From the NCBI RefSeq assembly GCF_014652535.1, contig NZ_BMYZ01000001.1, positions 434,001 through 498,000 on the forward strand: DNA of 64,000 bases, written 5' to 3'. Source of the stretch: Cellvibrio zantedeschiae (GTDB lineage Bacteria; Pseudomonadota; Gammaproteobacteria; Pseudomonadales; Cellvibrionaceae). Each line of letters starts with the position of its first letter. Position 1 is the first letter of the stretch. The notes beneath the pieces were generated by a model, which had not been told where the DNA came from, searched no databases, and saw only the letters and a list, made by a program, of their open reading frames with translations. Both the position numbers and the translations under genes were made by a program. This document shows positions 1 to 64,000 of this stretch, one piece after another.

Positions 1-878
1 TGCCATGCGGCAACACTGGCTAATTGCGTTGGGACCGGCATAGCGCAACCGTGATAGGTGCGGTATAGCAAAAAATTTTCAAGGATTTTTGCATCGCCAC
101 CCACAAAGCCTGAGCGCAAACCAGGCAGGTTGGAGCGTTTGGATAAACTATGAAAAACCACACAGCGTGCAAAATCATCGCGGCCCAATTCAGCGCAGGC
201 TTGCAATAAACCAGCGGGCGGATTTTTCTCATCAAAATAAAGCTCTGAATAGCACTCATCAGATGCAATAACAAAATCGTATTTATCAGCGAGCGCAATC
301 AACTCTTTTAATTGTGCAGAACTCATCACTGCGCCCGTGGGGTTGCCGGGTGAGCAAATAAATAATAACTGTGTGCGCTCCCAAATCGCAGCGGGCACGG
401 CGGCAAAATCAGGAATGAAATTGTTTTCTGGTGTGCAGTTTAAAAAATGAGGCTCTGCACCGGATAAAATCGCCGCGCCTTCGTAAATTTGATAGAAAGG
501 GTTGGGGGATACAATAACGGGGTTTGGTTTGGTTCGATCCACAATGGCTTGTGCAAATGCAAAAAGTGCTTCGCGTGTGCCGTTCACAGGTAGAACATGT
601 TTGTCGGCTGTGAAACTTCCGCTATTTAAGTTGAAACGTTTGCATGCCCAACTGGCAATTGCCTCACGCAACTCCGGAATGCCCTTGGTTGTCGGGTAAT
701 TGGATAACTTATTAAGGTTGCTAATTAATGTTTGCAACACAAAGGCTGGCGGTTCATGTTTTGGCTCGCCAATAGATAACATAATATCGCTTAATTCTTT
801 TGGCGCTGACACTGCTGCTTTTAATGCGGCAAGCTTTTCAAAAGGGTAGGGGTGCAATAAGTTTAAATCTTGGTTCAT
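1..878 (-). CDS. dapC: Succinyldiaminopimelate transaminase DapC (C-terminus cut by window edge)
   Basis: This is a fold-type I PLP aminotransferase, expected to convert N-succinyl-2-amino-6-ketopimelate to N-succinyl-LL-diaminopimelate in lysine and peptidoglycan precursor synthesis. The visible 292 residues start at an ATG (876-878) with MNQDLNLLHPYPFEKL, typical of DapC. They include the substrate-loop phrase SIGEPKHEPP, the cofactor-pocket motif SPGNPTG, and SLSKRSNLPGLRSG with the Schiff-base lysine. About 100 C-terminal residues lie beyond base 1. It sits 40 nt downstream of glnD on the same strand, and map-glnD-dapC is a common gammaproteobacterial order. ArgD-type aminotransferases are the main alternative, but the N-terminus and neighbours favour DapC. 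Confidence 0.9.
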   Translation of the reverse strand, partial: MNQDLNLLHPYPFEKLAALKAAVSAPKELSDIMLSIGEPKHEPPAFVLQTLISNLNKLSNYPTTKGIPELREAIASWACKRFNLNSGSFTADKHVLPVNGTREALFAFAQAIVDRTKPNPVIVSPNPFYQIYEGAAILSGAEPHFLNCTPENNFIPDFAAVPAAIWERTQLLFICSPGNPTGAVMSSAQLKELIALADKYDFVIASDECYSELYFDEKNPPAGLLQACAELGRDDFARCVVFHSLSKRSNLPGLRSGFVGGDAKILENFLLYRTYHGCAMPVPTQLASVAAW

Positions 879-918
879 GTTGTAATCGTTTCTATAATTG
901 GTTTGCAAGCAGGTGTTA

Positions 919-3606
919 TTAGTGCAAATCCACGCGCTTATCTAATTGTTCGCGAATTTCGCGTTGTAAATTTTCAGCAATCTCAGTATCTACTAGTGGT
1001 TTGCCCTGACCATCCACAATAAAGAAAATATCTTCCACTCGCTCGCCGAGAGTCGCAATTTTGGCGTTGAGGAGTTGAATTTCAAATTGCATAAATATGC
1101 GGCCAATACATGCGAGCAGGCCGGGACGATCCGGTGATATCACTTCAAGCACGCTACATTTGCGCACAGTGTCGTGACTTAAACTGGTGCGCGTCGGCAT
1201 GGCAAAATATTTCAGGCGACGCGGGGTGCGACGGCTAATGACTTCTGAATAGTTCTCTGCTAACCGCAATTCTTCCTGCAGTGTCTGCTGGATTTTTTTC
1301 AAAAGCGTTGGATTACTGCCGAGGGGCTTGCCATCCTGATTGAGTACAAAAAATGTATCTATGGTATAACCGGAATTAGAGCTGTAAATTTTTGCGTCCT
1401 GGATGCTGAGGCTCAAATGATCCAGCGCAGAGGCCGCAGCGACAAACACATGCTTTTGGTTTTTGGTGCGAATAAAAATTTGTGTTGCACCTGCAAGCTC
1501 GCGGTTAGTTGTTTTTTTAATTAAAATGAGTGGATCATCGTTGGTATGACCTGCGATAGCTTCTGTATGCCACGTAATATCCGCCACGCTTTCACGCAAA
1601 AAATAATCTTCACCCATATCGCGCCAGAACTCCCAGATTTGGGCTTCGGTCAATTTGTTGCGGCCAAGTTTGCGAATGGCTGCTTGCTGCGTTTCTTCTA
1701 TCAATTCCTGTTTGTCGATATTATTTTCCAGGCCGCGGCGCAATGCACGTTTGGTTTCCATATAGAGTTGACGCATCAAGCTGGCGCGCCAGGTGTTCCA
1801 TAATTCTTTATTGGTGCCATTGATATCGGCAACTGTCAGTGCAAATAAATAATCCAGATGCATTTGGTCGCCAACAATCAACGCAAAGTTGCGAATAACA
1901 TCCGGGTCGGACAAATCTTGTTTTTGCGAAACAGAAGACATTAATAAATGTTTTTCAACCAACCAGGATACCAAGCGAGTTTCGCGTGCAGAAACGCCAT
2001 GGCGTTTGCAAAAAGCTTCGGCATCCACAGCGCCAAGCGTTGAGTGGTCTCCACCGCGGCCCTTGCCTATATCGTGATAAAGGCCTGCCATGTACAGCAA
2101 ATCCAGGCGTGGCAGGCGCGTCATAATATGCGCGGAAATGGGGAACTCTTCTTTAGCGCTGGGCAGCAAAAAGTTACACATGTTCTGCACAACTTTTAAT
2201 GTGTGCGCATCAACTGTGTAGATGTGAAATAAATCGTGTTGCATTTGGCCGGTAACCTGGCCGAATTCAGGCAGATACAAACCAAGAATGCCGTAACGCA
2301 GCATACGCTTGAGTTGTTCTACCAAGCCGCCGGGATATTGCAACAATTTAACAAACAGCTGAGTGTTCTTGGGGTCGTTACGGAAATTGTCATCGATAAG
2401 ATGACGGCTTTCGCGCACCAAGCGAATTGTCGATGCACGCACGCCAACAATTTTAGGGTTTTGCGCCATAAGCACAAACATTTCAATCAGTGCCGATGGA
2501 TTTTCTTCGAACACATAAGTGTGTGTGGCTTCAATATAATTGTCGCGCAACTGGAAACGTTCGTTGACCGCAGTAACGCTTTTGCATTTTCCTTTTTGCA
2601 AAATAGCTTCCGATAAAAATTGCAAAAGCACATCGTTAAGTTCGCGCAGTGCGAGCACGGTGCGGTAATACTTATGCATAAATTGCTCAACGGCGAGAGA
2701 GCCTTGCTCATCCTCAAAGCCAAATAATTTGGCAAGCTCCCGTTGGTAATCAAACATTAAACGCTCTTCCGGGCGTTTGGCTACCATGTGCAAACCGTAG
2801 CGCACGCGCCACAAATATTCTTCGCCGGTGTAAAGCAGGGAGAATTCTTCTTCGGTAAAAAAACCTTTACCTTCCAGCTGTTTTAAGGTGCGAACTTGAA
2901 AGTAACGTTTGGCGACCCAGCTGATGGTTTGAATATCGCGCAGCCCGCCGGGGGCATTTTTAATATTGGGTTCGAGATTGTATTCGGTGTCGTTATATTT
3001 TTTGTGGCGGGCGATTTGTTCATCCCATTTTGCACGAAAAAAAGTATCTGCTGGCCAAATATTATTGGGTGAAGATTGTTGCAACAACTCGTGACGTAGT
3101 GATTGGTCGCCCACTAGCGTGCGCGATTCCATGATGTTGGTAGCAACGGTTATATCGTTGCGGGCAATTTCAATGCATTGCTTCACAGTGCGCACGCTGC
3201 TGCCAATTTCGAGTTTGATATCCCACAGGAAGGTAAAGAATTGCCCGATATTTTCTTCGCAGTCGGCGAGCACTTCCGGGCGGTGCAAAATTAATAAATC
3301 TATATCAGATGCAGGATGCAATTCACCACGGCCGTAACCACCAACAGCTTCGAGGCTAATGCTTTCTGGCCACTCAAATTTGTGCCACGCGTAATGCAAA
3401 ATACAATCGATAAATAAAGCGCGCTCATAAACCAATGTGCGAATATCTTCGCCTTCCACAAAACGGCGATTGAATTGCATGTTAGCGGCGTTGATTGCAT
3501 CTTTAAAAACGGTGATGTGCGGTTGCTCCGCCAAAGCGCGTCTAAACCGGCTTTGGTCGAAGAAAAATAAGGGCCGCTCAAAATAGGGCACCGCAGTCAT
3601 CAACAT
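919..3606 (-). CDS. glnD: Bifunctional [protein-PII] uridylyltransferase / uridylyl-removing enzyme GlnD
   Basis: GlnD senses glutamine and adds UMP to, or removes it from, PII proteins, and so controls glutamine synthetase and NtrBC. The 895 residues match the family length. The N-terminal nucleotidyltransferase shows GGYGRGELHPASDIDLL near residues 88-104, with the metal-binding DID. The central HD hydrolase domain shows YHDIGKGRGGDHS near residue 510. Two ACT domains fill the C-terminus (about 705-790 and 815-895; for example SVLEVISPDRPGLLACIGRI), where glutamine binds. Translation may start at the first ATG or at the ATG two codons later; neither has a clear ribosome-binding site. It lies between map (68 nt upstream) and dapC (40 nt downstream), probably co-transcribed. 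Confidence 0.97.
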   Translation of the reverse strand: MLMTAVPYFERPLFFFDQSRFRRALAEQPHITVFKDAINAANMQFNRRFVEGEDIRTLVYERALFIDCILHYAWHKFEWPESISLEAVGGYGRGELHPASDIDLLILHRPEVLADCEENIGQFFTFLWDIKLEIGSSVRTVKQCIEIARNDITVATNIMESRTLVGDQSLRHELLQQSSPNNIWPADTFFRAKWDEQIARHKKYNDTEYNLEPNIKNAPGGLRDIQTISWVAKRYFQVRTLKQLEGKGFFTEEEFSLLYTGEEYLWRVRYGLHMVAKRPEERLMFDYQRELAKLFGFEDEQGSLAVEQFMHKYYRTVLALRELNDVLLQFLSEAILQKGKCKSVTAVNERFQLRDNYIEATHTYVFEENPSALIEMFVLMAQNPKIVGVRASTIRLVRESRHLIDDNFRNDPKNTQLFVKLLQYPGGLVEQLKRMLRYGILGLYLPEFGQVTGQMQHDLFHIYTVDAHTLKVVQNMCNFLLPSAKEEFPISAHIMTRLPRLDLLYMAGLYHDIGKGRGGDHSTLGAVDAEAFCKRHGVSARETRLVSWLVEKHLLMSSVSQKQDLSDPDVIRNFALIVGDQMHLDYLFALTVADINGTNKELWNTWRASLMRQLYMETKRALRRGLENNIDKQELIEETQQAAIRKLGRNKLTEAQIWEFWRDMGEDYFLRESVADITWHTEAIAGHTNDDPLILIKKTTNRELAGATQIFIRTKNQKHVFVAAASALDHLSLSIQDAKIYSSNSGYTIDTFFVLNQDGKPLGSNPTLLKKIQQTLQEELRLAENYSEVISRRTPRRLKYFAMPTRTSLSHDTVRKCSVLEVISPDRPGLLACIGRIFMQFEIQLLNAKIATLGERVEDIFFIVDGQGKPLVDTEIAENLQREIREQLDKRVDLH

Positions 3607-3674
3607 AGTTTGCTATCCGAATGTATTCCGAAAAGACGGCACATCAGTGATGCTGATGTGCGTGAGGGAATTGA

Positions 3675-4445
3675 TTAAAGCTTTTCGTCTTTGCGCGCTG
3701 TTAAAACTTCTACACCTGTGGCGGTTACTACCATGGTATGTTCCCACTGGGCAGAGAGGCGACCGTCTTTGGTTTCTACCGTCCAGCCATCGCTTTTTAA
3801 TTTGGTTTGCGGTTTGCCGGCATTAATCATTGGCTCAATCGTAAACGCCATACCTTCTTTTAACGCCATGCCGGTGCCGGGGCGACCGTAGTGCAAAATT
3901 TGTGGTTCTTCGTGAAAAATTTTGCCGATGCCATGACCGCAATATTCACGTACAACAGAATAATAATTTCCCTCGGCATGTTGCTGAATTACGTGGCCGA
4001 TATCCCCCAGAGTGCAACCAGGTTTCACCAGGGCAATTGCTTTGTACATGGCTTCTTGTGTGACTTGCACCAAGCGCTCAGCGTGAGGAGCGGGAGTGCC
4101 CACAAAATACATGGCACTGGTGTCGCCGTGGAAACCTTCGTAAATTACTGTCACGTCGATGTTAATGATATCGCCGTTTTTGAGCACTTTTTTGTCGGAT
4201 GGAATGCCGTGACAAACAACCTGATTGACCGATGTGCAAATGGATTTTGGAAAGCCGCGGTAACCCAGGCAGGCGGGGATGGCTTTTTGAACATTCACAA
4301 TGTGGTCGTGACAAAGCTTGTCCAGCTCGGCGGTGGTAACACCGGGCTGTACGTGAGCACCGATCATTTCCAATACCTCGGCAGCCATTCGGCCAGCGAC
4401 GCGCATTTTTTCGATATCGGCAGGAGTTTTAATAGTAACGGACAT
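3675..4445 (-). CDS. map: Methionine aminopeptidase type I
   Basis: Map removes the initiator methionine from nascent proteins using two divalent metal ions. The 256-residue product from the ATG at 4443-4445 (MSVTIKTPADIEKMRVAG) has the usual type Ia length. A longer in-frame reading from 4547 would add 34 residues that look non-coding and reach into a terminator, so I reject it. The metal ligands are visible: Asp in INIDVTVIYEG, Asp in FHGDTSAMY, His in CGHGIGKIFHEEP, Glu in FTIEPMINAG and Glu in QWEHTMVVT. In many gammaproteobacteria map is directly divergent from rpsB; here uxuA lies between them. It is probably the first gene of a map-glnD-dapC unit. Confidence 0.96.
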   Translation of the reverse strand: MSVTIKTPADIEKMRVAGRMAAEVLEMIGAHVQPGVTTAELDKLCHDHIVNVQKAIPACLGYRGFPKSICTSVNQVVCHGIPSDKKVLKNGDIINIDVTVIYEGFHGDTSAMYFVGTPAPHAERLVQVTQEAMYKAIALVKPGCTLGDIGHVIQQHAEGNYYSVVREYCGHGIGKIFHEEPQILHYGRPGTGMALKEGMAFTIEPMINAGKPQTKLKSDGWTVETKDGRLSAQWEHTMVVTATGVEVLTARKDEKL

Positions 4446-4543
4446 GAATCTTGATGGTCTCGGGTAATAATAACGATGGGGCATTCTAAACGATTTGCGC
4501 ACCGTTTGACTAAGGCCAAAATCAATACTTGCCATAGTTTTAG

Positions 4544-4583
4544 CCATAAAAAAGCCCCTTGTGAAAAAGGGGCTTTTTTATGG
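4544..4583. terminator. Bidirectional-looking terminator between uxuA and map
   Basis: A perfect 15-bp stem (4544-4558 with 4569-4583) around a 10-nt loop. The GC-rich core GCCCC/GGGGC is flanked by an A run on one side and a T run on the other. It sits 17 nt after the uxuA stop and upstream of map, so it should end uxuA transcription and isolate map. Confidence 0.85.
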
Positions 4584-4599
4584 CGGATTTAATCCTATT

Positions 4600-5784
4600 T
4601 TAGCGAGCGCGAATTACCGAAAGCGCGTGAATAACGCCACGCAACTCAGCCAAGCCTTTCATTCTTCCTGCAAATGAATAACCGGGGTTGATGCCAGTTT
4701 TACCAATTTCATCGCCCATCAGATGGCCGTGATCAGGGCGCATGGCGATTTTTGGCAAGTTGCTACCCGCTTTGTCGCGGCGGGCTTCTTCATCCAACAG
4801 GGCGTCGATCAAACCAACCATATCGTTGTCGCCGTCCAAATGGTCTGACTCATAGAAAGAACCATCATCCTCACGCTTGATGTTGCGCAAATGAACGAAG
4901 TAAATGCGCTCGCCAAACTCGCGTGCCATGCCGACCAAATCATTATCGCAGCGCGCGCCGTATGAGCCTGCGCAAAGGGTTAGGCCGTTGGCGGGGCTTG
5001 GTGCAGCGTTGAGTAAGGCGCGAGCGTCGTCAGCGGTAGATACAACGCGGGGCAAACCGAACAGAGAGAATGGCGGGTCGTCGGGGTGAATCGCCATACG
5101 CACGCCAACTTCTTCGGCGACAGGGATGATTTCACGCAGGAAGGCAAATAGATTGGCGCGCATGCCTTCATTACCCATTTTAATAAACAAGTCGATAGCA
5201 GCACGAATGCCTTCACGGTCGTAAGAGCCTTCACCGCCGGGCAAACCGGCAATGATGTTCTTTTCCAGCAAGGATTTTTCTTCCTCGCTCATCGCATCCA
5301 GGCGGGCTTTCGCCTTGGCAAGCACCTCTGGTTGATAGTCTTTTTCGGCCCCGGGGCGTTGCAGCATATAAACGTCATAAGCGGCGAAATCACTCATTTC
5401 AAAACGCAGTGCTTGTGCTTTGTTGGGCAAGGTATAGCTGAGGTTGGTGCGCGTCCAGTCAACTACGGGCATAAAGTTGTAGCAGACATCGTAAACGCCA
5501 GCGGCAGCCACATTGCGAATGGATTGCTTGTAGTTTTCGATTAACTGTTGGTAATCACCCGTGCGGGTTTTGATGTCGTTATGGAGTGGGATACTTTCGA
5601 TCACAGCCCATTCAAGTCCATGGTCTTCAATGAGTTTTTTGCGCTCCAGTATATCAGCCATGGGCCACACCGCACCTGTCGGGATGTGGTGCAGGGAAGT
5701 CACAATGCCAGTCGCGCCGGCTTGAGCGATATGTTGCAGGGATACAGAATCTTTAGGGCCAAACCAGCGCCAGGTTTCTTTCAT
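4600..5784 (-). CDS. uxuA: D-mannonate dehydratase
   Basis: UxuA dehydrates D-mannonate to 2-keto-3-deoxygluconate in glucuronate catabolism. The 394 residues equal the E. coli enzyme length. The protein starts MKETWRWFGPKDSVSL and carries the family blocks GIVTSLHHIPTGAVW, NLTYT-like NLSYTLPNKAQALRFEM, HPDDPPFSLFGLPRVVST, HLRNIKREDDGSFYESDH and MRPDHGHLMGDE, with His, Asp and Cys residues suited to a metal site. No other uronate genes adjoin it, so it stands alone between map and rpsB. The upstream region holds a GTATAC-centred inverted repeat, also found in front of the TonB receptor at 56583, which points to control by a uronate-responsive repressor. Family assignment is firm; regulation is inferred. 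Confidence 0.96.
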   Translation of the reverse strand: MKETWRWFGPKDSVSLQHIAQAGATGIVTSLHHIPTGAVWPMADILERKKLIEDHGLEWAVIESIPLHNDIKTRTGDYQQLIENYKQSIRNVAAAGVYDVCYNFMPVVDWTRTNLSYTLPNKAQALRFEMSDFAAYDVYMLQRPGAEKDYQPEVLAKAKARLDAMSEEEKSLLEKNIIAGLPGGEGSYDREGIRAAIDLFIKMGNEGMRANLFAFLREIIPVAEEVGVRMAIHPDDPPFSLFGLPRVVSTADDARALLNAAPSPANGLTLCAGSYGARCDNDLVGMAREFGERIYFVHLRNIKREDDGSFYESDHLDGDNDMVGLIDALLDEEARRDKAGSNLPKIAMRPDHGHLMGDEIGKTGINPGYSFAGRMKGLAELRGVIHALSVIRAR

Positions 5785-5814
5785 AACGGAAGGCTCGCGA
5801 GTTGATATAGTAAT

Positions 5815-5845
5815 ACTTGTCTATAAGCTTAACTAGTATACAAGT
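5815..5845. promoter_or_regulatory. Putative uronate-regulator operator upstream of uxuA
   Basis: 5832-5845 reads ACTAGTATACAAGT, a 14-bp near-perfect palindrome with one mismatched pair. A degenerate second copy, ACTTGTCTATAAG, lies at 5815-5827. The pair sits 31-61 nt upstream of the uxuA start, where a repressor would act. GTATAC-centred palindromes are typical of GntR-family (UxuR/ExuR-like) regulators of hexuronate genes; the regulator is not in this window. Confidence 0.6.
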
Positions 5846-5897
5846 TGTTTTGGGGTTTGATCCAGTATTTCTTTGGGCATTAAAATGGTTAAAAGGT

Positions 5898-5925
5898 TTT
5901 ACTGCTGTGGCTTTTGTGGTATAAA
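5898..5925 (+). promoter_or_regulatory. Putative strong sigma-70 promoter of rpsB
   Basis: TTTACT (5898-5903) and TATAAA (5920-5925) are separated by 16 nt and followed by a GC-rich discriminator GCGCGCC. Such a discriminator is typical of stringently controlled ribosomal protein promoters. It would give a leader of roughly 160 nt before rpsB. Confidence 0.55.
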
Positions 5926-6004
5926 GCGCGCCTCTTTTTTGGCATATCGCCTTTAAGAGATTAACTTTAACGTCACACACATATCGACACGCGACATCTG
6001 GGTG

Positions 6005-6091
6005 CTCTTAGTTACGCGCAATTGCGCAAGCGAAAGGGTTGATTAGCGGGGTATGTGGAGGCCTAACCCAATACATTTAGGAAATACCAAA
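6005..6091 (+). promoter_or_regulatory. Candidate ribosomal protein S2 autoregulatory leader
   Basis: The untranslated leader contains a perfect 12-bp palindrome GCGCAATTGCGC (6016-6027). It is followed by a stem in which GGGTT (6036-6040) can pair with AACCC (6065-6069), ending just before the ribosome-binding region. Structured rpsB leaders that bind S2 are known in gammaproteobacteria. I infer the same role here from position and pairing only. Confidence 0.4.
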
Positions 6092-6829
6092 ATGCCACAA
6101 GTAAGCATGCGCGACATGTTGTCCGCCGGTGTCCACTTCGGTCACCAAACCCGTTACTGGAACCCAAAGATGGGCAAGTACATCTTCGGTGCGCGCAACA
6201 AGATTCATATCATCAACCTTGAGCACACTGTGCCTGCGTTCAACGAAGCTTTGGCTTTAGTTCAACAAATGGCGTCTCAAAAGAAAAAAATTCTGTTTGT
6301 TGGTACCAAGCGCGCTGCGCAAAAAACCGTTAAAGAACAAGCTGAACGCGCTGGCCAACCATTCGTTAGCCACCGTTGGTTAGGCGGTATGTTGACCAAC
6401 TACAAAACCATCCGTGCTTCTATCCGTCGTTTGCAAGAACTGACTACCCAAAGCCAGGATGGTACTTTCGCTAAATTGACCAAAAAAGAAGCTTTAATGC
6501 GCTCACGCGACATGGAAAAGCTTGAGCGTTCAATTGGTGGTATCAAAAACATCAATGGTCTGCCAGATGCATTGTTCATCATTGACGTTGACCACGAGCG
6601 TATTGCAATTCAAGAAGCTAACAAGCTTGGCATTCCTGTTATCGGTGTAGTGGATACCAACAGCAACCCGGAAGGCGTTGACTATGTTATCCCAGGTAAC
6701 GACGACGCCATCCGCGCAATCAAGTTATACGCTGCTGCAGTAGCTGATGCTTGTTTGGAAGGTTCCAAGTCTGTATCTGCTGTACCAAACAAAGACGAAT
6801 ACGTAGCGGCTGAAGGTAGCGCTGAATAA
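6092..6829 (+). CDS. rpsB: 30S ribosomal protein S2
   Basis: S2 is a 30S subunit protein needed for S1 binding. The 245-residue product starts at the ATG at 6092 ([20 protein letters not shown]), preceded by TAGGAAA as ribosome-binding site. An in-frame ATG at 6053 would add 13 residues encoded in the structured leader and is unlikely. Family signatures are visible: [32 protein letters not shown], and [18 protein letters not shown] with [14 protein letters not shown]. It is the first gene of the plus-strand cluster and is followed by tsf after a hairpin. Confidence 0.98.
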
Positions 6830-6873
6830 TTCAGCCACCTTTCGCTTTAGGCCATATGGCTAGCTAAACGTAA

Positions 6874-6897
6874 GAAGGGGGCATTGCCCCCTTTTTG
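6874..6897 (+). terminator. Intergenic hairpin/attenuator between rpsB and tsf
   Basis: GGGGGCATTGCCCCC (6877-6891) followed by TTTTT. It lies in the 121-nt rpsB-tsf gap. A partial terminator here would let the cell make different amounts of S2 and EF-Ts from one promoter. Confidence 0.75.
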
Positions 6898-6950
6898 TAT
6901 CGCAGCCCTTTAGCTTTTATTAAAAGTTTAACTTTAAAGAGGAAATAATC

Positions 6951-7820
6951 ATGGCAGCTGTTACTCCTGCACTCGTAAAAGAACTGCGCGACCGTACTGG
7001 TTTGGGCATGATGGAATGTAAAAAAGCACTTGGCGAAGCTGATGGCGACGTGGAGTTGGCGATTGAAAACCTGCGTAAAGTATCTGGTTTGAAGGCTGCT
7101 AAAAAAGAAGGCCGTACTGCTGCTGATGGCGTTGTTGCCGTTAAAGTTGCTGCTGACAACAGTTACGCTGTTGCAGTGGAGGTTAACTCAGAAACTGACT
7201 TCGTTGCACGCGATGCAGGCTTCCTTGCTTTCGTAAACTCTGTGGTAGAAAAAGCTTTCGCTACTAAAGAAACCGACGTAGCTAAATTGACTGCTGGTGA
7301 GTTGGAAACAGCTCGTGAAGCATTGGTTCAAAAAATCGGTGAGAAAATCAGTGTTCGTCGCGTTAGCCTTGTTGAAGGTGGTGTGGTGAGCGGCTACTTG
7401 CACTTGAACAGCCGTATCGCGGTATTGGTTCAATTGGAAGGCGGTAACGACGAAATTGGTAAAGACATCGCTATGCACGTAGCTGCTGTTAACCCAGTAG
7501 TTGTTAGCTCTGATCAAATGTCTCCAGAAGTTGTTGAGAAAGAAAAAGAAATCATTCGTGCTCAACCAGATATGGCTGGCAAACCAGCTGAAATCGTTGA
7601 GAAGATGATTGTTGGCCGTATCAACAAGTTCCTGAAAGAAAGCAGCTTGGTTGACCAACCTTTCGTTAAGAACCCGGAGTTGACTGTTGCTCAGCACGCA
7701 AAAACTGCAGGCGCAACTGTTAAGAGCTTTGTGCGTTTGGAAGTAGGTGAAGGCATCGAGAAAGAAGTTGTAGATTTCGCTGCTGAAGTTGCTGCCCAAG
7801 TTGCCGCTACCAAGGGCTAA
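6951..7820 (+). CDS. tsf: Elongation factor Ts
   Basis: EF-Ts exchanges GDP for GTP on EF-Tu during translation elongation. The 289 residues begin [20 protein letters not shown] after a good AGAGGAAA ribosome-binding site. The N-terminal UBA-like domain (to about residue 55) has the MMECKKAL phrase. The EF-Tu contact motif TDFVARD lies near residue 80. The dimerisation core follows ([25 protein letters not shown]). It follows rpsB in the usual pair. Unusually, pyrH is not next: three unrelated genes lie between tsf and pyrH. Confidence 0.98.
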
Positions 7821-7841
7821 ATCTTTCTTCGAAAGACACTC

Positions 7842-7878
7842 AAAACCCGCACAGGGTAACTTGTGCGGGTTTTTTTTA
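7842..7878 (+). terminator. Rho-independent terminator after tsf
   Basis: A 12-bp perfect stem (7842-7853 with 7862-7873) with core CCCGCAC/GTGCGGG and an 8-nt loop, followed by a T run. It closes the rpsB-tsf transcription unit. Confidence 0.92.
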
Positions 7879-7960
7879 TGGCATTAAAAATTGATTGGCT
7901 TGTGTTCTATGTGCGGCGGGCTAAGCTGGTTTTGTCAAAAAAAATATTTATGGAGCTGTT

Positions 7961-8503
7961 ATGAAAAAATTTGGAATTGCTTGTGCGTTTATTTGCTTGT
8001 CTGCCTCTGCGTTGGCAGATGGTTTTTATGTTGCGGCGGATCTTGGGCAAGTTAAGTGGGATTTTGATGTGGCGACGACTGATAAGACTTCCTTGGCCGT
8101 CGCAGGAGGTTATAAGTTCTCGCTACCGTTTAAGGACACTATGGCGGTCGAGCTAGGTTATCGCCAATTAGGTGTTCATAACGACAAGGATGCTTTGTAT
8201 GCATATCGCAGCGAATTTAATGCGCTGCAATTGTCGGTGATTGCGAGCCACTCTTTTTCACCGCAGCTAAGCGCATATGGCCGCTTGGGTGTTGCGCAAT
8301 TGGATATTGATTGGCGAGCTACTCGTATAGGAGCGCCTAATATTATTAATAAAGAATCCGTTACTAAGGACCGTGTATTTTACGGTGTTGGGGCGCGTTA
8401 CACGTTTAGCGAGAAATTATCTGCGCGTCTGGAGTATTCATATTTGAATTGGGAAGATGTGCGTTTTACGGGTCCGAGTTTGGGGCTTGAGTACAGTTTT
8501 TAA
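7961..8503 (+). CDS. Small outer-membrane beta-barrel protein (OmpA-like/opacity type)
   Basis: A 180-residue secreted protein. The signal peptide MKKFGIACAFICLSASALA is followed by alternating hydrophobic/polar strands typical of an eight-stranded barrel: FYVAADLGQVKWDF, MAVELGYRQLGV, FNALQLSVIASHSF, LSAYGRLGVAQLDI, VFYGVGARYTFSEKLSARLEYSYL and the C-terminal LGLEYSF with terminal Phe. This matches the OmpA N-terminal/OmpW/opacity porin superfamily; there is no peptidoglycan-binding OmpA domain. It is a single-gene unit between the tsf terminator and its own terminator. Family level is well supported, but the substrate or role cannot be told. It belongs to the insertion between tsf and pyrH. 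Confidence 0.8.
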   Translation: MKKFGIACAFICLSASALADGFYVAADLGQVKWDFDVATTDKTSLAVAGGYKFSLPFKDTMAVELGYRQLGVHNDKDALYAYRSEFNALQLSVIASHSFSPQLSAYGRLGVAQLDIDWRATRIGAPNIINKESVTKDRVFYGVGARYTFSEKLSARLEYSYLNWEDVRFTGPSLGLEYSF

Positions 8504-8523
8504 AGCTGGTCAGCCCCTGAGAT

Positions 8524-8558
8524 AAAAAAGCCGCTCAAGTTAATTTGCGCGGCTTTAT
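8524..8558 (+). terminator. Terminator after the outer-membrane barrel gene
   Basis: AAAAAAGCCGC pairs with GCGGCTTTA across a 12-nt loop, 20 nt after the stop codon. The T run is short, so its strength is moderate. Confidence 0.7.
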
Positions 8559-8672
8559 TTATTTCTTGCTGTGGGTAAATGAATAATTCACCGGCTTGTT
8601 TTCTTTTGTTGGCTGGTTAAGCTAGGCTTAGTGAATATTAAATAGCGTATATACAAAGGAAGCGTAGAGTTA

Positions 8673-10223
8673 ATGCAAAATAATAATAGTTGGCAAGTTA
8701 TCGCAGAGGGAGTTATTGAAAGTCATGGAGCAAAAGAATCCATAGTCATAGCAGTATCAAAAACCTTTCGCATTGATGGATCTAAAGCACAGCAGTTGTT
8801 GGATGGAAAAGTGCGCACTATCAAGAAAAATATTCCGCGTTCGCAGGCAGAAAAATACCGTTCAATACTTATTGAATTAGGAGTCAAAGCAAGTATTCGG
8901 CAAATGCCGGATGTTGTTGCCCCTGTTTCTCCTATATCTTCGCCTGCTTCCGCTCCTTCAACGAATTCTCTTGCAGGTTTGACATTAGAGCCTATGGTGG
9001 AGTCTCTGCAAGTCGATGATCCCGCTATCGCTCCAGTCGTTACTCCAATTGCTATTCAGGGTTTTATAACCTGCCCCAAATGTCACACTAAGCAAAAGCC
9101 AGCTGATGAGTGTAAAGAATGCGGCGTTATTATTGCGCGCTACCGGCAGAAGGTGAATGAAGCACAAGATGCGCTACAAGACGTGCCTGATGATCATGAG
9201 CCGCCACACGGACTTTCTTTTTTAAATAGCTTACCAAAAATATATCTAGCTATTGCTGCAGTTATTGTTTTTATCGGTTGGAAATTTTTTTTGGATTCCG
9301 GAGATTATTTGCCTGTTGGAAATAATAGCCATGCCGTTGCACAAAGAGGTGCATTGACAGAATCTTTTAGTAAGCCTCATACGGATTTGCAGCATTTGCG
9401 GAGTCTGGTGGAGAGTGAGCGTTACGCTGAGGCTGAAAAAATCGTCCAGGAATTACAAGATAAAGTTCTTATCGATATTCTTTGGGAGGAAACCTATCAG
9501 GATACTTTGGATGGCATATCCGCTGAAAATAAATTTTCACTCGCATCTTTAAATGATTGGATTTCACAATCTGGTTCTGCTATTGCTTATTTGGCTCGCG
9601 GTGCTTACTTCGTTACCGAAGGAATTAATGCTCGCGGAAAACGTTTTGCTAAAGACACCACGCAAGAGCAATTTGCCAAGGAGGAAGAGCTTCATGAGTT
9701 GGGCATTAAAGATTTGCATAAAGCTCTGGTGTTGGACCCGCAATTATTTCCTGCATACACTTTTTTATTAATGACGGCGAGTTCTGCCACAGACACGTCT
9801 AAGGATTGGATGGATAAAGCTGCCAGAATTGCACCTGGGGGGTATTATTTTCGCTACCAATATCTACGAAGCTTGATGCCGAAATGGGGAGGTTCTTACG
9901 CCGAGATGAATGAATTTGCTGATTCGCTTGAATCCTTAGGTGATAAAAATCCGCGCTTATGGTTATTAAAAGGTTTTGCGTTGGCAGAAGAGGCGCACAC
10001 AGCAATGCATGCTGATAAGTTTAATAAAGCTATAAGTTTGTATAGCGAGGCGTTGCAGTTTGGTATCGCAAGGGATTGGTTGACTAAGCGCGCTTATGCA
10101 TTGGAAATGGAAGGTGAAGATAAAAAAGCCTTGGCCGATATTAACCTCGTGTTGGAAATTTATAGAACGTCCAACAACGCGGAGCAACTGCGAATGAAAG
10201 CGCATCTTGAGCAGAAGTTGTAA
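8673..10223 (+). CDS. Membrane protein with L7/L12-like N-domain, zinc ribbon and TPR-like C-domain
   Basis: I do not recognise this 516-residue protein as a named family. Residues about 10-75 show a pattern resembling the ribosomal L7/L12 C-terminal (ClpS-like) fold: FRIDGSKAQQLLDGKVRTI, then RSQAEKYRSILIELGVKASI. A Ser/Ala/Pro-rich linker follows. Near residues 132-150 a CPKC...CKEC four-cysteine zinc ribbon appears. A single membrane segment (IYLAIAAVIVFIGWKFFL) spans about 190-208, so the N-domain and ribbon are probably cytoplasmic and the rest periplasmic. The last 250 residues are helical with TPR-like repeats, for example AISLYSEALQFGIARDWLTK. The architecture suggests a scaffold or assembly factor; that is inference. 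It stands alone between terminators. Confidence 0.75.
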   Translation: MQNNNSWQVIAEGVIESHGAKESIVIAVSKTFRIDGSKAQQLLDGKVRTIKKNIPRSQAEKYRSILIELGVKASIRQMPDVVAPVSPISSPASAPSTNSLAGLTLEPMVESLQVDDPAIAPVVTPIAIQGFITCPKCHTKQKPADECKECGVIIARYRQKVNEAQDALQDVPDDHEPPHGLSFLNSLPKIYLAIAAVIVFIGWKFFLDSGDYLPVGNNSHAVAQRGALTESFSKPHTDLQHLRSLVESERYAEAEKIVQELQDKVLIDILWEETYQDTLDGISAENKFSLASLNDWISQSGSAIAYLARGAYFVTEGINARGKRFAKDTTQEQFAKEEELHELGIKDLHKALVLDPQLFPAYTFLLMTASSATDTSKDWMDKAARIAPGGYYFRYQYLRSLMPKWGGSYAEMNEFADSLESLGDKNPRLWLLKGFALAEEAHTAMHADKFNKAISLYSEALQFGIARDWLTKRAYALEMEGEDKKALADINLVLEIYRTSNNAEQLRMKAHLEQKL

Positions 10224-10481
10224 TGGCTTACTCAATTTTTAGGCATAATAAAGCTTCTGAAATTATCAGGCTGGGGTTGGTCATAGGAATTGTGTAGATA
10301 AAGAATGTTGCGCTCTTTCAGTTTTGCGAACGGTACATCTTCGCGTTGGTGTGCTGTAACTAAAGCCTAATTTCTGTTAAAAAGAAATACGAAACCCGTG
10401 TTGGGTATGTGCTGGGAAGGCTTGCGTTTTGCTGTCCCAAGTCTTGAGCTTTGAATAAAGCTTTCGGTTGGATTTTAATGT
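10224..10481. other. Intergenic stretch with no recognised gene
   Basis: Between two convergent genes. It has no open frame with a plausible start and ribosome-binding site, and no tRNA-like fold. The only structure seen is the terminator that follows it. Confidence 0.5.
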
Positions 10482-10524
10482 AAAAAAACCGCAGTGGCTT
10501 ATTTAAGCACTGCGGTTTTTTTAT
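10482..10524. terminator. Bidirectional terminator between convergent genes
   Basis: ACCGCAGTG pairs perfectly with CACTGCGGT around a short loop, with an A run before and a T run after. It serves the plus-strand gene ending at 10223 and the minus-strand gene ending at 10535. Confidence 0.92.
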
Positions 10525-10534
10525 CGTTAGCGGT

Positions 10535-11221
10535 TTAGTTTAATCTTAATGGGCGGCGATAGCACACAAAAAAGAAGCCTAATAATGCCAGCAGCCATGA
10601 TGAAGGTTCCGGCACTTTCACTCCTTGCCCAATGTCAATTTGTTTTCCGGTGGTTTCGTATGCCCAGTCAACAACTGTTAGGGTCGCACCCCGACCGTCA
10701 AAGTTTTGAAAATTGTCTACCTTGAGTTGAATCCAACCATAAAGGTATCCGAAGGAGGCGTTGGATTCGAAGCTATTAAGCATTATTCCCGCGTACGCGG
10801 TTCCGTTCTTAAACATACCCCAATCAAATCCGTTTAAAGAGTCGAAATACCAAAGTATTTCTGTGCCTGAGCCAAAGCTACCGTCCATTACGCCACCATT
10901 GGTGTAGCTTTGAGCGATACCGAGTTGGGACTTGTAGGCTAGGGTTACTTCGCTGCCAGGCCAAGCAGTGCTGGCGCCGAATGTTCGTTCAGGACCAGAG
11001 TTTCCTAAATCGAACTGAATGTTGTCCCAAGTACCGGAGGCATCATTTGCCAGATCTATTGAATAATTTGAGATCGATAGCTCTGTGGGGGCGGTAAAAG
11101 AAATATTTTTTATTCCTGAGTAGATGATACTTGCGAACGATGAGGAAGATAAAAAGCTCAAAAGAAGAATGCTGATTTTTAACATGGGGTTCTGCGTAAG
11201 TCTGTATTTATAGAATTCCAT
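10535..11221 (-). CDS. PEP-CTERM sorting-domain protein of unknown function
   Basis: A secreted protein of 228 residues from the ATG at 11219-11221, which has CAGGA at suitable spacing. A later ATG at 11185 would give a tighter signal peptide (MLKISILLLSFLSSSSFAS). The mature part is rich in Gly, Ser, Asn and aromatics and looks like an all-beta extracellular domain. The C-terminus carries the exosortase signal: VPEPSSW, a hydrophobic segment (LLALLGFFFVCY) and a basic RR tail. It should be processed by an EpsH/exosortase system and is often tied to exopolysaccharide; no exosortase gene is in the window. It lies on the minus strand within an otherwise plus-strand cluster, immediately upstream of pyrH. 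Confidence 0.75.
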   Translation of the reverse strand: MEFYKYRLTQNPMLKISILLLSFLSSSSFASIIYSGIKNISFTAPTELSISNYSIDLANDASGTWDNIQFDLGNSGPERTFGASTAWPGSEVTLAYKSQLGIAQSYTNGGVMDGSFGSGTEILWYFDSLNGFDWGMFKNGTAYAGIMLNSFESNASFGYLYGWIQLKVDNFQNFDGRGATLTVVDWAYETTGKQIDIGQGVKVPEPSSWLLALLGFFFVCYRRPLRLN

Positions 11222-11442
11222 TTTATGATCCTGATAGGTTTTCGAGTGTCTGCCAACACTTGTTGGCGGCCAATTGTTCATCATTCAAGGTGATTTAACA
11301 ACTGTTTTACTGTAGCTCTTGGAGTATTAAAAAATGGGCGTATCAGCGCAAACCGGTGTTTTTCTGGTAAACTGCGCCGATTTTTTTGCACTCTGGCTAA
11401 ATTGCCGGAAGAACCCGCTAACTCATTGTTTGGAGAGCATTT

Positions 11443-12180
11443 ATGTCTAGCCCAAGGGATAAAAAGTACAAGCGCATCTTGTTGAAGTTGAGTGGTGAAG
11501 AGTTGATGGGTACAGAGGGATTCGGTATCGACCCTAAAGTGCTCGACAAAATGGCGCTGGAAATTGGTCAGTTGGTGGGGATAGGCGTACAAGTAGGTTT
11601 GGTGATCGGCGGCGGCAACCTGTTCCGCGGCTCGCAATTAAGTGCGGCTGGCTTGGATCGCGTCACTGGCGACCATATGGGCATGCTGGCAACCGTAATG
11701 AATGCTTTGGCAATGCGCGATGCTCTTGAGCGCTCCAACATCTCCTCTCGTGTAATGTCTGCAATTCCTATGAGCGGTATCGTTGAACACTATGATCGCC
11801 GTCGCGCGGTACGCTTCCTCGGTATGGGTGAAGTAGTAATTTTCGCTGCGGGTACAGGTAACCCATTCTTCACTACCGATTCTGCCGCTTGCTTGCGTGG
11901 AATTGAGGTTGATGCAGACATCGTATTAAAAGCAACCAAGGTGGACGGTGTTTACACCGCCGACCCCAAAAAAGATCCAACGGCGACCAAATATGATCGT
12001 TTGTCTTACGACGAAGTGTTGGATAAGAAATTAGGTGTAATGGATTTAACGGCCATTTGTTTGTGCCGTGAGCACGACATGCCTGTGCGTGTCTTCCGTA
12101 TGAATAAAACCGGCGCTTTGTTGAATATTGTTGTAGGCAGCAACGAAGGCACTTTGATCGAAGAGGAAAAAAGCGAATGA
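11443..12180 (+). CDS. pyrH: UMP kinase
   Basis: PyrH phosphorylates UMP to UDP as a hexamer regulated by GTP and UTP. The 245 residues fit the bacterial family. Visible motifs are [12 protein letters not shown] at the N-terminus (phosphate binding), [46 protein letters not shown] (the signature loop) and [20 protein letters not shown]. The start has a GGAGAG ribosome-binding site. Its stop overlaps the frr start by 4 nt (ATGA), indicating translational coupling. Its usual upstream neighbour tsf lies 3.6 kb away here. Confidence 0.98.
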
Positions 12181-12734
12181 TTAATGATATTAAAAAAGAC
12201 GCCGAAGCGCGTATGAAAAAAGCGATTGAAGCTTTGGGCAACCACTTCAATAAAATTCGTACTGGCCGCGCTCATCCAAGTATTTTGGATGGCATTATGG
12301 TGAATTATTACGGCGCAGAAACTCCTTTGAGCCAGCTCGCCAACATCAACGTAGAAGATGCACGCACGCTTTCAGTAAGCCCATGGGAGCGCAACCTGGT
12401 GCCTGAAATTGAAAAGGCGATTATGAAATCCAACTTGGGTTTAAACCCATCAACCAACAATGGTTTGATTCGTTTGCCATTGCCCATGCTGACCGAAGAA
12501 ACGCGTAAAAACTTTATCAAGCAAGCGCGCGCTGAAGCAGAAAACGGTCGCGTTTCTGTACGCAATGTGCGCCGCGATGTATTGGGCGATGTAAAAGCTT
12601 TGGTAAAAGATAAATCCATTAGCGAAGATGATGAGCGTCGTGCACAAGACGAAATCCAAAAAATCACCGATAAATATATCGCTGAAGTGGATAAGGCCTT
12701 GGCCGCAAAAGAAGTTGATTTGATGTCCGTGTAA
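12177..12734 (+). CDS. frr: Ribosome recycling factor
   Basis: RRF, with EF-G, splits post-termination ribosomes. The 185 residues match the family. Landmarks are [55 protein letters not shown], and [25 protein letters not shown] at the hinge between the three-helix bundle and the beta domain. It overlaps pyrH by 4 nt and is followed by a strong terminator, so pyrH-frr form one unit. Confidence 0.98.
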
Positions 12735-12750
12735 GGATGTTGAATTTTAA

Positions 12751-12788
12751 AACTGGCTCGCTATTCGTGGCGAGCCAGTTTGTTTTTT
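12751..12788 (+). terminator. Terminator after frr
   Basis: A perfect inverted repeat at 12751-12780 (AACTGGCTCG and its complement, 10-nt loop) followed by a run of T at 12783-12790. It closes pyrH-frr. Confidence 0.92.
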
Positions 12789-12891
12789 TTAGAATTCTCA
12801 AAAATTATTAGAATTACGAAATCACTAGAAGCCAAGAGTACAGCCGCACAGTAAGGATATTTTGTTGCGGCTCGCCAAGCGGGAGAAAAGC

Positions 12892-13626
12892 GTGTCTGAC
12901 AATCAACTTCGCCATGTCGCAATCATTATGGATGGCAACAACCGTTGGGCCAAGCAGCGCGGATTAGCGGGTGTTGCAGGGCACAAAGTGGGTGTTGAGC
13001 GTATTCGTGATGCCATGACGGCATGCGAAGAAATTGGTGTAGAAGTTCTGACCGTTTTTGCGTTTAGCAGCGAAAACTGGAAGCGTCCTCCGCTGGAAGT
13101 TGAAGCGCTTATGTCGCTGTTTCAGCTGTATCTTAAAAATGAAGCTAAAGCTTTGAAGAAAAAAGGTGTGCGTTTGCGCGTGATTGGCAACCGCACTCGT
13201 TTTAGCAAAGGTATTCAAAACGCAATTGAAGCTGCAGAAGAATTAACCAAAGATGGCAAGATGACTTTGGTGATTGCTGCCGATTACGGTGGCCGCTGGG
13301 ATATTGCGGAAGCTGCAAAAAAAGTTGCGCAAGAAGTGAAAGAGGGGCGCATTAATGCTGCAGATGTCGATGAAGACTTGCTCGACAAATATACGTCTAT
13401 GGCCGATTTGCCACCTCTGGATTTATTAATTCGCACCGGCGGCGAAGTGCGCATCAGCAATTTTTTACTCTGGCAAAGTGCTTACGCTGAATTCTTTTTC
13501 AGCGATAAACTTTGGCCGGATTTTGATAGCGATGAACTCAAACGAGCCGCTACCGCATTTTACGAACGTCAACGCCGCTTTGGTATGACCGGCGATCAAA
13601 TCGAAGCGGGAGCAACCCATGCTTAA
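12892..13626 (+). CDS. uppS: Undecaprenyl diphosphate synthase
   Basis: UppS condenses eight isopentenyl-PP units onto farnesyl-PP to give the C55 carrier for peptidoglycan and O-antigen. I choose the GTG at 12892 because GGGAGAAAAGC precedes it at good spacing; an in-frame TTG at 12862 would add ten residues. The 244-residue product shows HVAIIMDGNNRWAKQRG (catalytic Asp and pyrophosphate loop), FAFSSENWKRPP and LLIRTGGEVRISNFLLWQSAY with Arg, Ser and Trp of the second substrate site. In the last motif EVRISNF replaces the more common EQRISNF, a mild change. It overlaps cdsA by 8 nt. Confidence 0.96.
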   Translation: MSDNQLRHVAIIMDGNNRWAKQRGLAGVAGHKVGVERIRDAMTACEEIGVEVLTVFAFSSENWKRPPLEVEALMSLFQLYLKNEAKALKKKGVRLRVIGNRTRFSKGIQNAIEAAEELTKDGKMTLVIAADYGGRWDIAEAAKKVAQEVKEGRINAADVDEDLLDKYTSMADLPPLDLLIRTGGEVRISNFLLWQSAYAEFFFSDKLWPDFDSDELKRAATAFYERQRRFGMTGDQIEAGATHA

Positions 13627-14464
13627 GCAACGCGTTATTACGGCGATTATTTTAACCGCAGTATTTTTAGCTGCGCTCTTTGGCTTGTCGCTCACGTATT
13701 TCACCTTGTTTATCGGCGCAGTAGTGTTAATTGGCGCATGGGAATGGGCTAACTTATCCAGCTGCGCCGCGCTTTGGCAGCGTAGTGCCTACGTTATTTT
13801 TATCGCCCTCATTTTAATGCTGACTTGTTGGTTAATTGGTTTCTGTACTGCAGAGCAACAAGGCTTCAATCTGCCGGTGGTTAAAACCTTATTAATTATT
13901 GCCGTGGGTTGGTGGGCGCTGGCGCTTTTGTTGGTTCAAGGTTATCCCTCCAGCGCGATTTTATGGGGGCATCCTGGGTTGCGTTTGTTGATGGGGGTGC
14001 TGGTATTGGTGCCTACCTGGCTCGCATTGGTATACGTTCGCTTTCAGCCGCAAGGCGCATGGTTGGTTGTGATGATTGCCGGTATAGTCGCGGCGGCCGA
14101 TACGGGTGGATATTTCACTGGCCGTAAATTTGGTAAGCGCAAATTGGCTCCCTCCGTTAGTCCGGGCAAAACGCTGGAAGGTTTTGCGGGTGGATTTGTA
14201 TCTAATATTTTATTGGCGGCTTTGGTTGCCTATCTCAGCAACAGCAACTTCTGGTTGCTTCTCGCGGTTGTGCTGCCCACGAGTTTGTTTTCGGTGTTGG
14301 GTGATTTGCTCGAGAGCATGGTCAAACGCCATGCGGGCGTGAAAGACAGCGGTGTTATCTTGCCTGGCCATGGCGGTATTTTGGATCGCGTGGATAGCAT
14401 CACGGCGGCGGCTCCCGTATTTGCCCTGGCCTTGTTGGCCAGCGGTTGGGTATTGGGTCGCTAG
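13619..14464 (+). CDS. cdsA: Phosphatidate cytidylyltransferase (CDP-diglyceride synthase)
   Basis: CdsA makes CDP-diacylglycerol, the branch point of phospholipid synthesis, in the inner membrane. The 281 residues contain about eight hydrophobic segments. The family signature lies near the C-terminus: [17 protein letters not shown], then [13 protein letters not shown] with the metal-binding Asp. A second conserved block, [20 protein letters not shown] followed by SPGKTLEG, lies near residue 165. The start overlaps the uppS stop by 8 nt, so translation is probably coupled. Confidence 0.96.
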
Positions 14465-14466
14465 TC

Positions 14467-15657
14467 ATGATCCAAAACGTCACTATTCTCGGCGCTACCG
14501 GCTCCATTGGTGTCAGCACACTTGATGTGTTGGCTCGTCATCCTGAACGCTATTCTGTTTTCGCGCTGACTGCAGATCGTAAATGGCAAATCCTCGCCAC
14601 TCAATGCTTACAACATAATCCCCGTTACGCGGTGTTAAACGATGAAGCTGCAGCGCTCGCGCTCGCAGAAGAATTGCGTCGCCAAGGTTGTAAAACTGAA
14701 GTTCTGCAAGGCGAAGATGCGCTAGCGCAAGTGGCCAGTCATGCAGATACTCATGTGGTTATGGCTGCGATTGTCGGTGCTGCCGGGCTATTGCCGACAT
14801 TGGCTGCGGTGAAAGCGGGCAAAAAAGTTCTCTTGGCCAACAAGGAAGCTTTGGTGATGGCAGGCGGGTTGTTTACTCGTGCCGTTGCCGATCACGGTGC
14901 AACCTTGTTGCCCATCGACAGCGAACACAATGCGATTTTCCAATGTCTGCCGAATCACCGTGCAGATTTTTTGGCAAATGGACTGCAGTCCAGCGGTGTT
15001 CGAAAAATCTTGTTAACGGCATCGGGTGGTCCTTTCCGCAACACGCCGATTGCTGATTTGAAAAATGTAACGCCCGAGCAAGCCTGCGCCCATCCCAACT
15101 GGAGTATGGGGCAAAAAATATCGGTGGATTCCGCCACCATGCTCAACAAGGGTTTAGAGCTCATTGAAGCCTGCTGGCTGTTTAACACGAGGCCGGAGCA
15201 AGTACAGGTGGTTATTCATCCACAAAGTGTTATCCATTCGATGGTTGAATATGTGGATGGCTCGGTGTTGGCGCAACTGGGTAATCCCGATATGCGCACT
15301 CCTATTGCCCACGCCTTGGCTTGGCCGGAGCGAATTCCGTCGGGTGTTGCGAGCCTGGATATTATCGCCACTGCTCGCCTGGACTTCTCAGCACCGGATT
15401 ATGAACGTTTTCCCTGCTTGCGTTTAGCGCAGCAGGCCGCAGCGCGTGCAGCCACCGCGCCCACCATTTTGAACGCGGCCAATGAAGTAGCTGTTGCCGC
15501 GTTTTTGCAGCGCAAAATTAGGTTCGATCAGATTGCTCAAGTCATCGCCACAGTGTTGGACAAGCAAGAGGTGATTGAACCTGATTCACTTGCGCTGGTC
15601 ATAGCCAGCGACCAGAAGGCGCGTCAGTTAGCGCAATCTGTTATCGCGTCCTTTTAG
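14467..15657 (+). CDS. dxr: 1-deoxy-D-xylulose 5-phosphate reductoisomerase
   Basis: Dxr converts DXP to 2-C-methyl-D-erythritol 4-phosphate in the non-mevalonate isoprenoid pathway and is the target of fosmidomycin. I choose the ATG at 14467 ([20 protein letters not shown]), three nt after the cdsA stop; an upstream in-frame start inside cdsA is less likely. The 396 residues show the NADPH motif [18 protein letters not shown], the metal and substrate motif [20 protein letters not shown]-like [27 protein letters not shown], and the flexible loop [16 protein letters not shown]. All are canonical. A fosmidomycin-efflux-type gene lies 40 kb away in the same window. Confidence 0.97.
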
Positions 15658-15674
15658 TCAGAGTTAAAGTCTTT

Positions 15675-17030
15675 ATGGATCTGTTAAATACAATAGCGTC
15701 CTTTTTAGTGGCCATTATCGTGCTTGTTACTGTGCATGAGTTTGGTCATTTCTATGTGGCGAGATTGTGCGGCGTGCGTGTTTTGCGTTTCTCGTTGGGA
15801 TTCGGAAAGGTGCTTTGGCGCAAGTACGATAAGCAGGGTACCGAATTTTCGCTGTCCGCTTTACCTTTGGGCGGCTATGTCAAAATGTTGGATGAGCGCG
15901 AAGGTGAGGTTCCGCCGGAGCTATTGTCGCAGGCGTTCAATCGCAAAAGCGTAGGCCAGCGCATGGCCATAGTTGTGGCAGGCCCGGTAGCCAATTTTAT
16001 ATTGGCGATTCTATTGTTCTGGGGGCTGCTGCTGGGCGGGGAGCGTGGTCTGGTTCCCATTATTGGTGCTGTTGAACCCAAATCGATTGCGGCTAAAGCG
16101 GGGCTTGAAGTCGGCCAGGAAATTCTCTCGGTGGATGGTGAAGAAACCCCTACTGAGCAATCAGTTGCGCGTCATTTGATTAGCCGTTTGGGCGAGTCGG
16201 GCGAGATGCAATTTAATGTTCGCTATCCTGATTCAAACCTGACTTACGAAATTGTTATACCTCTGGATAACTGGATGCAGGATGCTAAAGATCCTGAACC
16301 CTTTGCCGGATTAGGTATAGATTTAGGTCCTGTGAAGCCTATCGTGGGCGATGTTCTTCCCAATACTCCTGCTGACCGCGCTGGTTTTAAGGCGGAGGAT
16401 AAGATTGTGCGGGTTAATGATCTGCCGGTAAAAGATTGGCGAGACTTCCAAAATCTAGTGCGTCCCCGCATTAATCAGCCAGTTACTGTAGATATCGAAC
16501 GTAAGTCTGCCAATGGCGCGACAGATAAGTTAACTTTATCCGTAACTCCGGAATCTTTTACCGAAAAGGGAGTCTCTTATGGGCGGGTTGGCATGGCACC
16601 CAAACCTTTATCAGAGGAATTCGTGCGTCACTATGAATACTCTGTCGGAGGAGCCTTGGTGGCCGGTGTCAAACGCACTTGGGATACCTCTGGATTTGTG
16701 CTTTTGTCCGTTAAAAAGCTCATCCTGGGAGAAATTTCTACAAAAAACTTGAGTGGGCCGATAAGCATTGCTAAGGTGGCCGGCTCTTCAGCGCAGATAG
16801 GTTTGAAAAGCTTTATTGGCTTTCTTGCCCTGCTCAGTGTTTTTCTAGGGGTGTTTAACCTTTTGCCTATTCCTGTACTGGATGGTGGGCATCTGTTATA
16901 TCTCTCGGTAGAGCTTATTAAGGGTAAGCCGGTATCAGAAAAGGTACAGGTTCTGGCTTATCAATTTGGGCTTGTGGTAGTCATAGGCCTGAGTATGTTG
17001 GCCATGTATAACGATATTATGCGGTTGTAG
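15675..17030 (+). CDS. rseP: Site-2 intramembrane metalloprotease RseP
   Basis: RseP cleaves the anti-sigma factor RseA within the membrane and so releases sigma-E during envelope stress; it also clears signal peptides. The 451 residues match. The first membrane segment carries the zinc site HEFGH in LVTVHEFGHFYVARLCGV. Two PDZ domains occupy roughly residues 115-300 (for example GLEVGQEILSVDGEETP and GFKAEDKIVRVNDLPVKDW). The third zinc ligand lies in NLLPIPVLDGGHLLYL near residue 400. Its place between dxr and bamA is the usual one and links envelope stress to outer-membrane assembly. Confidence 0.97.
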   Translation: MDLLNTIASFLVAIIVLVTVHEFGHFYVARLCGVRVLRFSLGFGKVLWRKYDKQGTEFSLSALPLGGYVKMLDEREGEVPPELLSQAFNRKSVGQRMAIVVAGPVANFILAILLFWGLLLGGERGLVPIIGAVEPKSIAAKAGLEVGQEILSVDGEETPTEQSVARHLISRLGESGEMQFNVRYPDSNLTYEIVIPLDNWMQDAKDPEPFAGLGIDLGPVKPIVGDVLPNTPADRAGFKAEDKIVRVNDLPVKDWRDFQNLVRPRINQPVTVDIERKSANGATDKLTLSVTPESFTEKGVSYGRVGMAPKPLSEEFVRHYEYSVGGALVAGVKRTWDTSGFVLLSVKKLILGEISTKNLSGPISIAKVAGSSAQIGLKSFIGFLALLSVFLGVFNLLPIPVLDGGHLLYLSVELIKGKPVSEKVQVLAYQFGLVVVIGLSMLAMYNDIMRL

Positions 17031-17094
17031 CGGTTCTTAAGATTAGACTTAGATCTCTCGGCCACGATGAATTCTTATTATTAGATCAGACGAT

Positions 17095-19791
17095 ATGAAG
17101 CGAGTTTCAATGCGATTTTTCTGTTGCTTAGTGGTATTGCTCACGTCTTTTGCGGTGCAAGCACAAACCCAAAATTTCCGTATTAGCGACATCCGGGTAG
17201 AAGGTTTACAGCGTGTATCGGCGGGGACAGTGTTCAGTGCGCTACCGGTGCGTGTGGGCGATACGGTTAACCAATCCGATATTCAAAATGCGACTCGCGA
17301 ACTCTTTAAGGTAGGTTTTTTTGCCGACGTTGCAATCCAACGTGATGGTGAAGTTTTGGTGTTGGTGCTTAAAGAGCGCCCCGCTATTAATAAAATTGAA
17401 TTGGAAGGTAACAAGGCTATCAAGTCTGAAAATTTGATGGACAGCCTTAAAAAGAACAACTTGTCTGAAGGCCAGATTTTTCAGCGCGCAACCTTGGAAG
17501 GTATTACCCAGGCGTTACAACGTGAATACATTGCGCAAGGTCGTTACGGTGCGACAGTTAATATTGAGATTGAAGATTTACCGCGTAATCAGGTAAAAGT
17601 TAAAGTAAAAATCAAGGAAGGTTCTGTCGCGCGTATCAAACAAATTAATATAGTGGGCAATAAAATTTTCAGCGATCAGGAGCTTCTTGATCTCTTCGAG
17701 TTGCGCACCTCTGGATTATTTTCCTGGATAAGTGGTAACGACAAATATTCCAAAGAAAAAATGAAAGGTGATTTGGAAAAAATCGAATCCTACTACATGG
17801 ACCGTGGTTATCTTGCGTTCAAACTGGATTCGTCGCAAATTTCTTTGAGTCCAGATAAAGAACAAATTTTTATCACCATCAACCTTACTGAAGGTGATAT
17901 TTACACGGTTAGCAGTGTGGAGTTGGCAGGTGATCCGGTTATTGATCCGGAAATTTTGCGACAATTTCTGTTAGTGAAGGAAGGCCAATTCTTTTCACAA
18001 ATTTTAATGACTACTTCGTCTGAGTATGTGACCCAGCGTTTGGGTAACGAGGGTTATACCTTTGCAAAAGTGGAAGGTGTGCCTGAGAAGAATGATGCTG
18101 ATAAAACTGTAAAAATGACGTTCTTTATTGATCCGGGTAAACGTGCTTACGTTAACCGTATCAATTTTAAAGGCAATACCAAAACTATCGATGAAGTTTT
18201 ACGTCGCGAAATGCGTCAGATGGAAGGCGGTTCTGCATCTACTGCGCAAATTGAAAACTCTAAAGTGCATTTGGAGCGTTTGGGTTTCTTCAAAGAAGTA
18301 AAAGTAGATACCAAAGAAGTGCCGGGCTCTTCTGATAAGGTCGATGTGACTTACACAGTGGAAGAACAAGCCTCAGGCAGCATGAGTTTGCAAATTGGTT
18401 ATGCGCAATATTCGGGTTTGTTGTTCCAGGCCGGGATACAGCAAAACAACTGGTTCGGCACGGGTAAACAAATTGGTTTCAATTTCAGCCATAACCGCTA
18501 TCAAACAAGCTATTCGTTAAATTATAACGATCCTTACTTTACTCCAGATGGTATTAGCCGTGGCTTTAGTCTTTATTACACCAAGAGTGATTACGGTTCT
18601 TACAACATTACGCCCTATAGCACCAATACTTATGGAGGCAAAATTACCTTTGGTTATCCAATTTCGGAAATTGAGCGCATAGGTTTTGATATTGGCTTGC
18701 GTAATCTTGAAGTGACACCGACTGGTTATTCTTCGCAAGAAATTCAACGCACTCCACGTTTTATCGATGGGTTCATATATTCGGCTGATCAATACGGAAG
18801 ATTGGTAAAACTTTCTGATAGCTATATCAGTACCGCTGATTATCAATCGATTCTTAATAATCAGAAAAATGGTATTGATTACCTTGCAAATACCTACAAC
18901 CTTAATCCTGTTACTGAAGATCAGTTAGGAGAGAAAGGCTTTATTGATAAATACGGCGATAACTTTAATGATGCGCAGTTAAGTGTGTTTTGGTTGAAAT
19001 CAACACTTAACCGCGGAGTGTTGCCTGATCGTGGAGCGCAACAACGTCTATCTGGCGAAGTGACTTTACCGGTTGGAGATCTGGAATACTTTAAACTGGA
19101 TTATGAAGGTCAATTCTTCAAGCCTTTGACCAGTGCTTTAACTTTGCGTGTTCATGGTCGTGTTGGCTACGCCGAAACCTATGGTAAAACAGATCGCCTG
19201 CCATTCTTCGAAAACTTCTATGGCGGTGGTTTTGGTTCCGTGCGCGGTTTTGAGCGCAATTCTCTTGGCCCAAGAAGTACGGTGCAAGAAACGCCTTTCT
19301 ATGCTTATTCCACATGGGACGATCGTAATGGTGATGGTAAGCAGGATGACAGCGAATTATCGAATCCTGCTTTGGTATTATGTCAAAATGCCAACGGATG
19401 TAGCTCGGGCACTTTAGTGGTTCCCAATGGCAAGCTACTTACCCAACGTGAAATAGAAGACTATGGTCGTAGACGCGGTGCTTTCGGGGGCAACGTGATT
19501 ATTGAAGGTGGTGCGGAGATTTTGTTCCCCTTGCCATTTATCAAAGACCAACGTTCCGTGCAGTCAACACTGTTCCTGGATACGGGTAATGTTTTCGATA
19601 CACATTGCGGCGCCCAGCAAAGAAACTGCCATGGGGTGAATATCGACGACTTTAAAGCCTCGTTCGGTGTCGGCTTAACCTGGATATCCAGCTTTGGCCC
19701 AATGCAGTTCAGTATCGCCAAGAAGATTAGTAAAGATGATCCGTTTGATGATGACAAGGTATTCGACTTCACCTTGGGTCAAACTTTCTAA
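17095..19791 (+). CDS. bamA: Outer membrane protein assembly factor BamA
   Basis: BamA is the core of the BAM machine that folds beta-barrels into the outer membrane. After a signal peptide (MKRVSMRFFCCLVVLLTSFAVQAQ) come five POTRA domains to about residue 430, then a 16-stranded barrel ending DFTLGQTF with terminal Phe. The loop-6 motif VRGFERNSLGP lies near residue 716. At 898 residues it is about 90 longer than the E. coli protein. The extra length is in a loop near residues 540-625 and in loop 6, where an EF-hand-like calcium loop (residues 743-754, DRNGDGKQDDSE) is followed by two cysteines. Translation could also begin at the in-frame ATG five codons later. It precedes skp. Confidence 0.96.
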   Translation: MKRVSMRFFCCLVVLLTSFAVQAQTQNFRISDIRVEGLQRVSAGTVFSALPVRVGDTVNQSDIQNATRELFKVGFFADVAIQRDGEVLVLVLKERPAINKIELEGNKAIKSENLMDSLKKNNLSEGQIFQRATLEGITQALQREYIAQGRYGATVNIEIEDLPRNQVKVKVKIKEGSVARIKQINIVGNKIFSDQELLDLFELRTSGLFSWISGNDKYSKEKMKGDLEKIESYYMDRGYLAFKLDSSQISLSPDKEQIFITINLTEGDIYTVSSVELAGDPVIDPEILRQFLLVKEGQFFSQILMTTSSEYVTQRLGNEGYTFAKVEGVPEKNDADKTVKMTFFIDPGKRAYVNRINFKGNTKTIDEVLRREMRQMEGGSASTAQIENSKVHLERLGFFKEVKVDTKEVPGSSDKVDVTYTVEEQASGSMSLQIGYAQYSGLLFQAGIQQNNWFGTGKQIGFNFSHNRYQTSYSLNYNDPYFTPDGISRGFSLYYTKSDYGSYNITPYSTNTYGGKITFGYPISEIERIGFDIGLRNLEVTPTGYSSQEIQRTPRFIDGFIYSADQYGRLVKLSDSYISTADYQSILNNQKNGIDYLANTYNLNPVTEDQLGEKGFIDKYGDNFNDAQLSVFWLKSTLNRGVLPDRGAQQRLSGEVTLPVGDLEYFKLDYEGQFFKPLTSALTLRVHGRVGYAETYGKTDRLPFFENFYGGGFGSVRGFERNSLGPRSTVQETPFYAYSTWDDRNGDGKQDDSELSNPALVLCQNANGCSSGTLVVPNGKLLTQREIEDYGRRRGAFGGNVIIEGGAEILFPLPFIKDQRSVQSTLFLDTGNVFDTHCGAQQRNCHGVNIDDFKASFGVGLTWISSFGPMQFSIAKKISKDDPFDDDKVFDFTLGQTF

Positions 19792-19858
19792 GGTCAATCT
19801 TCCAAAGATAGTTTAAATATTTTAATTGCTGTTAATTTAATGATAAGAGGAAATGCTC

Positions 19859-20371
19859 GTGAACTTTACTAAAAAATGTGTAGCCGCTGCAGCTTTGTGC
19901 ATGATGTCAGCTGTTAGCTTTGCTGAAGCTAAAATTGCAGTAATCAATCCTGAAGGCGCAATTTTATCGACCGCTGTTGCCAAGGCTCGCTTCGAAAAAT
20001 TAGAAAAAACATCTGACTATGCTGCAACCAAAGCAAAATTGGATGGAATTTCTGCAGATTATAAAGCGCTGCAAGAATCTGCTAAAAAAGACGGTTCTAC
20101 CTGGTCTAACGAAAAGAAAGAAGAAGTAGCTAAAAAGATTCAAGGCTTGCAACAAGATGCGCAGTTCAATGGCCAAAAATTGCAAAAATCTCGTCAAGAA
20201 GCTGCTGAAGCTATCGCACAAGAATTAGGTCAAAAATATCAAGCTGCATTAAAGCAAGTTGTTGATGCAGAAAAAATTGGTTTGTTGTTGGGCCCACAAG
20301 CTGCAATTTTCGCAACGCCAGAATATGACATTACTGCAAAAGTGACTGACTTAATTAACAAAGCCAAGTAA
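19859..20371 (+). CDS. skp: Periplasmic chaperone Skp/OmpH
   Basis: Skp holds unfolded outer-membrane proteins on their way to BamA. I choose the GTG at 19859 because AAGAGG lies 8 nt upstream; the ATG at 19853 is only 2 nt from it. The signal peptide ends around MMSAVSFAEA. The mature start AKIAVINPEGAILSTAVAKA is the family hallmark, where the body of the trimer forms. A long charged, Lys/Glu/Gln-rich helical stretch (residues about 45-120) makes the tentacles. At 170 residues it is of normal length. It lies between bamA and lpxD as usual. Confidence 0.93.
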   Translation: MNFTKKCVAAAALCMMSAVSFAEAKIAVINPEGAILSTAVAKARFEKLEKTSDYAATKAKLDGISADYKALQESAKKDGSTWSNEKKEEVAKKIQGLQQDAQFNGQKLQKSRQEAAEAIAQELGQKYQAALKQVVDAEKIGLLLGPQAAIFATPEYDITAKVTDLINKAK

Positions 20372-20376
20372 TTAAT

Positions 20377-21411
20377 GTGTCTAAAATTACTACCCGCTTT
20401 ACTCTAGCCGAGCTGGCTCAGCACATTGGTGCTGAGCTGGTGGGCAACCCTCAGCATGAAATATCCTCGCTCGCGACACTCCAAGCTGCTACTCAGAATG
20501 ATCTGAGCTTTATTGCCAATCCCGCCTATAAGAAACATTTGTCTAGCACTCAGGCAGGTGCTGTTATTTGCGCCCCGGATTTAGCCGAAGCAATTGCGGG
20601 CAACAAATTAATTGTTGCTAATCCATACCTTTGCTACGCACAACTGACTGCATTGTTTAACTCGCCTGTGAGCAGCGTGGGTGTGCACGAATCAGCCGTA
20701 GTTGGCAAAAACTGCGTATTAGGAAAGGATGTGTGGATTCAACCCAATGCAGTTATCGGCGATAACGTGAATTTAGGCGATGGCGTTGTTATAGGTGCAG
20801 GAGCCGTTGTAGGAACCAATAGCAGCATAGGGGCGAGAACCCGTTTGTACGCCAATGTCACTGTCTATCACGACATCAGTATTGGCGAAGATTGTATTTT
20901 CCACAGCGGTTGTGTGATTGGCGCAGACGGTTTTGGTTTTGCGCCCGCATCGACTGGCTGGATGAAAATTCATCAGCTGGGAAGTGTAGTGATTGGCAAT
21001 AATGTAGAGATAGGCGCAAATACCACGATTGATCGAGGAGCGCTGGATAATACTTTTATCGATGACGGCGTGATTATCGATAATTTGGTGCAAATTGGTC
21101 ATAATGTGCGGCTTGGTAAAAACACCGCGATTGCGGCCCATACTGCTATTGCCGGCAGTACCACTATCGGTGATAACTGTACCATTGCGGGCGCGGTTGC
21201 TATTGCCGGTCACGTTACTCTGGCTGACAGGGTTCATATCACGGGTATGAGTATGGTTTCCAACTCGATTAGCGAAGCCGGTTCCTATTCATCAGGTGTG
21301 CCTTTGGGGCCAACCAAAGAGTGGCGAAAAAATGCAGCGCGGTTCCGTCAGTTAGACAGCTTGGCGACCCGAATCATTAAGCTGGCGCGCAAGGCTCCAG
21401 AAGATGAATAA
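20377..21411 (+). CDS. lpxD: UDP-3-O-(3-hydroxyacyl)glucosamine N-acyltransferase
   Basis: LpxD adds the second 3-hydroxyacyl chain in lipid A synthesis. The start is GTG (20377), five nt after the skp stop. An N-terminal uridine-binding domain (LAELAQHIGAELVGNP, about 1-100) precedes a left-handed beta-helix with hexapeptide repeats (VVGKNCVLGKDVWIQPNAVI and many more). The catalytic His region is VIDNLVQIGHNVRLGKNTAI, and the substrate-loop motif is HSGCVIGADGFGFAP. The C-terminal helix carries the basic WRKNAARFRQLDSL. The length of 344 matches the family. It is followed by fabZ. Confidence 0.97.
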   Translation: MSKITTRFTLAELAQHIGAELVGNPQHEISSLATLQAATQNDLSFIANPAYKKHLSSTQAGAVICAPDLAEAIAGNKLIVANPYLCYAQLTALFNSPVSSVGVHESAVVGKNCVLGKDVWIQPNAVIGDNVNLGDGVVIGAGAVVGTNSSIGARTRLYANVTVYHDISIGEDCIFHSGCVIGADGFGFAPASTGWMKIHQLGSVVIGNNVEIGANTTIDRGALDNTFIDDGVIIDNLVQIGHNVRLGKNTAIAAHTAIAGSTTIGDNCTIAGAVAIAGHVTLADRVHITGMSMVSNSISEAGSYSSGVPLGPTKEWRKNAARFRQLDSLATRIIKLARKAPEDE

Positions 21412-21501
21412 TTAATACAGGCGCGCGCGTAACCAATTCTTGCTTGCGGATAAATACCCAGGCACAAACAGATACTTTGAATTATACCCAGGGCCATTCC
21501 T

Positions 21502-21939
21502 ATGATGGATGTCAACGAAATACGTGAATATTTACCACATCGCTACCCATTTCTCTTGGTCGATAGAGTCGTGGAGCTGGTGGAAGGCGAATCCATTGTT
21601 GCCTACAAAAATATCACCGTAAACGAAGAAGTTTTTAATGGCCACTTTCCGCAAAACCCGGTATTTCCCGGTGTGATGATTATCGAAGCCATGGCGCAAG
21701 CTTCAGGCATTCTCGGTTTTAAAACCATGAATAAAAAACCACAAGACGGCTCGATTTATTTGTTTGCTGGTGTGGATGATGTGCGCTTCAAGCGTCAAGT
21801 TATTCCGGGAGATCGTTTGCAATTGGAATCTCGCGTAATTTCAGAAAAGCGCGGCATTTGGAAGTTTGAATGTAAAGCGACTGTGGATGGCGTATTGGCG
21901 GCATCGGCAACTATTCTTTGTGCGGATCGCAAAGTGTAG
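21502..21939 (+). CDS. fabZ: 3-hydroxyacyl-ACP dehydratase FabZ
   Basis: FabZ dehydrates 3-hydroxyacyl-ACP in fatty acid elongation and competes with LpxA/LpxD for 3-hydroxy acyl chains. The 145-residue hotdog-fold protein starts [20 protein letters not shown]; the second ATG, one codon later, is an equal choice. The catalytic His and Glu are in [20 protein letters not shown]. It lies between lpxD and lpxA, which is standard and reflects the shared substrate pool. Confidence 0.97.
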
Positions 21940-21991
21940 GTTATCGATAATTTTTGTAGTCGAAACATCCACCTATCCATGAGATTTTATT

Positions 21992-22762
21992 TTGATTGAT
22001 TCACGCGCAATAATTCATCCCAGTGCGAAACTTGCTGCCGATGTTCAAGTGGGCCCTTGGTCAATCATAGGTCCGGATGTTGAAATCGGTGAAGGCACAG
22101 TTGTCGATTCCCACGTTGTGGTTAAAGGCCCAACGGTCATCGGCAAATACAATCGCATCTATCAATTTTCTTCCGTGGGTGAAGATACTCCCGATTTAAA
22201 ATACAAAGGTGAGCCCACACGTTTGGTTGTAGGTGACCACAACATTATTCGTGAAGGCGTCACCATTCATCGCGGTACTATTCAAGATCGCAGTGAAACT
22301 ACGATTGGCAGTCACAACTTAATTATGGCTTACGTGCACATTGGCCATGACAGCGTTATTGGCAATCACTGCATCCTGGTGAATAACACCGCGCTTGCCG
22401 GTCACGTTTATATCGGCGATTGGGCGATTCTCAGCGGCTACACCTTGGTGCATCAATTTTGCAAAATTGGCGCCCATAGTTTTACCGGTATGGGCACGGC
22501 AGTAGGTAAAGATATTCCTGCTTATGTCATGGCAACTGGCAATCCAGCAGAAGCAAAAAGCATTAATAGCGAAGGTTTACGTCGACGCGGATTTAGCAGC
22601 GAAGAAATTGCGACCATCACCAAAGCTTATAAATTAATTTATCGTCGCGGTTTAACAATTGACGAGGCCTTGGTTGAGTTGGAAGCCATGGTGCCTGAGT
22701 GCGAGCGTTTAATTCCTTTAATTCAATCGATCAAAGATTCCACCCGCGGTATTGTGAGATAA
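21992..22762 (+). CDS. lpxA: UDP-N-acetylglucosamine O-acyltransferase LpxA
   Basis: LpxA starts lipid A synthesis by moving a 3-hydroxyacyl chain from ACP to UDP-GlcNAc. The 256 residues show the hexapeptide beta-helix (IHPSAKLAADVQVGPWSIIG), the catalytic His region LIMAYVHIGHDSVIGN, and the C-terminal helical domain (INSEGLRRRGFSSEEI). Translation appears to start at TTG (21992): no in-frame ATG fits, and IDSRAIIHPSA is the conserved N-terminus. A TTG start may keep synthesis low in this tightly balanced pathway. It sits 52 nt after fabZ. Confidence 0.96.
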   Translation: MIDSRAIIHPSAKLAADVQVGPWSIIGPDVEIGEGTVVDSHVVVKGPTVIGKYNRIYQFSSVGEDTPDLKYKGEPTRLVVGDHNIIREGVTIHRGTIQDRSETTIGSHNLIMAYVHIGHDSVIGNHCILVNNTALAGHVYIGDWAILSGYTLVHQFCKIGAHSFTGMGTAVGKDIPAYVMATGNPAEAKSINSEGLRRRGFSSEEIATITKAYKLIYRRGLTIDEALVELEAMVPECERLIPLIQSIKDSTRGIVR

Positions 22763-22825
22763 AAATTATTTTATTGATGTAAAAATAATAAAGAACAAAT
22801 AAGAGATTTTTATTGGGGCTAAGAA

Positions 22826-23962
22826 ATGGAACGTATACACATAGGTATTGTTGTCGGCGAAGCCTCTGGTGACATTCTTGGCGCCGCACTGATTGTAGAA
22901 CTGCGTAAGCTTTACCCTAATGCGGAATTTTCCGGCATTGGCGGCCCACGTATGTTGACCCTGGGTTTCCATTCTTATTTCCCGCAGGATCGTTTGGCTG
23001 TGATGGGCTTAATCGAGCCCCTGAAGCGCTTGCCCGAATTACTGCGTATCCGTAAGTTTTTGCGTGAGCATTTTATTGCAAACCCTCCTGCAGTTTTTAT
23101 CGGTATAGACTCACCGGATTTTACAATTTCATTAGAAGGCTCGCTTAAAGAGCATGGCATAAAAACCGTTCATTACGTTAGCCCGTCAGTATGGGCATGG
23201 CGACAAAAACGCGTCTTTAAAATTGCGAAATCAGTTGATTTAATGCTTACACTTTTGCCGTTTGAAGCAGCTTTTTACGAAAAGCATAATGTGCCGGTAG
23301 AATTTGTTGGTCATCATCTTGCTGATGAAATTCCGCTTGAGGTTGATAAATATAAAGCACGGCGTGAGTTGGGAATTCCCGAACATGCGCGCGTAGTGGC
23401 ATTGCTTCCCGGTAGTCGTGCCAGTGAAGTAGAGCGCATGGGTAAATTGTTTATGCATGCTGCCGTATTTTGTCTTGAGCAAGACCCGGAATTATTATTT
23501 TATATTCCCGCAGCCAATTCAGATCGCTATCGTCAGTTGCATCACCAATTAAATGATTATGTGGATTTTCCAATCCAACTGTTCAACGGCAATTCTCACC
23601 GGGTTATGGCTGCGGCAGATGTGCTTTTGTTGGCGTCCGGTACAGTAACTCTAGAGGCTTTACTGCTTAAAAAGCCTATGGTTGTTGCCTACAAAATGGC
23701 ACCGCTAACGTTTAAAATTTTGTCCTGGCTTGTCAAAACCCCCTTTGTTTCTTTGCCTAATTTATTAGCCAACAAATTACTCGTACCGGAATTGTTGCAA
23801 GACGACGCCTCGCCAGAAAAATTAAGCGCAGGCATAATGCATTACTTTGAAAATCCCGACGAAGCGCAAACACTGAGCAATACTTTTGCCGATATGCATG
23901 CAACATTAAAACGCGATGCGAGTGTACGAGCTGCAGCCGCTATCGCAAAACTCATTAACTAA
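22826..23962 (+). CDS. lpxB: Lipid-A-disaccharide synthase
   Basis: LpxB joins lipid X and UDP-diacylglucosamine into the lipid A disaccharide at the inner membrane. It is a GT-B glycosyltransferase of family GT19. The 378 residues contain [10 protein letters not shown] at the N-terminus, [44 protein letters not shown], and the nucleotide-binding [20 protein letters not shown]. It follows lpxA after 63 nt and precedes rnhB. Confidence 0.97.
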
Positions 23963-23993
23963 TAACATCTATCTGCAAGTTGGATCTGTCATC

Positions 23994-24602
23994 ATGCTCG
24001 AGCCGTTTATCTGTAGTTATCAAGGCGTTTTATTGGCCGGCTGTGATGAAGTCGGGCGTGGGCCTTTGGCGGGTGATGTGGTCGCAGCAGCAGTTATTCT
24101 TGATCCGGAAAATCCTATTTTGGGTTTGGATGATTCAAAAAAACTTACCGAAAAAAAACGTGAGCTTTTGTTTGATGAAATAAAACTCAAAGCCAAAAGC
24201 TGGTGTGTTGCACGTGCATCTGTTGCTGAAATCGATAAGATAAATATTTTACAAGCCAGCTTGTTGGCGATGACCCGCGCAGTACAAGGCTTACATATCC
24301 AACCGGAACACGTATTGGTCGATGGTAATAAATTACCCCGATGGAGTTATGTCGCTGAAGCGGTTGTTAAAGGCGATAGCCGTGTTGCGGCTATTAGCGC
24401 AGCATCCATTCTGGCAAAAGTTGTGCGCGACCGTGAAATGGTGGAATTTGATAAACAGTATCCTGGCTACGGCCTTGCGGATCACAAAGGCTATCCAACA
24501 CAAGCACATATGGATGCCTTAGAGAAGCTGGGCGTCACGCCAATTCATCGCACGTCTTTTGCGCCTGTGCGCGCCAAAATCGAACAGATGAAATTATTTT
24601 AA
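23994..24602 (+). CDS. rnhB: Ribonuclease HII
   Basis: RNase HII removes ribonucleotides from DNA and RNA-DNA hybrids. I choose the ATG at 23994 ([19 protein letters not shown]), 31 nt after lpxB; a longer in-frame reading from 23916 would overlap lpxB. The 202 residues carry [15 protein letters not shown] (catalytic Asp-Glu), [12 protein letters not shown], the third acid in [10 protein letters not shown] and [17 protein letters not shown]. All residues are intact. Its stop codon overlaps the following small gene by one base (TAATG). Confidence 0.96.
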
Positions 24603-24874
24603 TGAGTAATATTTGCGACGCCGATTTGCAATACCTAAAGCCCGGCAAACGGGTTGTGTTGAAATCTTTTAAAGGTAGTTTGGCTGTGCCGCAAGATGTA
24701 AAACCAGAAGAAAATTATTGGAAACTGATTGGTAGTAAAGCCGTGGTGGAGCAAACAAACAATACGGACTCAGTGTTGATTAAGTTTGAGCGCGATTTTT
24801 CTGATTTAGGTTTGGCCACCGCAAATGCTTTGTGGATATTGATCAGCGATTTAAAGTTTATTTGCCGTTACTGA
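24602..24874 (+). CDS. Conserved-looking small protein between rnhB and dnaE, function unknown
   Basis: A 90-residue acidic, soluble protein with no signal peptide or membrane segment, starting [20 protein letters not shown]. Its ATG overlaps the rnhB stop by one base, which suggests translational coupling and supports a real gene. The sequence alternates short strands (RVVLKSFKGSL, WKLIGSKAVVE, SVLIKFERDFSDLGL) consistent with a small beta-barrel such as an SH3-like or PRC-like domain; this is a guess from pattern. I do not recognise a family. It ends 40 nt before dnaE. Confidence 0.7.
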   Translation: MSNICDADLQYLKPGKRVVLKSFKGSLAVPQDVKPEENYWKLIGSKAVVEQTNNTDSVLIKFERDFSDLGLATANALWILISDLKFICRY

Positions 24875-24914
24875 AATGTATCGTGAAATTTCCCCCATTC
24901 ATTATTGAAAAACC

Positions 24915-27900
24915 ATGACCGCAAATTTTGTACATCTACGCTTGCATACCGAATTCTCGCTTGTCGATAGTTTGGTGCGTATTAAAAAACTCGTCAAACG
25001 TGTGGCCGAGTTGGATATGCCTGCTTGCGGTATTAGCGATCAATGCAATTTCTATGGACTTATAAAATTTTATAAGGCTGCACAAGGCGCGGGTATTAAA
25101 CCTATTATCGGCAGCGACTTTTGGATGGCCAGCAGCGACAGCGAAGGCAAGCCAACAATCGTTACCTTGTTAGCCATGAATAACACTGGCTACAAAAATA
25201 TTATCGAGTTGATTTCACGTGCATGGCGCCAGGGGCAACAGCAGGGCGTTGCATACGTTCAGCGCGAATGGATCAGCGAATTTAGTGAAGGTTGTATCGC
25301 ACTCTCCGGTGGAAAGTTTGGCGATGTGGGTATGTGCTTACTCGCAGGCCGTGCTGAACAAGCGCAGGAATTGTTGCAAGCCTGGATGCGAGATTTCCCC
25401 AATCGCTTTTACTTGGAGCTGCAGCGCACTGGGCGCGAGAACGATGAAAGTTATTTACATTCTGCGGTCGCTCTTGCTGAAACTTTGCAGTGCCCTGTGG
25501 TTGCTACTAACGATGTACGCTTCATCAATCGTGATGAATTTGAGGTGCACGAAGCGCGCGTGTGTATCAGTGAAGGCCGCACGCTGGATGATCCGCGTCG
25601 TGAACGTCGCTACAGCGAGCAGCAATATTTGCGTTCGGCAGAAGAAATGTCGGAGCTGTTTAGCGATATCCCGGAAGCGCTGGAGAACACGCTTGAAATT
25701 GCCAAGCGCTGCACCGTCAATATCCAAATGGGCAAATATTTCTTGCCTGAATATCCTGTCCCCGAGGGTATGACTGAAGGAGATTTCTTCAGAAAAATTT
25801 CGCAAGACGGTTTGGAAAAACGTCTCGAACGTATTCTCGATAAATCGGCACCTGATTACGCGGAACGCCGCAAAATTTATGATGACCGTTTGAAATTCGA
25901 ACTGGATATTATTATCCAGATGGGGTTCCCCGGTTACTTCCTGATCGTGATGGACTTTATCCAGTGGGCAAAAGATCACGATATTCCCGTGGGCCCAGGC
26001 CGTGGTTCTGGTGCGGGTTCGCTCGTCGCCTATGTGTTATTGATTACTGACCTCGACCCGCTGCAATACGATTTGCTGTTTGAACGTTTCTTGAATCCGG
26101 AACGTGTATCCATGCCTGACTTTGATATCGATTTCTGTATGGATGGCCGCGACCGTGTAATTTCTTACGTGGCTGATAACTATGGCCGCGACGCCGTAAG
26201 CCAAATCATCACCTTCGGTACCATGGCTGCAAAAGCGGTGGTGCGCGATGTGGCGCGTGTGCAAGGCAAGTCTTATGGCTTGGCCGATAAGCTTTCCAAA
26301 ATGATTCCGCCCACGCCGGGCATGACACTCGCGCAAGCCTTGGAAGAAGAGCCGCAACTCAAAGAGTTTTTGGCGGGCGATGCTGACGGCCAGGAAATTT
26401 GGGAAATGGCGGTTCAGCTTGAAGGCCTAACCCGTAACGTGGGTAAGCATGCCGGTGGTGTGGTTATAGCACCCACCAAGCTTACCGATTTCGCACCGCT
26501 GTTCAGCGATGAAAGCGGCGGCGGCCTGGTAACCCAATTCGATAAAAACGATGTGGAAGAAGCGGGCCTGGTTAAGTTCGACTTCCTCGGTTTGCGCACG
26601 CTCACAATTATTGATTGGGCGCGCATCATGATCGACAAACAGCGTGCTCGCCTGGGCGAAGAGCCTCTGGATATCAGCGCTATCCCGCTTGATGATGCGG
26701 CTACTTTTTCGTTGCTTAAGCGCGCTGAAACTACTGCCGTATTCCAGCTTGAATCGCGCGGTATGAAAGACCTGATCAAGCGCCTGCAACCGGACAATAT
26801 TGAAGACCTGATCGCATTGGTGGCGCTCTTCCGTCCGGGGCCACTGGAATCCGGCATGGTGGATGATTTTATCAACCGTAAACACGGCCGCGCCCAGGTT
26901 GCTTATCCCGACGCAAAATTCCAGCACCACACCTTAAAGCCTGTGCTTGAGCCAACTTACGGCGTTATCGTTTACCAGGAACAGGTAATGCAGATTGCAC
27001 AGGTATTGGCGGGCTATACGCTCGGTGGTGCAGACATGTTGCGCCGCGCCATGGGTAAGAAAAAGCCCGAGGAAATGGCCAAGCAGCGCTCGGTATTCGA
27101 AGAGGGTGCCAAATCCATGGGCGTTGACCCGGATCTGGCCATTAAAATTTTCGACCTGGTAGAAAAGTTCGCGGGCTATGGTTTTAACAAATCCCACTCT
27201 GCAGCTTACGCGTTGGTTTCCTATCAAACCGCTTGGCTTAAAGCCCATTATCCCGCGCACTTTATGGCGGCAACCATGTCTTCGGATATGGATAAAACCG
27301 ACAAAGTTGTGACCTTCATTGAAGAATGTCGCCACATGAAATTGAAGTTGCTGCCACCCGATGTGAATTCGGGGGAGTTCCATTTTACGGTGGATGAGAA
27401 GGGCAACATTATCTACGGATTGGGCGCGATCAAAGGCCTGGGTGAAGGCCCGGTGGAATCCATTATTGCGGCGCGCGCGCAAGGCGGACCTTTTAAAGAT
27501 TTGTTTGATTTCTGTTCCCGCGTAGACCCTCGCAAGGTAAACAAGCGCGCGTTGGAGGCGATTATCCGCTCCGGCGCCGCCGATAATCTTGGGCCAACGG
27601 TTGGAACGCCGCAGTACAATCTTGATCACGATCGCGCCGTTATGTTCGCCTCCATGAGTGAAGCGGTAAAAACCGCTGAACAGGCTGCTGCGAACACCAA
27701 TGCGGGCATGATGGATTTGTTTGGTGAAGTCATGGCGAGTGACTCCAGCAACGCGGATGTTTACAGCGATTTCCGTCGTGTGCGCACCTGGACTATGAAA
27801 GAGCGTTTGCATGCTGAGAAAGAGACGCTAGGTCTTTATTTGACAGGTCACCCCATCGACGAATACGAAAGCGAATTGCCGCATCTTGTCAGCTCACGTA

Positions 27901-28481
27901 TAGCCGAGCTCAAACCTGATAAATACGAAGCGCGTGGTGAGAAAAAAGGCGACGAAAAGCCGCGTCAGTCAGTAGCAGGCTTGGTGGTCGCCCAGCGCAC
28001 TATGAAAACCAAGCGCGGCGATACCATGGCTTTTGTGACCCTGGATGATCGTACCGGCCGAATCGAAATCGCTGTGTTTGCTGATACCTATATTCAATGC
28101 CGTGATGTGCTGCTAAAAGATGGCCTTCTAGTGATTGCGGGCCAAGTCAGTATCGACGACTTTAGCGGTATGTTAAAGATGCGTGCCATGACCATTCGCC
28201 CGCTTGCAGAGCTGCGTGAGGAACGAGCCAGGGAGTTGTGTCTGGAACTGGAATCGGGCACCTTGCCCGCTAATTTTATTCGTCAAATATCTGAAATTCT
28301 GGAACCCTATCGAGGTACAAAAACTCACGCTGCTCGCTGCCCCTTGGTCGTTGATTTTCGTCGCAGCAACGCCCGGGCGCAATTGAAATTAGGGGGCGAT
28401 TGGAATATCCGCCCGGAAGATGAACTGCTCCAATCCTTAAGAGATGCTTACGGTAGCGCGAAAGTTAGGTTAATTTATTAA
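24915..28481 (+). CDS. dnaE: DNA polymerase III subunit alpha
   Basis: DnaE is the replicative polymerase. The 1188 residues contain an N-terminal PHP domain ([15 protein letters not shown]), the C-family polymerase core with [16 protein letters not shown] and [13 protein letters not shown] (catalytic Asp pair), QESRGMKDL-like [14 protein letters not shown], the DNA-binding HhH region ([10 protein letters not shown]-like [20 protein letters not shown]), and an OB-fold (about residues 1000-1075, [20 protein letters not shown]). It is about 30 residues longer than the E. coli protein, within the family range. It keeps its usual place between rnhB and accA. Confidence 0.98.
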
Positions 28482-28744
28482 TCTTCAGATATTTTTACAA
28501 AAAAATGCGTTTTAAAGTACCTGCAAACCATCGTGCGAATTTCGTCCAACGCCAAGCTAAAGCGAGCTTGAGTTTGGTTGATTTTGTGGGAAAAAGCATG
28601 AAAAGGTCGACTAAATGTGCCATTTCGCGTAAGGTAGCGACCCAAATAATGTGCCGATAGGCTTGGGTTCCATACTCACCTAACGAATACACTTCATGTT
28701 TTTTCGTGGTAGCGCACTACCCACATATAGAGCCAATAACTGCT
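28482..28744. other. dnaE-accA intergenic region
   Basis: 263 nt with a short hairpin CAAGCT-AAAGCG-AGCTTG. An antisense open frame of 65 codons is present but reads as low-plausibility protein. The accA promoter is expected here, but I cannot place it firmly. Confidence 0.4.
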
Positions 28745-29695
28745 ATGAATCTGAATTATCTGGATTTTGAACAGCCCATCGCCGAACTTGAAGGCAAGAT
28801 TGAAGAATTACAGCTTGTTGGCAACTCAAGCGATATCAATATCGCGGACGAAATTGCCAAGTTGCGTCAAAAGAGCAGTAAGCTCACTGAAAGCATTTAC
28901 TCGAAGCTCACCGCATGGGACATCGTAAAGATTGCCCGTCATCCACAGCGCCCTTATACCTCAGATTACATCCCACTCCTGTTTACCGATTTTGATGAGT
29001 TGCATGGCGACCGTCATTTTGGTGATGACAAAGCCATTATCGGCGGTGTGGGTCGTTTGGATGGAAAACCTGTGATGGTGATCGGCGAGGAAAAAGGCCG
29101 CACTGTCCATGAAAAAGTCATGCGCAATTTCGGTATGCCTAAACCAGAAGGTTATCGCAAAGCTCTGCGTTTAATGGAAATGGCTGAGCGTTTTAAAATG
29201 CCGGTAATTACCTTAATTGATACCCCCGGTGCCTATCCTGGTATCGACTCGGAAGAACGCGGAATTTCAGAATCTATTGCGCAAAACCTTGCCGTTATGT
29301 CGCGTTTGCGCACGCCAATCATTTGCACAGTAATTGGTGAAGGTTCATCAGGTGGTGCGCTGGCAATTGGTGTGGGCGATCAGCTCAACATGTTGCAATA
29401 TTCAACTTACTTTGTAATTTCTCCCGAAGGTTGCGCCAATATTATTTGGAAAACCGTTGCTAAAGCGCCCGATGCAGCACAAGCCATGGGTGTGACTTCA
29501 AAAGTCTTGCAAGACTTGGGCATTGTGGACGAAACCATTCCTGAACCTTTGGGCGGTGCCCACCGCGATCTGGATGCTATGGCACGCAAGCTACAAGAGC
29601 GCTTGATTGTGCAGGTGGACAAGCTCAGCAAAGAACCATTGGAATCCTTGTTGGAACGCCGTTACCAACGCCTGATGAGTTACGGTAACCCGTAA
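28745..29695 (+). CDS. accA: Acetyl-CoA carboxylase carboxyltransferase subunit alpha
   Basis: AccA with AccD transfers the carboxyl group from biotin to acetyl-CoA to make malonyl-CoA. I choose the ATG at 28745 ([20 protein letters not shown]), giving 316 residues like other family members; an in-frame GTG at 28706 is less likely. Motifs are [65 protein letters not shown], and [20 protein letters not shown] with the oxyanion glycines. It follows dnaE and is closed by a terminator. Confidence 0.98.
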
Positions 29696-29710
29696 AATTA
29701 AAAAATTAAG

Positions 29711-29743
29711 AAAGCCGCTGGTGGAAATCAGCGGCTTTTTTGT
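29711..29743 (+). terminator. Terminator after accA
   Basis: AAAGCCGCTG pairs with CAGCGGCTTT around an 8-nt loop and is followed by a T run. It ends the 6-29.7 kb cluster. Confidence 0.92.
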
Positions 29744-29788
29744 TTGATAGTGTGTACATGGTCTTATCAAGAAGGAGTTAATGATTTG

Positions 29789-32446
29789 ATGAAAATTTCC
29801 CCGTTGTTCTTGTGCGCGTTTTTAATAATAGTAACCGCCGCGTGCAATCTCACCCCCTCAGCTAATAAAAATCTTGAACGCAAGCTCGAACCCTATTTAG
29901 AACAAACTTATGCGGCTCAGCGCAAGCAGCAAATCAGTGACGTTAATTATCAGCTGCATATTGAATTGGATGAAGCATCAACATCATTTAACGGCAACAT
30001 CAATATAGATTTCACATTGGCAAAAAATAACAAAATGCCAGTAACGGTTGATTTTGATGGAGGAGAAGTTTTATCCGTAGAGCTGAATGGCAAATCCGTT
30101 CAATGGAAACATGAAAAGTGGTTTATCACTTTTGCTCCTGAGTTATTTGCAGCAGGAAAAAATAATTTACGCATTAGCTACAGCCATCCGTTTGCGACAG
30201 CGGGTGATGGTTTGCATCGTTACAAAGATCAACAAACGGGTAACGTTTATCTCTACAGTAATTTTGAACCCTATAACGCGCATAAAATGTTTCCGCATTT
30301 TGATCAGCCAGATATTAAAGCCAGCTACTTGCTCGATGTAATTGCCCCTAAAAAGTGGCAAGTTATTTCTGCTACTCGCGAAACTAAAATCGATTCGCTT
30401 GGGGACAAGCAACATTGGTCGTTTCCCAAAACACCAATTATGTCGTCCTATGTATTTTCACTGCACGCAGGCAATTATGCTGTGTGGGAGGATAAGGCGG
30501 GTGATATTCCGCTGCGCTTATTTGCTCGTCAGGAATTGGCGCAATTTGTAAATTACAAAGAATGGTTTTTGTTTACACAACAGTCTTTTGCATTTTATAA
30601 CCAATACTTTAATTATCCCTATCCCTTTGTTAAATACGACCAATTGGCGGTGCCCGATTTTAATAGCGGTGCTATGGAAAATATTGGCGCGGTAACTTTC
30701 AACGAAGCTTACATAAGCAGAGGCCAAAAAACCTATTTGCAGCGTATGCGTCACGGCAATGTTATTTCACATGAAATGGCACATATGTGGTTTGGCGATT
30801 TAGTCACTATGGATTGGTGGAACGGGCTTTGGCTCAATGAGAGCTTTGCAACCTACATGGCTACTTTACAGCAGGCGAATAATTCTGAATTTAAAAACGA
30901 TGCATGGGACGTGTTTTATGCCGATATGAAGCAGTGGGCCTATACCACAGACCAGCAAGTAACGACTCATGCAATTGAATTACCCGTTGCTAATACGCTA
31001 GTCGCCTTCACAAACTTTGATGGCATCACCTATGGCAAGGGCGCATCTGTTCTTAAACAATTGGCTGTATATGTGGGCGAAGAAAATTTCAGGCTAGGTG
31101 TTGCAAGTTATTTAAAAAAATATGCCTACGCTAACACTACATTGAAAAATTTTATGGATGAAGTTGCTGCACCTGCCAAACAGAATTTATCCGGCTGGTC
31201 GCAGGAGTGGTTGTATAAAGCCGGTCTCAATACCATTTCTGTTGATTTCAATTGCACTGCCGAAGACGGACAGGCAAAGGTAAAAAATCTTACGATTTTG
31301 CAAACCGCTCCTAAAGCAAACCCTGAGTTACGCAGCCAGCGTGTGCAAATAGGTTTGTATGATTTGCGCAATGAAAAATTGGTGTCGTCTGCGGTATTGC
31401 CTATTACTTACCATGGCGAAAAGACCAAAGTTCGTGCTGCAGAAGGTTTGAACTGCCCGGACTTTGTTTATCCCAATATTGCGGATTGGGGCTATGTAAA
31501 AGTTAATTTGGATAGCAAATCGCGCCACAACCTTGAGCAACATATTCACGAATTTGATATAAGCTTACGCAAAATGTTGTGGCAGAACTTATGGGATGAT
31601 GTTGAAGATACAAAAATTCCTCTTACCAATTACCTGGCATTTGCGCAAAAAAATATTGGTGCGGAACCTGATTTTCAATTGGTCGGCAGTATTCTAGGAA
31701 AACTCCAAACGGCCGCGTATTACTTTTGGTTGGCGGATCAGGTTGGTCAGGATCATAAAGCCGATTTAGTCGCTTTGGAAAAAATTGCGCAGCAACAACT
31801 TGAGCGCGCAGGTGAGGCCTCCAATTTTCAACGAGTTGCTTTTGACGCTTACGTCGCCTTGTTGCACACACCTGCGGGTTTGGAGGTCGCCCGTGACTAT
31901 TTATTCAATAAAGATTTACCCAAAGGTTTTGTGGTGGATCAAGATCGTCGGTGGGCTTTGCTGCGTAAACTTAATCAATATCAATTTAAAGATTACCGTG
32001 AATTAACCGCAGCTGAGCAGCAAAAAGATAAGACCGATGTGGGTCAGCAAATGGCGGTGGTATCTGAGGTGATTCGTCCAGATGTTGCGGTAAAAGAAAA
32101 ATGGTTTGCTGAACTTTTATCTGCCGATACAAAATACAAATTTGCAACGCAAAGATTAATGATGCGAGCTATGTTCCCTGCATCACAATTAAAGCTGCGT
32201 GAAGGATTTGAAGATCGAATCGTACAAGCTATTCCGCAAGTACAATCACGCAATAACGAGCGCTTTTTATCGGGTTATGCTGAACTTGTTAGCCCTCACG
32301 CGTGCACCAGCGCTAGCGTGCAACGTTTGACTGCAATCCGAGATCAATACGCCAATACGAATCCTGCGCTTGAAAAAGTATTGGCAACCAGCGTGCAGGA
32401 AGAACAGCGTTGCGTGGATATGATTGAGCTGATGAAGAAAAAATAA
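29789..32446 (+). CDS. Lipoprotein M1-family aminopeptidase
   Basis: A gluzincin aminopeptidase that releases N-terminal amino acids from peptides. From the ATG at 29789 the product has 885 residues, beginning with a lipoprotein signal (MKISPLFLCAFLIIVTAAC, lipobox VTAAC), so it should sit on the periplasmic face of a membrane rather than in the cytosol like E. coli PepN. An upstream AAGGAG lies 11 nt away. The exopeptidase motif GAMEN, the zinc motif HEMAH with the third ligand in NESFATYM, and the C-terminal ERAP1-like helical domain are visible. It is a single-gene unit between two terminators and may scavenge peptides in the periplasm. Confidence 0.93.
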   Translation: MKISPLFLCAFLIIVTAACNLTPSANKNLERKLEPYLEQTYAAQRKQQISDVNYQLHIELDEASTSFNGNINIDFTLAKNNKMPVTVDFDGGEVLSVELNGKSVQWKHEKWFITFAPELFAAGKNNLRISYSHPFATAGDGLHRYKDQQTGNVYLYSNFEPYNAHKMFPHFDQPDIKASYLLDVIAPKKWQVISATRETKIDSLGDKQHWSFPKTPIMSSYVFSLHAGNYAVWEDKAGDIPLRLFARQELAQFVNYKEWFLFTQQSFAFYNQYFNYPYPFVKYDQLAVPDFNSGAMENIGAVTFNEAYISRGQKTYLQRMRHGNVISHEMAHMWFGDLVTMDWWNGLWLNESFATYMATLQQANNSEFKNDAWDVFYADMKQWAYTTDQQVTTHAIELPVANTLVAFTNFDGITYGKGASVLKQLAVYVGEENFRLGVASYLKKYAYANTTLKNFMDEVAAPAKQNLSGWSQEWLYKAGLNTISVDFNCTAEDGQAKVKNLTILQTAPKANPELRSQRVQIGLYDLRNEKLVSSAVLPITYHGEKTKVRAAEGLNCPDFVYPNIADWGYVKVNLDSKSRHNLEQHIHEFDISLRKMLWQNLWDDVEDTKIPLTNYLAFAQKNIGAEPDFQLVGSILGKLQTAAYYFWLADQVGQDHKADLVALEKIAQQQLERAGEASNFQRVAFDAYVALLHTPAGLEVARDYLFNKDLPKGFVVDQDRRWALLRKLNQYQFKDYRELTAAEQQKDKTDVGQQMAVVSEVIRPDVAVKEKWFAELLSADTKYKFATQRLMMRAMFPASQLKLREGFEDRIVQAIPQVQSRNNERFLSGYAELVSPHACTSASVQRLTAIRDQYANTNPALEKVLATSVQEEQRCVDMIELMKKK

Positions 32447-32471
32447 TTTCGTGTTAGTTAAACCGTTTATG

Positions 32472-32503
32472 AAAAAAGCCGGCTGATTATGTCGGCTTTT
32501 TTA
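32472..32503. terminator. Bidirectional terminator between the M1 peptidase and the esterase
   Basis: AAAAAAGCCG pairs with CGGCTTTTTT around an 11-nt loop. It lies between convergent genes and can serve both. Confidence 0.88.
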
Positions 32504-32539
32504 TTCCGTTAAGAAACTCAACACTAAAGTTGCGAATAT

Positions 32540-33547
32540 TTAGTAAGGATCGCTTAGCTTATGCTTTTTGAAGAATGCCCATATGACTTCATAAGCGTTG
32601 ATATCCTGATTGGCAGAACTCTCAATTCCGGGCACGGCATGTGCACCATTGATAATTCGGTAATCATCTATATCACCCGCGATGCTGGTGCCGCGATACT
32701 CATATTTGGTTACAGAGCTGCCGTCATATTTACCTATATCAGGTAAGTGGGTAATAACGGGTTCGCGAGCCGTTTTGTTATTATTAATAAAGATTTCCCG
32801 GATGTCTCCCCACGCGGAGTACCAATCCCCGCCCATAATATTGACTATTTTGTCTGCTGTGCCGTTAATATTACAGATTGGCATGGGTTTATTGAATGTG
32901 TATTTAGGTAAACGAGATGTCATTATCGAGCCGGAAATAGGTGCTACAGCAGCAATTCTATCTTGCAAAAGTTGCGCAGTATAAAAAGCCATGTGGCCAC
33001 CGCTGGACATGCCCGTTACGTAAACTCTATCAATATCTATGTCTTGTTGCTTTTCAATTAAGTCCAAAATTGCTTGAACAAAATAGGCGTCATCCCTACC
33101 CACATTCCAACCAACATTCCAGTAGGTATAGCTATTCATTTGATCGCTGACCGCCTGGGGCTTGAGCAGAAAAAATTTTTCTTTTCTAGCGAGAGAAACC
33201 CAGGCATCCCAAGGAAAAACCGGCGCTACTGTACCGCCTGCGCCATGGAAATCTATAACCAGGGGTAATTTTTTTAATTCAGGATTGCTGGGGCGGAAAA
33301 AAGAGAACTCGCGATTCAATCCCTGCACACGGATTTTATAACTGCCTATGTTTTCCTCAGCGTTTGAACCTTCAATTTTGACTTCCGACGGATAAATTTC
33401 CGGGTTAGAGGAGCCGCTAGTATTGCCCGTAGATGTGTCGGTAGTGGAGCTTGAATTGCCGGAGCCGCCACATCCGCTAAACAAAAGCACACTGGTGATG
33501 ATTGCAAAAAAAATGTTAAACGGATTATTAATGTTATTAGTTGCCAT
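32540..33547 (-). CDS. Lipoprotein esterase of the PHB-depolymerase/LpqC (CE1-like) family
   Basis: A secreted alpha/beta hydrolase of 335 residues. The lipobox LLFSGC in the N-terminal signal indicates membrane anchoring, and a Ser/Thr/Gly-rich linker follows (about residues 28-50). The fold signatures are LPLVIDFHGAGGT (oxyanion region), the nucleophile elbow VYVTGMSSGGHMAFY with Ser in GxSxG, GTADKIVNIMGG with a candidate acid, and GAHAVPG with the catalytic His. The family includes feruloyl and acetylxylan esterases and PHB depolymerases. In a polysaccharide degrader a plant cell-wall ester is a likely substrate, which is inference. It is convergent with the M1 peptidase. Confidence 0.85.
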   Translation of the reverse strand: MATNNINNPFNIFFAIITSVLLFSGCGGSGNSSSTTDTSTGNTSGSSNPEIYPSEVKIEGSNAEENIGSYKIRVQGLNREFSFFRPSNPELKKLPLVIDFHGAGGTVAPVFPWDAWVSLARKEKFFLLKPQAVSDQMNSYTYWNVGWNVGRDDAYFVQAILDLIEKQQDIDIDRVYVTGMSSGGHMAFYTAQLLQDRIAAVAPISGSIMTSRLPKYTFNKPMPICNINGTADKIVNIMGGDWYSAWGDIREIFINNNKTAREPVITHLPDIGKYDGSSVTKYEYRGTSIAGDIDDYRIINGAHAVPGIESSANQDINAYEVIWAFFKKHKLSDPY

Positions 33548-33679
33548 GGATCATCCTTATTTATTGTCATTTTGATTCAATAGTGCAGTTGATACGCGCG
33601 TGAACAGAATCATATCGTGATCACGAGCGCATTTTACGAGCGTTACAGAGATAACACTCTCTTTATGTCAGGATTAGCA

Positions 33680-36121
33680 TCAGCGTTTGCTTTTGGGTGC
33701 GGAAAAGTTTCTTGTTGTACTTTTGTTGTTAGTTTTTGGCTTTGTTTCAGCATTAAATTTTTTCGCGCTTTCAAATTTATCGCCAAAAGCTTTTGCGGCT
33801 GGTTTTTTGGCGACAGTTTTTTGAGCGCTGGCTACTGCAGCTTTCGCGCGCGGGTTAGCTGCTGCTTGCGCACGGGCATTAGGCGCGGGGTTTCTCGCTG
33901 TGGGTTTGGCGTTGCGGTTATCGCGTGCTTGTTTTGGATCTTCCGCTGGAATTAGTGCAGATGCTGCCGATCCAATTAAATGACCTTTGCGCATTTTGGT
34001 TAAAGCTTCGCGAATGACTGGCCAGCCAGCAGGATCGTGGTAGCGCAATAAAGCTTTATGTAAACGACGTTGTTCCAGTCCGCGCGGGATAGTAATTTTG
34101 CCACTTTTGTAAGTTAGCTTTTTAAGTGGGTTTCGTTCGCTCACATACATTGCCGTTGCTAGCGACATGGGCGATGGATAAAAGGTTTGCACCTGGTCCA
34201 CTTCAAAATTATTTTTCTTAAGCCACAGCGCCATGTTCACCATGTCTTCGTCTTTGGTACCTGGGTGTGCTGCGATAAAGTAGGGAATCAAATATTGTTT
34301 CTTGCCTGCCTCGCGCGAGAACTTTTCAAACATTTTTTTGAAATCGTAATAGCTGGTCATCTTCGGCTTCATCATTTGCTCAAGCACACCGTCTTCGGTG
34401 TGTTCAGGAGCAATTTTTAAATAGCCGCCAACGTGGTGGGTAACCAATTCTTTTACGTATTCAGGGTCGCGAATCGCCAAGTCATAGCGTAAGCCAGATG
34501 CAATAGAAACTCGATTCACGCCTTTGATTTTGCGCGCAGCGCGATAAAGCGCGGTGGTGTGTTTGTGGTCTGTCGTTAAATTTTTACAAATAGTGGGATA
34601 AACACAAGATAAGCGACGGCATTTGGATAGAGTCGGCATATCTTTACAAGTGAGGCGATACATATTCGCCGTGGGGCCACCGAGATCAGAAATATGGCCG
34701 GTAAAGCCGGGCACTTTTTCGCGGATATCTTCAATTTCTTTCAAGATAGATTCTTGCGAGCGGCTTTGAATAATACGACCTTCGTGTTCGGTGATTGAAC
34801 AGAAAGTACAGCCACCAAAACAGCCGCGCATAATATTCACGGAAGTTTTAATCATGTCATACGCAGGAATTTTTTCTTTGCCATAACTGGGGTGCGGTAC
34901 GCGCGCATAGGGCAAATCAAATACGCCATCCAATTCATCTGTTTCTAAAGGAATTGGCGGTGGGTTTACCCAAATTTCGCGGTTGCCGTGTTTTTGCACC
35001 AGCGGGCGCGCATTGTAGGGATTTGCTTCCTGATGCAAAACACGCGATGCATGCGCATATAAAATCGGATCGTTGCGCACTTTTTCAAACGCGGGTAAGC
35101 GCACATAAACATTATCGTTTCCTGCCAGATCACTACGATTTTGCAAGGGCATTGGAATAATGCGAATCGCTTGCTCTGCATCTGGCTCTACAGCTTTCGC
35201 AGAAACATCCCCTTGTGCAGGGCAACCAATTGTCTGTAATTGCTCAGAAGGATTTAGAGCGGCAATTTGCGCTTCCATTTTTTCCGGGTCGAGTTGGCGC
35301 AAACCAATCTGCGAATTGTTTACATCGGAATTCGCAACGTCCACAACTGATTTTGGATCGTGTTGATACTCATAAGGATTGGGAAGTTTGTCGATATGAC
35401 TCGGCCAATCGATACGCGTGGAATCAATTTCTGTCCAGCCTGCTGGCAAATCTTTGCGCACAATGGCAGTGCCGCGCAGGTTGGTGAGTTCGTGAATTTT
35501 TTTGCCTTGCGCGAGTGCGTGAGCAATATCGGCAATCGCGCGTTCAGCGTTACCGTATAAAAGAATATCGGCCGTGGCATCGATCAGCACCGAACGGCGA
35601 ACTTCGTTGCTCCAATAATCGTACTGGGCGATGCGACGCAAGCTGGCTTCGATTCCGCCGAGCACAATTGGCACATCTTTGTAGGCCTCTTTGCAGCGCT
35701 GGCTATACACGGTCACGCAGCGATCCGGGCGTTTTCCGCCTACACCGCCGGGTGTGTAGGCGTCGTCGGAGCGCATGCGTAAATCGGCGGTGTAGCGGTT
35801 GATCATGGAGTCCATGTTGCCCGCGCTTACGCCAAAGAAGAGATTGGGTTTACCGAGTGCTTTGAAAGGTTCGGCGCTTTTCCAATCGGGCTGGGCGATG
35901 ATCCCTACACGAAAACCTTGCGATTCTAAAAAGCGCCCGATGACGGCCATACCAAAGCTCGGGTGATCCACATATGCATCGCCACACACGATGATGATGT
36001 CGCAAGAATCCCAACCAAGCTTGTCCATCTCAGCGCGGCTCATGGGCAGGAATGGCGCGGGGCCATAGCATTCGGCCCAATAACGTGGGTGGTCAAAGAG
36101 GTTGATTGCGTCGGTATTCAT
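33680..36121 (-). CDS. YgiQ-family radical SAM protein
   Basis: An UPF0313/YgiQ protein of 813 residues. The iron-sulfur motif CFGGCTFC in [20 protein letters not shown] near residue 430 has the CxxxCxxC spacing that binds the 4Fe-4S cluster and S-adenosylmethionine. The N-terminal half ([20 protein letters not shown]) resembles a B12-binding or Rossmann-like region. The last 80 residues form a Lys/Ala/Pro/Asn-rich tail (for example [20 protein letters not shown]) that looks disordered and could bind RNA. The exact reaction of YgiQ proteins is not established. It starts 100 nt from the histidine kinase stop. Confidence 0.9.
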
Positions 36122-36220
36122 AGTTTTGGCACTAAAGGGCAGAAGGGCACTGCAAGGTGGCGGTTTACTGGGTGCTATTGTCCCAGAAACAGGGTTGTGA
36201 ATACAGCGTAGTTTTGGAGT

Positions 36221-38071
36221 CTAAGGTGAATTAGCAAGGGGTAAGCTAAACCAAAAGCAGGTTCCCACGCCAAGCTCGCTTTCAAAACCAATATTGCCGC
36301 CCATTTTTTCGATCAGGGTTTTACTGATTTTTAAACCTAACCCGGTACCGCCTTGCTTGCGGGTATCGGAACTGTCGGCTTGCGCGAAGGCGCTGAAAAT
36401 ACGGGCGCGAAATTCAATAGGGATTCCGGCACCGTGGTCTCGCACAGAAACTTTGGCTTTGTTATCGGCGATGCTCAATGAAATTTCCACGGCGCGATCT
36501 GGCGGCGAGAATTTGGCTGCATTGGAAAACAAGTTGCTCATGACTTGCATAAGCCGGTCGGCATCGGCGATTACCTTAATGCCTGAGGGATGATCACATA
36601 ATTCAAAGCGAGTGTTGTAAGTGTGTGCATAGGCACTGTTGGATTCAATCGCGAGCTCAACCAGCGAGGCTAAATTTATATAATCCATATTCAAACTCAT
36701 TTTACCTGCCATGAGTTTTTCCATATCGAGAATATCGTTGACGAGTGCAACTAAACGCTGGCTATTTTTATGAGCGATTTTTATAAGCTTTAAGGGTTCA
36801 TCAGCAATGGGGCCTGCCATTCCAGCATCCAGCAAACCGAGTGCACCGCGAATGGATGTAATAGGCGTACGCAATTCGTGGCTCACCACAGAAACAAATT
36901 CAGATTGCACCTGAGCTATGCGACGGCGTTCAGTAACATCGTTGAGCGTTCCGGTAAAGGCGAGCGTGTTGGTGTCTTCATCAATTTCGCTTTGCAAGGT
37001 TAACTCGAGCCAGCAGTATTTTTCAGTTTTGCTATTGAAACGTAGTTCGCCTTTGTAGGTATCAATTGTTTTATCGCACAGGTTTTTAAAAATCGAAACC
37101 GCTTGGTCAAAATCGTTAATATGTACGAAGTCTAAAAAATTCCGGCCAAGTGTTTCGGCAATTGTAAAATGGGTAATGGCTTCCCATGCGCTGTTAAGAA
37201 AGAGTAGCGAGCCTTCGCTATCCATTTGGAAAATAACTTCGCTCACGCTCTCAATTAAATTTCGATGCTGGCGTTCGCTGGCGATAATTTTTTCTGCCAT
37301 GTGTTTGCTGGCACTAATGTCTGTGAGAATACCGATAAATTGATAGGGTTTACCGTGGTCGTCCAAAAACGGAACTATGGTTGCGTTGACCCAATAAGGA
37401 TGGCCGCTTTTACTCTGGTTACAAATTTCACCGCGCCACACTTTTCCTGCAATGATGGTATTCCACAGAGCTTCAAAAAAATGGTGGTCATGTTCGTGGG
37501 AGTGAATAATGTTGTGATTTTTTCCAACTAGTTCGTCGCGCGCATAACCGCTGATATCGCAAAATTTATCGTTCACATAACGAATAATTCCCTGGGTATC
37601 CGTAATGCTTACAATCGCGTGTTGATCCATTGCAAAACGCTGGTTGAATAATTCAAGGCGGCGCTGTTCTTGTTGTTCAATCAGTGTTGAAAGCAGTGAA
37701 GAGAAACCTTCCAAATCATCAGCGTCGGGAATGCGGTGTACTTGTTCGCTTTGGTCTAATAATCTACTGGCGGCTTCGCGCACAGATTGCAACACGCGAT
37801 TGCGGCTCGCAATATCGCCGCGCATTTTTTGGTTAATTTCGTTGAGTTCGGAGGAGCTTTGTTCAAGGCTGCGCGAGCGCAACATTAAATCGCGGTCGCT
37901 TTGTTCGTAAGTAGAATCCACGCGCTTAAGTAACTCTTGCAAACCTTCCACAAACAAACGCAACTCTGGCGATAACTTTGCTTGTTGCAAGTTGTCCAGG
38001 TATTGCGAGAGGTCGGCTTCGGAATCAACTCCGCAAAGCCGACGCAATTGTCGTGCAAGCGTTGGGTGCAT
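36221..38071 (-). CDS. Two-PAS sensor histidine kinase
   Basis: A 616-residue hybrid-free kinase. A helical N-terminal region (about 1-150) lacks membrane segments, so it is probably cytosolic. PAS domain 1 spans about 155-275 (SITDTQGIIRYVNDKFCDIS, then GILTDIS) and PAS domain 2 about 285-395. The dimerisation helix has VVSHELRTPITSIRGALGLL near residue 405, with the phospho-accepting His. The ATPase domain shows the N box (SNLFSNAAKFSPPDRAV), G1 (DHGAGIPIEF) and G2 (GGTGLGLKISKTLIEKMGG). No receiver domain is present and no response regulator is adjacent. The upstream FIST gene is 25 nt away, so the two probably form one sensory unit. Confidence 0.93.
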   Translation of the reverse strand: MHPTLARQLRRLCGVDSEADLSQYLDNLQQAKLSPELRLFVEGLQELLKRVDSTYEQSDRDLMLRSRSLEQSSSELNEINQKMRGDIASRNRVLQSVREAASRLLDQSEQVHRIPDADDLEGFSSLLSTLIEQQEQRRLELFNQRFAMDQHAIVSITDTQGIIRYVNDKFCDISGYARDELVGKNHNIIHSHEHDHHFFEALWNTIIAGKVWRGEICNQSKSGHPYWVNATIVPFLDDHGKPYQFIGILTDISASKHMAEKIIASERQHRNLIESVSEVIFQMDSEGSLLFLNSAWEAITHFTIAETLGRNFLDFVHINDFDQAVSIFKNLCDKTIDTYKGELRFNSKTEKYCWLELTLQSEIDEDTNTLAFTGTLNDVTERRRIAQVQSEFVSVVSHELRTPITSIRGALGLLDAGMAGPIADEPLKLIKIAHKNSQRLVALVNDILDMEKLMAGKMSLNMDYINLASLVELAIESNSAYAHTYNTRFELCDHPSGIKVIADADRLMQVMSNLFSNAAKFSPPDRAVEISLSIADNKAKVSVRDHGAGIPIEFRARIFSAFAQADSSDTRKQGGTGLGLKISKTLIEKMGGNIGFESELGVGTCFWFSLPLANSP

Positions 38072-38096
38072 GGTTAATCGTCGCTCATGGGATTTG

Positions 38097-39248
38097 TTAT
38101 TCCGTTAGTTCGCTCATCCAGGTAATTGTCATGGTTTGGTTGTGTAAGCGGCTTTCGTGATGAAACTCGGTGCCCGCAATTTCGCCGTTAGAGTAGTAAC
38201 CGGCGATGGTGGTATTTTTTCCTAACATGTCCGCGACTGCTTCAACTTCTTCGTCAATGCGATCTCCCATGACAAGTTTGCGGCCGACACAGCTCACTAA
38301 AATTGCCAGGCTCTTATCTGGCACTTGTGGATGATTTTTCTGCGCAGTTATGGCGGCAGTTTCTGCGCCATTAATTAATTTGTCGGTACTGGAGTGCATG
38401 AGCTCCAAATATCCGTTGGGGTCTATATCGCCTGCGAGGGTAAGCGAACCTTCGGCTTCATCAATGGCTAAAATTGTGCGAAAAATTCCGTGCTTTTCTT
38501 GCGCGCTGTTGAGCATGGCGAAGGGAAAAAGTAAGCCGGAACTCGGCAAGTCTTTGGCGTAATCACCCAAATAACGTTTGTATACATCGAGCGCGCGTGC
38601 GCCGTCCAATTCATAGAGCACGTTGCCATCACAGCGTGTGACTTTGCGTGCGGGGCCAAAGGGTTCCCAGCCCCCATAGCTGCCGTAACTGAGCTGAATT
38701 TTGGATCCATAGAGCCCAACTGCGACTATATGATGGTTGCTGCTACCCGCAGGGCCAAGTGTCCAGGTTTGTTTAAAGGCGCCCGCATCGGCAGCTAATC
38801 CACCGGAGATTTTTACACCCTTGGGTAAGTGTGATTCCAACCCTGCTACGAGAGCACTACCATTAATAGCAACCCCGATTCCCAAGAGCAAAACGCCGGT
38901 CAAATTATCTGGAGCCAGAGCTGAACCAAGGCGAGCGCCAGCAGCAAATGAATCATTCATATCGGCTATTGCAGTAGTGACCGCTTTGGCCTGCGTATGT
39001 TCGAAATTAATGAGCGTGAGTATGCAGCTGTTGTCGTAAACACGATCTATAGCGATTTCGCCCGCAGTGGAACAGCCAATAATGGCGCAATTGGGTGCTG
39101 CGCGTTTTAGTGCGTCAGCCAAATCCGGGGTTTCAAAAAAGCTGAGGGCTCCAAACACCAAAATTAGATCTGGCGCGAGTTCCTGTAAAGGATTGAGCTG
39201 CGCTTCAAGGGGCGTCACTTGTTTTAGGTGGATTTGCGTTATTTTCAT
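38097..39248 (-). CDS. FIST-domain sensory protein
   Basis: A 383-residue cytosolic protein with FIST_N (about 30-220; LILVFGALSFFETPDLADAL, GCSTAGEIA, LLGIGVAINGSALVAGLESH) and FIST_C (about 225-365; ALDVYKRYLGDYAKDLPSSG, FPFAMLNSAQE, CVGRKLVMGDRIDEEVEAV). FIST domains are predicted ligand sensors, often of amino-acid-like small molecules, found fused to or next to signal transduction proteins. It ends 25 nt before the PAS kinase, strongly suggesting co-transcription and that FIST feeds a signal to the kinase by contact. That partnership is inferred from position. Confidence 0.9.
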   Translation of the reverse strand: MKITQIHLKQVTPLEAQLNPLQELAPDLILVFGALSFFETPDLADALKRAAPNCAIIGCSTAGEIAIDRVYDNSCILTLINFEHTQAKAVTTAIADMNDSFAAGARLGSALAPDNLTGVLLLGIGVAINGSALVAGLESHLPKGVKISGGLAADAGAFKQTWTLGPAGSSNHHIVAVGLYGSKIQLSYGSYGGWEPFGPARKVTRCDGNVLYELDGARALDVYKRYLGDYAKDLPSSGLLFPFAMLNSAQEKHGIFRTILAIDEAEGSLTLAGDIDPNGYLELMHSSTDKLINGAETAAITAQKNHPQVPDKSLAILVSCVGRKLVMGDRIDEEVEAVADMLGKNTTIAGYYSNGEIAGTEFHHESRLHNQTMTITWMSELTE

Positions 39249-39354
39249 TAGGGAACCGTGGCTACTGAGCTGTAACTGGAATTGTTATCAAATGCTAGTC
39301 TCTGATAAGCCTAGCTCAGTAATGAGGCTGAGCAAGCTGCCGGTTCCCCTGCCC

Positions 39355-39390
39355 CAAAAAGCACAAAGCCCGCAAGCGGGCTTTGTGTTA
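39355..39390 (-). terminator. Terminator after the phytase-like gene
   Basis: CACAAAGCCCGC pairs perfectly with GCGGGCTTTGTG around a 2-nt loop (39362-39387). Read on the minus strand it is followed by a T-rich stretch, so it ends the gene stopping at 39413. Confidence 0.85.
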
Positions 39391-39412
39391 AACCTATGTA
39401 GCCTAAACGGGA

Positions 39413-40813
39413 TTAGTGCTTGCGACGCACAAAGCTCATACCGGCCAAACCGAGCAAGAATAAAATGGCGGTAGATGGTTCGGGCACATTAACGCTAATT
39501 TTTTGCGCTACGTAATTTTGCAAATCTGCATCGCTAAAACCAAACACGTAAAAATTGCTGGGGTTGTTAAAACCCTGCGGATGCTTGCTGTCAGTAATAG
39601 TGGAGAGGAAATCGTTATCGTTAGAAATCCACAAGGTGTGCAAGGTTTGGTTATTGAAAACAACATCTTCACCAAAGGTCATACCTTCGATTTTGGCTGG
39701 AATGTTTTGCGCTGCAATGCCCGCGTTCACCAACAAATCTTTGAAGTCCAGGGATAAGGTTTTGCCCACTGCTTTTGACGCAAGGTTGCCAGAAAGACCG
39801 GTAATGTCTTGCGCACCGTTCAAATCAATTTTGAAAATTTGTTTTGCAACTGCATTGCTGTTGTCGCCCAAGCCTTTACCGTCGCGTTCATCAACCAAAA
39901 ATTCATGATCATTAATCGCAACAATCTCACTCACACCAGAGCCAGTTGTTAGTTGGTAGGCGTATTCATGAGTGGTGCCTGAGGCGATGTCCACAGTCAC
40001 AATACGAACGACTTTATTAGTATCTTGCAGCAAAGGTGCTTGCATGATGCCGACTAAAGTTTTGCCATCAGGCGTAATTGCCAAACCTTCCATGCCTTTG
40101 TTAGTGGTGCGGCCAGCAGTATTGCCACCAATTTCAGCTGCTTCGGTAGGGGCTACATTGGCAATTGCCAATTCACTGGGTAAGGTGAAGGTTTTGATGC
40201 GCTCGCCAGTTGTACGATCAAATTGATAAACATAGGGGCCGTATTCGTCAGAAATAAATACGCTTTTTCCATCGTTAGAAATGCGTACACCTTCCGGATC
40301 GAGGCGCGCATTGTTAGCCGACGTTGAGTTACCCGCGCCAAAGTTGTCAGAGCGACCACTGAAGAAGTAGTGGCTAGCATCATTTTGTGCCGGTGCACCG
40401 TTTGCGGCGTAATTCAAAGCAGTGCTGCTAAACAATAAAGTGGTATTAGTCAGCGTTGGTGTAATAGTGAAAGGCAGGCCACTGTTACTAGCGGTAAGTT
40501 GCATATTCAGCGTTTGGAAACGTGGAATATAAGTTGTGGTGTTGTCCACCGCTGCGCCGCCTGCGTAAGCTTGAGCATTAGGGCCACGATCAGGCAGAGC
40601 GATAAATGTGTTATTGCCTGCATAAGCCAAACCTGAACCCAAACCGCCAAAGACATTAGCATTAACGCCGCTTTCCAAGGTGCCGGTCAGGCCAGATTTA
40701 TCAGCAGTACCGCTAATGCTGCCAATACCCAGAAGCACGGGAGCCGCTTGGCTCGCCAAGCTGATTGAAGAGATAAGGCTGAACAGCGCCAAATTTTTAA
40801 AGGACTTATTCAT
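39413..40813 (-). CDS. PEP-CTERM protein with esterase-like-activity-of-phytase domain
   Basis: A secreted 466-residue protein with signal peptide MNKSFKNLALFSLISSISLASQA. The body resembles the beta-propeller domain called esterase-like activity of phytase: LDPEGVRISNDGKSVFISDE, GMEGLAITPDGKTLVGIMQAP, EFLVDERDGKGLGD and GMTFGEDVVFNNQTLHTLWI are the blades with acidic residues. The C-terminus ends NVPEPSTAILFLLGLAGMSF then VRRKH, an exosortase sorting signal. This is the second PEP-CTERM protein in the window. It may hydrolyse phosphate esters or sugars outside the cell; the name reflects homology, not a proven reaction. Confidence 0.87.
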   Translation of the reverse strand: MNKSFKNLALFSLISSISLASQAAPVLLGIGSISGTADKSGLTGTLESGVNANVFGGLGSGLAYAGNNTFIALPDRGPNAQAYAGGAAVDNTTTYIPRFQTLNMQLTASNSGLPFTITPTLTNTTLLFSSTALNYAANGAPAQNDASHYFFSGRSDNFGAGNSTSANNARLDPEGVRISNDGKSVFISDEYGPYVYQFDRTTGERIKTFTLPSELAIANVAPTEAAEIGGNTAGRTTNKGMEGLAITPDGKTLVGIMQAPLLQDTNKVVRIVTVDIASGTTHEYAYQLTTGSGVSEIVAINDHEFLVDERDGKGLGDNSNAVAKQIFKIDLNGAQDITGLSGNLASKAVGKTLSLDFKDLLVNAGIAAQNIPAKIEGMTFGEDVVFNNQTLHTLWISNDNDFLSTITDSKHPQGFNNPSNFYVFGFSDADLQNYVAQKISVNVPEPSTAILFLLGLAGMSFVRRKH

Positions 40814-41036
40814 GGTGATATTCCGGAGTGATGAAGGATGTTGTCACCATAAATGTCATTTGTTACGGCTTTATGTCTGAAAACCAAATTTCTTGCGAGA
40901 AAATAAAAAAATAGGAATAAGTGAAAATCCAACTGGTATCAGTAAAAGTGATACTGCTTATAAATATAATCAGTTTTACAGATATTGATTTTTTTAATAG
41001 AGTGGCGGGCATTATTCCCTGTGTTACGGAGCTGCT

Positions 41037-41360
41037 ATGTCATTTGTAGTTACTGAAAACTGCATCAAATGTAAACACACTACCTGTGTTGCCGTTTGCC
41101 CGACTGATGCATTCAGAGAAGGCCCCAATTTTTTGGTAATTGACCCTGTTTCCTGCATCGATTGCAATTTGTGCCCGGTTGAATGCCCTATAGGTGCAAT
41201 TTTTGAAGAAGATGATGTGCCGGAAGATCAGAAGCACTTTATTGCCTTGAACGCTGAGCTGGCGGCGGAGTGGCCGGAAATATCAATCGTTAAAGACGCG
41301 CTTCCTGATCATGAACAATGGAACAATGTTCCCAATAAGTTGGCATTACTGGAGCGTTAA
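41037..41360 (+). CDS. fdxA: 7Fe ferredoxin FdxA
   Basis: A 107-residue electron carrier. It holds one 3Fe-4S and one 4Fe-4S cluster, with cysteines in [20 protein letters not shown] and [20 protein letters not shown]. The C-terminal 50 residues form the FdxA extension ([20 protein letters not shown]). The N-terminus [11 protein letters not shown] is typical. A good GGAG precedes the ATG. It is monocistronic, and its upstream 220 nt is AT-rich with TATAAATATAAT-like promoter candidates around 40970. Confidence 0.95.
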
Positions 41361-41422
41361 CCAAAGTTCCACGATTTATCCCGCATTATCCCGATAGCCT
41401 ATTTTTACCATGCAGTGATTTA

Positions 41423-41460
41423 CATATACGAAATTTCATATATATTGATTTTCGTATATG
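41423..41460. promoter_or_regulatory. Putative ArsR operator upstream of arsR
   Basis: CATATACGAAA (41423-41433) and TTTCGTATATG (41450-41460) form a perfect 11-bp inverted repeat with a 16-nt AT-rich spacer. It ends 23 nt before the arsR start. ArsR/SmtB repressors bind such dyads over their own promoters, so it should autoregulate the ars operon. Confidence 0.7.
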
Positions 41461-41483
41461 TAAACCAATAGCTGGTAATCCCC

Positions 41484-41822
41484 ATGTTTACCCCCGATCT
41501 GATCTGTAAAACCCTTTCGGACTCCACGCGAGCCCGCATAGCCCTGTTGATAGCGCGCGAGCAAGAGCTATGCGTCTGCGAACTCACCTGCGCACTTGAT
41601 GACATCCAACCCAAAATTTCCCGCCACCTTGCGCTTTTGCGTGAAGCGGGGGTTTTGGCCGATCGTCGCCAGGGCCAATGGATTTATTACAGCTTGCATC
41701 CTGAGTTGCCTGAATGGGTAAGGGCGATGCTAAGTACCATGCTGGAAGCCAACAAAGATTGGCTAGCCGAAAACCACCAGCGCCTGTGCGAAATGCAAGA
41801 CCGTCCCAATCGCTGCTGTTAA
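41484..41822 (+). CDS. arsR: ArsR-family arsenic-responsive repressor
   Basis: A 112-residue winged-helix repressor that leaves DNA when arsenite binds. The DNA-recognition helix is in DDIQPKISRHLALLREAGVL, followed by the wing DRRQGQWIYYSL. The metalloid site is in ELCVCELTCAL: cysteines 30, 32 and 36. In E. coli ArsR the third Cys is three residues after the second; here it is four. It ends with a Cys pair. It is the first gene of an ars operon and is 17 nt before the arsJ-associated GAPDH gene. Confidence 0.93.
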   Translation: MFTPDLICKTLSDSTRARIALLIAREQELCVCELTCALDDIQPKISRHLALLREAGVLADRRQGQWIYYSLHPELPEWVRAMLSTMLEANKDWLAENHQRLCEMQDRPNRCC

Positions 41823-41839
41823 CGTTTAAGAGATAGAAA

Positions 41840-42844
41840 ATGAAAAAAATTAAAGTGGGCATTAATGGTTTTGGTCGTATTGGTCGCCTGGTTTTGCGTG
41901 CGTCTTATCTGTGGCCAGAATTTGAATTTGTACAAATTAATGACCCGGCCGGCGATGCCGCAACTTTTGCACATCTTCTAAAATTTGATTCCATTCAAGG
42001 CACCTTGCATGAAGCAGTAAGTGTCCACGACGATTTTTTGATGATCAAAAATCACAAAATAAAAATGACCGCTAATAAAACAATTGCCGAAACAAATTGG
42101 TCCGGGTGTGACCTTGTGCTTGAGTGCAGCGGTAAAATGAAAAGTGTTGCGGTCTTGCAAGAATACTTGAATCAAGGTGTGAAACGTGTGGTTGTGAGTG
42201 CTCCGGTAAAAGAAGCCGGCGCGTTAAATATTGTGATGGGGGTGAACCAGCATTTATTTAATTCTGCCGAGTATCGCATTGTTACTGCCGCATCTTGCAC
42301 GACTAATTGTTTGGCACCCATCGTAAAAGTTATTCATGGAAACTTAGGTATTCGCCATGGCTCTATTACGACCATTCATAATTTAACCAACACCCAAAGT
42401 ATTTTAGATCAAGCTCACAAAGACTTGCGCCGCGCTCGCTCATCTGGCTCTAATTTAATTCCTACTACAACGGGTTCAGCAACGGCAATCGCAGAAATTT
42501 TCCCTGAGTTGCGTGGCCGTTTAAGTGGCCATGCGGTTCGCGTTCCTTTGGCAAATGCGTCTCTTACGGATTGTGTATTTGAAGTGGAGCGAGAAACCAG
42601 TGCGAAGGAAGTTAATGCCTTATTAAAAGCAGCAAGTGAAAACGAACTAAAAAATATTTTGGGATATGAAGAATTGCCGCTGGTATCCAATGATTACTGC
42701 GGTGATCCACGCTCATCTATAGTAGATGCGCTCTCTACCATGGTGATTAATAAAACCCAGGTGAAAATATATGCCTGGTACGATAATGAATGGGGTTATG
42801 CAAACCGTACTGCCGAGTTGGCTAAGCTTGTCGGATCGGTTTAA
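41840..42844 (+). CDS. gapdh: ArsJ-associated glyceraldehyde-3-phosphate dehydrogenase
   Basis: A 334-residue GAPDH. In arsJ operons this enzyme uses arsenate in place of phosphate to form 1-arseno-3-phosphoglycerate, which ArsJ exports. The NAD motif [17 protein letters not shown] opens the protein. The active-site loop [18 protein letters not shown] holds the catalytic Cys, with His near [17 protein letters not shown]. The C-terminal [18 protein letters not shown] is typical. The gene lies between arsR and arsJ, and its stop overlaps the arsJ start by one base (TAATG). Context, not the fold, indicates the arsenic role rather than glycolysis. Confidence 0.94.
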
Positions 42845-44058
42845 TGAATTCCACCATTCGCCAATACGCGCTGGTGACCGGTAATTACTGGGCATTTACG
42901 CTCACCGATGGCGCCTTGCGCATGTTGGTAGTTTTGCACTTCCATCAACTTGGATATAGCCCGCTACAAATTGCTTCCTTATTTTTGTTTTATGAAATTT
43001 TTGGCGTAATCACCAATTTGTTTGGTGGCTATTTAGGGGCGCGTATTGGTTTAAACCGCACTATGAATATTGGGCTCGGGTTACAAATTGCGGCCTTATT
43101 AATCTTGGTAGTCCCTGTGCAATGGTTAAGCGTACCTTTGGTGATGGCCGCACAAGCGCTGTCGGGCATCGCAAAAGATCTCAATAAAATGAGCGCGAAA
43201 AGCTCCATTAAAAGTTTGGTTTCAGCAAATCAGCAAAAACAATTGTTTAGGTGGGTGGCATTACTCACAGGCTCTAAAAATGCCCTTAAAGGCGTCGGTT
43301 TTTTTCTCGGCGGTGCACTGCTTGCACTCGTTGGTTTTAAAGGATCTATCTTGGCTATGGCTGCAATGCTCGGTGCTATTTGGTTGGCAAGCTTAATTTT
43401 ATTGCAGCAGGATTTAGGCAAAGCTAAAAACAAACCAAAATTCTCAGAAGTTTTTTCTAAAAGCCGTGCAATTAATATTTTATCGGCTGCGCGTCTATTT
43501 TTATTTGGCGCGCGCGATATTTGGTTTGTAGTAGCGCTGCCGGTGTTTTTAAGTAGTCAACTTGGTTGGAGTTTTTTGAAAGTCGGCGGATTTTTAGCGC
43601 TCTGGGTTATTGGTTATGGAGTGGTGCAGTCGGTGGCGCCATACATGACAGGAAAATCCACTGAAAAAGTACCCGATGGACGCAGCGCACTTTGGTGGGC
43701 ATTAGTTCTGGCTTTTATCACCGCAGCTATAGCGCTTGCAATGACAAATTTTTCGAATGCTCCTGTGTTGATTTCTGGTTTGTGTGTATTTGGTGTTTTG
43801 TTTGCAATTAACTCATCGCTACACAGTTATTTAATTGTGAGCTATGCCAGAGAGGATGGCGCTTCAACAGATGTTGGTTTTTATTATATGGCCAATGCAT
43901 TGGGGCGTTTGGTAGGCACTTTGCTTTCAGGGTGGATTTACCAGGCATCGGGATTGATCGCTTGCTTATGGGTAGCGGCCATTTTTATTGCACTGGCCGC
44001 ACTCTTATCCCTAGGCTTACCACGTAGCATACAGGTTAATACTGATGAACCGCGATAA
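42844..44058 (+). CDS. arsJ: Organoarsenical efflux MFS transporter ArsJ
   Basis: A 404-residue inner-membrane permease with about twelve hydrophobic segments. ArsJ exports 1-arseno-3-phosphoglycerate, which breaks down outside to arsenate. The N-terminal stretch RQYALVTGNYWAFTLTDGAL and LRMLVVLHFHQLGYSPLQIA are characteristic of ArsJ, as is LFGGYLGARIGLNRTMNIGL. Its start overlaps the GAPDH stop and its end overlaps the ATP-grasp gene by 14 nt, so all three are coupled. It differs from generic MFS drug pumps in the operon and in the N-terminal signature. Confidence 0.94.
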   Translation: MNSTIRQYALVTGNYWAFTLTDGALRMLVVLHFHQLGYSPLQIASLFLFYEIFGVITNLFGGYLGARIGLNRTMNIGLGLQIAALLILVVPVQWLSVPLVMAAQALSGIAKDLNKMSAKSSIKSLVSANQQKQLFRWVALLTGSKNALKGVGFFLGGALLALVGFKGSILAMAAMLGAIWLASLILLQQDLGKAKNKPKFSEVFSKSRAINILSAARLFLFGARDIWFVVALPVFLSSQLGWSFLKVGGFLALWVIGYGVVQSVAPYMTGKSTEKVPDGRSALWWALVLAFITAAIALAMTNFSNAPVLISGLCVFGVLFAINSSLHSYLIVSYAREDGASTDVGFYYMANALGRLVGTLLSGWIYQASGLIACLWVAAIFIALAALLSLGLPRSIQVNTDEPR

Positions 44059-45325
44059 TGTTTCCGGCTGCAATGCTGATTGCACTGGTCCAGCAAAGAT
44101 ATTAAATCACGATTGCTTTTGCACGACCCTCAATCGTGAGCAGTTGGATCAAATTCTGCGTGCAGACGATAACAATCAGGATGTGCTGGCATCTCACCCA
44201 CAACTTTTTTCCAACACCACCGTATTTATTTCGCCAGCGCAACTGCAACAGATGCGCGCTATTGTGCAAGCTGTTGAGCGTGTTGTTAGTTTGCCAGCCT
44301 ATGCAGAAGAAGTCTTGGCGCGAGCCCCCTTAATTGCAAGCTTTAATCCCGGCACGCTCGGCGTATTTATGGGTTACGATTTTCATTTAAGTGCGCAAGG
44401 TCCGCAAATTATTGAAATCAACACCAATGCTGGTGGTGCCTTTTTAAATGCTGCATTGGTAAGTGCGCAAACCGAATGTTGCAAGGCTGCCGGTACACCA
44501 TTGCCTTTTCAGAAAATAAAGCTGGATCAAAAATTTATCAGCATGTTTTTGAATGAATGGAAACTGCAACGCGGCGACAAACAGCTTACGCGAATCGCTA
44601 TTGTTGACGAAAATCCCACGCAACAATTTCTCTATCCCGAATTTAAAATGGCGCAGCGTTTATTTGAGCGTAATGGTATTGCGGCCATTATTGTTGATCC
44701 TGGTGAATTGCAATTCAATGATGGGAAATTGATGCATCAAGGACTCACAATTGATTTGGTTTACAATCGCTTAACGGATTTTTCGTTGGTCGGTGAAGCT
44801 CTTTCTGTATTGCGCCAAGCCTATGAGGCGGGTTCTATTGTAGTTACGCCAAACCCCTATCAATATGCTCTATATGCGGATAAGCGCAATCTGATTGCTT
44901 TAGGTGATGCGGAACATTTGGAGAAATTAGGTGCAGACGAAAAGGATATTCAAGTCTTGAGTACTGCGGTTCCAAAGACCCAAGCGGTTACCGCAGATAA
45001 TGCAGAGAATTTATGGTCAACACGCAAGCAGCTATTTTTTAAACCAGCTTCAGGATACGGCAGCCGCGCCGCTTATCGCGGTGACAAACTCACAAAACGT
45101 GTGTGGGAAGAAATTTTGCAAAGTGATTATGTTGCGCAACAAATTGTGTTGCCTGGCGAGCGCGGAATTTTGGTAGACGATGAACCAACAGCGTTAAAAA
45201 TGGATATTCGCGCTTACGTTTATAAGGGTGAAATTCAATTGGTGGCGGCGCGTTTATATCAAGGCCAAACCACAAATTTCAGAACGCAGGGTGGTGGTTT
45301 TGCGCCTGTATTTGTGGCGCAGTGA
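44045..45325 (+). CDS. ATP-grasp ligase-like protein of the arsJ operon, function unknown
   Basis: A 426-residue soluble protein that I do not recognise as a named enzyme. The N-terminus has five Cys in the first 30 residues (SGCNADC and DCFC). A metal-ligand-type motif GPQIIEINTNAGGAF lies near residues 118-132. The ATP-loop-like LFFKPASGYGSRAAYRGDKL comes later, near 330-350. The end has MDIRAYVYKGEIQLVAARLY, then TNFRTQGGGFAPVF. In ordinary ATP-grasp enzymes the E-x-N metal site follows the phosphate loop; the reversed order resembles circularly permuted ATP-grasp ligases such as glutathionylspermidine synthase. It overlaps arsJ by 14 nt, so it belongs to the ars operon and may ligate an amino acid or thiol to a substrate. 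The function is inference. Confidence 0.78.
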   Translation: MNRDNVSGCNADCTGPAKILNHDCFCTTLNREQLDQILRADDNNQDVLASHPQLFSNTTVFISPAQLQQMRAIVQAVERVVSLPAYAEEVLARAPLIASFNPGTLGVFMGYDFHLSAQGPQIIEINTNAGGAFLNAALVSAQTECCKAAGTPLPFQKIKLDQKFISMFLNEWKLQRGDKQLTRIAIVDENPTQQFLYPEFKMAQRLFERNGIAAIIVDPGELQFNDGKLMHQGLTIDLVYNRLTDFSLVGEALSVLRQAYEAGSIVVTPNPYQYALYADKRNLIALGDAEHLEKLGADEKDIQVLSTAVPKTQAVTADNAENLWSTRKQLFFKPASGYGSRAAYRGDKLTKRVWEEILQSDYVAQQIVLPGERGILVDDEPTALKMDIRAYVYKGEIQLVAARLYQGQTTNFRTQGGGFAPVFVAQ

Positions 45326-45328
45326 TTT

Positions 45329-45655
45329 TTATACACTTTTCCATCCTGCGACAATAATCCCCATGCCTACCAATGCTACGCCTGCGCCCACCCAATCATA
45401 AGTAGATAATTTTACGCCATCTACAAATCGCAACCACATTAAGGCTGTTACAACATAAGCGCCGCCATAGGCCGCGTAAACTCGCCCGCTCGCTGCGGGG
45501 TGCAATGTCAGTAGCCAAACAAACAACGCCAGGCTTGCCGCAGAAGGCAACAATAACCATATTGAGCCGCCTTTGCGTAACCAAAGATAGGGCAAGAAGC
45601 AGCCAACAATTTCTGCCAAAGCTGTTACTACAAAAAGAAAGATTATTTTTATCAT
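45329..45655 (-). CDS. ynfA: YnfA/UPF0060 family small membrane protein
   Basis: A 108-residue protein with four hydrophobic segments, matching Ynf[21 protein letters not shown], the central [18 protein letters not shown] (a family signature) and [10 protein letters not shown] at the end. YnfA proteins resemble SMR drug transporters and have been tied to toxic-compound efflux. The gene sits five nt downstream of the MerR-type regulator on the minus strand, so the two are probably one unit and a metal or cation role is plausible. It is convergent with the ars operon, ending four nt from its last stop. Confidence 0.92.
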
Positions 45656-45660
45656 AGGAT

Positions 45661-46074
45661 TTACTGTGGTTCAGTAGTTGAGAGTGCATCGACAATGGTG
45701 CAATCCGGCGCTTTAGCTCCCGGACAGCAAGACTTGCAACTTTTAGCCATCTCCAGGAGTGAAGCTTTAATTCGCTCCAGTTCGGCCAACTTTTCATTCA
45801 CTGCAGTCAAATTATTTTGCACCAGAGCCAAGGCTTCGCTGCAGGAGCGCTCGTTATTTTCCGAAAGGCTTAGCAATTCACGCGTTTTCTCCAGTGTGAA
45901 ACCAAGCCCGCGCGCTTTCAAAATAAATTCCAGGCGTTTTTGATGATTGCGATTGTACAAACGATGCCCGCCATCAGTTCGAAGAGGCGCGTGTAATAGT
46001 TGTAGTTTTTCATAATAGCGGATGGTTTCTATAGGGCATCCGGTTGAGCGCGACAATTCACCAATTCCAAGCAT
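45661..46074 (-). CDS. MerR-family metal-responsive regulator (ZntR/MerR/CadR-type)
   Basis: A 137-residue activator from the ATG at 46072-46074 ([20 protein letters not shown]). The winged-helix region [10 protein letters not shown] and [17 protein letters not shown] is standard. Metal-site candidates are Cys78 (RSCSEALAL), Cys113, Cys116, Cys117 and Cys125 in the tail ([13 protein letters not shown]). This spacing fits the Hg/Zn/Cd/Pb branch, but the cognate metal cannot be fixed from the pattern. A MerR-type promoter with 19-bp spacer lies just upstream and faces the divergent MerF-like gene. Downstream is ynfA after five nt. Confidence 0.9.
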
Positions 46075-46095
46075 AATCAAAATCCGTAAAAGAGC

Positions 46096-46126
46096 TTGCA
46101 TCTGTAGTTACTACAGATTTTATCCT
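46096..46126 (+). promoter_or_regulatory. MerR-type promoter/operator
   Basis: TTGCAT (46096-46101) and TATCCT (46121-46126) are separated by 19 nt, the overlong spacer that MerR regulators untwist. The 19-nt palindrome ATCTGTAGTTACTACAGAT (46100-46118) sits across it. It points at the MerF-like gene starting at 46167. Confidence 0.82.
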
Positions 46127-46166
46127 GAAGCTTCTTGTAGTGGTAAATAACTTTTAGGAGATTGTT

Positions 46167-46442
46167 ATGAAATTGAGTCCGTCGAAATGGTTTGCAGGCA
46201 TGGTAGCCTTGGCCTGCGTAGGCTGTTGCGCCATTCCATTGTATGCGCTTGTTACAGGTGTATTCGGTATTGGTTTACTGGGGGTAGGAATGACACAAAA
46301 TATCCTGGAGCTTATTGTGTGTGTTCTTCCATTGTTTGGTCTTGTTATTGGCTATTTTGTGTATAAATCCAAATCTGTTAATAAAACGTGTTGCAACTCT
46401 CCAGATGAAAAGTGCTCAGATACCCAGTGTGCGAACAAATAG
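46167..46442 (+). CDS. MerF-like small cysteine membrane protein
   Basis: A 91-residue protein with two hydrophobic segments. The first has the vicinal pair Cys20-Cys21 followed by Pro24 (VGCCAIPLYALVTG), and the tail has Cys75-Cys76, Cys83 and Cys88 (KTCCNSPDEKCSDTQCANK). Mercury importer MerF has the same plan: a CC pair in the first membrane helix and another CC pair in the cytosolic tail. A good GGAG ribosome-binding site precedes the ATG. It is driven by a MerR-type promoter. No merA reductase, merP or merT is nearby, so import would not end in reduction here. Transport of another thiophilic metal is possible. Confidence 0.75.
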   Translation: MKLSPSKWFAGMVALACVGCCAIPLYALVTGVFGIGLLGVGMTQNILELIVCVLPLFGLVIGYFVYKSKSVNKTCCNSPDEKCSDTQCANK

Positions 46443-46619
46443 GAAGTTGAACTTTACATTGAGCCAATTTTAAAAGTGTTTTACAAAAATTGCGGGTTAT
46501 CGCGATTGAGATAGCCATGGAAGGCTGAATCCAAAAAAGTGTTGTGTGGCTAGCGGGTTTAGGGTGCAAGTATTATCAAAACTCTTTCTAGCAAATATCC
46601 CTTAAGTAACACGCAATTT

Positions 46620-47123
46620 TTAATTCCAGTCTCTCGCCATATAACGCCCTTTTCCGCCGCCGAGCACATGTAAAGCTTGGCTCAGGTTGCGGTCTTTAGC
46701 TTCTTGTGATTTCAAACCAGCAAAATAACGAAGTATTTCTTTTTGCCTGCTGGGAGGCAGGGCATCCCAACCTTCTTGTGCACGAGGATTTTCTTTTAAC
46801 GCCTTATGCAAATAACTTGGCATAGGATGGGTAGGGCCACCCTTGTAATCCTTATCAAATTCTATTTCTACTCTGACACTATCGCCTACTTTTGTATCTG
46901 ATGCTTTGCGAACTTCGCCGTGTAAATAGAGATAAAAGCTTCCATCGCCGATTGGCATCATATTAATTCGCCAAGGCGTTTTAGGTTTTCCATTAATACG
47001 AACGCACACCGGCATGGGCTTGCGCCAGCTTTCTTTTAAAAAGCTGGCTTGTTCAGCGCTCACCAATATATAAGGATTGATCTTGTTTATTTCGATCACG
47101 GATGTGAAGCACAAAATACTCAT
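46620..47123 (-). CDS. DUF1905/YdeI-OmdA family protein
   Basis: A 167-residue soluble protein. The N-terminal DUF1905 barrel shows KPMPVCVRINGKPKTPWRIN, then MMPIGDGSFYLYLHGEVRK and KVGDSVRVEIEFDKDYKGGP. The C-terminal YdeI/OmdA part has LPPSRQKEILRYFAGLKSQE and ends RYMARDWN. YdeI relatives have been linked to bacteriocin or peptide tolerance, but the biochemistry is unclear. It lies 34 nt after the czcA stop on the same strand and could be read through from that operon, though its own start has a GGAGAG site. Confidence 0.85.
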   Translation of the reverse strand: MSILCFTSVIEINKINPYILVSAEQASFLKESWRKPMPVCVRINGKPKTPWRINMMPIGDGSFYLYLHGEVRKASDTKVGDSVRVEIEFDKDYKGGPTHPMPSYLHKALKENPRAQEGWDALPPSRQKEILRYFAGLKSQEAKDRNLSQALHVLGGGKGRYMARDWN

Positions 47124-47157
47124 TCTCTCTCCTATATCTTAATGCGCAACTTATTTA

Positions 47158-50100
47158 TCAGCGTTTGCCATGCACAATTCGATAAAGCGCAGGCAACATC
47201 ACCAGCGTTAACAAAGTGGAAGAAATAATTCCACCTATGACAACCGTTGCTAAAGGCCTTTGTACCTCAGCACCAATTCCCGTATTTAATGCCATGGGTA
47301 CAAATCCTAAACTTGCTACCAATGCCGTCATTAACACGGGGCGTAATCGAGTTACGGCGCCTTCAATAATCGCTGGAATTAACTGTCCATTTTCCAAATA
47401 CGAATTGCGGATAAATGAAAGCATGACTAATCCGTTTAGTACAGCGATACCTGAAAGTGCGATAAATCCGATGCCAGCGGAAATGGAGAGCGGCATATCG
47501 CGCAACCAGAGTGCCAAGACACCACCGGTGAGTGCAAGGGGGACGCCGGTGAAAATAATTAGTGCATCCTTCACTGAACCGAACGCCATGATTAATAATG
47601 CAATCACCATAATAAGTGTGATGGGCACAATCAAGCTTAAGCGTTTGCTGGCCGATTCAAGTTGCTGAAAAGTACCACCATAATTTAGCCAGTAGCCGGG
47701 GGGCAATTTGATTTCGCTAGCAATTTTATTTTGCACTTCTTTTACAAAACTTCCTAAATCACGGTCGCGTACGTTGGCAGTCACTATTACCAAACGTTTT
47801 CCATTCTCACGGCTGATTTGATTTGGCGCAGTGGTAAAAGTTAATTGCGCAACTTGCGACAAAGGTACAAAGCCGGGTGCTTTACTAATTGGAATTAAAA
47901 GACCTTCAAGAGTGCCTGGATTTACCCGTAAGTTTTCTGGTAAACGGACAACCAGTTCAAAACGTCGGTCACCTTCAAAAACTAAACCTGCAGATTCACC
48001 GGCTAGCGCAGTGGATATGACATCTTGCACCTCAGCAATCGTTAAGCCATAACTTGCCAATTCCGTGCGTTTGGGAATGACTGTCAACATGGGCAGGCCA
48101 GTAACTTGCTCCACGCGGACATCAGCAGCACCAGGAATAGTTTCTAAAAGTTCGCTAATTTCACTGGCGGATTTGAACATTTGGTCGAGATTGTCGCCTA
48201 CAACTTTAATCCCCAAGTCTGAACGCACGCCGGAAATAAGTTCGTTAAAACGCATTTCAATCGGTTGTGTAAACTCATAATTGTTGCCAGGAATTGTCTT
48301 TACGGCAGCTTCCAGGTCTTCAAGAAAATCGGCTTTGCTGCGGCTTGGGTCAGGCCATTGATCGCGCGGCTTCATGATAACAAAGTTGTCGGCCACGCTT
48401 GGCGGCATGGGGTCAGTAGCGACCTCCGCCGTGCCGAGCTTAGCAAATACTTTATCGACTTCTGGAAATTGTTTGATGCGTGCCTCCAGAATTTTTTGCA
48501 TACCCACAGCTTGTTCTAAACTGGTGCCAGGAATTCGCAAGGCGTGTAACGCAATATCGCCTTCATCTAATTTTGGAATAAATTCTGAACCTAATGTTGT
48601 TGCTAACCACGAGCTTGCAATAACCAAAAAAGCAGCACTAGACACCAACCACCAGCGAAGTTTGAGTGCACCCTCTAATAGTGGACGATAAGCATTTTTT
48701 GCGGCAAGCATAATTGCATTTTCATGCTCGGCAACTTTTCCATTCATAACCAATGCAATAGCTGCCGGGATAAAAGTAACAGATAAAATTAATGCGGCCA
48801 CTAACGCAACAACAACCGTAACTGCCATGGGGTGAAACATTTTTCCTTCTACACCCGTAAGCGTAAAAATGGGCAAGTAAACAAGTGTGATAATCCCAAC
48901 CCCAAATAAGCTGGGGCGAATTACTTCGTTGGTAGCACTGTACGCCAGTTCCAAACGTTCTTTTAGTGGCAACTGCCCACCGTGAAAACGCTGCGCTTCT
49001 GCTAAACGTCGAATAGTATTTTCTACAATAATCACCGCGCCATCGACAATTAAACCAAAATCCAGCGCGCCCAAACTCATTAAATTTGCCGACACTCCCA
49101 GTTGCAGCATGCCGCTCATTGTCATGAGCATGGTGATAGGAATTATTGCGGCAGTAATTAATGCCGCGCGCAAATTACCGAGTAGAGCGAATAGCACTAC
49201 TATGACTAGCAGTGCACCTTCCAGCAGATTTTTTTGAACGGTGGCGATAGTTTTGTCCACCAAGGTAGTACGGTTATACACCGCGGCAGCAACGACTCCT
49301 TCTGGCAGCGATTGGTTTACTTTTTCCAGCGCGATTGCCAGGTCGCGCGAAACAATGCGCGAATTTTGGCCCATCAACATCATAGCCGTACCGAGCACAG
49401 TTTCCTGTCCGTTTTGTGTGGCTGCGCCTGTACGAAGTTCTTTGCCAATCGCAACTTGCGCAACATCCTTTATGCGAATGAAAACGCCTTTGTAACTGCC
49501 AATAACAAGTTGTTCAATATCGCTAATGCTTTCGAGTTGCCCTGCAGTGCGAATAAGCCATTGTTGACCGCGAGATTCTATATAACCTGCGCCGCGATTT
49601 TGATTATTACCTTCAAGTGCGCTACGAATTTTCTCCATGCTCAATTCATAGGCTAAGAGTTTCGTTGGGTCGGGCGTAACATGGTACTGCTTGCTGTAAC
49701 CGCCAATGCTATTAATTTCGGTGACGCCTTTTACCAACACAAGTTGCGGCCGAATGATCCAATCCTGAATTTCGCGCAGCGCAGTTGCGTCATAGGCGCT
49801 ACCGTCCGCTTGTTTTGCATCTGGTTTGGCGGTGACCGTGTACATAAAAATCTCACCAAGCCCGGTTGCAATTGGCCCCATGGTGGGTTCAATCCCTGAA
49901 GGTAATTTGCTTTTAATGGTAGCTATACGTTCGTTAATTAAGTTGCGCGCAAAATAAATATCTGTGCCATCGTCAAATACTAAAGTTACTTGCGATAAGC
50001 CGTAGCGCGACAGAGAACGTGTGTAGGATAAATGCGGAAGGCCTGAGAGTGCAGTTTCCACTGGCCAGGTAATACGCTGTTCAATTTCCAGTGGCGAATA

Positions 50101-50265
50101 ACCCGGCGCTTCGGTGTTGATTTGCACCTGTACATTGGTGATGTCGGGCACTGCATCAATGGGTAATTGGCGGTAACTCCAGCAACCCAAAATTATAAAG
50201 CCGAAAACAATACCTAAAATTAATCGGCGCCGGGCGATGGAAAATCGCAATAAAAACTCAATCAT
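47158..50265 (-). CDS. czcA: Heavy-metal efflux RND pump CzcA-type
   Basis: The inner-membrane RND pump of a tripartite system exporting divalent metals. The 1035 residues have twelve membrane helices and two large periplasmic loops. The proton-relay motif DFGLIVDGAVIIVENTIRR in helix 4 matches the HME1 (Co/Zn/Cd) group; Cu/Ag pumps have a different helix-4 motif. The opening RFSIARRRLILGIVFGFIIL and APGYSPLEIEQRITWPVE are typical. It follows czcB after 52 nt that contain a duplicated 20-bp unit carrying ribosome-binding site and ATG. It forms the operon small His-rich protein-czcC-czcB-czcA. Confidence 0.95.
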   Translation of the reverse strand: MIEFLLRFSIARRRLILGIVFGFIILGCWSYRQLPIDAVPDITNVQVQINTEAPGYSPLEIEQRITWPVETALSGLPHLSYTRSLSRYGLSQVTLVFDDGTDIYFARNLINERIATIKSKLPSGIEPTMGPIATGLGEIFMYTVTAKPDAKQADGSAYDATALREIQDWIIRPQLVLVKGVTEINSIGGYSKQYHVTPDPTKLLAYELSMEKIRSALEGNNQNRGAGYIESRGQQWLIRTAGQLESISDIEQLVIGSYKGVFIRIKDVAQVAIGKELRTGAATQNGQETVLGTAMMLMGQNSRIVSRDLAIALEKVNQSLPEGVVAAAVYNRTTLVDKTIATVQKNLLEGALLVIVVLFALLGNLRAALITAAIIPITMLMTMSGMLQLGVSANLMSLGALDFGLIVDGAVIIVENTIRRLAEAQRFHGGQLPLKERLELAYSATNEVIRPSLFGVGIITLVYLPIFTLTGVEGKMFHPMAVTVVVALVAALILSVTFIPAAIALVMNGKVAEHENAIMLAAKNAYRPLLEGALKLRWWLVSSAAFLVIASSWLATTLGSEFIPKLDEGDIALHALRIPGTSLEQAVGMQKILEARIKQFPEVDKVFAKLGTAEVATDPMPPSVADNFVIMKPRDQWPDPSRSKADFLEDLEAAVKTIPGNNYEFTQPIEMRFNELISGVRSDLGIKVVGDNLDQMFKSASEISELLETIPGAADVRVEQVTGLPMLTVIPKRTELASYGLTIAEVQDVISTALAGESAGLVFEGDRRFELVVRLPENLRVNPGTLEGLLIPISKAPGFVPLSQVAQLTFTTAPNQISRENGKRLVIVTANVRDRDLGSFVKEVQNKIASEIKLPPGYWLNYGGTFQQLESASKRLSLIVPITLIMVIALLIMAFGSVKDALIIFTGVPLALTGGVLALWLRDMPLSISAGIGFIALSGIAVLNGLVMLSFIRNSYLENGQLIPAIIEGAVTRLRPVLMTALVASLGFVPMALNTGIGAEVQRPLATVVIGGIISSTLLTLVMLPALYRIVHGKR

Positions 50266-50300
50266 GATGCTCTCCGAAAAACCATGATGCTCTCCAAAAA
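50261..50300. repeat. Tandem 20-bp duplication at the czcA start
   Basis: 50261-50280 and 50281-50300 are direct repeats with two mismatches. On the minus strand each carries GGAGAGCATCATG, the czcA ribosome-binding site and start. The outer copy opens a seven-codon frame MVFRRAS whose stop TGA overlaps the czcA ATG. Confidence 0.85.
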
Positions 50301-50318
50301 ATCATAAAGGGCTCCTGA

Positions 50319-51626
50319 TTAATGATCATGCGAAGCGCCAGACTTTTCCAAGTCGGCCTTGAGCAAATAACTATTGTCAACCACGTAGTGATCGCCAGGA
50401 TTTAAACCGTTAATAACCTCGGTAAATTCTCCATCGGTTTGGCCCAATTCAAGCGGACGAATTTCGTAAGTGTCACCCACTTGAACAAACACAACTTGCC
50501 AGTCGCGAAAGTTTTGCAATGCACGATTATCTATTCTCAGTGCAACAGGAATTTCGGCGAGCGTGATGGTTCCCTCCAAACTTTGGTTAGGCACCCAATC
50601 GTTTTCATGATTAGGTAAAGGTATATGGGCGATAAGTGTGGAGGCGCCGTCTTCATGCGAAGTAAGCGATTCTATATTGCTAAGCGCGCTGCGACCTTCA
50701 CCTTCTAGTAAAACACTTTGACCGGCTTTAAGTTTATTGGTTTGCGCCGGAAACGCGTGTAGGTGCGCTTCCAATTGCGAATAGTCCACCAAGGTAAATA
50801 AAATTTTTTCACCGGTGAATTCATCGGGGTTAGCGTGGCGTTCAATAATGGTTCCGCTAATCGGCGCGGTAATGTTGTATTGGCGTAAGCTCTCGTTAGA
50901 CTCCACGCTGGCGAGCACATCGCCTACCTTTACCTTATCGCCAATCGTAGCTTTCACTGCGCGTATAACGCCGGGATAGCGCGCTTGTATGTGGCTCACC
51001 CGCACAGGATCGGGCAAGGCTTGTCCGTAAAGTTTAATAGTTTGTTTCAAATTTCCTGCTGTAGCAATTGCAGTGGTAACGCCAGATTCTTTTGCGAGTG
51101 CTGCGCTTAATTGAACGCGACCTTCGTAAGAAGAAAATTTCCATTGGTGCTTTTTGTTTTTGTAAGTTGCAGTAACTGAAACGTCAAACGAGTGAGGCTC
51201 TTGAACCTCGCCTTGTCCGCGTAAAAAATCATCTTGTGGTAAAAAAGTCAATTTGTTGGATTTGGCTGCTGTGGGTGTAGCACTCAGGCGACTTAGCTCC
51301 ACACTCAATTGCCAATCTTTAGGCGCTATAGCATCGCCATCATCAGTCGCCCACGCACGATATTCGGGTGGCACACCGCGTTCAAAAATAGCGAGCTCTA
51401 CCGAAAAATCACCATCGCTTAACAGACGACCCTTGTGCGGACCTTTTACAATGTCGGTCTGCCCGCCACTTTCATGCTCGGCACTTCCATGTCCTTCACT
51501 CCCATGCCCTGCATGATCATTGTGTTTTTCGGAGCAGGCGGAAATACTTGCGAAAATTATCAATGCGAAAATTTTGCTGCTAATGCGATATTTTGATGTG
51601 AATATTTTTTCAAATAATAATTTCAT
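50319..51626 (-). CDS. czcB: CzcB-type membrane fusion protein
   Basis: The periplasmic adaptor joining the RND pump to the outer-membrane channel. The 435 residues start with a lipoprotein-like signal (FASISACSEKH). A His/Glu-rich metal-binding head follows (HNDHAGHGSEGHGSAEHESG). The barrel-sandwich (lipoyl) part shows YPGVIRAVKATIGDKVKVGD, then ITAPISGTIIERHANPDEF, with short or no coiled coil, as in Czc/Cus adaptors. The His-rich stretch suggests metal capture before handover. It overlaps czcC by four nt (ATGA). Confidence 0.93.
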   Translation of the reverse strand: MKLLFEKIFTSKYRISSKIFALIIFASISACSEKHNDHAGHGSEGHGSAEHESGGQTDIVKGPHKGRLLSDGDFSVELAIFERGVPPEYRAWATDDGDAIAPKDWQLSVELSRLSATPTAAKSNKLTFLPQDDFLRGQGEVQEPHSFDVSVTATYKNKKHQWKFSSYEGRVQLSAALAKESGVTTAIATAGNLKQTIKLYGQALPDPVRVSHIQARYPGVIRAVKATIGDKVKVGDVLASVESNESLRQYNITAPISGTIIERHANPDEFTGEKILFTLVDYSQLEAHLHAFPAQTNKLKAGQSVLLEGEGRSALSNIESLTSHEDGASTLIAHIPLPNHENDWVPNQSLEGTITLAEIPVALRIDNRALQNFRDWQVVFVQVGDTYEIRPLELGQTDGEFTEVINGLNPGDHYVVDNSYLLKADLEKSGASHDH

Positions 51627-52921
51627 GGCTGCGTCCTCGCGTCCAAATTCGATGAAGGCGTAGCATTGAGTGCTGTGCCAGTAATGCGTTCTATTTCGCT
51701 TGCCAGTAAATGAGCACGAGCGGCGGCATTAATTAATTCCAATTGCATTTCCAGCAATTCGCGCTGGGCAAGATTGAGTTCTAAATAGCTATAACGGCCC
51801 TGGTTAAATCCATTTTGCGTTGTGCGCATGGCTTGCGATAGGAGAGGGATAGCATCCGCGCGCAGGCTATTCACTTCTGCCAATGCTTGCTCGTAAGCGC
51901 CGTGTAAATGAATTAAATGCGCTTGCAATTTCGTACGGGTTGCATCGTGCTCGAGTTCGGCACCGGCTTGATTTGCGCGCGCGGTTGTAAGCGCTCCTGT
52001 TGCCCGGCTTGCTGAGCCTAAGGGCATGCTCATGCCTACTACCAAGGCAGAATCATCACTTATTTGTAAACGGCGAACGCCCGCGTTCCAGGTTAGATTG
52101 GCTGAGCGTTCCGTTTGTGCTTGTCGCAGTTCTGCAGTGCGTAATTGGATTTGATCGCTTAATACTGCAAGGTCAGGATTGCTTTCTAATTTGGCAAGTA
52201 AGGTATCGAGGGGTGCTGATTGTGGCAGCAAAAATAAATTAGCTTCCACTTCTGTAAATTTAGGTTGAGCAAAAGTGATTTGCGGTTTCATCCAAAAAGC
52301 GCTGAGTTTTACGCGTTCACTATCCATTTGTTGACGCTTTTTTTCTAGCTCAATTGTGGCGCGTACCACGGAGGCTTTTGCGCGTAACACGTCTGCTTCA
52401 GGCGTGCGCCCAGCGTCCCATTGTTTGCTGAGTGATTTTGTATTTTCTTGTGCAGCGTTAAGTCTTTGCTGCAAAAGTTTTAGCTCTTCTTGTGTCGCGG
52501 CGAGTGTAATAAATTGTTGGGTGGCTTGCGTAAGCACATCCAACGTCAAAACCCGTTGGGTAGATGCAAGCTGCTGTTGCCTTGCAGTGACAACACCAAG
52601 GCGTGCGTCACTTTTTCCACCCAGTTCAATAATAGATGACAGTGACAAAGTGAGTTCGGCTGCATCTGCAGCTTTGAAACTGCCGCTGCCTGCGATATTT
52701 TCAAATTGAGCAGATAGATGCAGGCCAGGTTTTAAGGCTGCTGTTTGTTGTTCACCTCGTAAGGCTTTTAATTGAAACTCATACCCGGCAAGTTGCGGAT
52801 TGTTTTGTAAAGTCGATTGAATAACCTGCTGTAATCGCAAGGAGTTTTGCGCATAGACAGGTGTAGCTAAAATAAAAAACGTAATGGCGCCTAGCGCTAT
52901 TAGCGGAGGAAAAGTTCTCAT
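51623..52921 (-). CDS. czcC: CzcC-type outer-membrane channel (TolC family)
   Basis: An outer-membrane efflux protein with two OEP repeats. The start at 52919-52921 has GGAG seven nt upstream and gives a signal peptide MRTFPPLIALGAITFFILA ending near VYA; an in-frame ATG seven codons earlier is less likely. The 432 residues show LQQVIQSTLQNNPQLAGYEF and SSIIELGGKSDARL (a czcC-like phrase), then the second repeat LDTLLAKLESNPDLAVLSDQ and YSYLELNLAQRELLEMQLEL. The stop overlaps the czcB start by four nt. Confidence 0.92.
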   Translation of the reverse strand: MRTFPPLIALGAITFFILATPVYAQNSLRLQQVIQSTLQNNPQLAGYEFQLKALRGEQQTAALKPGLHLSAQFENIAGSGSFKAADAAELTLSLSSIIELGGKSDARLGVVTARQQQLASTQRVLTLDVLTQATQQFITLAATQEELKLLQQRLNAAQENTKSLSKQWDAGRTPEADVLRAKASVVRATIELEKKRQQMDSERVKLSAFWMKPQITFAQPKFTEVEANLFLLPQSAPLDTLLAKLESNPDLAVLSDQIQLRTAELRQAQTERSANLTWNAGVRRLQISDDSALVVGMSMPLGSASRATGALTTARANQAGAELEHDATRTKLQAHLIHLHGAYEQALAEVNSLRADAIPLLSQAMRTTQNGFNQGRYSYLELNLAQRELLEMQLELINAAARAHLLASEIERITGTALNATPSSNLDARTQP

Positions 52922-52994
52922 GAAATGCTCCAGCAAAATCACCCGTTGATACGGATAATTTCAGGTTCAAATTAAAATTCGAAAAATTTGAATA

Positions 52995-53372
52995 TCAGGC
53001 TGGCAGAACAGGTGGCGCGCGTAGCGGAGGACGCAAGCCATTCAAGCGGTGGGGAATTGTACGGAAGTAACTAACAACAAATTTTGCGGGTGCGGTAAAA
53101 AATGCAGCTAACAAAAATGCAGCCAGGAGCAGTATAGGTAAATCAATCTTGATGGGTTTAGCCGGTGCAAGTTGGCCTATGTCTACATCTGCATCCAAAT
53201 GATTTTGGCTGCTATCGTGATCAGCATGTTCACCTAGTGTATGAATATGAACAGTCATCGGTGGTTCTTGACCATCAAAGCACATGTGGCCGTGTGCGCC
53301 GCTCCAGCTGGCAAGAAGCCAGATGATCAGGGTCGCAAAGGCGAGGGCTTTATGGTTGAGAATGCTGCGCAC
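52995..53372 (-). CDS. Small His-rich secreted protein leading the czc operon
   Basis: A 125-residue protein with a signal peptide (LAFATLIIWLLASWSGAHG). The mature part has HMCFDGQEPPMTVHIHTLGE followed by many His and Asp residues (HADHDSSQNH). A second hydrophobic segment (LPILLLAAFLLAAFF) gives a C-terminal anchor, and the tail is Arg/Pro-rich. Small periplasmic metal-binding proteins (CzcI/CzcE-like) accompany czc operons; I infer a similar role. It is 73 nt upstream of czcC, same strand, so probably the first gene of the operon. Confidence 0.75.
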   Translation of the reverse strand: MRSILNHKALAFATLIIWLLASWSGAHGHMCFDGQEPPMTVHIHTLGEHADHDSSQNHLDADVDIGQLAPAKPIKIDLPILLLAAFLLAAFFTAPAKFVVSYFRTIPHRLNGLRPPLRAPPVLPA

Positions 53373-53392
53373 AAAAAAAGGCTCTACAAAAA

Positions 53393-53429
53393 AATAACCC
53401 GTGCAGAGTAAAACAATGCACGGGTTATT
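53393..53429 (-). terminator. Terminator before the czc operon
   Basis: AATAACCCGTGCA pairs perfectly with TGCACGGGTTATT around an 11-nt loop, and on the minus strand is followed by a run of T. It ends the gene stopping at 53451 and isolates the czc operon. Confidence 0.9.
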
Positions 53430-53450
53430 CTCAAGCTAAAACGCAGTAAA

Positions 53451-53984
53451 TTAATTTGTAGCGAGTAAGCGATCGTATTTGCGGCTCAACATATCGTAAA
53501 AAGCTTCACGCACCTGGTTCACGCCCATCTTCAAGGTAGTGATTTGCTCGTGGCTAATATCTTTACGGCATACATAAACTTGTTTGCGGAATACGGCAAT
53601 TTTGGCGCCATACAAGCGCAGGCTTCGCTCCAGATTTTTTTCGCCGAGCATCAAGAGTTTCGCTTCTGCATCGGCAAGCTTACGAAACTCATTGACCAGT
53701 TCGGTATTAACTATGTCTAACTCTTGACGGCGTGCTGTCGGCCAGCGGTCACCAAATTGAATTGACTCCACCACCAGTGACGAATATTTGGCGAAGATGT
53801 GGGTGACAGTGCCTACTTGCCCGGAGACTTCTTCCAGAATTTGCAAGCGGCGATTCTCTCGCGGCCCGCTGTTTTGATTGGCGCTGCGCCAGAGAATAAG
53901 CCAGGCAACAAGCGCTGCAATCAACGCGCCCAGCCCGATTTTGAGCGAAGTGTCTGTTAATTGAATAAAGGTTTGTGAATCCAT
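53451..53984 (-). CDS. Single-pass membrane protein of unknown function
   Basis: A 177-residue protein from the ATG at 53982-53984 (MDSQTFIQLTDTSLKIGLGA), preceded by AGAGG. One membrane segment (ALIAALVAWLILW) near the N-terminus is followed by a long, mostly helical, charged cytosolic domain (ENRRLQILEEVSGQVGTVTH, LADAEAKLLMLGEKNLERSL). I do not recognise a family. The layout suggests a coiled-coil membrane-anchored protein. It sits alone between a terminator and the MFS gene, without obvious link to the czc genes. Confidence 0.7.
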   Translation of the reverse strand: MDSQTFIQLTDTSLKIGLGALIAALVAWLILWRSANQNSGPRENRRLQILEEVSGQVGTVTHIFAKYSSLVVESIQFGDRWPTARRQELDIVNTELVNEFRKLADAEAKLLMLGEKNLERSLRLYGAKIAVFRKQVYVCRKDISHEQITTLKMGVNQVREAFYDMLSRKYDRLLATN

Positions 53985-54120
53985 GGTAGAAGGCCTCTCT
54001 GTCAGAAAAACGTCGGTCAAAACAATATGAGAGGAATTGAGCAAGAAGCAGGCCAGCCCCACCTCAATTTATTCCTGTTGTTAAGAGGATTAAATCGAGA
54101 TGGAAATGTATGAGTGAGAT

Positions 54121-55335
54121 TTAATGTTTTGCGTATTCAACCTTCGGCAAAAACACAGTGATTATTCCTATCAACGGCAGGAAGGAGCAGCATTTAAAGA
54201 CAAAAATAATATCCGTTGCATCCGCCAACGCACCCAGGGCGGCGGCGGAGATGCCACTTAAACCGAAGCTTAAACCAAAAAATAATCCGGAAATTAAACC
54301 TACTTTTCCCGGCACCAATTCCTGTGCAAACACCACTATCGCGGAGAAAGCTGAGGATAGGATTAAGCCAATGCACACGCTAACCACGCATGTCCAAAAT
54401 AAATTGCAGTAAGGCAATAGCAGGGTAAAAGGAGCTGCACCGAGGATGGAAACCCATATCACCAACTTACGACCAATCTTGTCGCCCAGAGGACCGCCAG
54501 CGAAAGTGCCCACAGCAACGGCGGCCAGGAATATAAACAAAAACAGTTGGGATCCGGCTACTGACTGGCCGAAATGTTCCATCAAATAAAATGTGTAGTA
54601 ATTGCTGAGGCAGGTCATATAAACGAATTTGGAAAAGATGAGTAACCCCAGGATCGCGATGGCGGTGGCTACTTTGTTACGCGATAACGAATGTGTAGCA
54701 ACAGCGCCTTTAGCTCTCAGGGCGGCGTGGCTGCGAACAACCCAGCGACTAACATTGAATAAGACAATAATTCCCAGTACAGCAAATAGGGTAAACCACC
54801 CGATACTGCTTTGACCGCGAGGAATAATGATCGCTGCCGCCAACAGCGGGCCTATAGCCGAACCGCTGTTGCCTCCTACTTGAAAAGAGGACTGAGCAAA
54901 TCCAAAACGCCCACCCGATGCCATGCGTGCTACGCGAGAGGCTTCGGGGTGGAAGGTCGATGAGCCCAAACCTACAAAGGCTGACGCAAGCAGTAATGCC
55001 GCATAAGAATCTGCAACGGCCAGCATGATCAAACCTATCAATGTAAACACCATGCCTATAGGCAAGAGATAAGGTTTAGGGTGTTTATCCGTATAAAAAC
55101 CAATAGCAGGCTGTAACACCGAGGCTGTGAGCTGGAACACCAAAGTAATCAAACCCACCTGTGTAAAGCTCAGGTTGTAGTCTGCTTTTAGCATGGGGTA
55201 AATGGACGGCAGTACCGCCTGGATCAGGTCGTTAAGCAAATGCACAAAACTCACCGCTCCAACTACGGGGAGAATTAGTTTGGTGCTATCGAACGCAGGT
55301 TGCTGGGTGTTAGGGAGGGGTTCCATCTTGGTCAT
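54121..55335 (-). CDS. fsr: Fosmidomycin-resistance-type MFS efflux pump
   Basis: A 404-residue transporter with twelve hydrophobic segments. SFVHLLNDLIQAVLPSIYPM, LGSSTFHPEASRVARMASGG and GFAQSSFQVGGNSGSAIGPL are characteristic of Fsr, the fosmidomycin pump of E. coli. The first few residues are polar with M1 and M4 as possible starts. An AraC-family gene is divergent across 100 nt and probably controls it. Its natural substrate is unknown. The fosmidomycin target Dxr is also in this window, but that is likely coincidental. Confidence 0.9.
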   Translation of the reverse strand: MTKMEPLPNTQQPAFDSTKLILPVVGAVSFVHLLNDLIQAVLPSIYPMLKADYNLSFTQVGLITLVFQLTASVLQPAIGFYTDKHPKPYLLPIGMVFTLIGLIMLAVADSYAALLLASAFVGLGSSTFHPEASRVARMASGGRFGFAQSSFQVGGNSGSAIGPLLAAAIIIPRGQSSIGWFTLFAVLGIIVLFNVSRWVVRSHAALRAKGAVATHSLSRNKVATAIAILGLLIFSKFVYMTCLSNYYTFYLMEHFGQSVAGSQLFLFIFLAAVAVGTFAGGPLGDKIGRKLVIWVSILGAAPFTLLLPYCNLFWTCVVSVCIGLILSSAFSAIVVFAQELVPGKVGLISGLFFGLSFGLSGISAAALGALADATDIIFVFKCCSFLPLIGIITVFLPKVEYAKH

Positions 55336-55435
55336 AGAGGCTGCGCCTTGCTGTAAATAAAGCGCTCAGTATAAAAGTGCCTGAAAAAGCAGAAATGACA
55401 TAAACTATCGAATAAGTGACAAGTAAAGAGGTCTT

Positions 55436-56221
55436 ATGACTATTGCCAGCATTCGAAGCCCAGAAGAATTGCAAACCGTACCTCGCCCAATCGTGGCATG
55501 GGCAGGGCATTATGCAAATGGCGAGGAGATTCCACCGCATACCCATCCGCGCGCCCAGCTTTTGTATGCCGTTGAAGGGGTGATGCGCGTGCTCACGCCG
55601 AATAGTGTGTGGACGATTCCATCGCAACGTGCGCTGTGGGTTCCGGCGAACGTTGAACATCATTCCTTTATGATGAGCGATCTAGAAATGCGCACGCTCT
55701 ATGTCAGCCCGGATGCGCCCCTTGCCTTGGGGCAAGAGTGCCGCGCAATTTCTGTGTCGGGTTTATTGCGTGAATTGATTTTGGGTTTAATCGAAGAGCC
55801 GGCGGAGTACCCCATGCCTGGCCGTGGGGAGCATTTAACGGCACTCATATTGATGGAAATTAATCGCGCGGCAACGCATGCCGTTGAGATTCCCTGGCCG
55901 CAAGATCGTCGCTTGCAAACTGTGTGTCACTTAATCATGAATTCTCCCGGAGTGAATCGCACCATTGAAGAATTGGCGGATGCTGCCGGTGCCAGTGCAC
56001 GAACACTCATCCGATTATTTCCAAAAGAAACCGGATTGAAATATCGCCAATGGGTACAGCAAGTACAAATTGCCGATGCAATTTGCAGGCTTGGTCGCGG
56101 CGAATCTATTGCACGCATTTCTCATGCACTGGGTTACGCCAGCCCGAGTGCTTTTTCGGCGATGTTTAAACGAATTTTTGGCGTCACTCCGAATCAATAC
56201 TTGCAAGTCAAGCATGAATGA
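55436..56221 (+). CDS. AraC-family transcriptional regulator
   Basis: A 261-residue regulator with an N-terminal cupin-like ligand domain (HTHPRAQLLYAVEGVMRVLT, WVPANVEHHSFM) and a C-terminal double helix-turn-helix (about 160-258): TIEELADAAGASARTLIRLF, then ESIARISHALGYASPSAFSA and MFKRIFGVTPNQYL. Cupin-AraC proteins of this kind (NimR-like) often regulate a divergent MFS pump; here the divergent gene is the Fsr-like pump. A GAGG site precedes the ATG. Confidence 0.92.
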   Translation: MTIASIRSPEELQTVPRPIVAWAGHYANGEEIPPHTHPRAQLLYAVEGVMRVLTPNSVWTIPSQRALWVPANVEHHSFMMSDLEMRTLYVSPDAPLALGQECRAISVSGLLRELILGLIEEPAEYPMPGRGEHLTALILMEINRAATHAVEIPWPQDRRLQTVCHLIMNSPGVNRTIEELADAAGASARTLIRLFPKETGLKYRQWVQQVQIADAICRLGRGESIARISHALGYASPSAFSAMFKRIFGVTPNQYLQVKHE

Positions 56222-56487
56222 AAATCTTCATCGAAGGATCGATGATGCCGCTACCCCCTCGATTTTTTTAAATTATTTGTTGAATTCTTCCTGATACTTT
56301 TCCGCGTTGTTTTTCCAAAATCCCACATATTGGTTTTTAGTGTTTGATGGCTGATTTGAGTTATTCGTTATCCTTCTAACATCGTCTAATGCATATGAAG
56401 ATTAAATGACTTTGTTAAGTTTTTTGTGCGGCACTCTTCAAAAATCCCACCGGTTTTTTAAATTTTGTTCATGGGCTTAACTAATAG
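56222..56487. other. AT-rich region before the TonB receptor
   Basis: No open frame with a plausible start is seen. It is AT-rich, contains several T runs that may end the araC transcript, and leads into the promoter at 56488. Confidence 0.45.
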
Positions 56488-56516
56488 TTGACATCTTGTA
56501 CCCTTGTATACAAGAT
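56488..56516 (+). promoter_or_regulatory. TonB receptor promoter with embedded palindromic operator
   Basis: TTGACA at 56488-56493 and a weak -10 (CAAGAT, 56511-56516) are 17 nt apart. The perfect palindrome CTTGTATACAAG (56503-56514) overlaps the -10, the classic repressor position. The same core, with near-palindromic arms, lies upstream of uxuA. Confidence 0.68.
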
Positions 56517-56582
56517 AGGCATGGATCTATTATTCCTTTTCTTACCTCTTGAACTTTAAAAATAACCAATGAGGATTCACTC

Positions 56583-59414
56583 ATGAGAAAGCACTCCTTT
56601 AGACCATCTGTTTTATTTTCATTGATGATTTCTGCTACGGTGGCGCAAGCAAGTGCCCCCGATGATGTGGACGAAGTTATTGTCACGGGCAGTTATTCTG
56701 AAAGCCTTGAAAAATCCCTGGACCTGAAACGTAAATCCACCACCATGGTGGATTCGATTACCGCTGACGATGTGGGCAAGTTGCCAGACAATAATCTTGC
56801 AGAGGCATTGCAACGCGTTCCCGGCGTGCAAGTTTCGCGGACTAACGGTGAAGGACAACAGATTTCCCTGCGTGGTTTAGGGCCGAGCTTTGCGCGCGTG
56901 TTGCTGGATGGCATGCCAGTTTCAGCTGCATCAGAGGGTAGTGTGGATGCGCAGTCGCGCAACCGTGAATTCGATTTTGATTTGCTGCCTTCTGAATTGT
57001 TTAGCCAATTAGCCGTATCAAAAACTCCAAACGCCAGCTTGGTGGAGGGCGGTTTATCGGGAACAATTAATTTACGCACAGCACGTCCTTTTGATCGCCC
57101 CGGTTTCAATGCCACTTATCAAATTCAGGAAGCCTATCAGTCGACTTCCGAAAAATTTGATCCGCGCTTGAGTTTTTCGGTGAGTAATACCTGGGGTGAT
57201 ACCTTTGGTGCATTACTCAGTGTTACAACATCAAAAAGATCATTCCGTACCGACGGTTGGTCAGCGCAAGGTTGGACATCTGGATTGGTTGCAGCTAATG
57301 CGCCCGCAACAGGTTATGCAAAAGGTTTTGATTGGAAGCTTCCCAGCGTAGTGGCGAGTAACCCTACCACCACGGCACCTGGTTTTATTAATGAATCAGG
57401 CTTAAGCAATGCGAAGTTAGCTAATACTCAATTGCCGCGTTTGCCGCGCCCGGAAAGTCAGGAAGGCACGCGTGATCGTATTGGTAGTACCCTGTCGTTC
57501 GAATGGAAACCATCCGACACCCTGAGCTTTAACCTTGATGCTATTTATGCAAAGCTCGACGCAGATTTTGATCGATACACCAATAATCTTTTAGTGCGAA
57601 ATACTGGTGCCGGTACCGATAATGCAACGGGTTTTGGTTATTTAACCCCGTCCAATTTTGCCATTGATTCCAACAATACCTTGACCCAAGGTACATTGTC
57701 AGGCGCAAAATTCTGGAGTGAAAACCGGGTCTTCCAACAAGAATCTGATTTCAAACATCTAGAGTTGGGTGCGAATTGGGATATTACCGATAGCATTAAT
57801 CTTCAAGCTAAAGTTTCGCGAGCAGATTCTGATTTCCGCTGGAGAATGACAACTTATTTATTGCTCTCGAAACCGGGCACAGTAACACTCGATTTAGATG
57901 ATCGTATTCCAACTATTACACCATCCATCGACCTTGCTAATAATGCCAACTGGGCGCTCAACGCCGTTCGTGTTCAACCGAGAACGCGCGCAGAAACCAA
58001 CGATAACTTTTCGTTGGATTTAACCTGGGGCGATGACGCTAAAAATATTCGCGTGGGTGGTTTGTACAATAAATTCTCGCGCGAGCGTTTAAGTTTCAGC
58101 AGCAGTATTGGTACTAACCAGGGTGATTTTTTGAAACCATACGGTTACAACGGCCCCAATGATATTAATTTATTTAATTTGTCAGGCTATGCGATTCCTG
58201 TACCTATAGATCATTACGGAAAAGATATAGATGATGATATTGGTTACAACAGCTGGGCTGTCGCAGATTTAAAAGCCTTTGGTAAGTTGATTGATTATTC
58301 CACGTTGGATAATGCCGCCAATCTGGATTATCAAAACTCCGGTAGCTTTGAGGAAGAAAACTTATCTGCTTATCTTGAAGCTAATTATGCGCTTGATGTA
58401 TTTGCGCGCGAGCTTCGTATCAATGCGGGTGTCCGTTACGTAAAAACTGATCAAGATCTGATTGGTTTTATCCGCACCCCGAGCACACCGCCTGCAGCAA
58501 CCAATTTGTTCGGGTTGCGTCCTGCCAATTTCGGACAAAATACAATTAGCGGTGATTATGCAGAAGTGTTGCCATCCTTAAATCTTTCTTACGACATCAG
58601 TGAAAAAGTATTGGGTCGTTTGTCGGTTTCAAAAGCGCTGACACGTCCAAGCCCCGCAGACATACAACCTTTTACGAGTTTGTCTACTGCAGGTGTGGTG
58701 ACTCAGGGCAACCCGGATTTGGATCCCTATCTCTCAAATCAGGTTGATCTTGGTCTCGAATGGTATTTCGAAAAAGGTGCGGTATTAGGTGGTAATGCTT
58801 TTTACAAAGAAATTACCGGTTTTGTACAAAGACAAAATGTTCCCAAAGCATTTAGAAATGCAGCCATTCCTTTGGATACCATTACCGACCCGACTTTCAA
58901 AGCATTATTGCCACAAGGTTTGGATACAGTGTTGTTGTTCAATACGCCAGTAAACCTGGATTCGGTAACTTATCTCAGAGGTATTGAATTGTTGTATCAA
59001 CAACATCTCGACATGATTATGCAGGGGCTCGGTCTAAGTCTTAACTACACACGTTTGGATTCGGGTAAATCAGTTATCACTGGTTTGGCAGAAGACAATT
59101 ACAACGCTGTGGTTTATTACGAAACTGATCGCTATGACTTACGTTTCTCATACAACTATCGCGGTGATTATGTGGAGTGTAATGTCAATTGCGGATCAAC
59201 CTCGCCAGAAGTGCAATATCGTAATTCTGCCGGTTATCTGGATTTCGCTAGTAGCTTGAATTTCAGTGCGTGGGATAAGGATATGACAGTAACCTTTGAA
59301 ATTCTTAATTTGTTGGATGAAGAGGAATATTCATACAACGGTTACGAAAATCGCGCGGCTTCATTAAACCGTCCTGGCCGTCAGATTATGTTAGGTTTGC
59401 GCGGCAAGTTCTAA
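56583..59414 (+). CDS. TonB-dependent receptor (Xanthomonas/Caulobacter carbohydrate type)
   Basis: A 943-residue outer-membrane transporter. After a signal peptide (VLFSLMISATVAQAS) comes a TonB box-like DEVIVTGSYSES. The plug domain shows ITADDVGKLPDNNLAEALQR, then VPGVQVSRTNGEGQQISLRG and GLGPSFARVLLDGMPV. The 22-strand barrel follows and ends LGLRGKF. The NREFDFDLLPSELFSQLAV phrase marks the subgroup common in oligosaccharide-using Proteobacteria. It is monocistronic with its own terminator. The shared operator with uxuA suggests that its substrate is a uronate-containing oligosaccharide, which is inferred. Confidence 0.93.
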   Translation: MRKHSFRPSVLFSLMISATVAQASAPDDVDEVIVTGSYSESLEKSLDLKRKSTTMVDSITADDVGKLPDNNLAEALQRVPGVQVSRTNGEGQQISLRGLGPSFARVLLDGMPVSAASEGSVDAQSRNREFDFDLLPSELFSQLAVSKTPNASLVEGGLSGTINLRTARPFDRPGFNATYQIQEAYQSTSEKFDPRLSFSVSNTWGDTFGALLSVTTSKRSFRTDGWSAQGWTSGLVAANAPATGYAKGFDWKLPSVVASNPTTTAPGFINESGLSNAKLANTQLPRLPRPESQEGTRDRIGSTLSFEWKPSDTLSFNLDAIYAKLDADFDRYTNNLLVRNTGAGTDNATGFGYLTPSNFAIDSNNTLTQGTLSGAKFWSENRVFQQESDFKHLELGANWDITDSINLQAKVSRADSDFRWRMTTYLLLSKPGTVTLDLDDRIPTITPSIDLANNANWALNAVRVQPRTRAETNDNFSLDLTWGDDAKNIRVGGLYNKFSRERLSFSSSIGTNQGDFLKPYGYNGPNDINLFNLSGYAIPVPIDHYGKDIDDDIGYNSWAVADLKAFGKLIDYSTLDNAANLDYQNSGSFEEENLSAYLEANYALDVFARELRINAGVRYVKTDQDLIGFIRTPSTPPAATNLFGLRPANFGQNTISGDYAEVLPSLNLSYDISEKVLGRLSVSKALTRPSPADIQPFTSLSTAGVVTQGNPDLDPYLSNQVDLGLEWYFEKGAVLGGNAFYKEITGFVQRQNVPKAFRNAAIPLDTITDPTFKALLPQGLDTVLLFNTPVNLDSVTYLRGIELLYQQHLDMIMQGLGLSLNYTRLDSGKSVITGLAEDNYNAVVYYETDRYDLRFSYNYRGDYVECNVNCGSTSPEVQYRNSAGYLDFASSLNFSAWDKDMTVTFEILNLLDEEEYSYNGYENRAASLNRPGRQIMLGLRGKF

Positions 59415-59480
59415 TGCTTGCCTGGCGTTAAAATAGTTTTGTTGTTCGTGCTTTACTCCAAAGTTGTTAGCCAACTCATT

Positions 59481-59506
59481 CCCCGGCCCAAAGCCGGGGT
59501 TTTTTA
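59481..59506 (+). terminator. Terminator after the TonB receptor
   Basis: CCCCGGC pairs with GCCGGGG around a 5-nt loop and is followed by a T run; 66 nt after the stop. Confidence 0.92.
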
Positions 59507-59523
59507 TTTTTGTATCAAAAAAA

Positions 59524-59754
59524 TTAATTTTTATCCCGCAGAGGTTTTAGTAGGCCTTCCAATCCGTTTAGTTTTATTTCATACAAAAACTGTAATTGCT
59601 CGCCAAGTTTTCCTTTGGGGAAACCTTGTTGATAAAACCATACTAAATAAGGTTCCGGTAAATCCATTAACACTCGCCCGGCATATTTTCCAAAGGGCAT
59701 TTTGGTGTTGGCGAGCTCAAGCAAAATACTTGAATCAGGTTGACCGTTTTCCAT
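59524..59754 (-). CDS. DUF3820 family protein
   Basis: A 76-residue protein. The core MPFGKYAGRVLMDLPEPYLV followed by WFYQQGFPKGKLGEQLQFLY matches DUF3820, sometimes annotated as a quorum-sensing-regulated virulence factor. The function is not established. It follows the SUI1-like gene by two nt, so the two are co-transcribed. Confidence 0.88.
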   Translation of the reverse strand: MENGQPDSSILLELANTKMPFGKYAGRVLMDLPEPYLVWFYQQGFPKGKLGEQLQFLYEIKLNGLEGLLKPLRDKN

Positions 59755-59756
59755 AA

Positions 59757-60086
59757 TTAGCCACCCGCGAGTTTTACGGTAAACCCGCGCTTTTCTAAAT
59801 CCGCTTTTATTTTTTCGCGTTGGTCTCCCTGGATTTCAATGACGCCATCTTTTACCGAGCCACCCACACCACAGGTTTGCTTAAGTGCTTTGGCGATATT
59901 TTTCAATTCATTTTCGTCGACGGGAATGCCGGTAATAGTTGTAACACCTTTACCATTGCGGCCTGCAGTTTCGCGTCGAATTCGCACTATGCCGTCGCCA
60001 GCGGGAATTTGGGCGGCGGGTTTTTCTTCTTTTATGCGGCCCGTTTCGGTGGAGTAAACCAGGCGTGAATTTTTGTCTTTGCTCAT
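59757..60086 (-). CDS. yciH: SUI1/YciH family translation factor homologue
   Basis: A 109-residue protein. The C-terminal SUI1 domain shows [20 protein letters not shown], then [20 protein letters not shown] with [21 protein letters not shown], the eIF1 fold core. The N-terminus [13 protein letters not shown] is typical of bacterial YciH. It may influence initiation fidelity on the ribosome. The start lies close to the divergent serine hydrolase gene. Confidence 0.94.
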
Positions 60087-60177
60087 GGGGAGTCCTCTTT
60101 CAGTGTCGCAATCTTACCAGATCGTTAAAGCTCATTCGCTTTGTATAGCTGGTAGAATGCCGGCAATTAAGTGTCCG

Positions 60178-61398
60178 ATGAATGATGAGTACCTGATGAA
60201 TAGTGACGATATAAATATTAAGGGTACATGGTTACCCAAATGGCAGCCGGTGGTGGATGCATTTGCAGCCAATTTTAATGAGGGCGAGCAGGGTGCAGGT
60301 ATAGCGCTCTATCACGCTGGCGAATGTGTGGTGAATATTTGGGCGGGTGAGCGCACTAATCGTTTAGCGGGCATTGCCAATCAACCTTGGGATGAAAATA
60401 CCATCGTTAATATTTTCTCGGCGGGTAAAGGCTTTGTCGCGCTTTGTGTTTTGCAATTAGTTGCGCAAGGCAATCTGGATGTAGATTCTCCCGTTGCACG
60501 TTATTGGCCCGAATTCGCCCAAGGCGATAAAGCTGCCATCACTGTAGGGGATGTGCTTTCTCATCGCAGTGGCCTATCCGCTTTTCATCAACATATTGCC
60601 GATAACCAAATATTTGACTGGGCTGCTATGGCCACCGCTGCTGCCAGCGAAACGCCCTGGTGGGGACCTGCAAGCGGGCAGGGCTATTCGCCCTTTATGT
60701 ATGGTTGGATTTTAGGCGAGTTGGTTCGCCGGGTAAGCGGTTACCCAAGCTTTAATGATTATTTCCAGGCAAATGTTGCCGTACCTTTGAATATGAACTG
60801 TCACTTCGGCGTGCCAGATTCCGCGTTGAATTTGATTGCAGATACCGGCCCCTTAAAACGGAATGGTGCCACTACCGAAAGTAACGGTGCCGACAGTGTG
60901 GCATTGGGTAAGTTGATGAAAGCTGATCCTCGCGGAGTGACCAATCGCGCCTTTTGCAATCCCATCAGTTTAATGACCGCAACTAATACCCAAGCTTGGC
61001 GTCAGGCGCAAATTCCTGCGGCAAATGCCCACGCAAATGCGCAAGCGATTGCGGCTATTTACGGCGCCCTGGCAAACAATCAACTGCTACCCGCGAATAT
61101 TTTATCGCTGTGCTCTCAAGAACAAACCTTCAACAATGATCAAGTTCTAGGTTTGCCGTTACGATTTAGTTGCGGCTTTATGTTGTCGCAAGCAGATCGG
61201 CCCGATTGTCGGTATGGGCGCGGTACTCGTGCTTTTGGTCATCCGGGAGCAGGTGGGTGCGTGGGTTTTGCTGATCCTGATTATCAATTAGGTTTTGGTT
61301 ATGTCACATCGCGTATGGGGCAAAATATTTTGATTGACGAGCGTGCCGTTAAACTAATTGATGCGGCTTACGCTGTTTTGGAGAATCACAATGAATGA
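60178..61398 (+). CDS. Serine hydrolase of the beta-lactamase/EstB family
   Basis: A cytosolic-looking class C beta-lactamase-like esterase with no clear signal peptide. The start is uncertain: the ATG at 60178 (406 residues) or the ATG at 60196; longer readings run into yciH. The nucleophile motif is SAGK in NIFSAGKGFVALCVLQL. The block SHRSGLSAFHQ is typical of the family, as is SPFMYGWILGELVRRVSG with the Tyr. The end has GHPGAGGCVGFADPDYQLGF in place of the KTG box. EstB-type enzymes hydrolyse short esters. The stop overlaps slyX by 8 nt. Confidence 0.9.
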   Translation: MNDEYLMNSDDINIKGTWLPKWQPVVDAFAANFNEGEQGAGIALYHAGECVVNIWAGERTNRLAGIANQPWDENTIVNIFSAGKGFVALCVLQLVAQGNLDVDSPVARYWPEFAQGDKAAITVGDVLSHRSGLSAFHQHIADNQIFDWAAMATAAASETPWWGPASGQGYSPFMYGWILGELVRRVSGYPSFNDYFQANVAVPLNMNCHFGVPDSALNLIADTGPLKRNGATTESNGADSVALGKLMKADPRGVTNRAFCNPISLMTATNTQAWRQAQIPAANAHANAQAIAAIYGALANNQLLPANILSLCSQEQTFNNDQVLGLPLRFSCGFMLSQADRPDCRYGRGTRAFGHPGAGGCVGFADPDYQLGFGYVTSRMGQNILIDERAVKLIDAAYAVLENHNE

Positions 61399-61609
61399 TT
61401 TCGCGGACGAATTGATCGAATTACAAACCCGCATTGCTTATCAGGAAGACACTATCCAACAGTTAAACCAGGTTATTACCAAGCAAGATGCGGATATCCT
61501 TCAGCTGCAACACCAAATGCGCCTCTTGGCCAAGCGTATTGACGAGCTATCCCTTGCGCAACAAGACGGTGGCGAAGAAATCACCAACGAGCGCCCCCCA
61601 CATTATTAA
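61391..61609 (+). CDS. slyX: SlyX family protein
   Basis: A 72-residue coiled-coil protein. I choose the ATG at 61391 (MNDFADELIELQTRIAYQED), overlapping the hydrolase stop by 8 nt. The heptad pattern LIELQTRIAYQEDTIQQLNQ and the polar tail ending ERPPHY are hallmarks of SlyX. The function is unknown. Confidence 0.93.
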   Translation: MNDFADELIELQTRIAYQEDTIQQLNQVITKQDADILQLQHQMRLLAKRIDELSLAQQDGGEEITNERPPHY

Positions 61610-61712
61610 TGTTCGGGTGAGTTGTTGATAAATGCGACATTCGTGGCATTAAAAGTTTTGTTTGTGACACTTCCCATAGCAACAAATTCTTACGGCTAAA
61701 TCAGTTTCTTTG

Positions 61713-61752
61713 ACTAGACTCAGCAATGGTACATTTCATTTATGAGTCTAGT
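61713..61752. promoter_or_regulatory. Inverted repeat before the GGDEF/EAL gene
   Basis: ACTAGACTCA (61713-61722) and TGAGTCTAGT (61743-61752) form a perfect 10-bp inverted repeat with a 20-nt spacer, ending 8 nt before the next start codon. It may be an operator or a hairpin in the leader that covers the ribosome-binding site. Confidence 0.5.
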
Positions 61753-61760
61753 TGTCGCCT

Positions 61761-64000
61761 ATGAATTATCAGCAACCCCATTCTGCCAATCTTGAGGAGC
61801 TCAATCCTCTCAGCTTGGAATATGCGCTTTTAGCGCCAGATGTAGCTGCGTGGCGGTTCGATGTAGGCTCAGCTGACTTACATTTTTCCAAAGAATTCCC
61901 ATTGGTATTCCCTGGTTACCAGTTCCCGTTTAATGATTTGTCGGGCCTTCTGGACAACCTGAGTTCAGCCGATAAATACATATTTCTGCAAATGTTCAAT
62001 TCTGACCCCGTGGATTGTGACCGGGGCGTGCGCGCTTGCGAAGTGAAATTTCCAAGCGAAGTAGGTGAGTATCGCGTGCGTTTTATTGGTCGGCTTACGC
62101 CCAATAAAGATCGTCAGTACGAAGGTGTAGCTGTACCTAGCACCCATTGGTTAGCCAATCCCGGTGTGGAAACCAGTAGCAGTTTATTGCGCACCTTATT
62201 TGCTGAGAATCCAGTTGCGAGTTTAATGACCGATGCCAAAGGCGTGCTTTTGCAAGCTAATGCCGCGTTTGAAAAATTATTTGATCTTAATCCCCGCAAA
62301 ATCAGTGCTGCTGTTGGTCGCTACAATCTGTTGCGTGATAAGCAGCTCCTGGCTGATTCTGAGATATCCCAACTCCTGCAAAATGTTTTTCGCGCTGGTG
62401 AAACGCTGAGCGTGGATTTAACTTATTCGCTGGATACCATAGTTAAATCCTTCGCCGCCAAAAAATTTAATCACACGGGGAAAAAAATTAGCCTGCGGGC
62501 TAGCTTGCTTCCCATTAGAAATCGTTTTGGTGAGTTGGAGCGTGTGCTAATTCAATTGCAAGATCGAACGCGTGAAGAAAATGCGCTTGAGATTTTGTTA
62601 AAGCAACAGCGTGAATTGCAAGAAAGTGAAGCCAGTTATAAAGCCTTTATCGCCAACAGTAGCGAAGCCATTTGGTGTTACGACATGGTTCCGCCAATCT
62701 CACTAGATCATCCTATTGAAATGCAAGTTGACCTTATGGCAGACCGCGCCTGTCTGTCGCAGGGCAATAAAGTATTGGTGACTATGCTGGGTGCGAATTC
62801 ATTGCAAGATCTCATTGGCCAAGGTTTGCGCGAAAGCGGATCAACGCGCTATGTGTTCGACTTGCAATATTTTGTGAAAAATAAATATCAAATGGTGGAT
62901 CACGATATTATTCGTGAAGACAGCAAAGGTCGCCGCTACTATTTCCAAATTTCATGCGTTGGTGTGATTGAAAATAATCGGCTGACCCGTGTGTGGGGCA
63001 CAACAAAAGATGTTTCTGTACGCAAGCGTTATGAGCAGCGTTTGGAGCATATTTCCCTGCATGATTCGCTAACAGGTTTACCCAATCGCGCCAATATTTA
63101 CCAGGAAATTGAGCGTTTTTACGCCCGTGAAGATGAAGCCCAGGGCGCTCTGTTGTTTATAGATTTGGATCGTTTTAAAGAAATTAACGATACCCTCGGG
63201 CATCAGGTAGGCGACCGTTTGTTGCAACTTATTGGGCCCCGAATTAAATCTGAAATGAATGAAATTCACGGCACAGTTGCCCGCATGGGTGGTGATGAGT
63301 TCGCAATATTTTTACCAAGTATTCGCAACCAACAGCACGCTGTTGTATTTGCACATTGCATTTTGGATGCGTTGCGTTTGGAGTTTGATCTTGAAGTGTT
63401 CTGCGCAGAAATTAGCGCAAGTATTGGTATTGCATTGGCGCCAACGCAAGCGTCAGACGTTAATGAATTAATGCGTTACGCTGACGTGGCCATGTATCAC
63501 GCTAAAGAACAAATGTCCGGCATTGCAGTTTACAAACCTGAAATTGATCCGCACTCGCCCAAGCGTTTGGCAATGATGAGCGAATTAGGGCGCGCAATTC
63601 GTGAAGATCAATTGTGTTTGTATTACCAACCAAAAGTGAAATTAGACAGCAAAACATTTTACGGTTTTGAAGCTTTGCTGCGATGGAATCATCCTGAATT
63701 AGGTTTTGTGCCGCCCAATGATTTTATTCCCATTGCCGAAGTCACAAGCTTGATTCATCCACTCACTGCGTGGGTATTGGAAAAAAGTATTTCGCAATGT
63801 TGCTTGTGGCATTCGCAAGGTTTGAATGTCAGTGTTGCAGTGAATTTATCTGCGCGTAATTTGCTCGACGAAAATATGCCGAAACTCGTGCGCACCTTGT
63901 TGCAAAAATATGGTTTGCCTGCGAGTTCTTTGGAGTTGGAAATTACTGAAAGCTCAATCATGAGCGATCCGTCCCGCGCGCTACGTGTGCTGCAGCAATT
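61761..64000 (+). CDS. PAS-GGDEF-EAL cyclic-di-GMP protein (C-terminus cut by window edge)
   Basis: A cyclic-di-GMP turnover protein, 746 residues visible. It opens with a PAS-like region (NPVASLMTDAKGVLLQANAA) and a second sensory region (about 290-430), without membrane segments. The GGDEF domain begins HDSLTGLPNRANIYQEI, has FIDLDRFKEINDTLGH, and the active site GGDEF at residues 510-514 is intact. The EAL domain starts near 610, with YQPKVKLDSKTFYGFEALLR; the EAL motif at 637-639 is intact. Both activities may be retained, or one may regulate the other. The end of the EAL domain lies beyond the window. Confidence 0.93.
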   Translation, partial: MNYQQPHSANLEELNPLSLEYALLAPDVAAWRFDVGSADLHFSKEFPLVFPGYQFPFNDLSGLLDNLSSADKYIFLQMFNSDPVDCDRGVRACEVKFPSEVGEYRVRFIGRLTPNKDRQYEGVAVPSTHWLANPGVETSSSLLRTLFAENPVASLMTDAKGVLLQANAAFEKLFDLNPRKISAAVGRYNLLRDKQLLADSEISQLLQNVFRAGETLSVDLTYSLDTIVKSFAAKKFNHTGKKISLRASLLPIRNRFGELERVLIQLQDRTREENALEILLKQQRELQESEASYKAFIANSSEAIWCYDMVPPISLDHPIEMQVDLMADRACLSQGNKVLVTMLGANSLQDLIGQGLRESGSTRYVFDLQYFVKNKYQMVDHDIIREDSKGRRYYFQISCVGVIENNRLTRVWGTTKDVSVRKRYEQRLEHISLHDSLTGLPNRANIYQEIERFYAREDEAQGALLFIDLDRFKEINDTLGHQVGDRLLQLIGPRIKSEMNEIHGTVARMGGDEFAIFLPSIRNQQHAVVFAHCILDALRLEFDLEVFCAEISASIGIALAPTQASDVNELMRYADVAMYHAKEQMSGIAVYKPEIDPHSPKRLAMMSELGRAIREDQLCLYYQPKVKLDSKTFYGFEALLRWNHPELGFVPPNDFIPIAEVTSLIHPLTAWVLEKSISQCCLWHSQGLNVSVAVNLSARNLLDENMPKLVRTLLQKYGLPASSLELEITESSIMSDPSRALRVLQQ

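Follow-up and report, generated by a model that had tools for sequence, protein, structure and literature searches.

We report a fourth gene, here called ATPg, at the end of an arsR-gapdh-arsJ operon of Cellvibrio zantedeschiae, and we tentatively propose that it encodes an ATP-dependent peptide or thiol ligase that makes a soft-metal ligand and is co-transcribed with the three genes before it. We put the probability of this reading at about 0.45; the fold is predicted, and we infer the substrate and the product. The proposal is carried by four direct observations: the gene order, the conservation within the genus, the conserved catalytic residues, and the recurrent, separate association with genes for arsenic and copper resistance. 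The ATPg family is unnamed and new; its fold and class are already known and its genomic context is new. Full-text literature searches, judged by title and covering few subscription papers, retrieved nothing on this family or on its link to arsJ, arsenic or copper.

Operon organization

The window (the whole stretch of 64,000 nucleotides that was analysed) contains an ArsJ arsenate-efflux operon: the genes for ArsJ and its associated GAPDH are adjacent, and both score above their curated cut-offs (Table 1). The gapdh and arsJ genes overlap by 1 base, and arsJ and ATPg by 14 nt (44045-44058). The coordinates, strand and frame of this fourth gene, as well as its overlap with arsJ, were as originally predicted.

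An inverted repeat before arsR is, on sequence grounds, likely the ArsR operator/promoter of the operon. The promoter-like site that it covers is no evidence by itself, because such sites are no commoner here than in shuffled sequence (2 in 41300-45700 vs. 8.5 expected). The four genes would probably form one ArsR-controlled transcript. After the operon, the window continues with a neighbourhood of metal-handling genes (45329-52942).

Table 1 Features of the operon, of ATPg and of the downstream neighbourhood (positions in the window)
Feature	Position	Strand	Detail
Inverted repeat before arsR	41405-41478	none	37-nt arms, 78% complementary; covers promoter-like site 41419-41446
arsR, ArsR/SmtB-family repressor	41484-41822	+	NF007528, 106.8 bits (cut-off 97)
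gapdh, ArsJ-associated glyceraldehyde-3-phosphate dehydrogenase	41840-42844	+	NF033735, 546.5 bits (cut-off 450)
arsJ, MFS efflux permease	42844-44058	+	NF033734, 619.9 bits (cut-off 400)
ATPg, predicted circularly permuted ATP-grasp ligase	44045-45325	+	426 aa; glutathione-synthetase/YgiC fold
Conserved CxC codons (C24, C26) in LNxxCxC	44114-44122	+	C24 in 123/125 rows, C26 in 125/125 (2 gaps)
EINTNAGG codons, metal-binding motif	44414-44437	+	residues 124-131; E124, N126, N128 in 127/127 rows
Conserved Cys pair codons (C145-C146)	44477-44482	+	124/126 and 123/126 rows (1 gap)
KPASGYGSRA codons, ATP-binding lysine and glycine-rich loop	45041-45070	+	residues 333-342; K333 in 127/127 rows
YnfA family protein, then MerR-family regulator	within 45329-52942		downstream of the operon
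Small membrane protein	46167-46442		sub-threshold MerC match
CusA/CzcA-family RND permease	47158-50265		TIGR00914, 1524 bits
Adaptor-like protein	within 45329-52942		below the cut-offs of its models
Outer-membrane efflux protein	51623-52942

Fold, active site and cysteines

The predicted structure of ATPg presented a permuted ATP-grasp fold across the whole chain, which bore out the circular permutation suggested in the original prediction. In structure comparison the top matches were YgiC (Z = 27.5) and YjfC (Z = 26.7), and the sequence identity to solved structural relatives was 10-15%. We therefore regard ATPg as a predicted member of the circularly permuted ATP-grasp ligases (glutathione synthetase/GspS fold).

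As first noticed, EINTNAGG precedes KPASGYGSRA, and its N-terminal place follows from the permutation. Both the ExN metal motif and the ATP-loop lysine after it were conserved, with E124, N126, K280 and K333 in all 127 aligned rows; the complete set of invariant residues in the family adds N128, D112, H114, R242, K385, D387, R389 and R403. The R-x-D motif of YgiC/Gss reads G-Y-D-F-H in ATPg, with glycine replacing the arginine, which may mean that ATPg uses another acyl substrate than YgiC/Gss. G-x-D is also present in both PF14403 proteins of the same genome.

Regarding the cysteines, five had been counted in the first 30 residues; there are four (C9, C13, C24, and C26), of which C24 and C26 are conserved. 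A conserved Cys-Cys pair that had gone unmentioned, C145-C146, adds to them, and the four conserved residues may form a metal site. If this site bound As(III), Cu(I) or Hg(II), ATPg could be a metal-gated ligase, or a ligase acting on a metal-bound thiol, and would make an undescribed low-molecular-weight metal ligand common to arsenic, copper, and mercury resistance. We consider this extension doubtful, though worth keeping in view.

Family placement

No Pfam or NCBIfam model claimed the ATPg of the window. The protein fell short of the gathering cut-off of CP_ATPgrasp_2 (PF14403), and neither that model nor GSP_synth (PF03738; glutathionylspermidine synthetase/YgiC) matched it at E 1 or below. 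At the family level, PF14403 matched 6 of 23 members (best E 8.4e-7), and hhalign aligned the family profile with a PF14403 protein encoded in the same genome at E 1.3e-5 (probability 81%), vs. a non-significant E 0.38 for a single YgiC sequence. These sequence comparisons lean towards a family closer to PF14403 than to YgiC. The genome itself encodes two PF14403 proteins over the cut-off (570 and 494 bits), a regular gshB (427 bits), and no GSP_synth match. Eukaryotic-type glutathione synthetase was absent from the Pfam matches of ATPg and of the family members, and also from the matches (E 10 or below) of the family profile against PDB sequences, where the best was 3n6x (E 0.73); phmmer with ATPg itself against PDB sequences gave none at E 10 or below.

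The structural matches open a different explanation, in which ATPg is a polyamine-conjugating ligase of the YgiC kind that couples a peptide with a polyamine such as spermidine for general stress or membrane adaptation, with an indirect link to metals. Its top two structural matches agree with this, since YgiC is annotated as a peptide–spermidine ligase and PMC12568646 terms both YgiC and YjfC peptidylpolyamine synthetases. The arginine of the RxD motif is nevertheless replaced, the genome has no GSP_synth match, the hhalign result with YgiC was non-significant, and ygiC of E. coli K-12 has no arsenic or copper context, unlike the recurrent one of ATPg. Thus, we hold a polyamine ligase to be unlikely and retain, as our preferred reading, a peptide or thiol ligase whose product is a soft-metal ligand.

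ATPg and arsJ within the genus

In the genus sample of 21 genomes, ATPg is distributed like an accessory gene of arsJ, because all 16 full copies and the single remnant adjoin that gene. We found arsJ in 20 of these genomes (25 copies over the cut-off) and ATPg in 15. Every full copy lies on the same strand as the arsJ match, 28 to 583 nt downstream of it, in agreement with the original assignment of the gene to the arsR-gapdh-arsJ operon. The copies of the five closest same-genus genomes are 66-81% identical over full or nearly full length and each follows arsJ; ATPg is thus not a chance open reading frame. It is not an obligate component of the operon either: 9 of the 25 arsJ copies lack an intact ATPg (8 have none alongside and 1 has the remnant).

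The remnant (G012 C9; loci L112 and L020) follows a second arsJ copy and contains stop codons, which suggests that ATPg has decayed next to a duplicated arsJ. In five other loci of the genus (L101, L102, L104, L105, and L106), an ion-channel-like gene of about 151-157 aa lies between arsJ and ATPg (e.g., L105:7434-7889). All five exceed the PF07885 cut-off, and the arsJ operon may have this channel gene as another accessory.

Arsenic contexts outside the genus

In the order sample of 293 genomes, 26 (including that of the window) had a strong ATPg match (E below 1e-50), 28 had any match, and 125 had arsJ over the cut-off. Both genes occurred together in 13 of the 26 ATPg genomes vs. 112 of the 267 others, which is no enrichment (p 0.28). 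The nearest ATPg outside the genus in this sample is 67% identical and comes from a genome (G039) that is 99% complete and yielded no arsJ match. The originally expected co-occurrence with arsJ therefore held within the genus, but not across the order.

A scan of species genomes retrieved at least 581 ATPg relatives, of which the best 80 were analysed further; 77 of these come from other genera. Among these 77 best-scoring loci of at least 581, arsJ was in the fetched flanks of 5 and absent from 72, any arsenic marker (ACR3, ArsC, ArsR or ArsJ) was found in 17, and at least one non-RND marker in 34, leaving 43 with none. The arsenic contrast (17/77 vs. 0/40 control regions) is weak because the controls are unmatched to the 77 wider loci, and neighbours can be missed because several contigs are short. 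Genes were called with a greedy open reading frame picker (minimum 70-80 aa). For 10 of the 80 loci it gave no ATPg call, and in others it made ATPg too long.

Some relatives lie within arsenic operons. One locus (L178) reads arsR-ATPg-arsC-acr3-pstS-pstC, where 20 and 24 nt separate ATPg from its two neighbours and the five other genes score above curated cut-offs. In Acidovorax (L175) the order is gapdh-arsJ-arsR-ATPg-(arsC-like)-acr3, and in Chitinibacter (L170) acr3 and ATPg share 4 nt, and arsJ is located on the opposite strand at a distance of about 4.3 kb. In three Pseudomonas loci (L147, L156, and L163), arsJ is convergent with ATPg and both end at the same place, and in L136 and L138 ATPg is followed by an arsC-like gene and then pst genes. 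Profile searches back the gene labels in L175, L178, L147, and L170; the arsC label of L136, L138, L170, and L175 is loose because the scores are below the arsC cut-off. These arsC/acr3 operons agree with the originally suggested added ligation in arsenic handling, but not with its ArsJ-specific form.

Other neighbours recur as well. In 8 of the 77 loci (L132, L134, L142, L145, L148, L152, L164, and L196), an N-acetylglutaminylglutamine amidotransferase (TIGR03104) lies directly after ATPg, and all eight exceed the cut-off (979-1006 bits). An amidotransferase of this kind is also annotated directly after ATPg on the Polaromonas plasmid pPNAP02, where the (incomplete) gene table of the stretch lists no N-acetylglutaminylglutamine synthetase. 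A MobB-type gene follows ATPg in L127, L139, L146, L160, L162, and L185 (one profile-tested), with MoeA-, MoaD-, and MoaE-like genes behind it in some loci, as judged from translations. A YoaA-type helicase precedes ATPg in L124, L125, L135, L146, L153, L155, and L160 (one profile-tested).

No small partner recurred in the clustering of neighbouring open reading frames of at least 80 aa. This weighs slightly against the idea that the target of ATPg is not a free small molecule but a ribosomal peptide or protein (e.g., a metal-binding peptide modified at its end). ATP-grasp ligases are able to act on peptides, and the conserved cysteines could recognise a Cys-rich partner; all the same, we find such a substrate distinctly unlikely and favour a small soft-metal ligand as the product.

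Copper, mercury and plasmids

Copper markers (P-type ATPase, multicopper oxidase, and CopB) were present in 11 of 20 same-order ATPg loci vs. 0 of 40 control regions (p 5e-7), the controls being hand-chosen, round-number stretches of 16 kb from 18 of the 20 test genomes and from G235, one of them (L255) starting 0.6 kb from an arsJ gene, and the test regions averaging 14.9 kb and including two loci (L084 and L085) with identical ATPg sequences. Any marker was found in 4 of the 40 controls, none of it copper. Nine of the 20 same-order loci had no marker at all, and arsenic markers were absent from all 20.

ATPg matched 34 plasmid records, 3 of them weak or partial. The annotated copies are labelled 'hypothetical protein' or 'conserved hypothetical protein', and two have no annotation. 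Among the 14 plasmid loci examined, BLAST found copper markers in 10 and merA in 2; all 14 had at least one marker when RND pumps were counted, and none had an arsenic marker.

Phylogeny and separate recruitment

The tree, built by a quick method, comprised 127 rows: the window and 126 of 131 loci, after dropping five identical rows. Its locus and plasmid labels were taken from the marker scan, which covered all but L116. The arsJ label had to change 5 times, and starred branches forced at least 4 of these changes; the other arsenic contexts needed 9 (at least 6) and copper 14 (at least 9). In 500 draws with shuffled labels, counts this low arose 0, 1, and 0 times, respectively, with near-copies inflating the clustering. 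The ATPg of G039 sits inside the genus clade and accounts for one of the five arsJ changes. By parsimony, the placements near arsJ in Cellvibrio, Pseudomonas, Acidovorax, and Chitinibacter are four events, where gains and losses look alike on the ATPg tree and several long rows (L096, L095, L094, L090, L165, L209, and L181) are unsure. Read from this sequence tree, the distribution would need several separate recruitments of ATPg to metal contexts.

These placements bear on the possibility that ATPg is a passenger, that is, a general stress gene riding on mobile metal-resistance islands with no role in metal handling. Its presence on plasmids, its varied contexts, and the fact that over half of the 77 best-scoring loci (of at least 581) have no non-RND marker would fit a passenger. 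Such a gene would hardly turn up separately and repeatedly within ars operons, where 20-24 nt or a short overlap lie between it and its neighbours, nor next to arsJ in 15 of the 21 genomes of the genus, nor near copper markers in 11 of 20 loci when 0 of 40 control regions had them. We judge it improbable.

Least probable of all is a reaction confined to the ArsJ route, a narrow form of the original prediction, in which an amino acid or thiol would be ligated to 1-arseno-3-phosphoglycerate or another GAPDH-made arsenical for export by ArsJ: the translational overlap with arsJ, the strict linkage in the genus, and the gapdh-arsJ-arsR-ATPg order repeated in Acidovorax speak for it, but 9 of 25 genus arsJ copies do without an intact ATPg, 72 of the 77 best-scoring non-genus loci (of at least 581) have no arsJ in the fetched flanks, co-occurrence fails across the order, G039 has no arsJ, 1-arseno-3-phosphoglycerate is described as unstable in PMC7826186, and the many relatives in copper islands are left unexplained. 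An ArsJ-specific reaction is very unlikely because relatives sit in other arsenic operons, in copper or mercury islands, or in loci with no marker.

Proposed function

For the soft-metal ligand, our preferred reading, we suggest the following steps. Release of ArsR would allow transcription of arsR-gapdh-arsJ-ATPg and hence production of ATPg. The enzyme would be a carboxylate-amine (peptide-bond-forming) ligase working through an acyl phosphate; ATP-grasp enzymes phosphorylate a carboxylate and then condense it with an amine (PMC12568646). ATPg would most likely join an amino acid or amine to glutathione, to a gamma-glutamyl-cysteine-like peptide or to another small acid, and the product would be a small ligand aiding tolerance of thiol-seeking As(III), Cu(I), and Hg(II). 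These three metal(loid)s have thiol affinity in common. Because of this affinity, and because the fold is shared with enzymes that make or modify glutathione, a thiol peptide or glutathione conjugate would be the simplest product. The amidotransferase found after ATPg fits a peptide product whose acid is subsequently amidated. Within the ArsJ operon, the ligand could back up arsenate export by handling arsenite formed inside the cell.

Several observations weigh against this soft-metal ligand. Arsenate does not itself seek thiols, ATPg has 10-15% sequence identity with its solved relatives, and the RxD arginine is replaced by glycine. ATPg and arsJ are not enriched together in the order sample, and G039 has ATPg without arsJ. 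Non-RND markers are missing from 43 of the 77 best-scoring non-genus loci (of at least 581), and all markers from 9 of the 20 same-order loci. Moreover, YoaA helicase or molybdopterin genes adjoin ATPg in several Zoogloeaceae/Rhodocyclaceae-type genomes.

If ATPg does make a thiol or peptide ligand, bacteria would have a biosynthetic step dedicated to metal resistance in addition to the pumps, reductases, and oxidases, and in one genus the ArsJ pathway would be larger by one member. This unnamed family is of interest because it is linked to genes for arsenic and copper resistance on several separate occasions. The ArsJ operon is well suited to a test, since arsJ loci with ATPg and others without it occur in the same genus.

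Comparison with known systems

In structure, the closest systems are the YgiC/YjfC peptide-spermidine ligases and GspS (7uka, 7uk6, and 2ioa), with the highest Z scores (27.5, 26.7, and 24.5) and a D...ExN motif in common with ATPg. They differ in having RxD where ATPg has GxD-F-H, in gene context, and in the non-significant sequence match of YgiC. The predicted fold is also likened to that of eukaryotic-type glutathione and homoglutathione synthetases (2hgs, 1m0w, and 3kal) at 12-13% identity, whereas ATPg is bacterial and its genome has a separate GshB. CP_ATPgrasp_2 (PF14403, e.g., 3n6x) is weakly related in sequence to the ATPg family, although the ATPg of the window is itself unmatched. 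Cp1B, the E-64 pathway ligase (9cjn), is likewise among the closest known systems, but it is fungal and belongs to a natural-product pathway.

In gene context, the nearest parallel is the var operon of Vibrio cholerae (arsR-varG-varH-arsJ), which likewise has four genes, including arsJ and one for an additional enzyme (PMC9601151). Its extra gene encodes a putative phosphatase and lies between gapdh and arsJ, whereas ATPg is ligase-like and comes after arsJ. That phosphatase is proposed to clear 1-arseno-3-phosphoglycerate (PMC9601151). The V. cholerae case indicates that arsJ operons do take on helpers.
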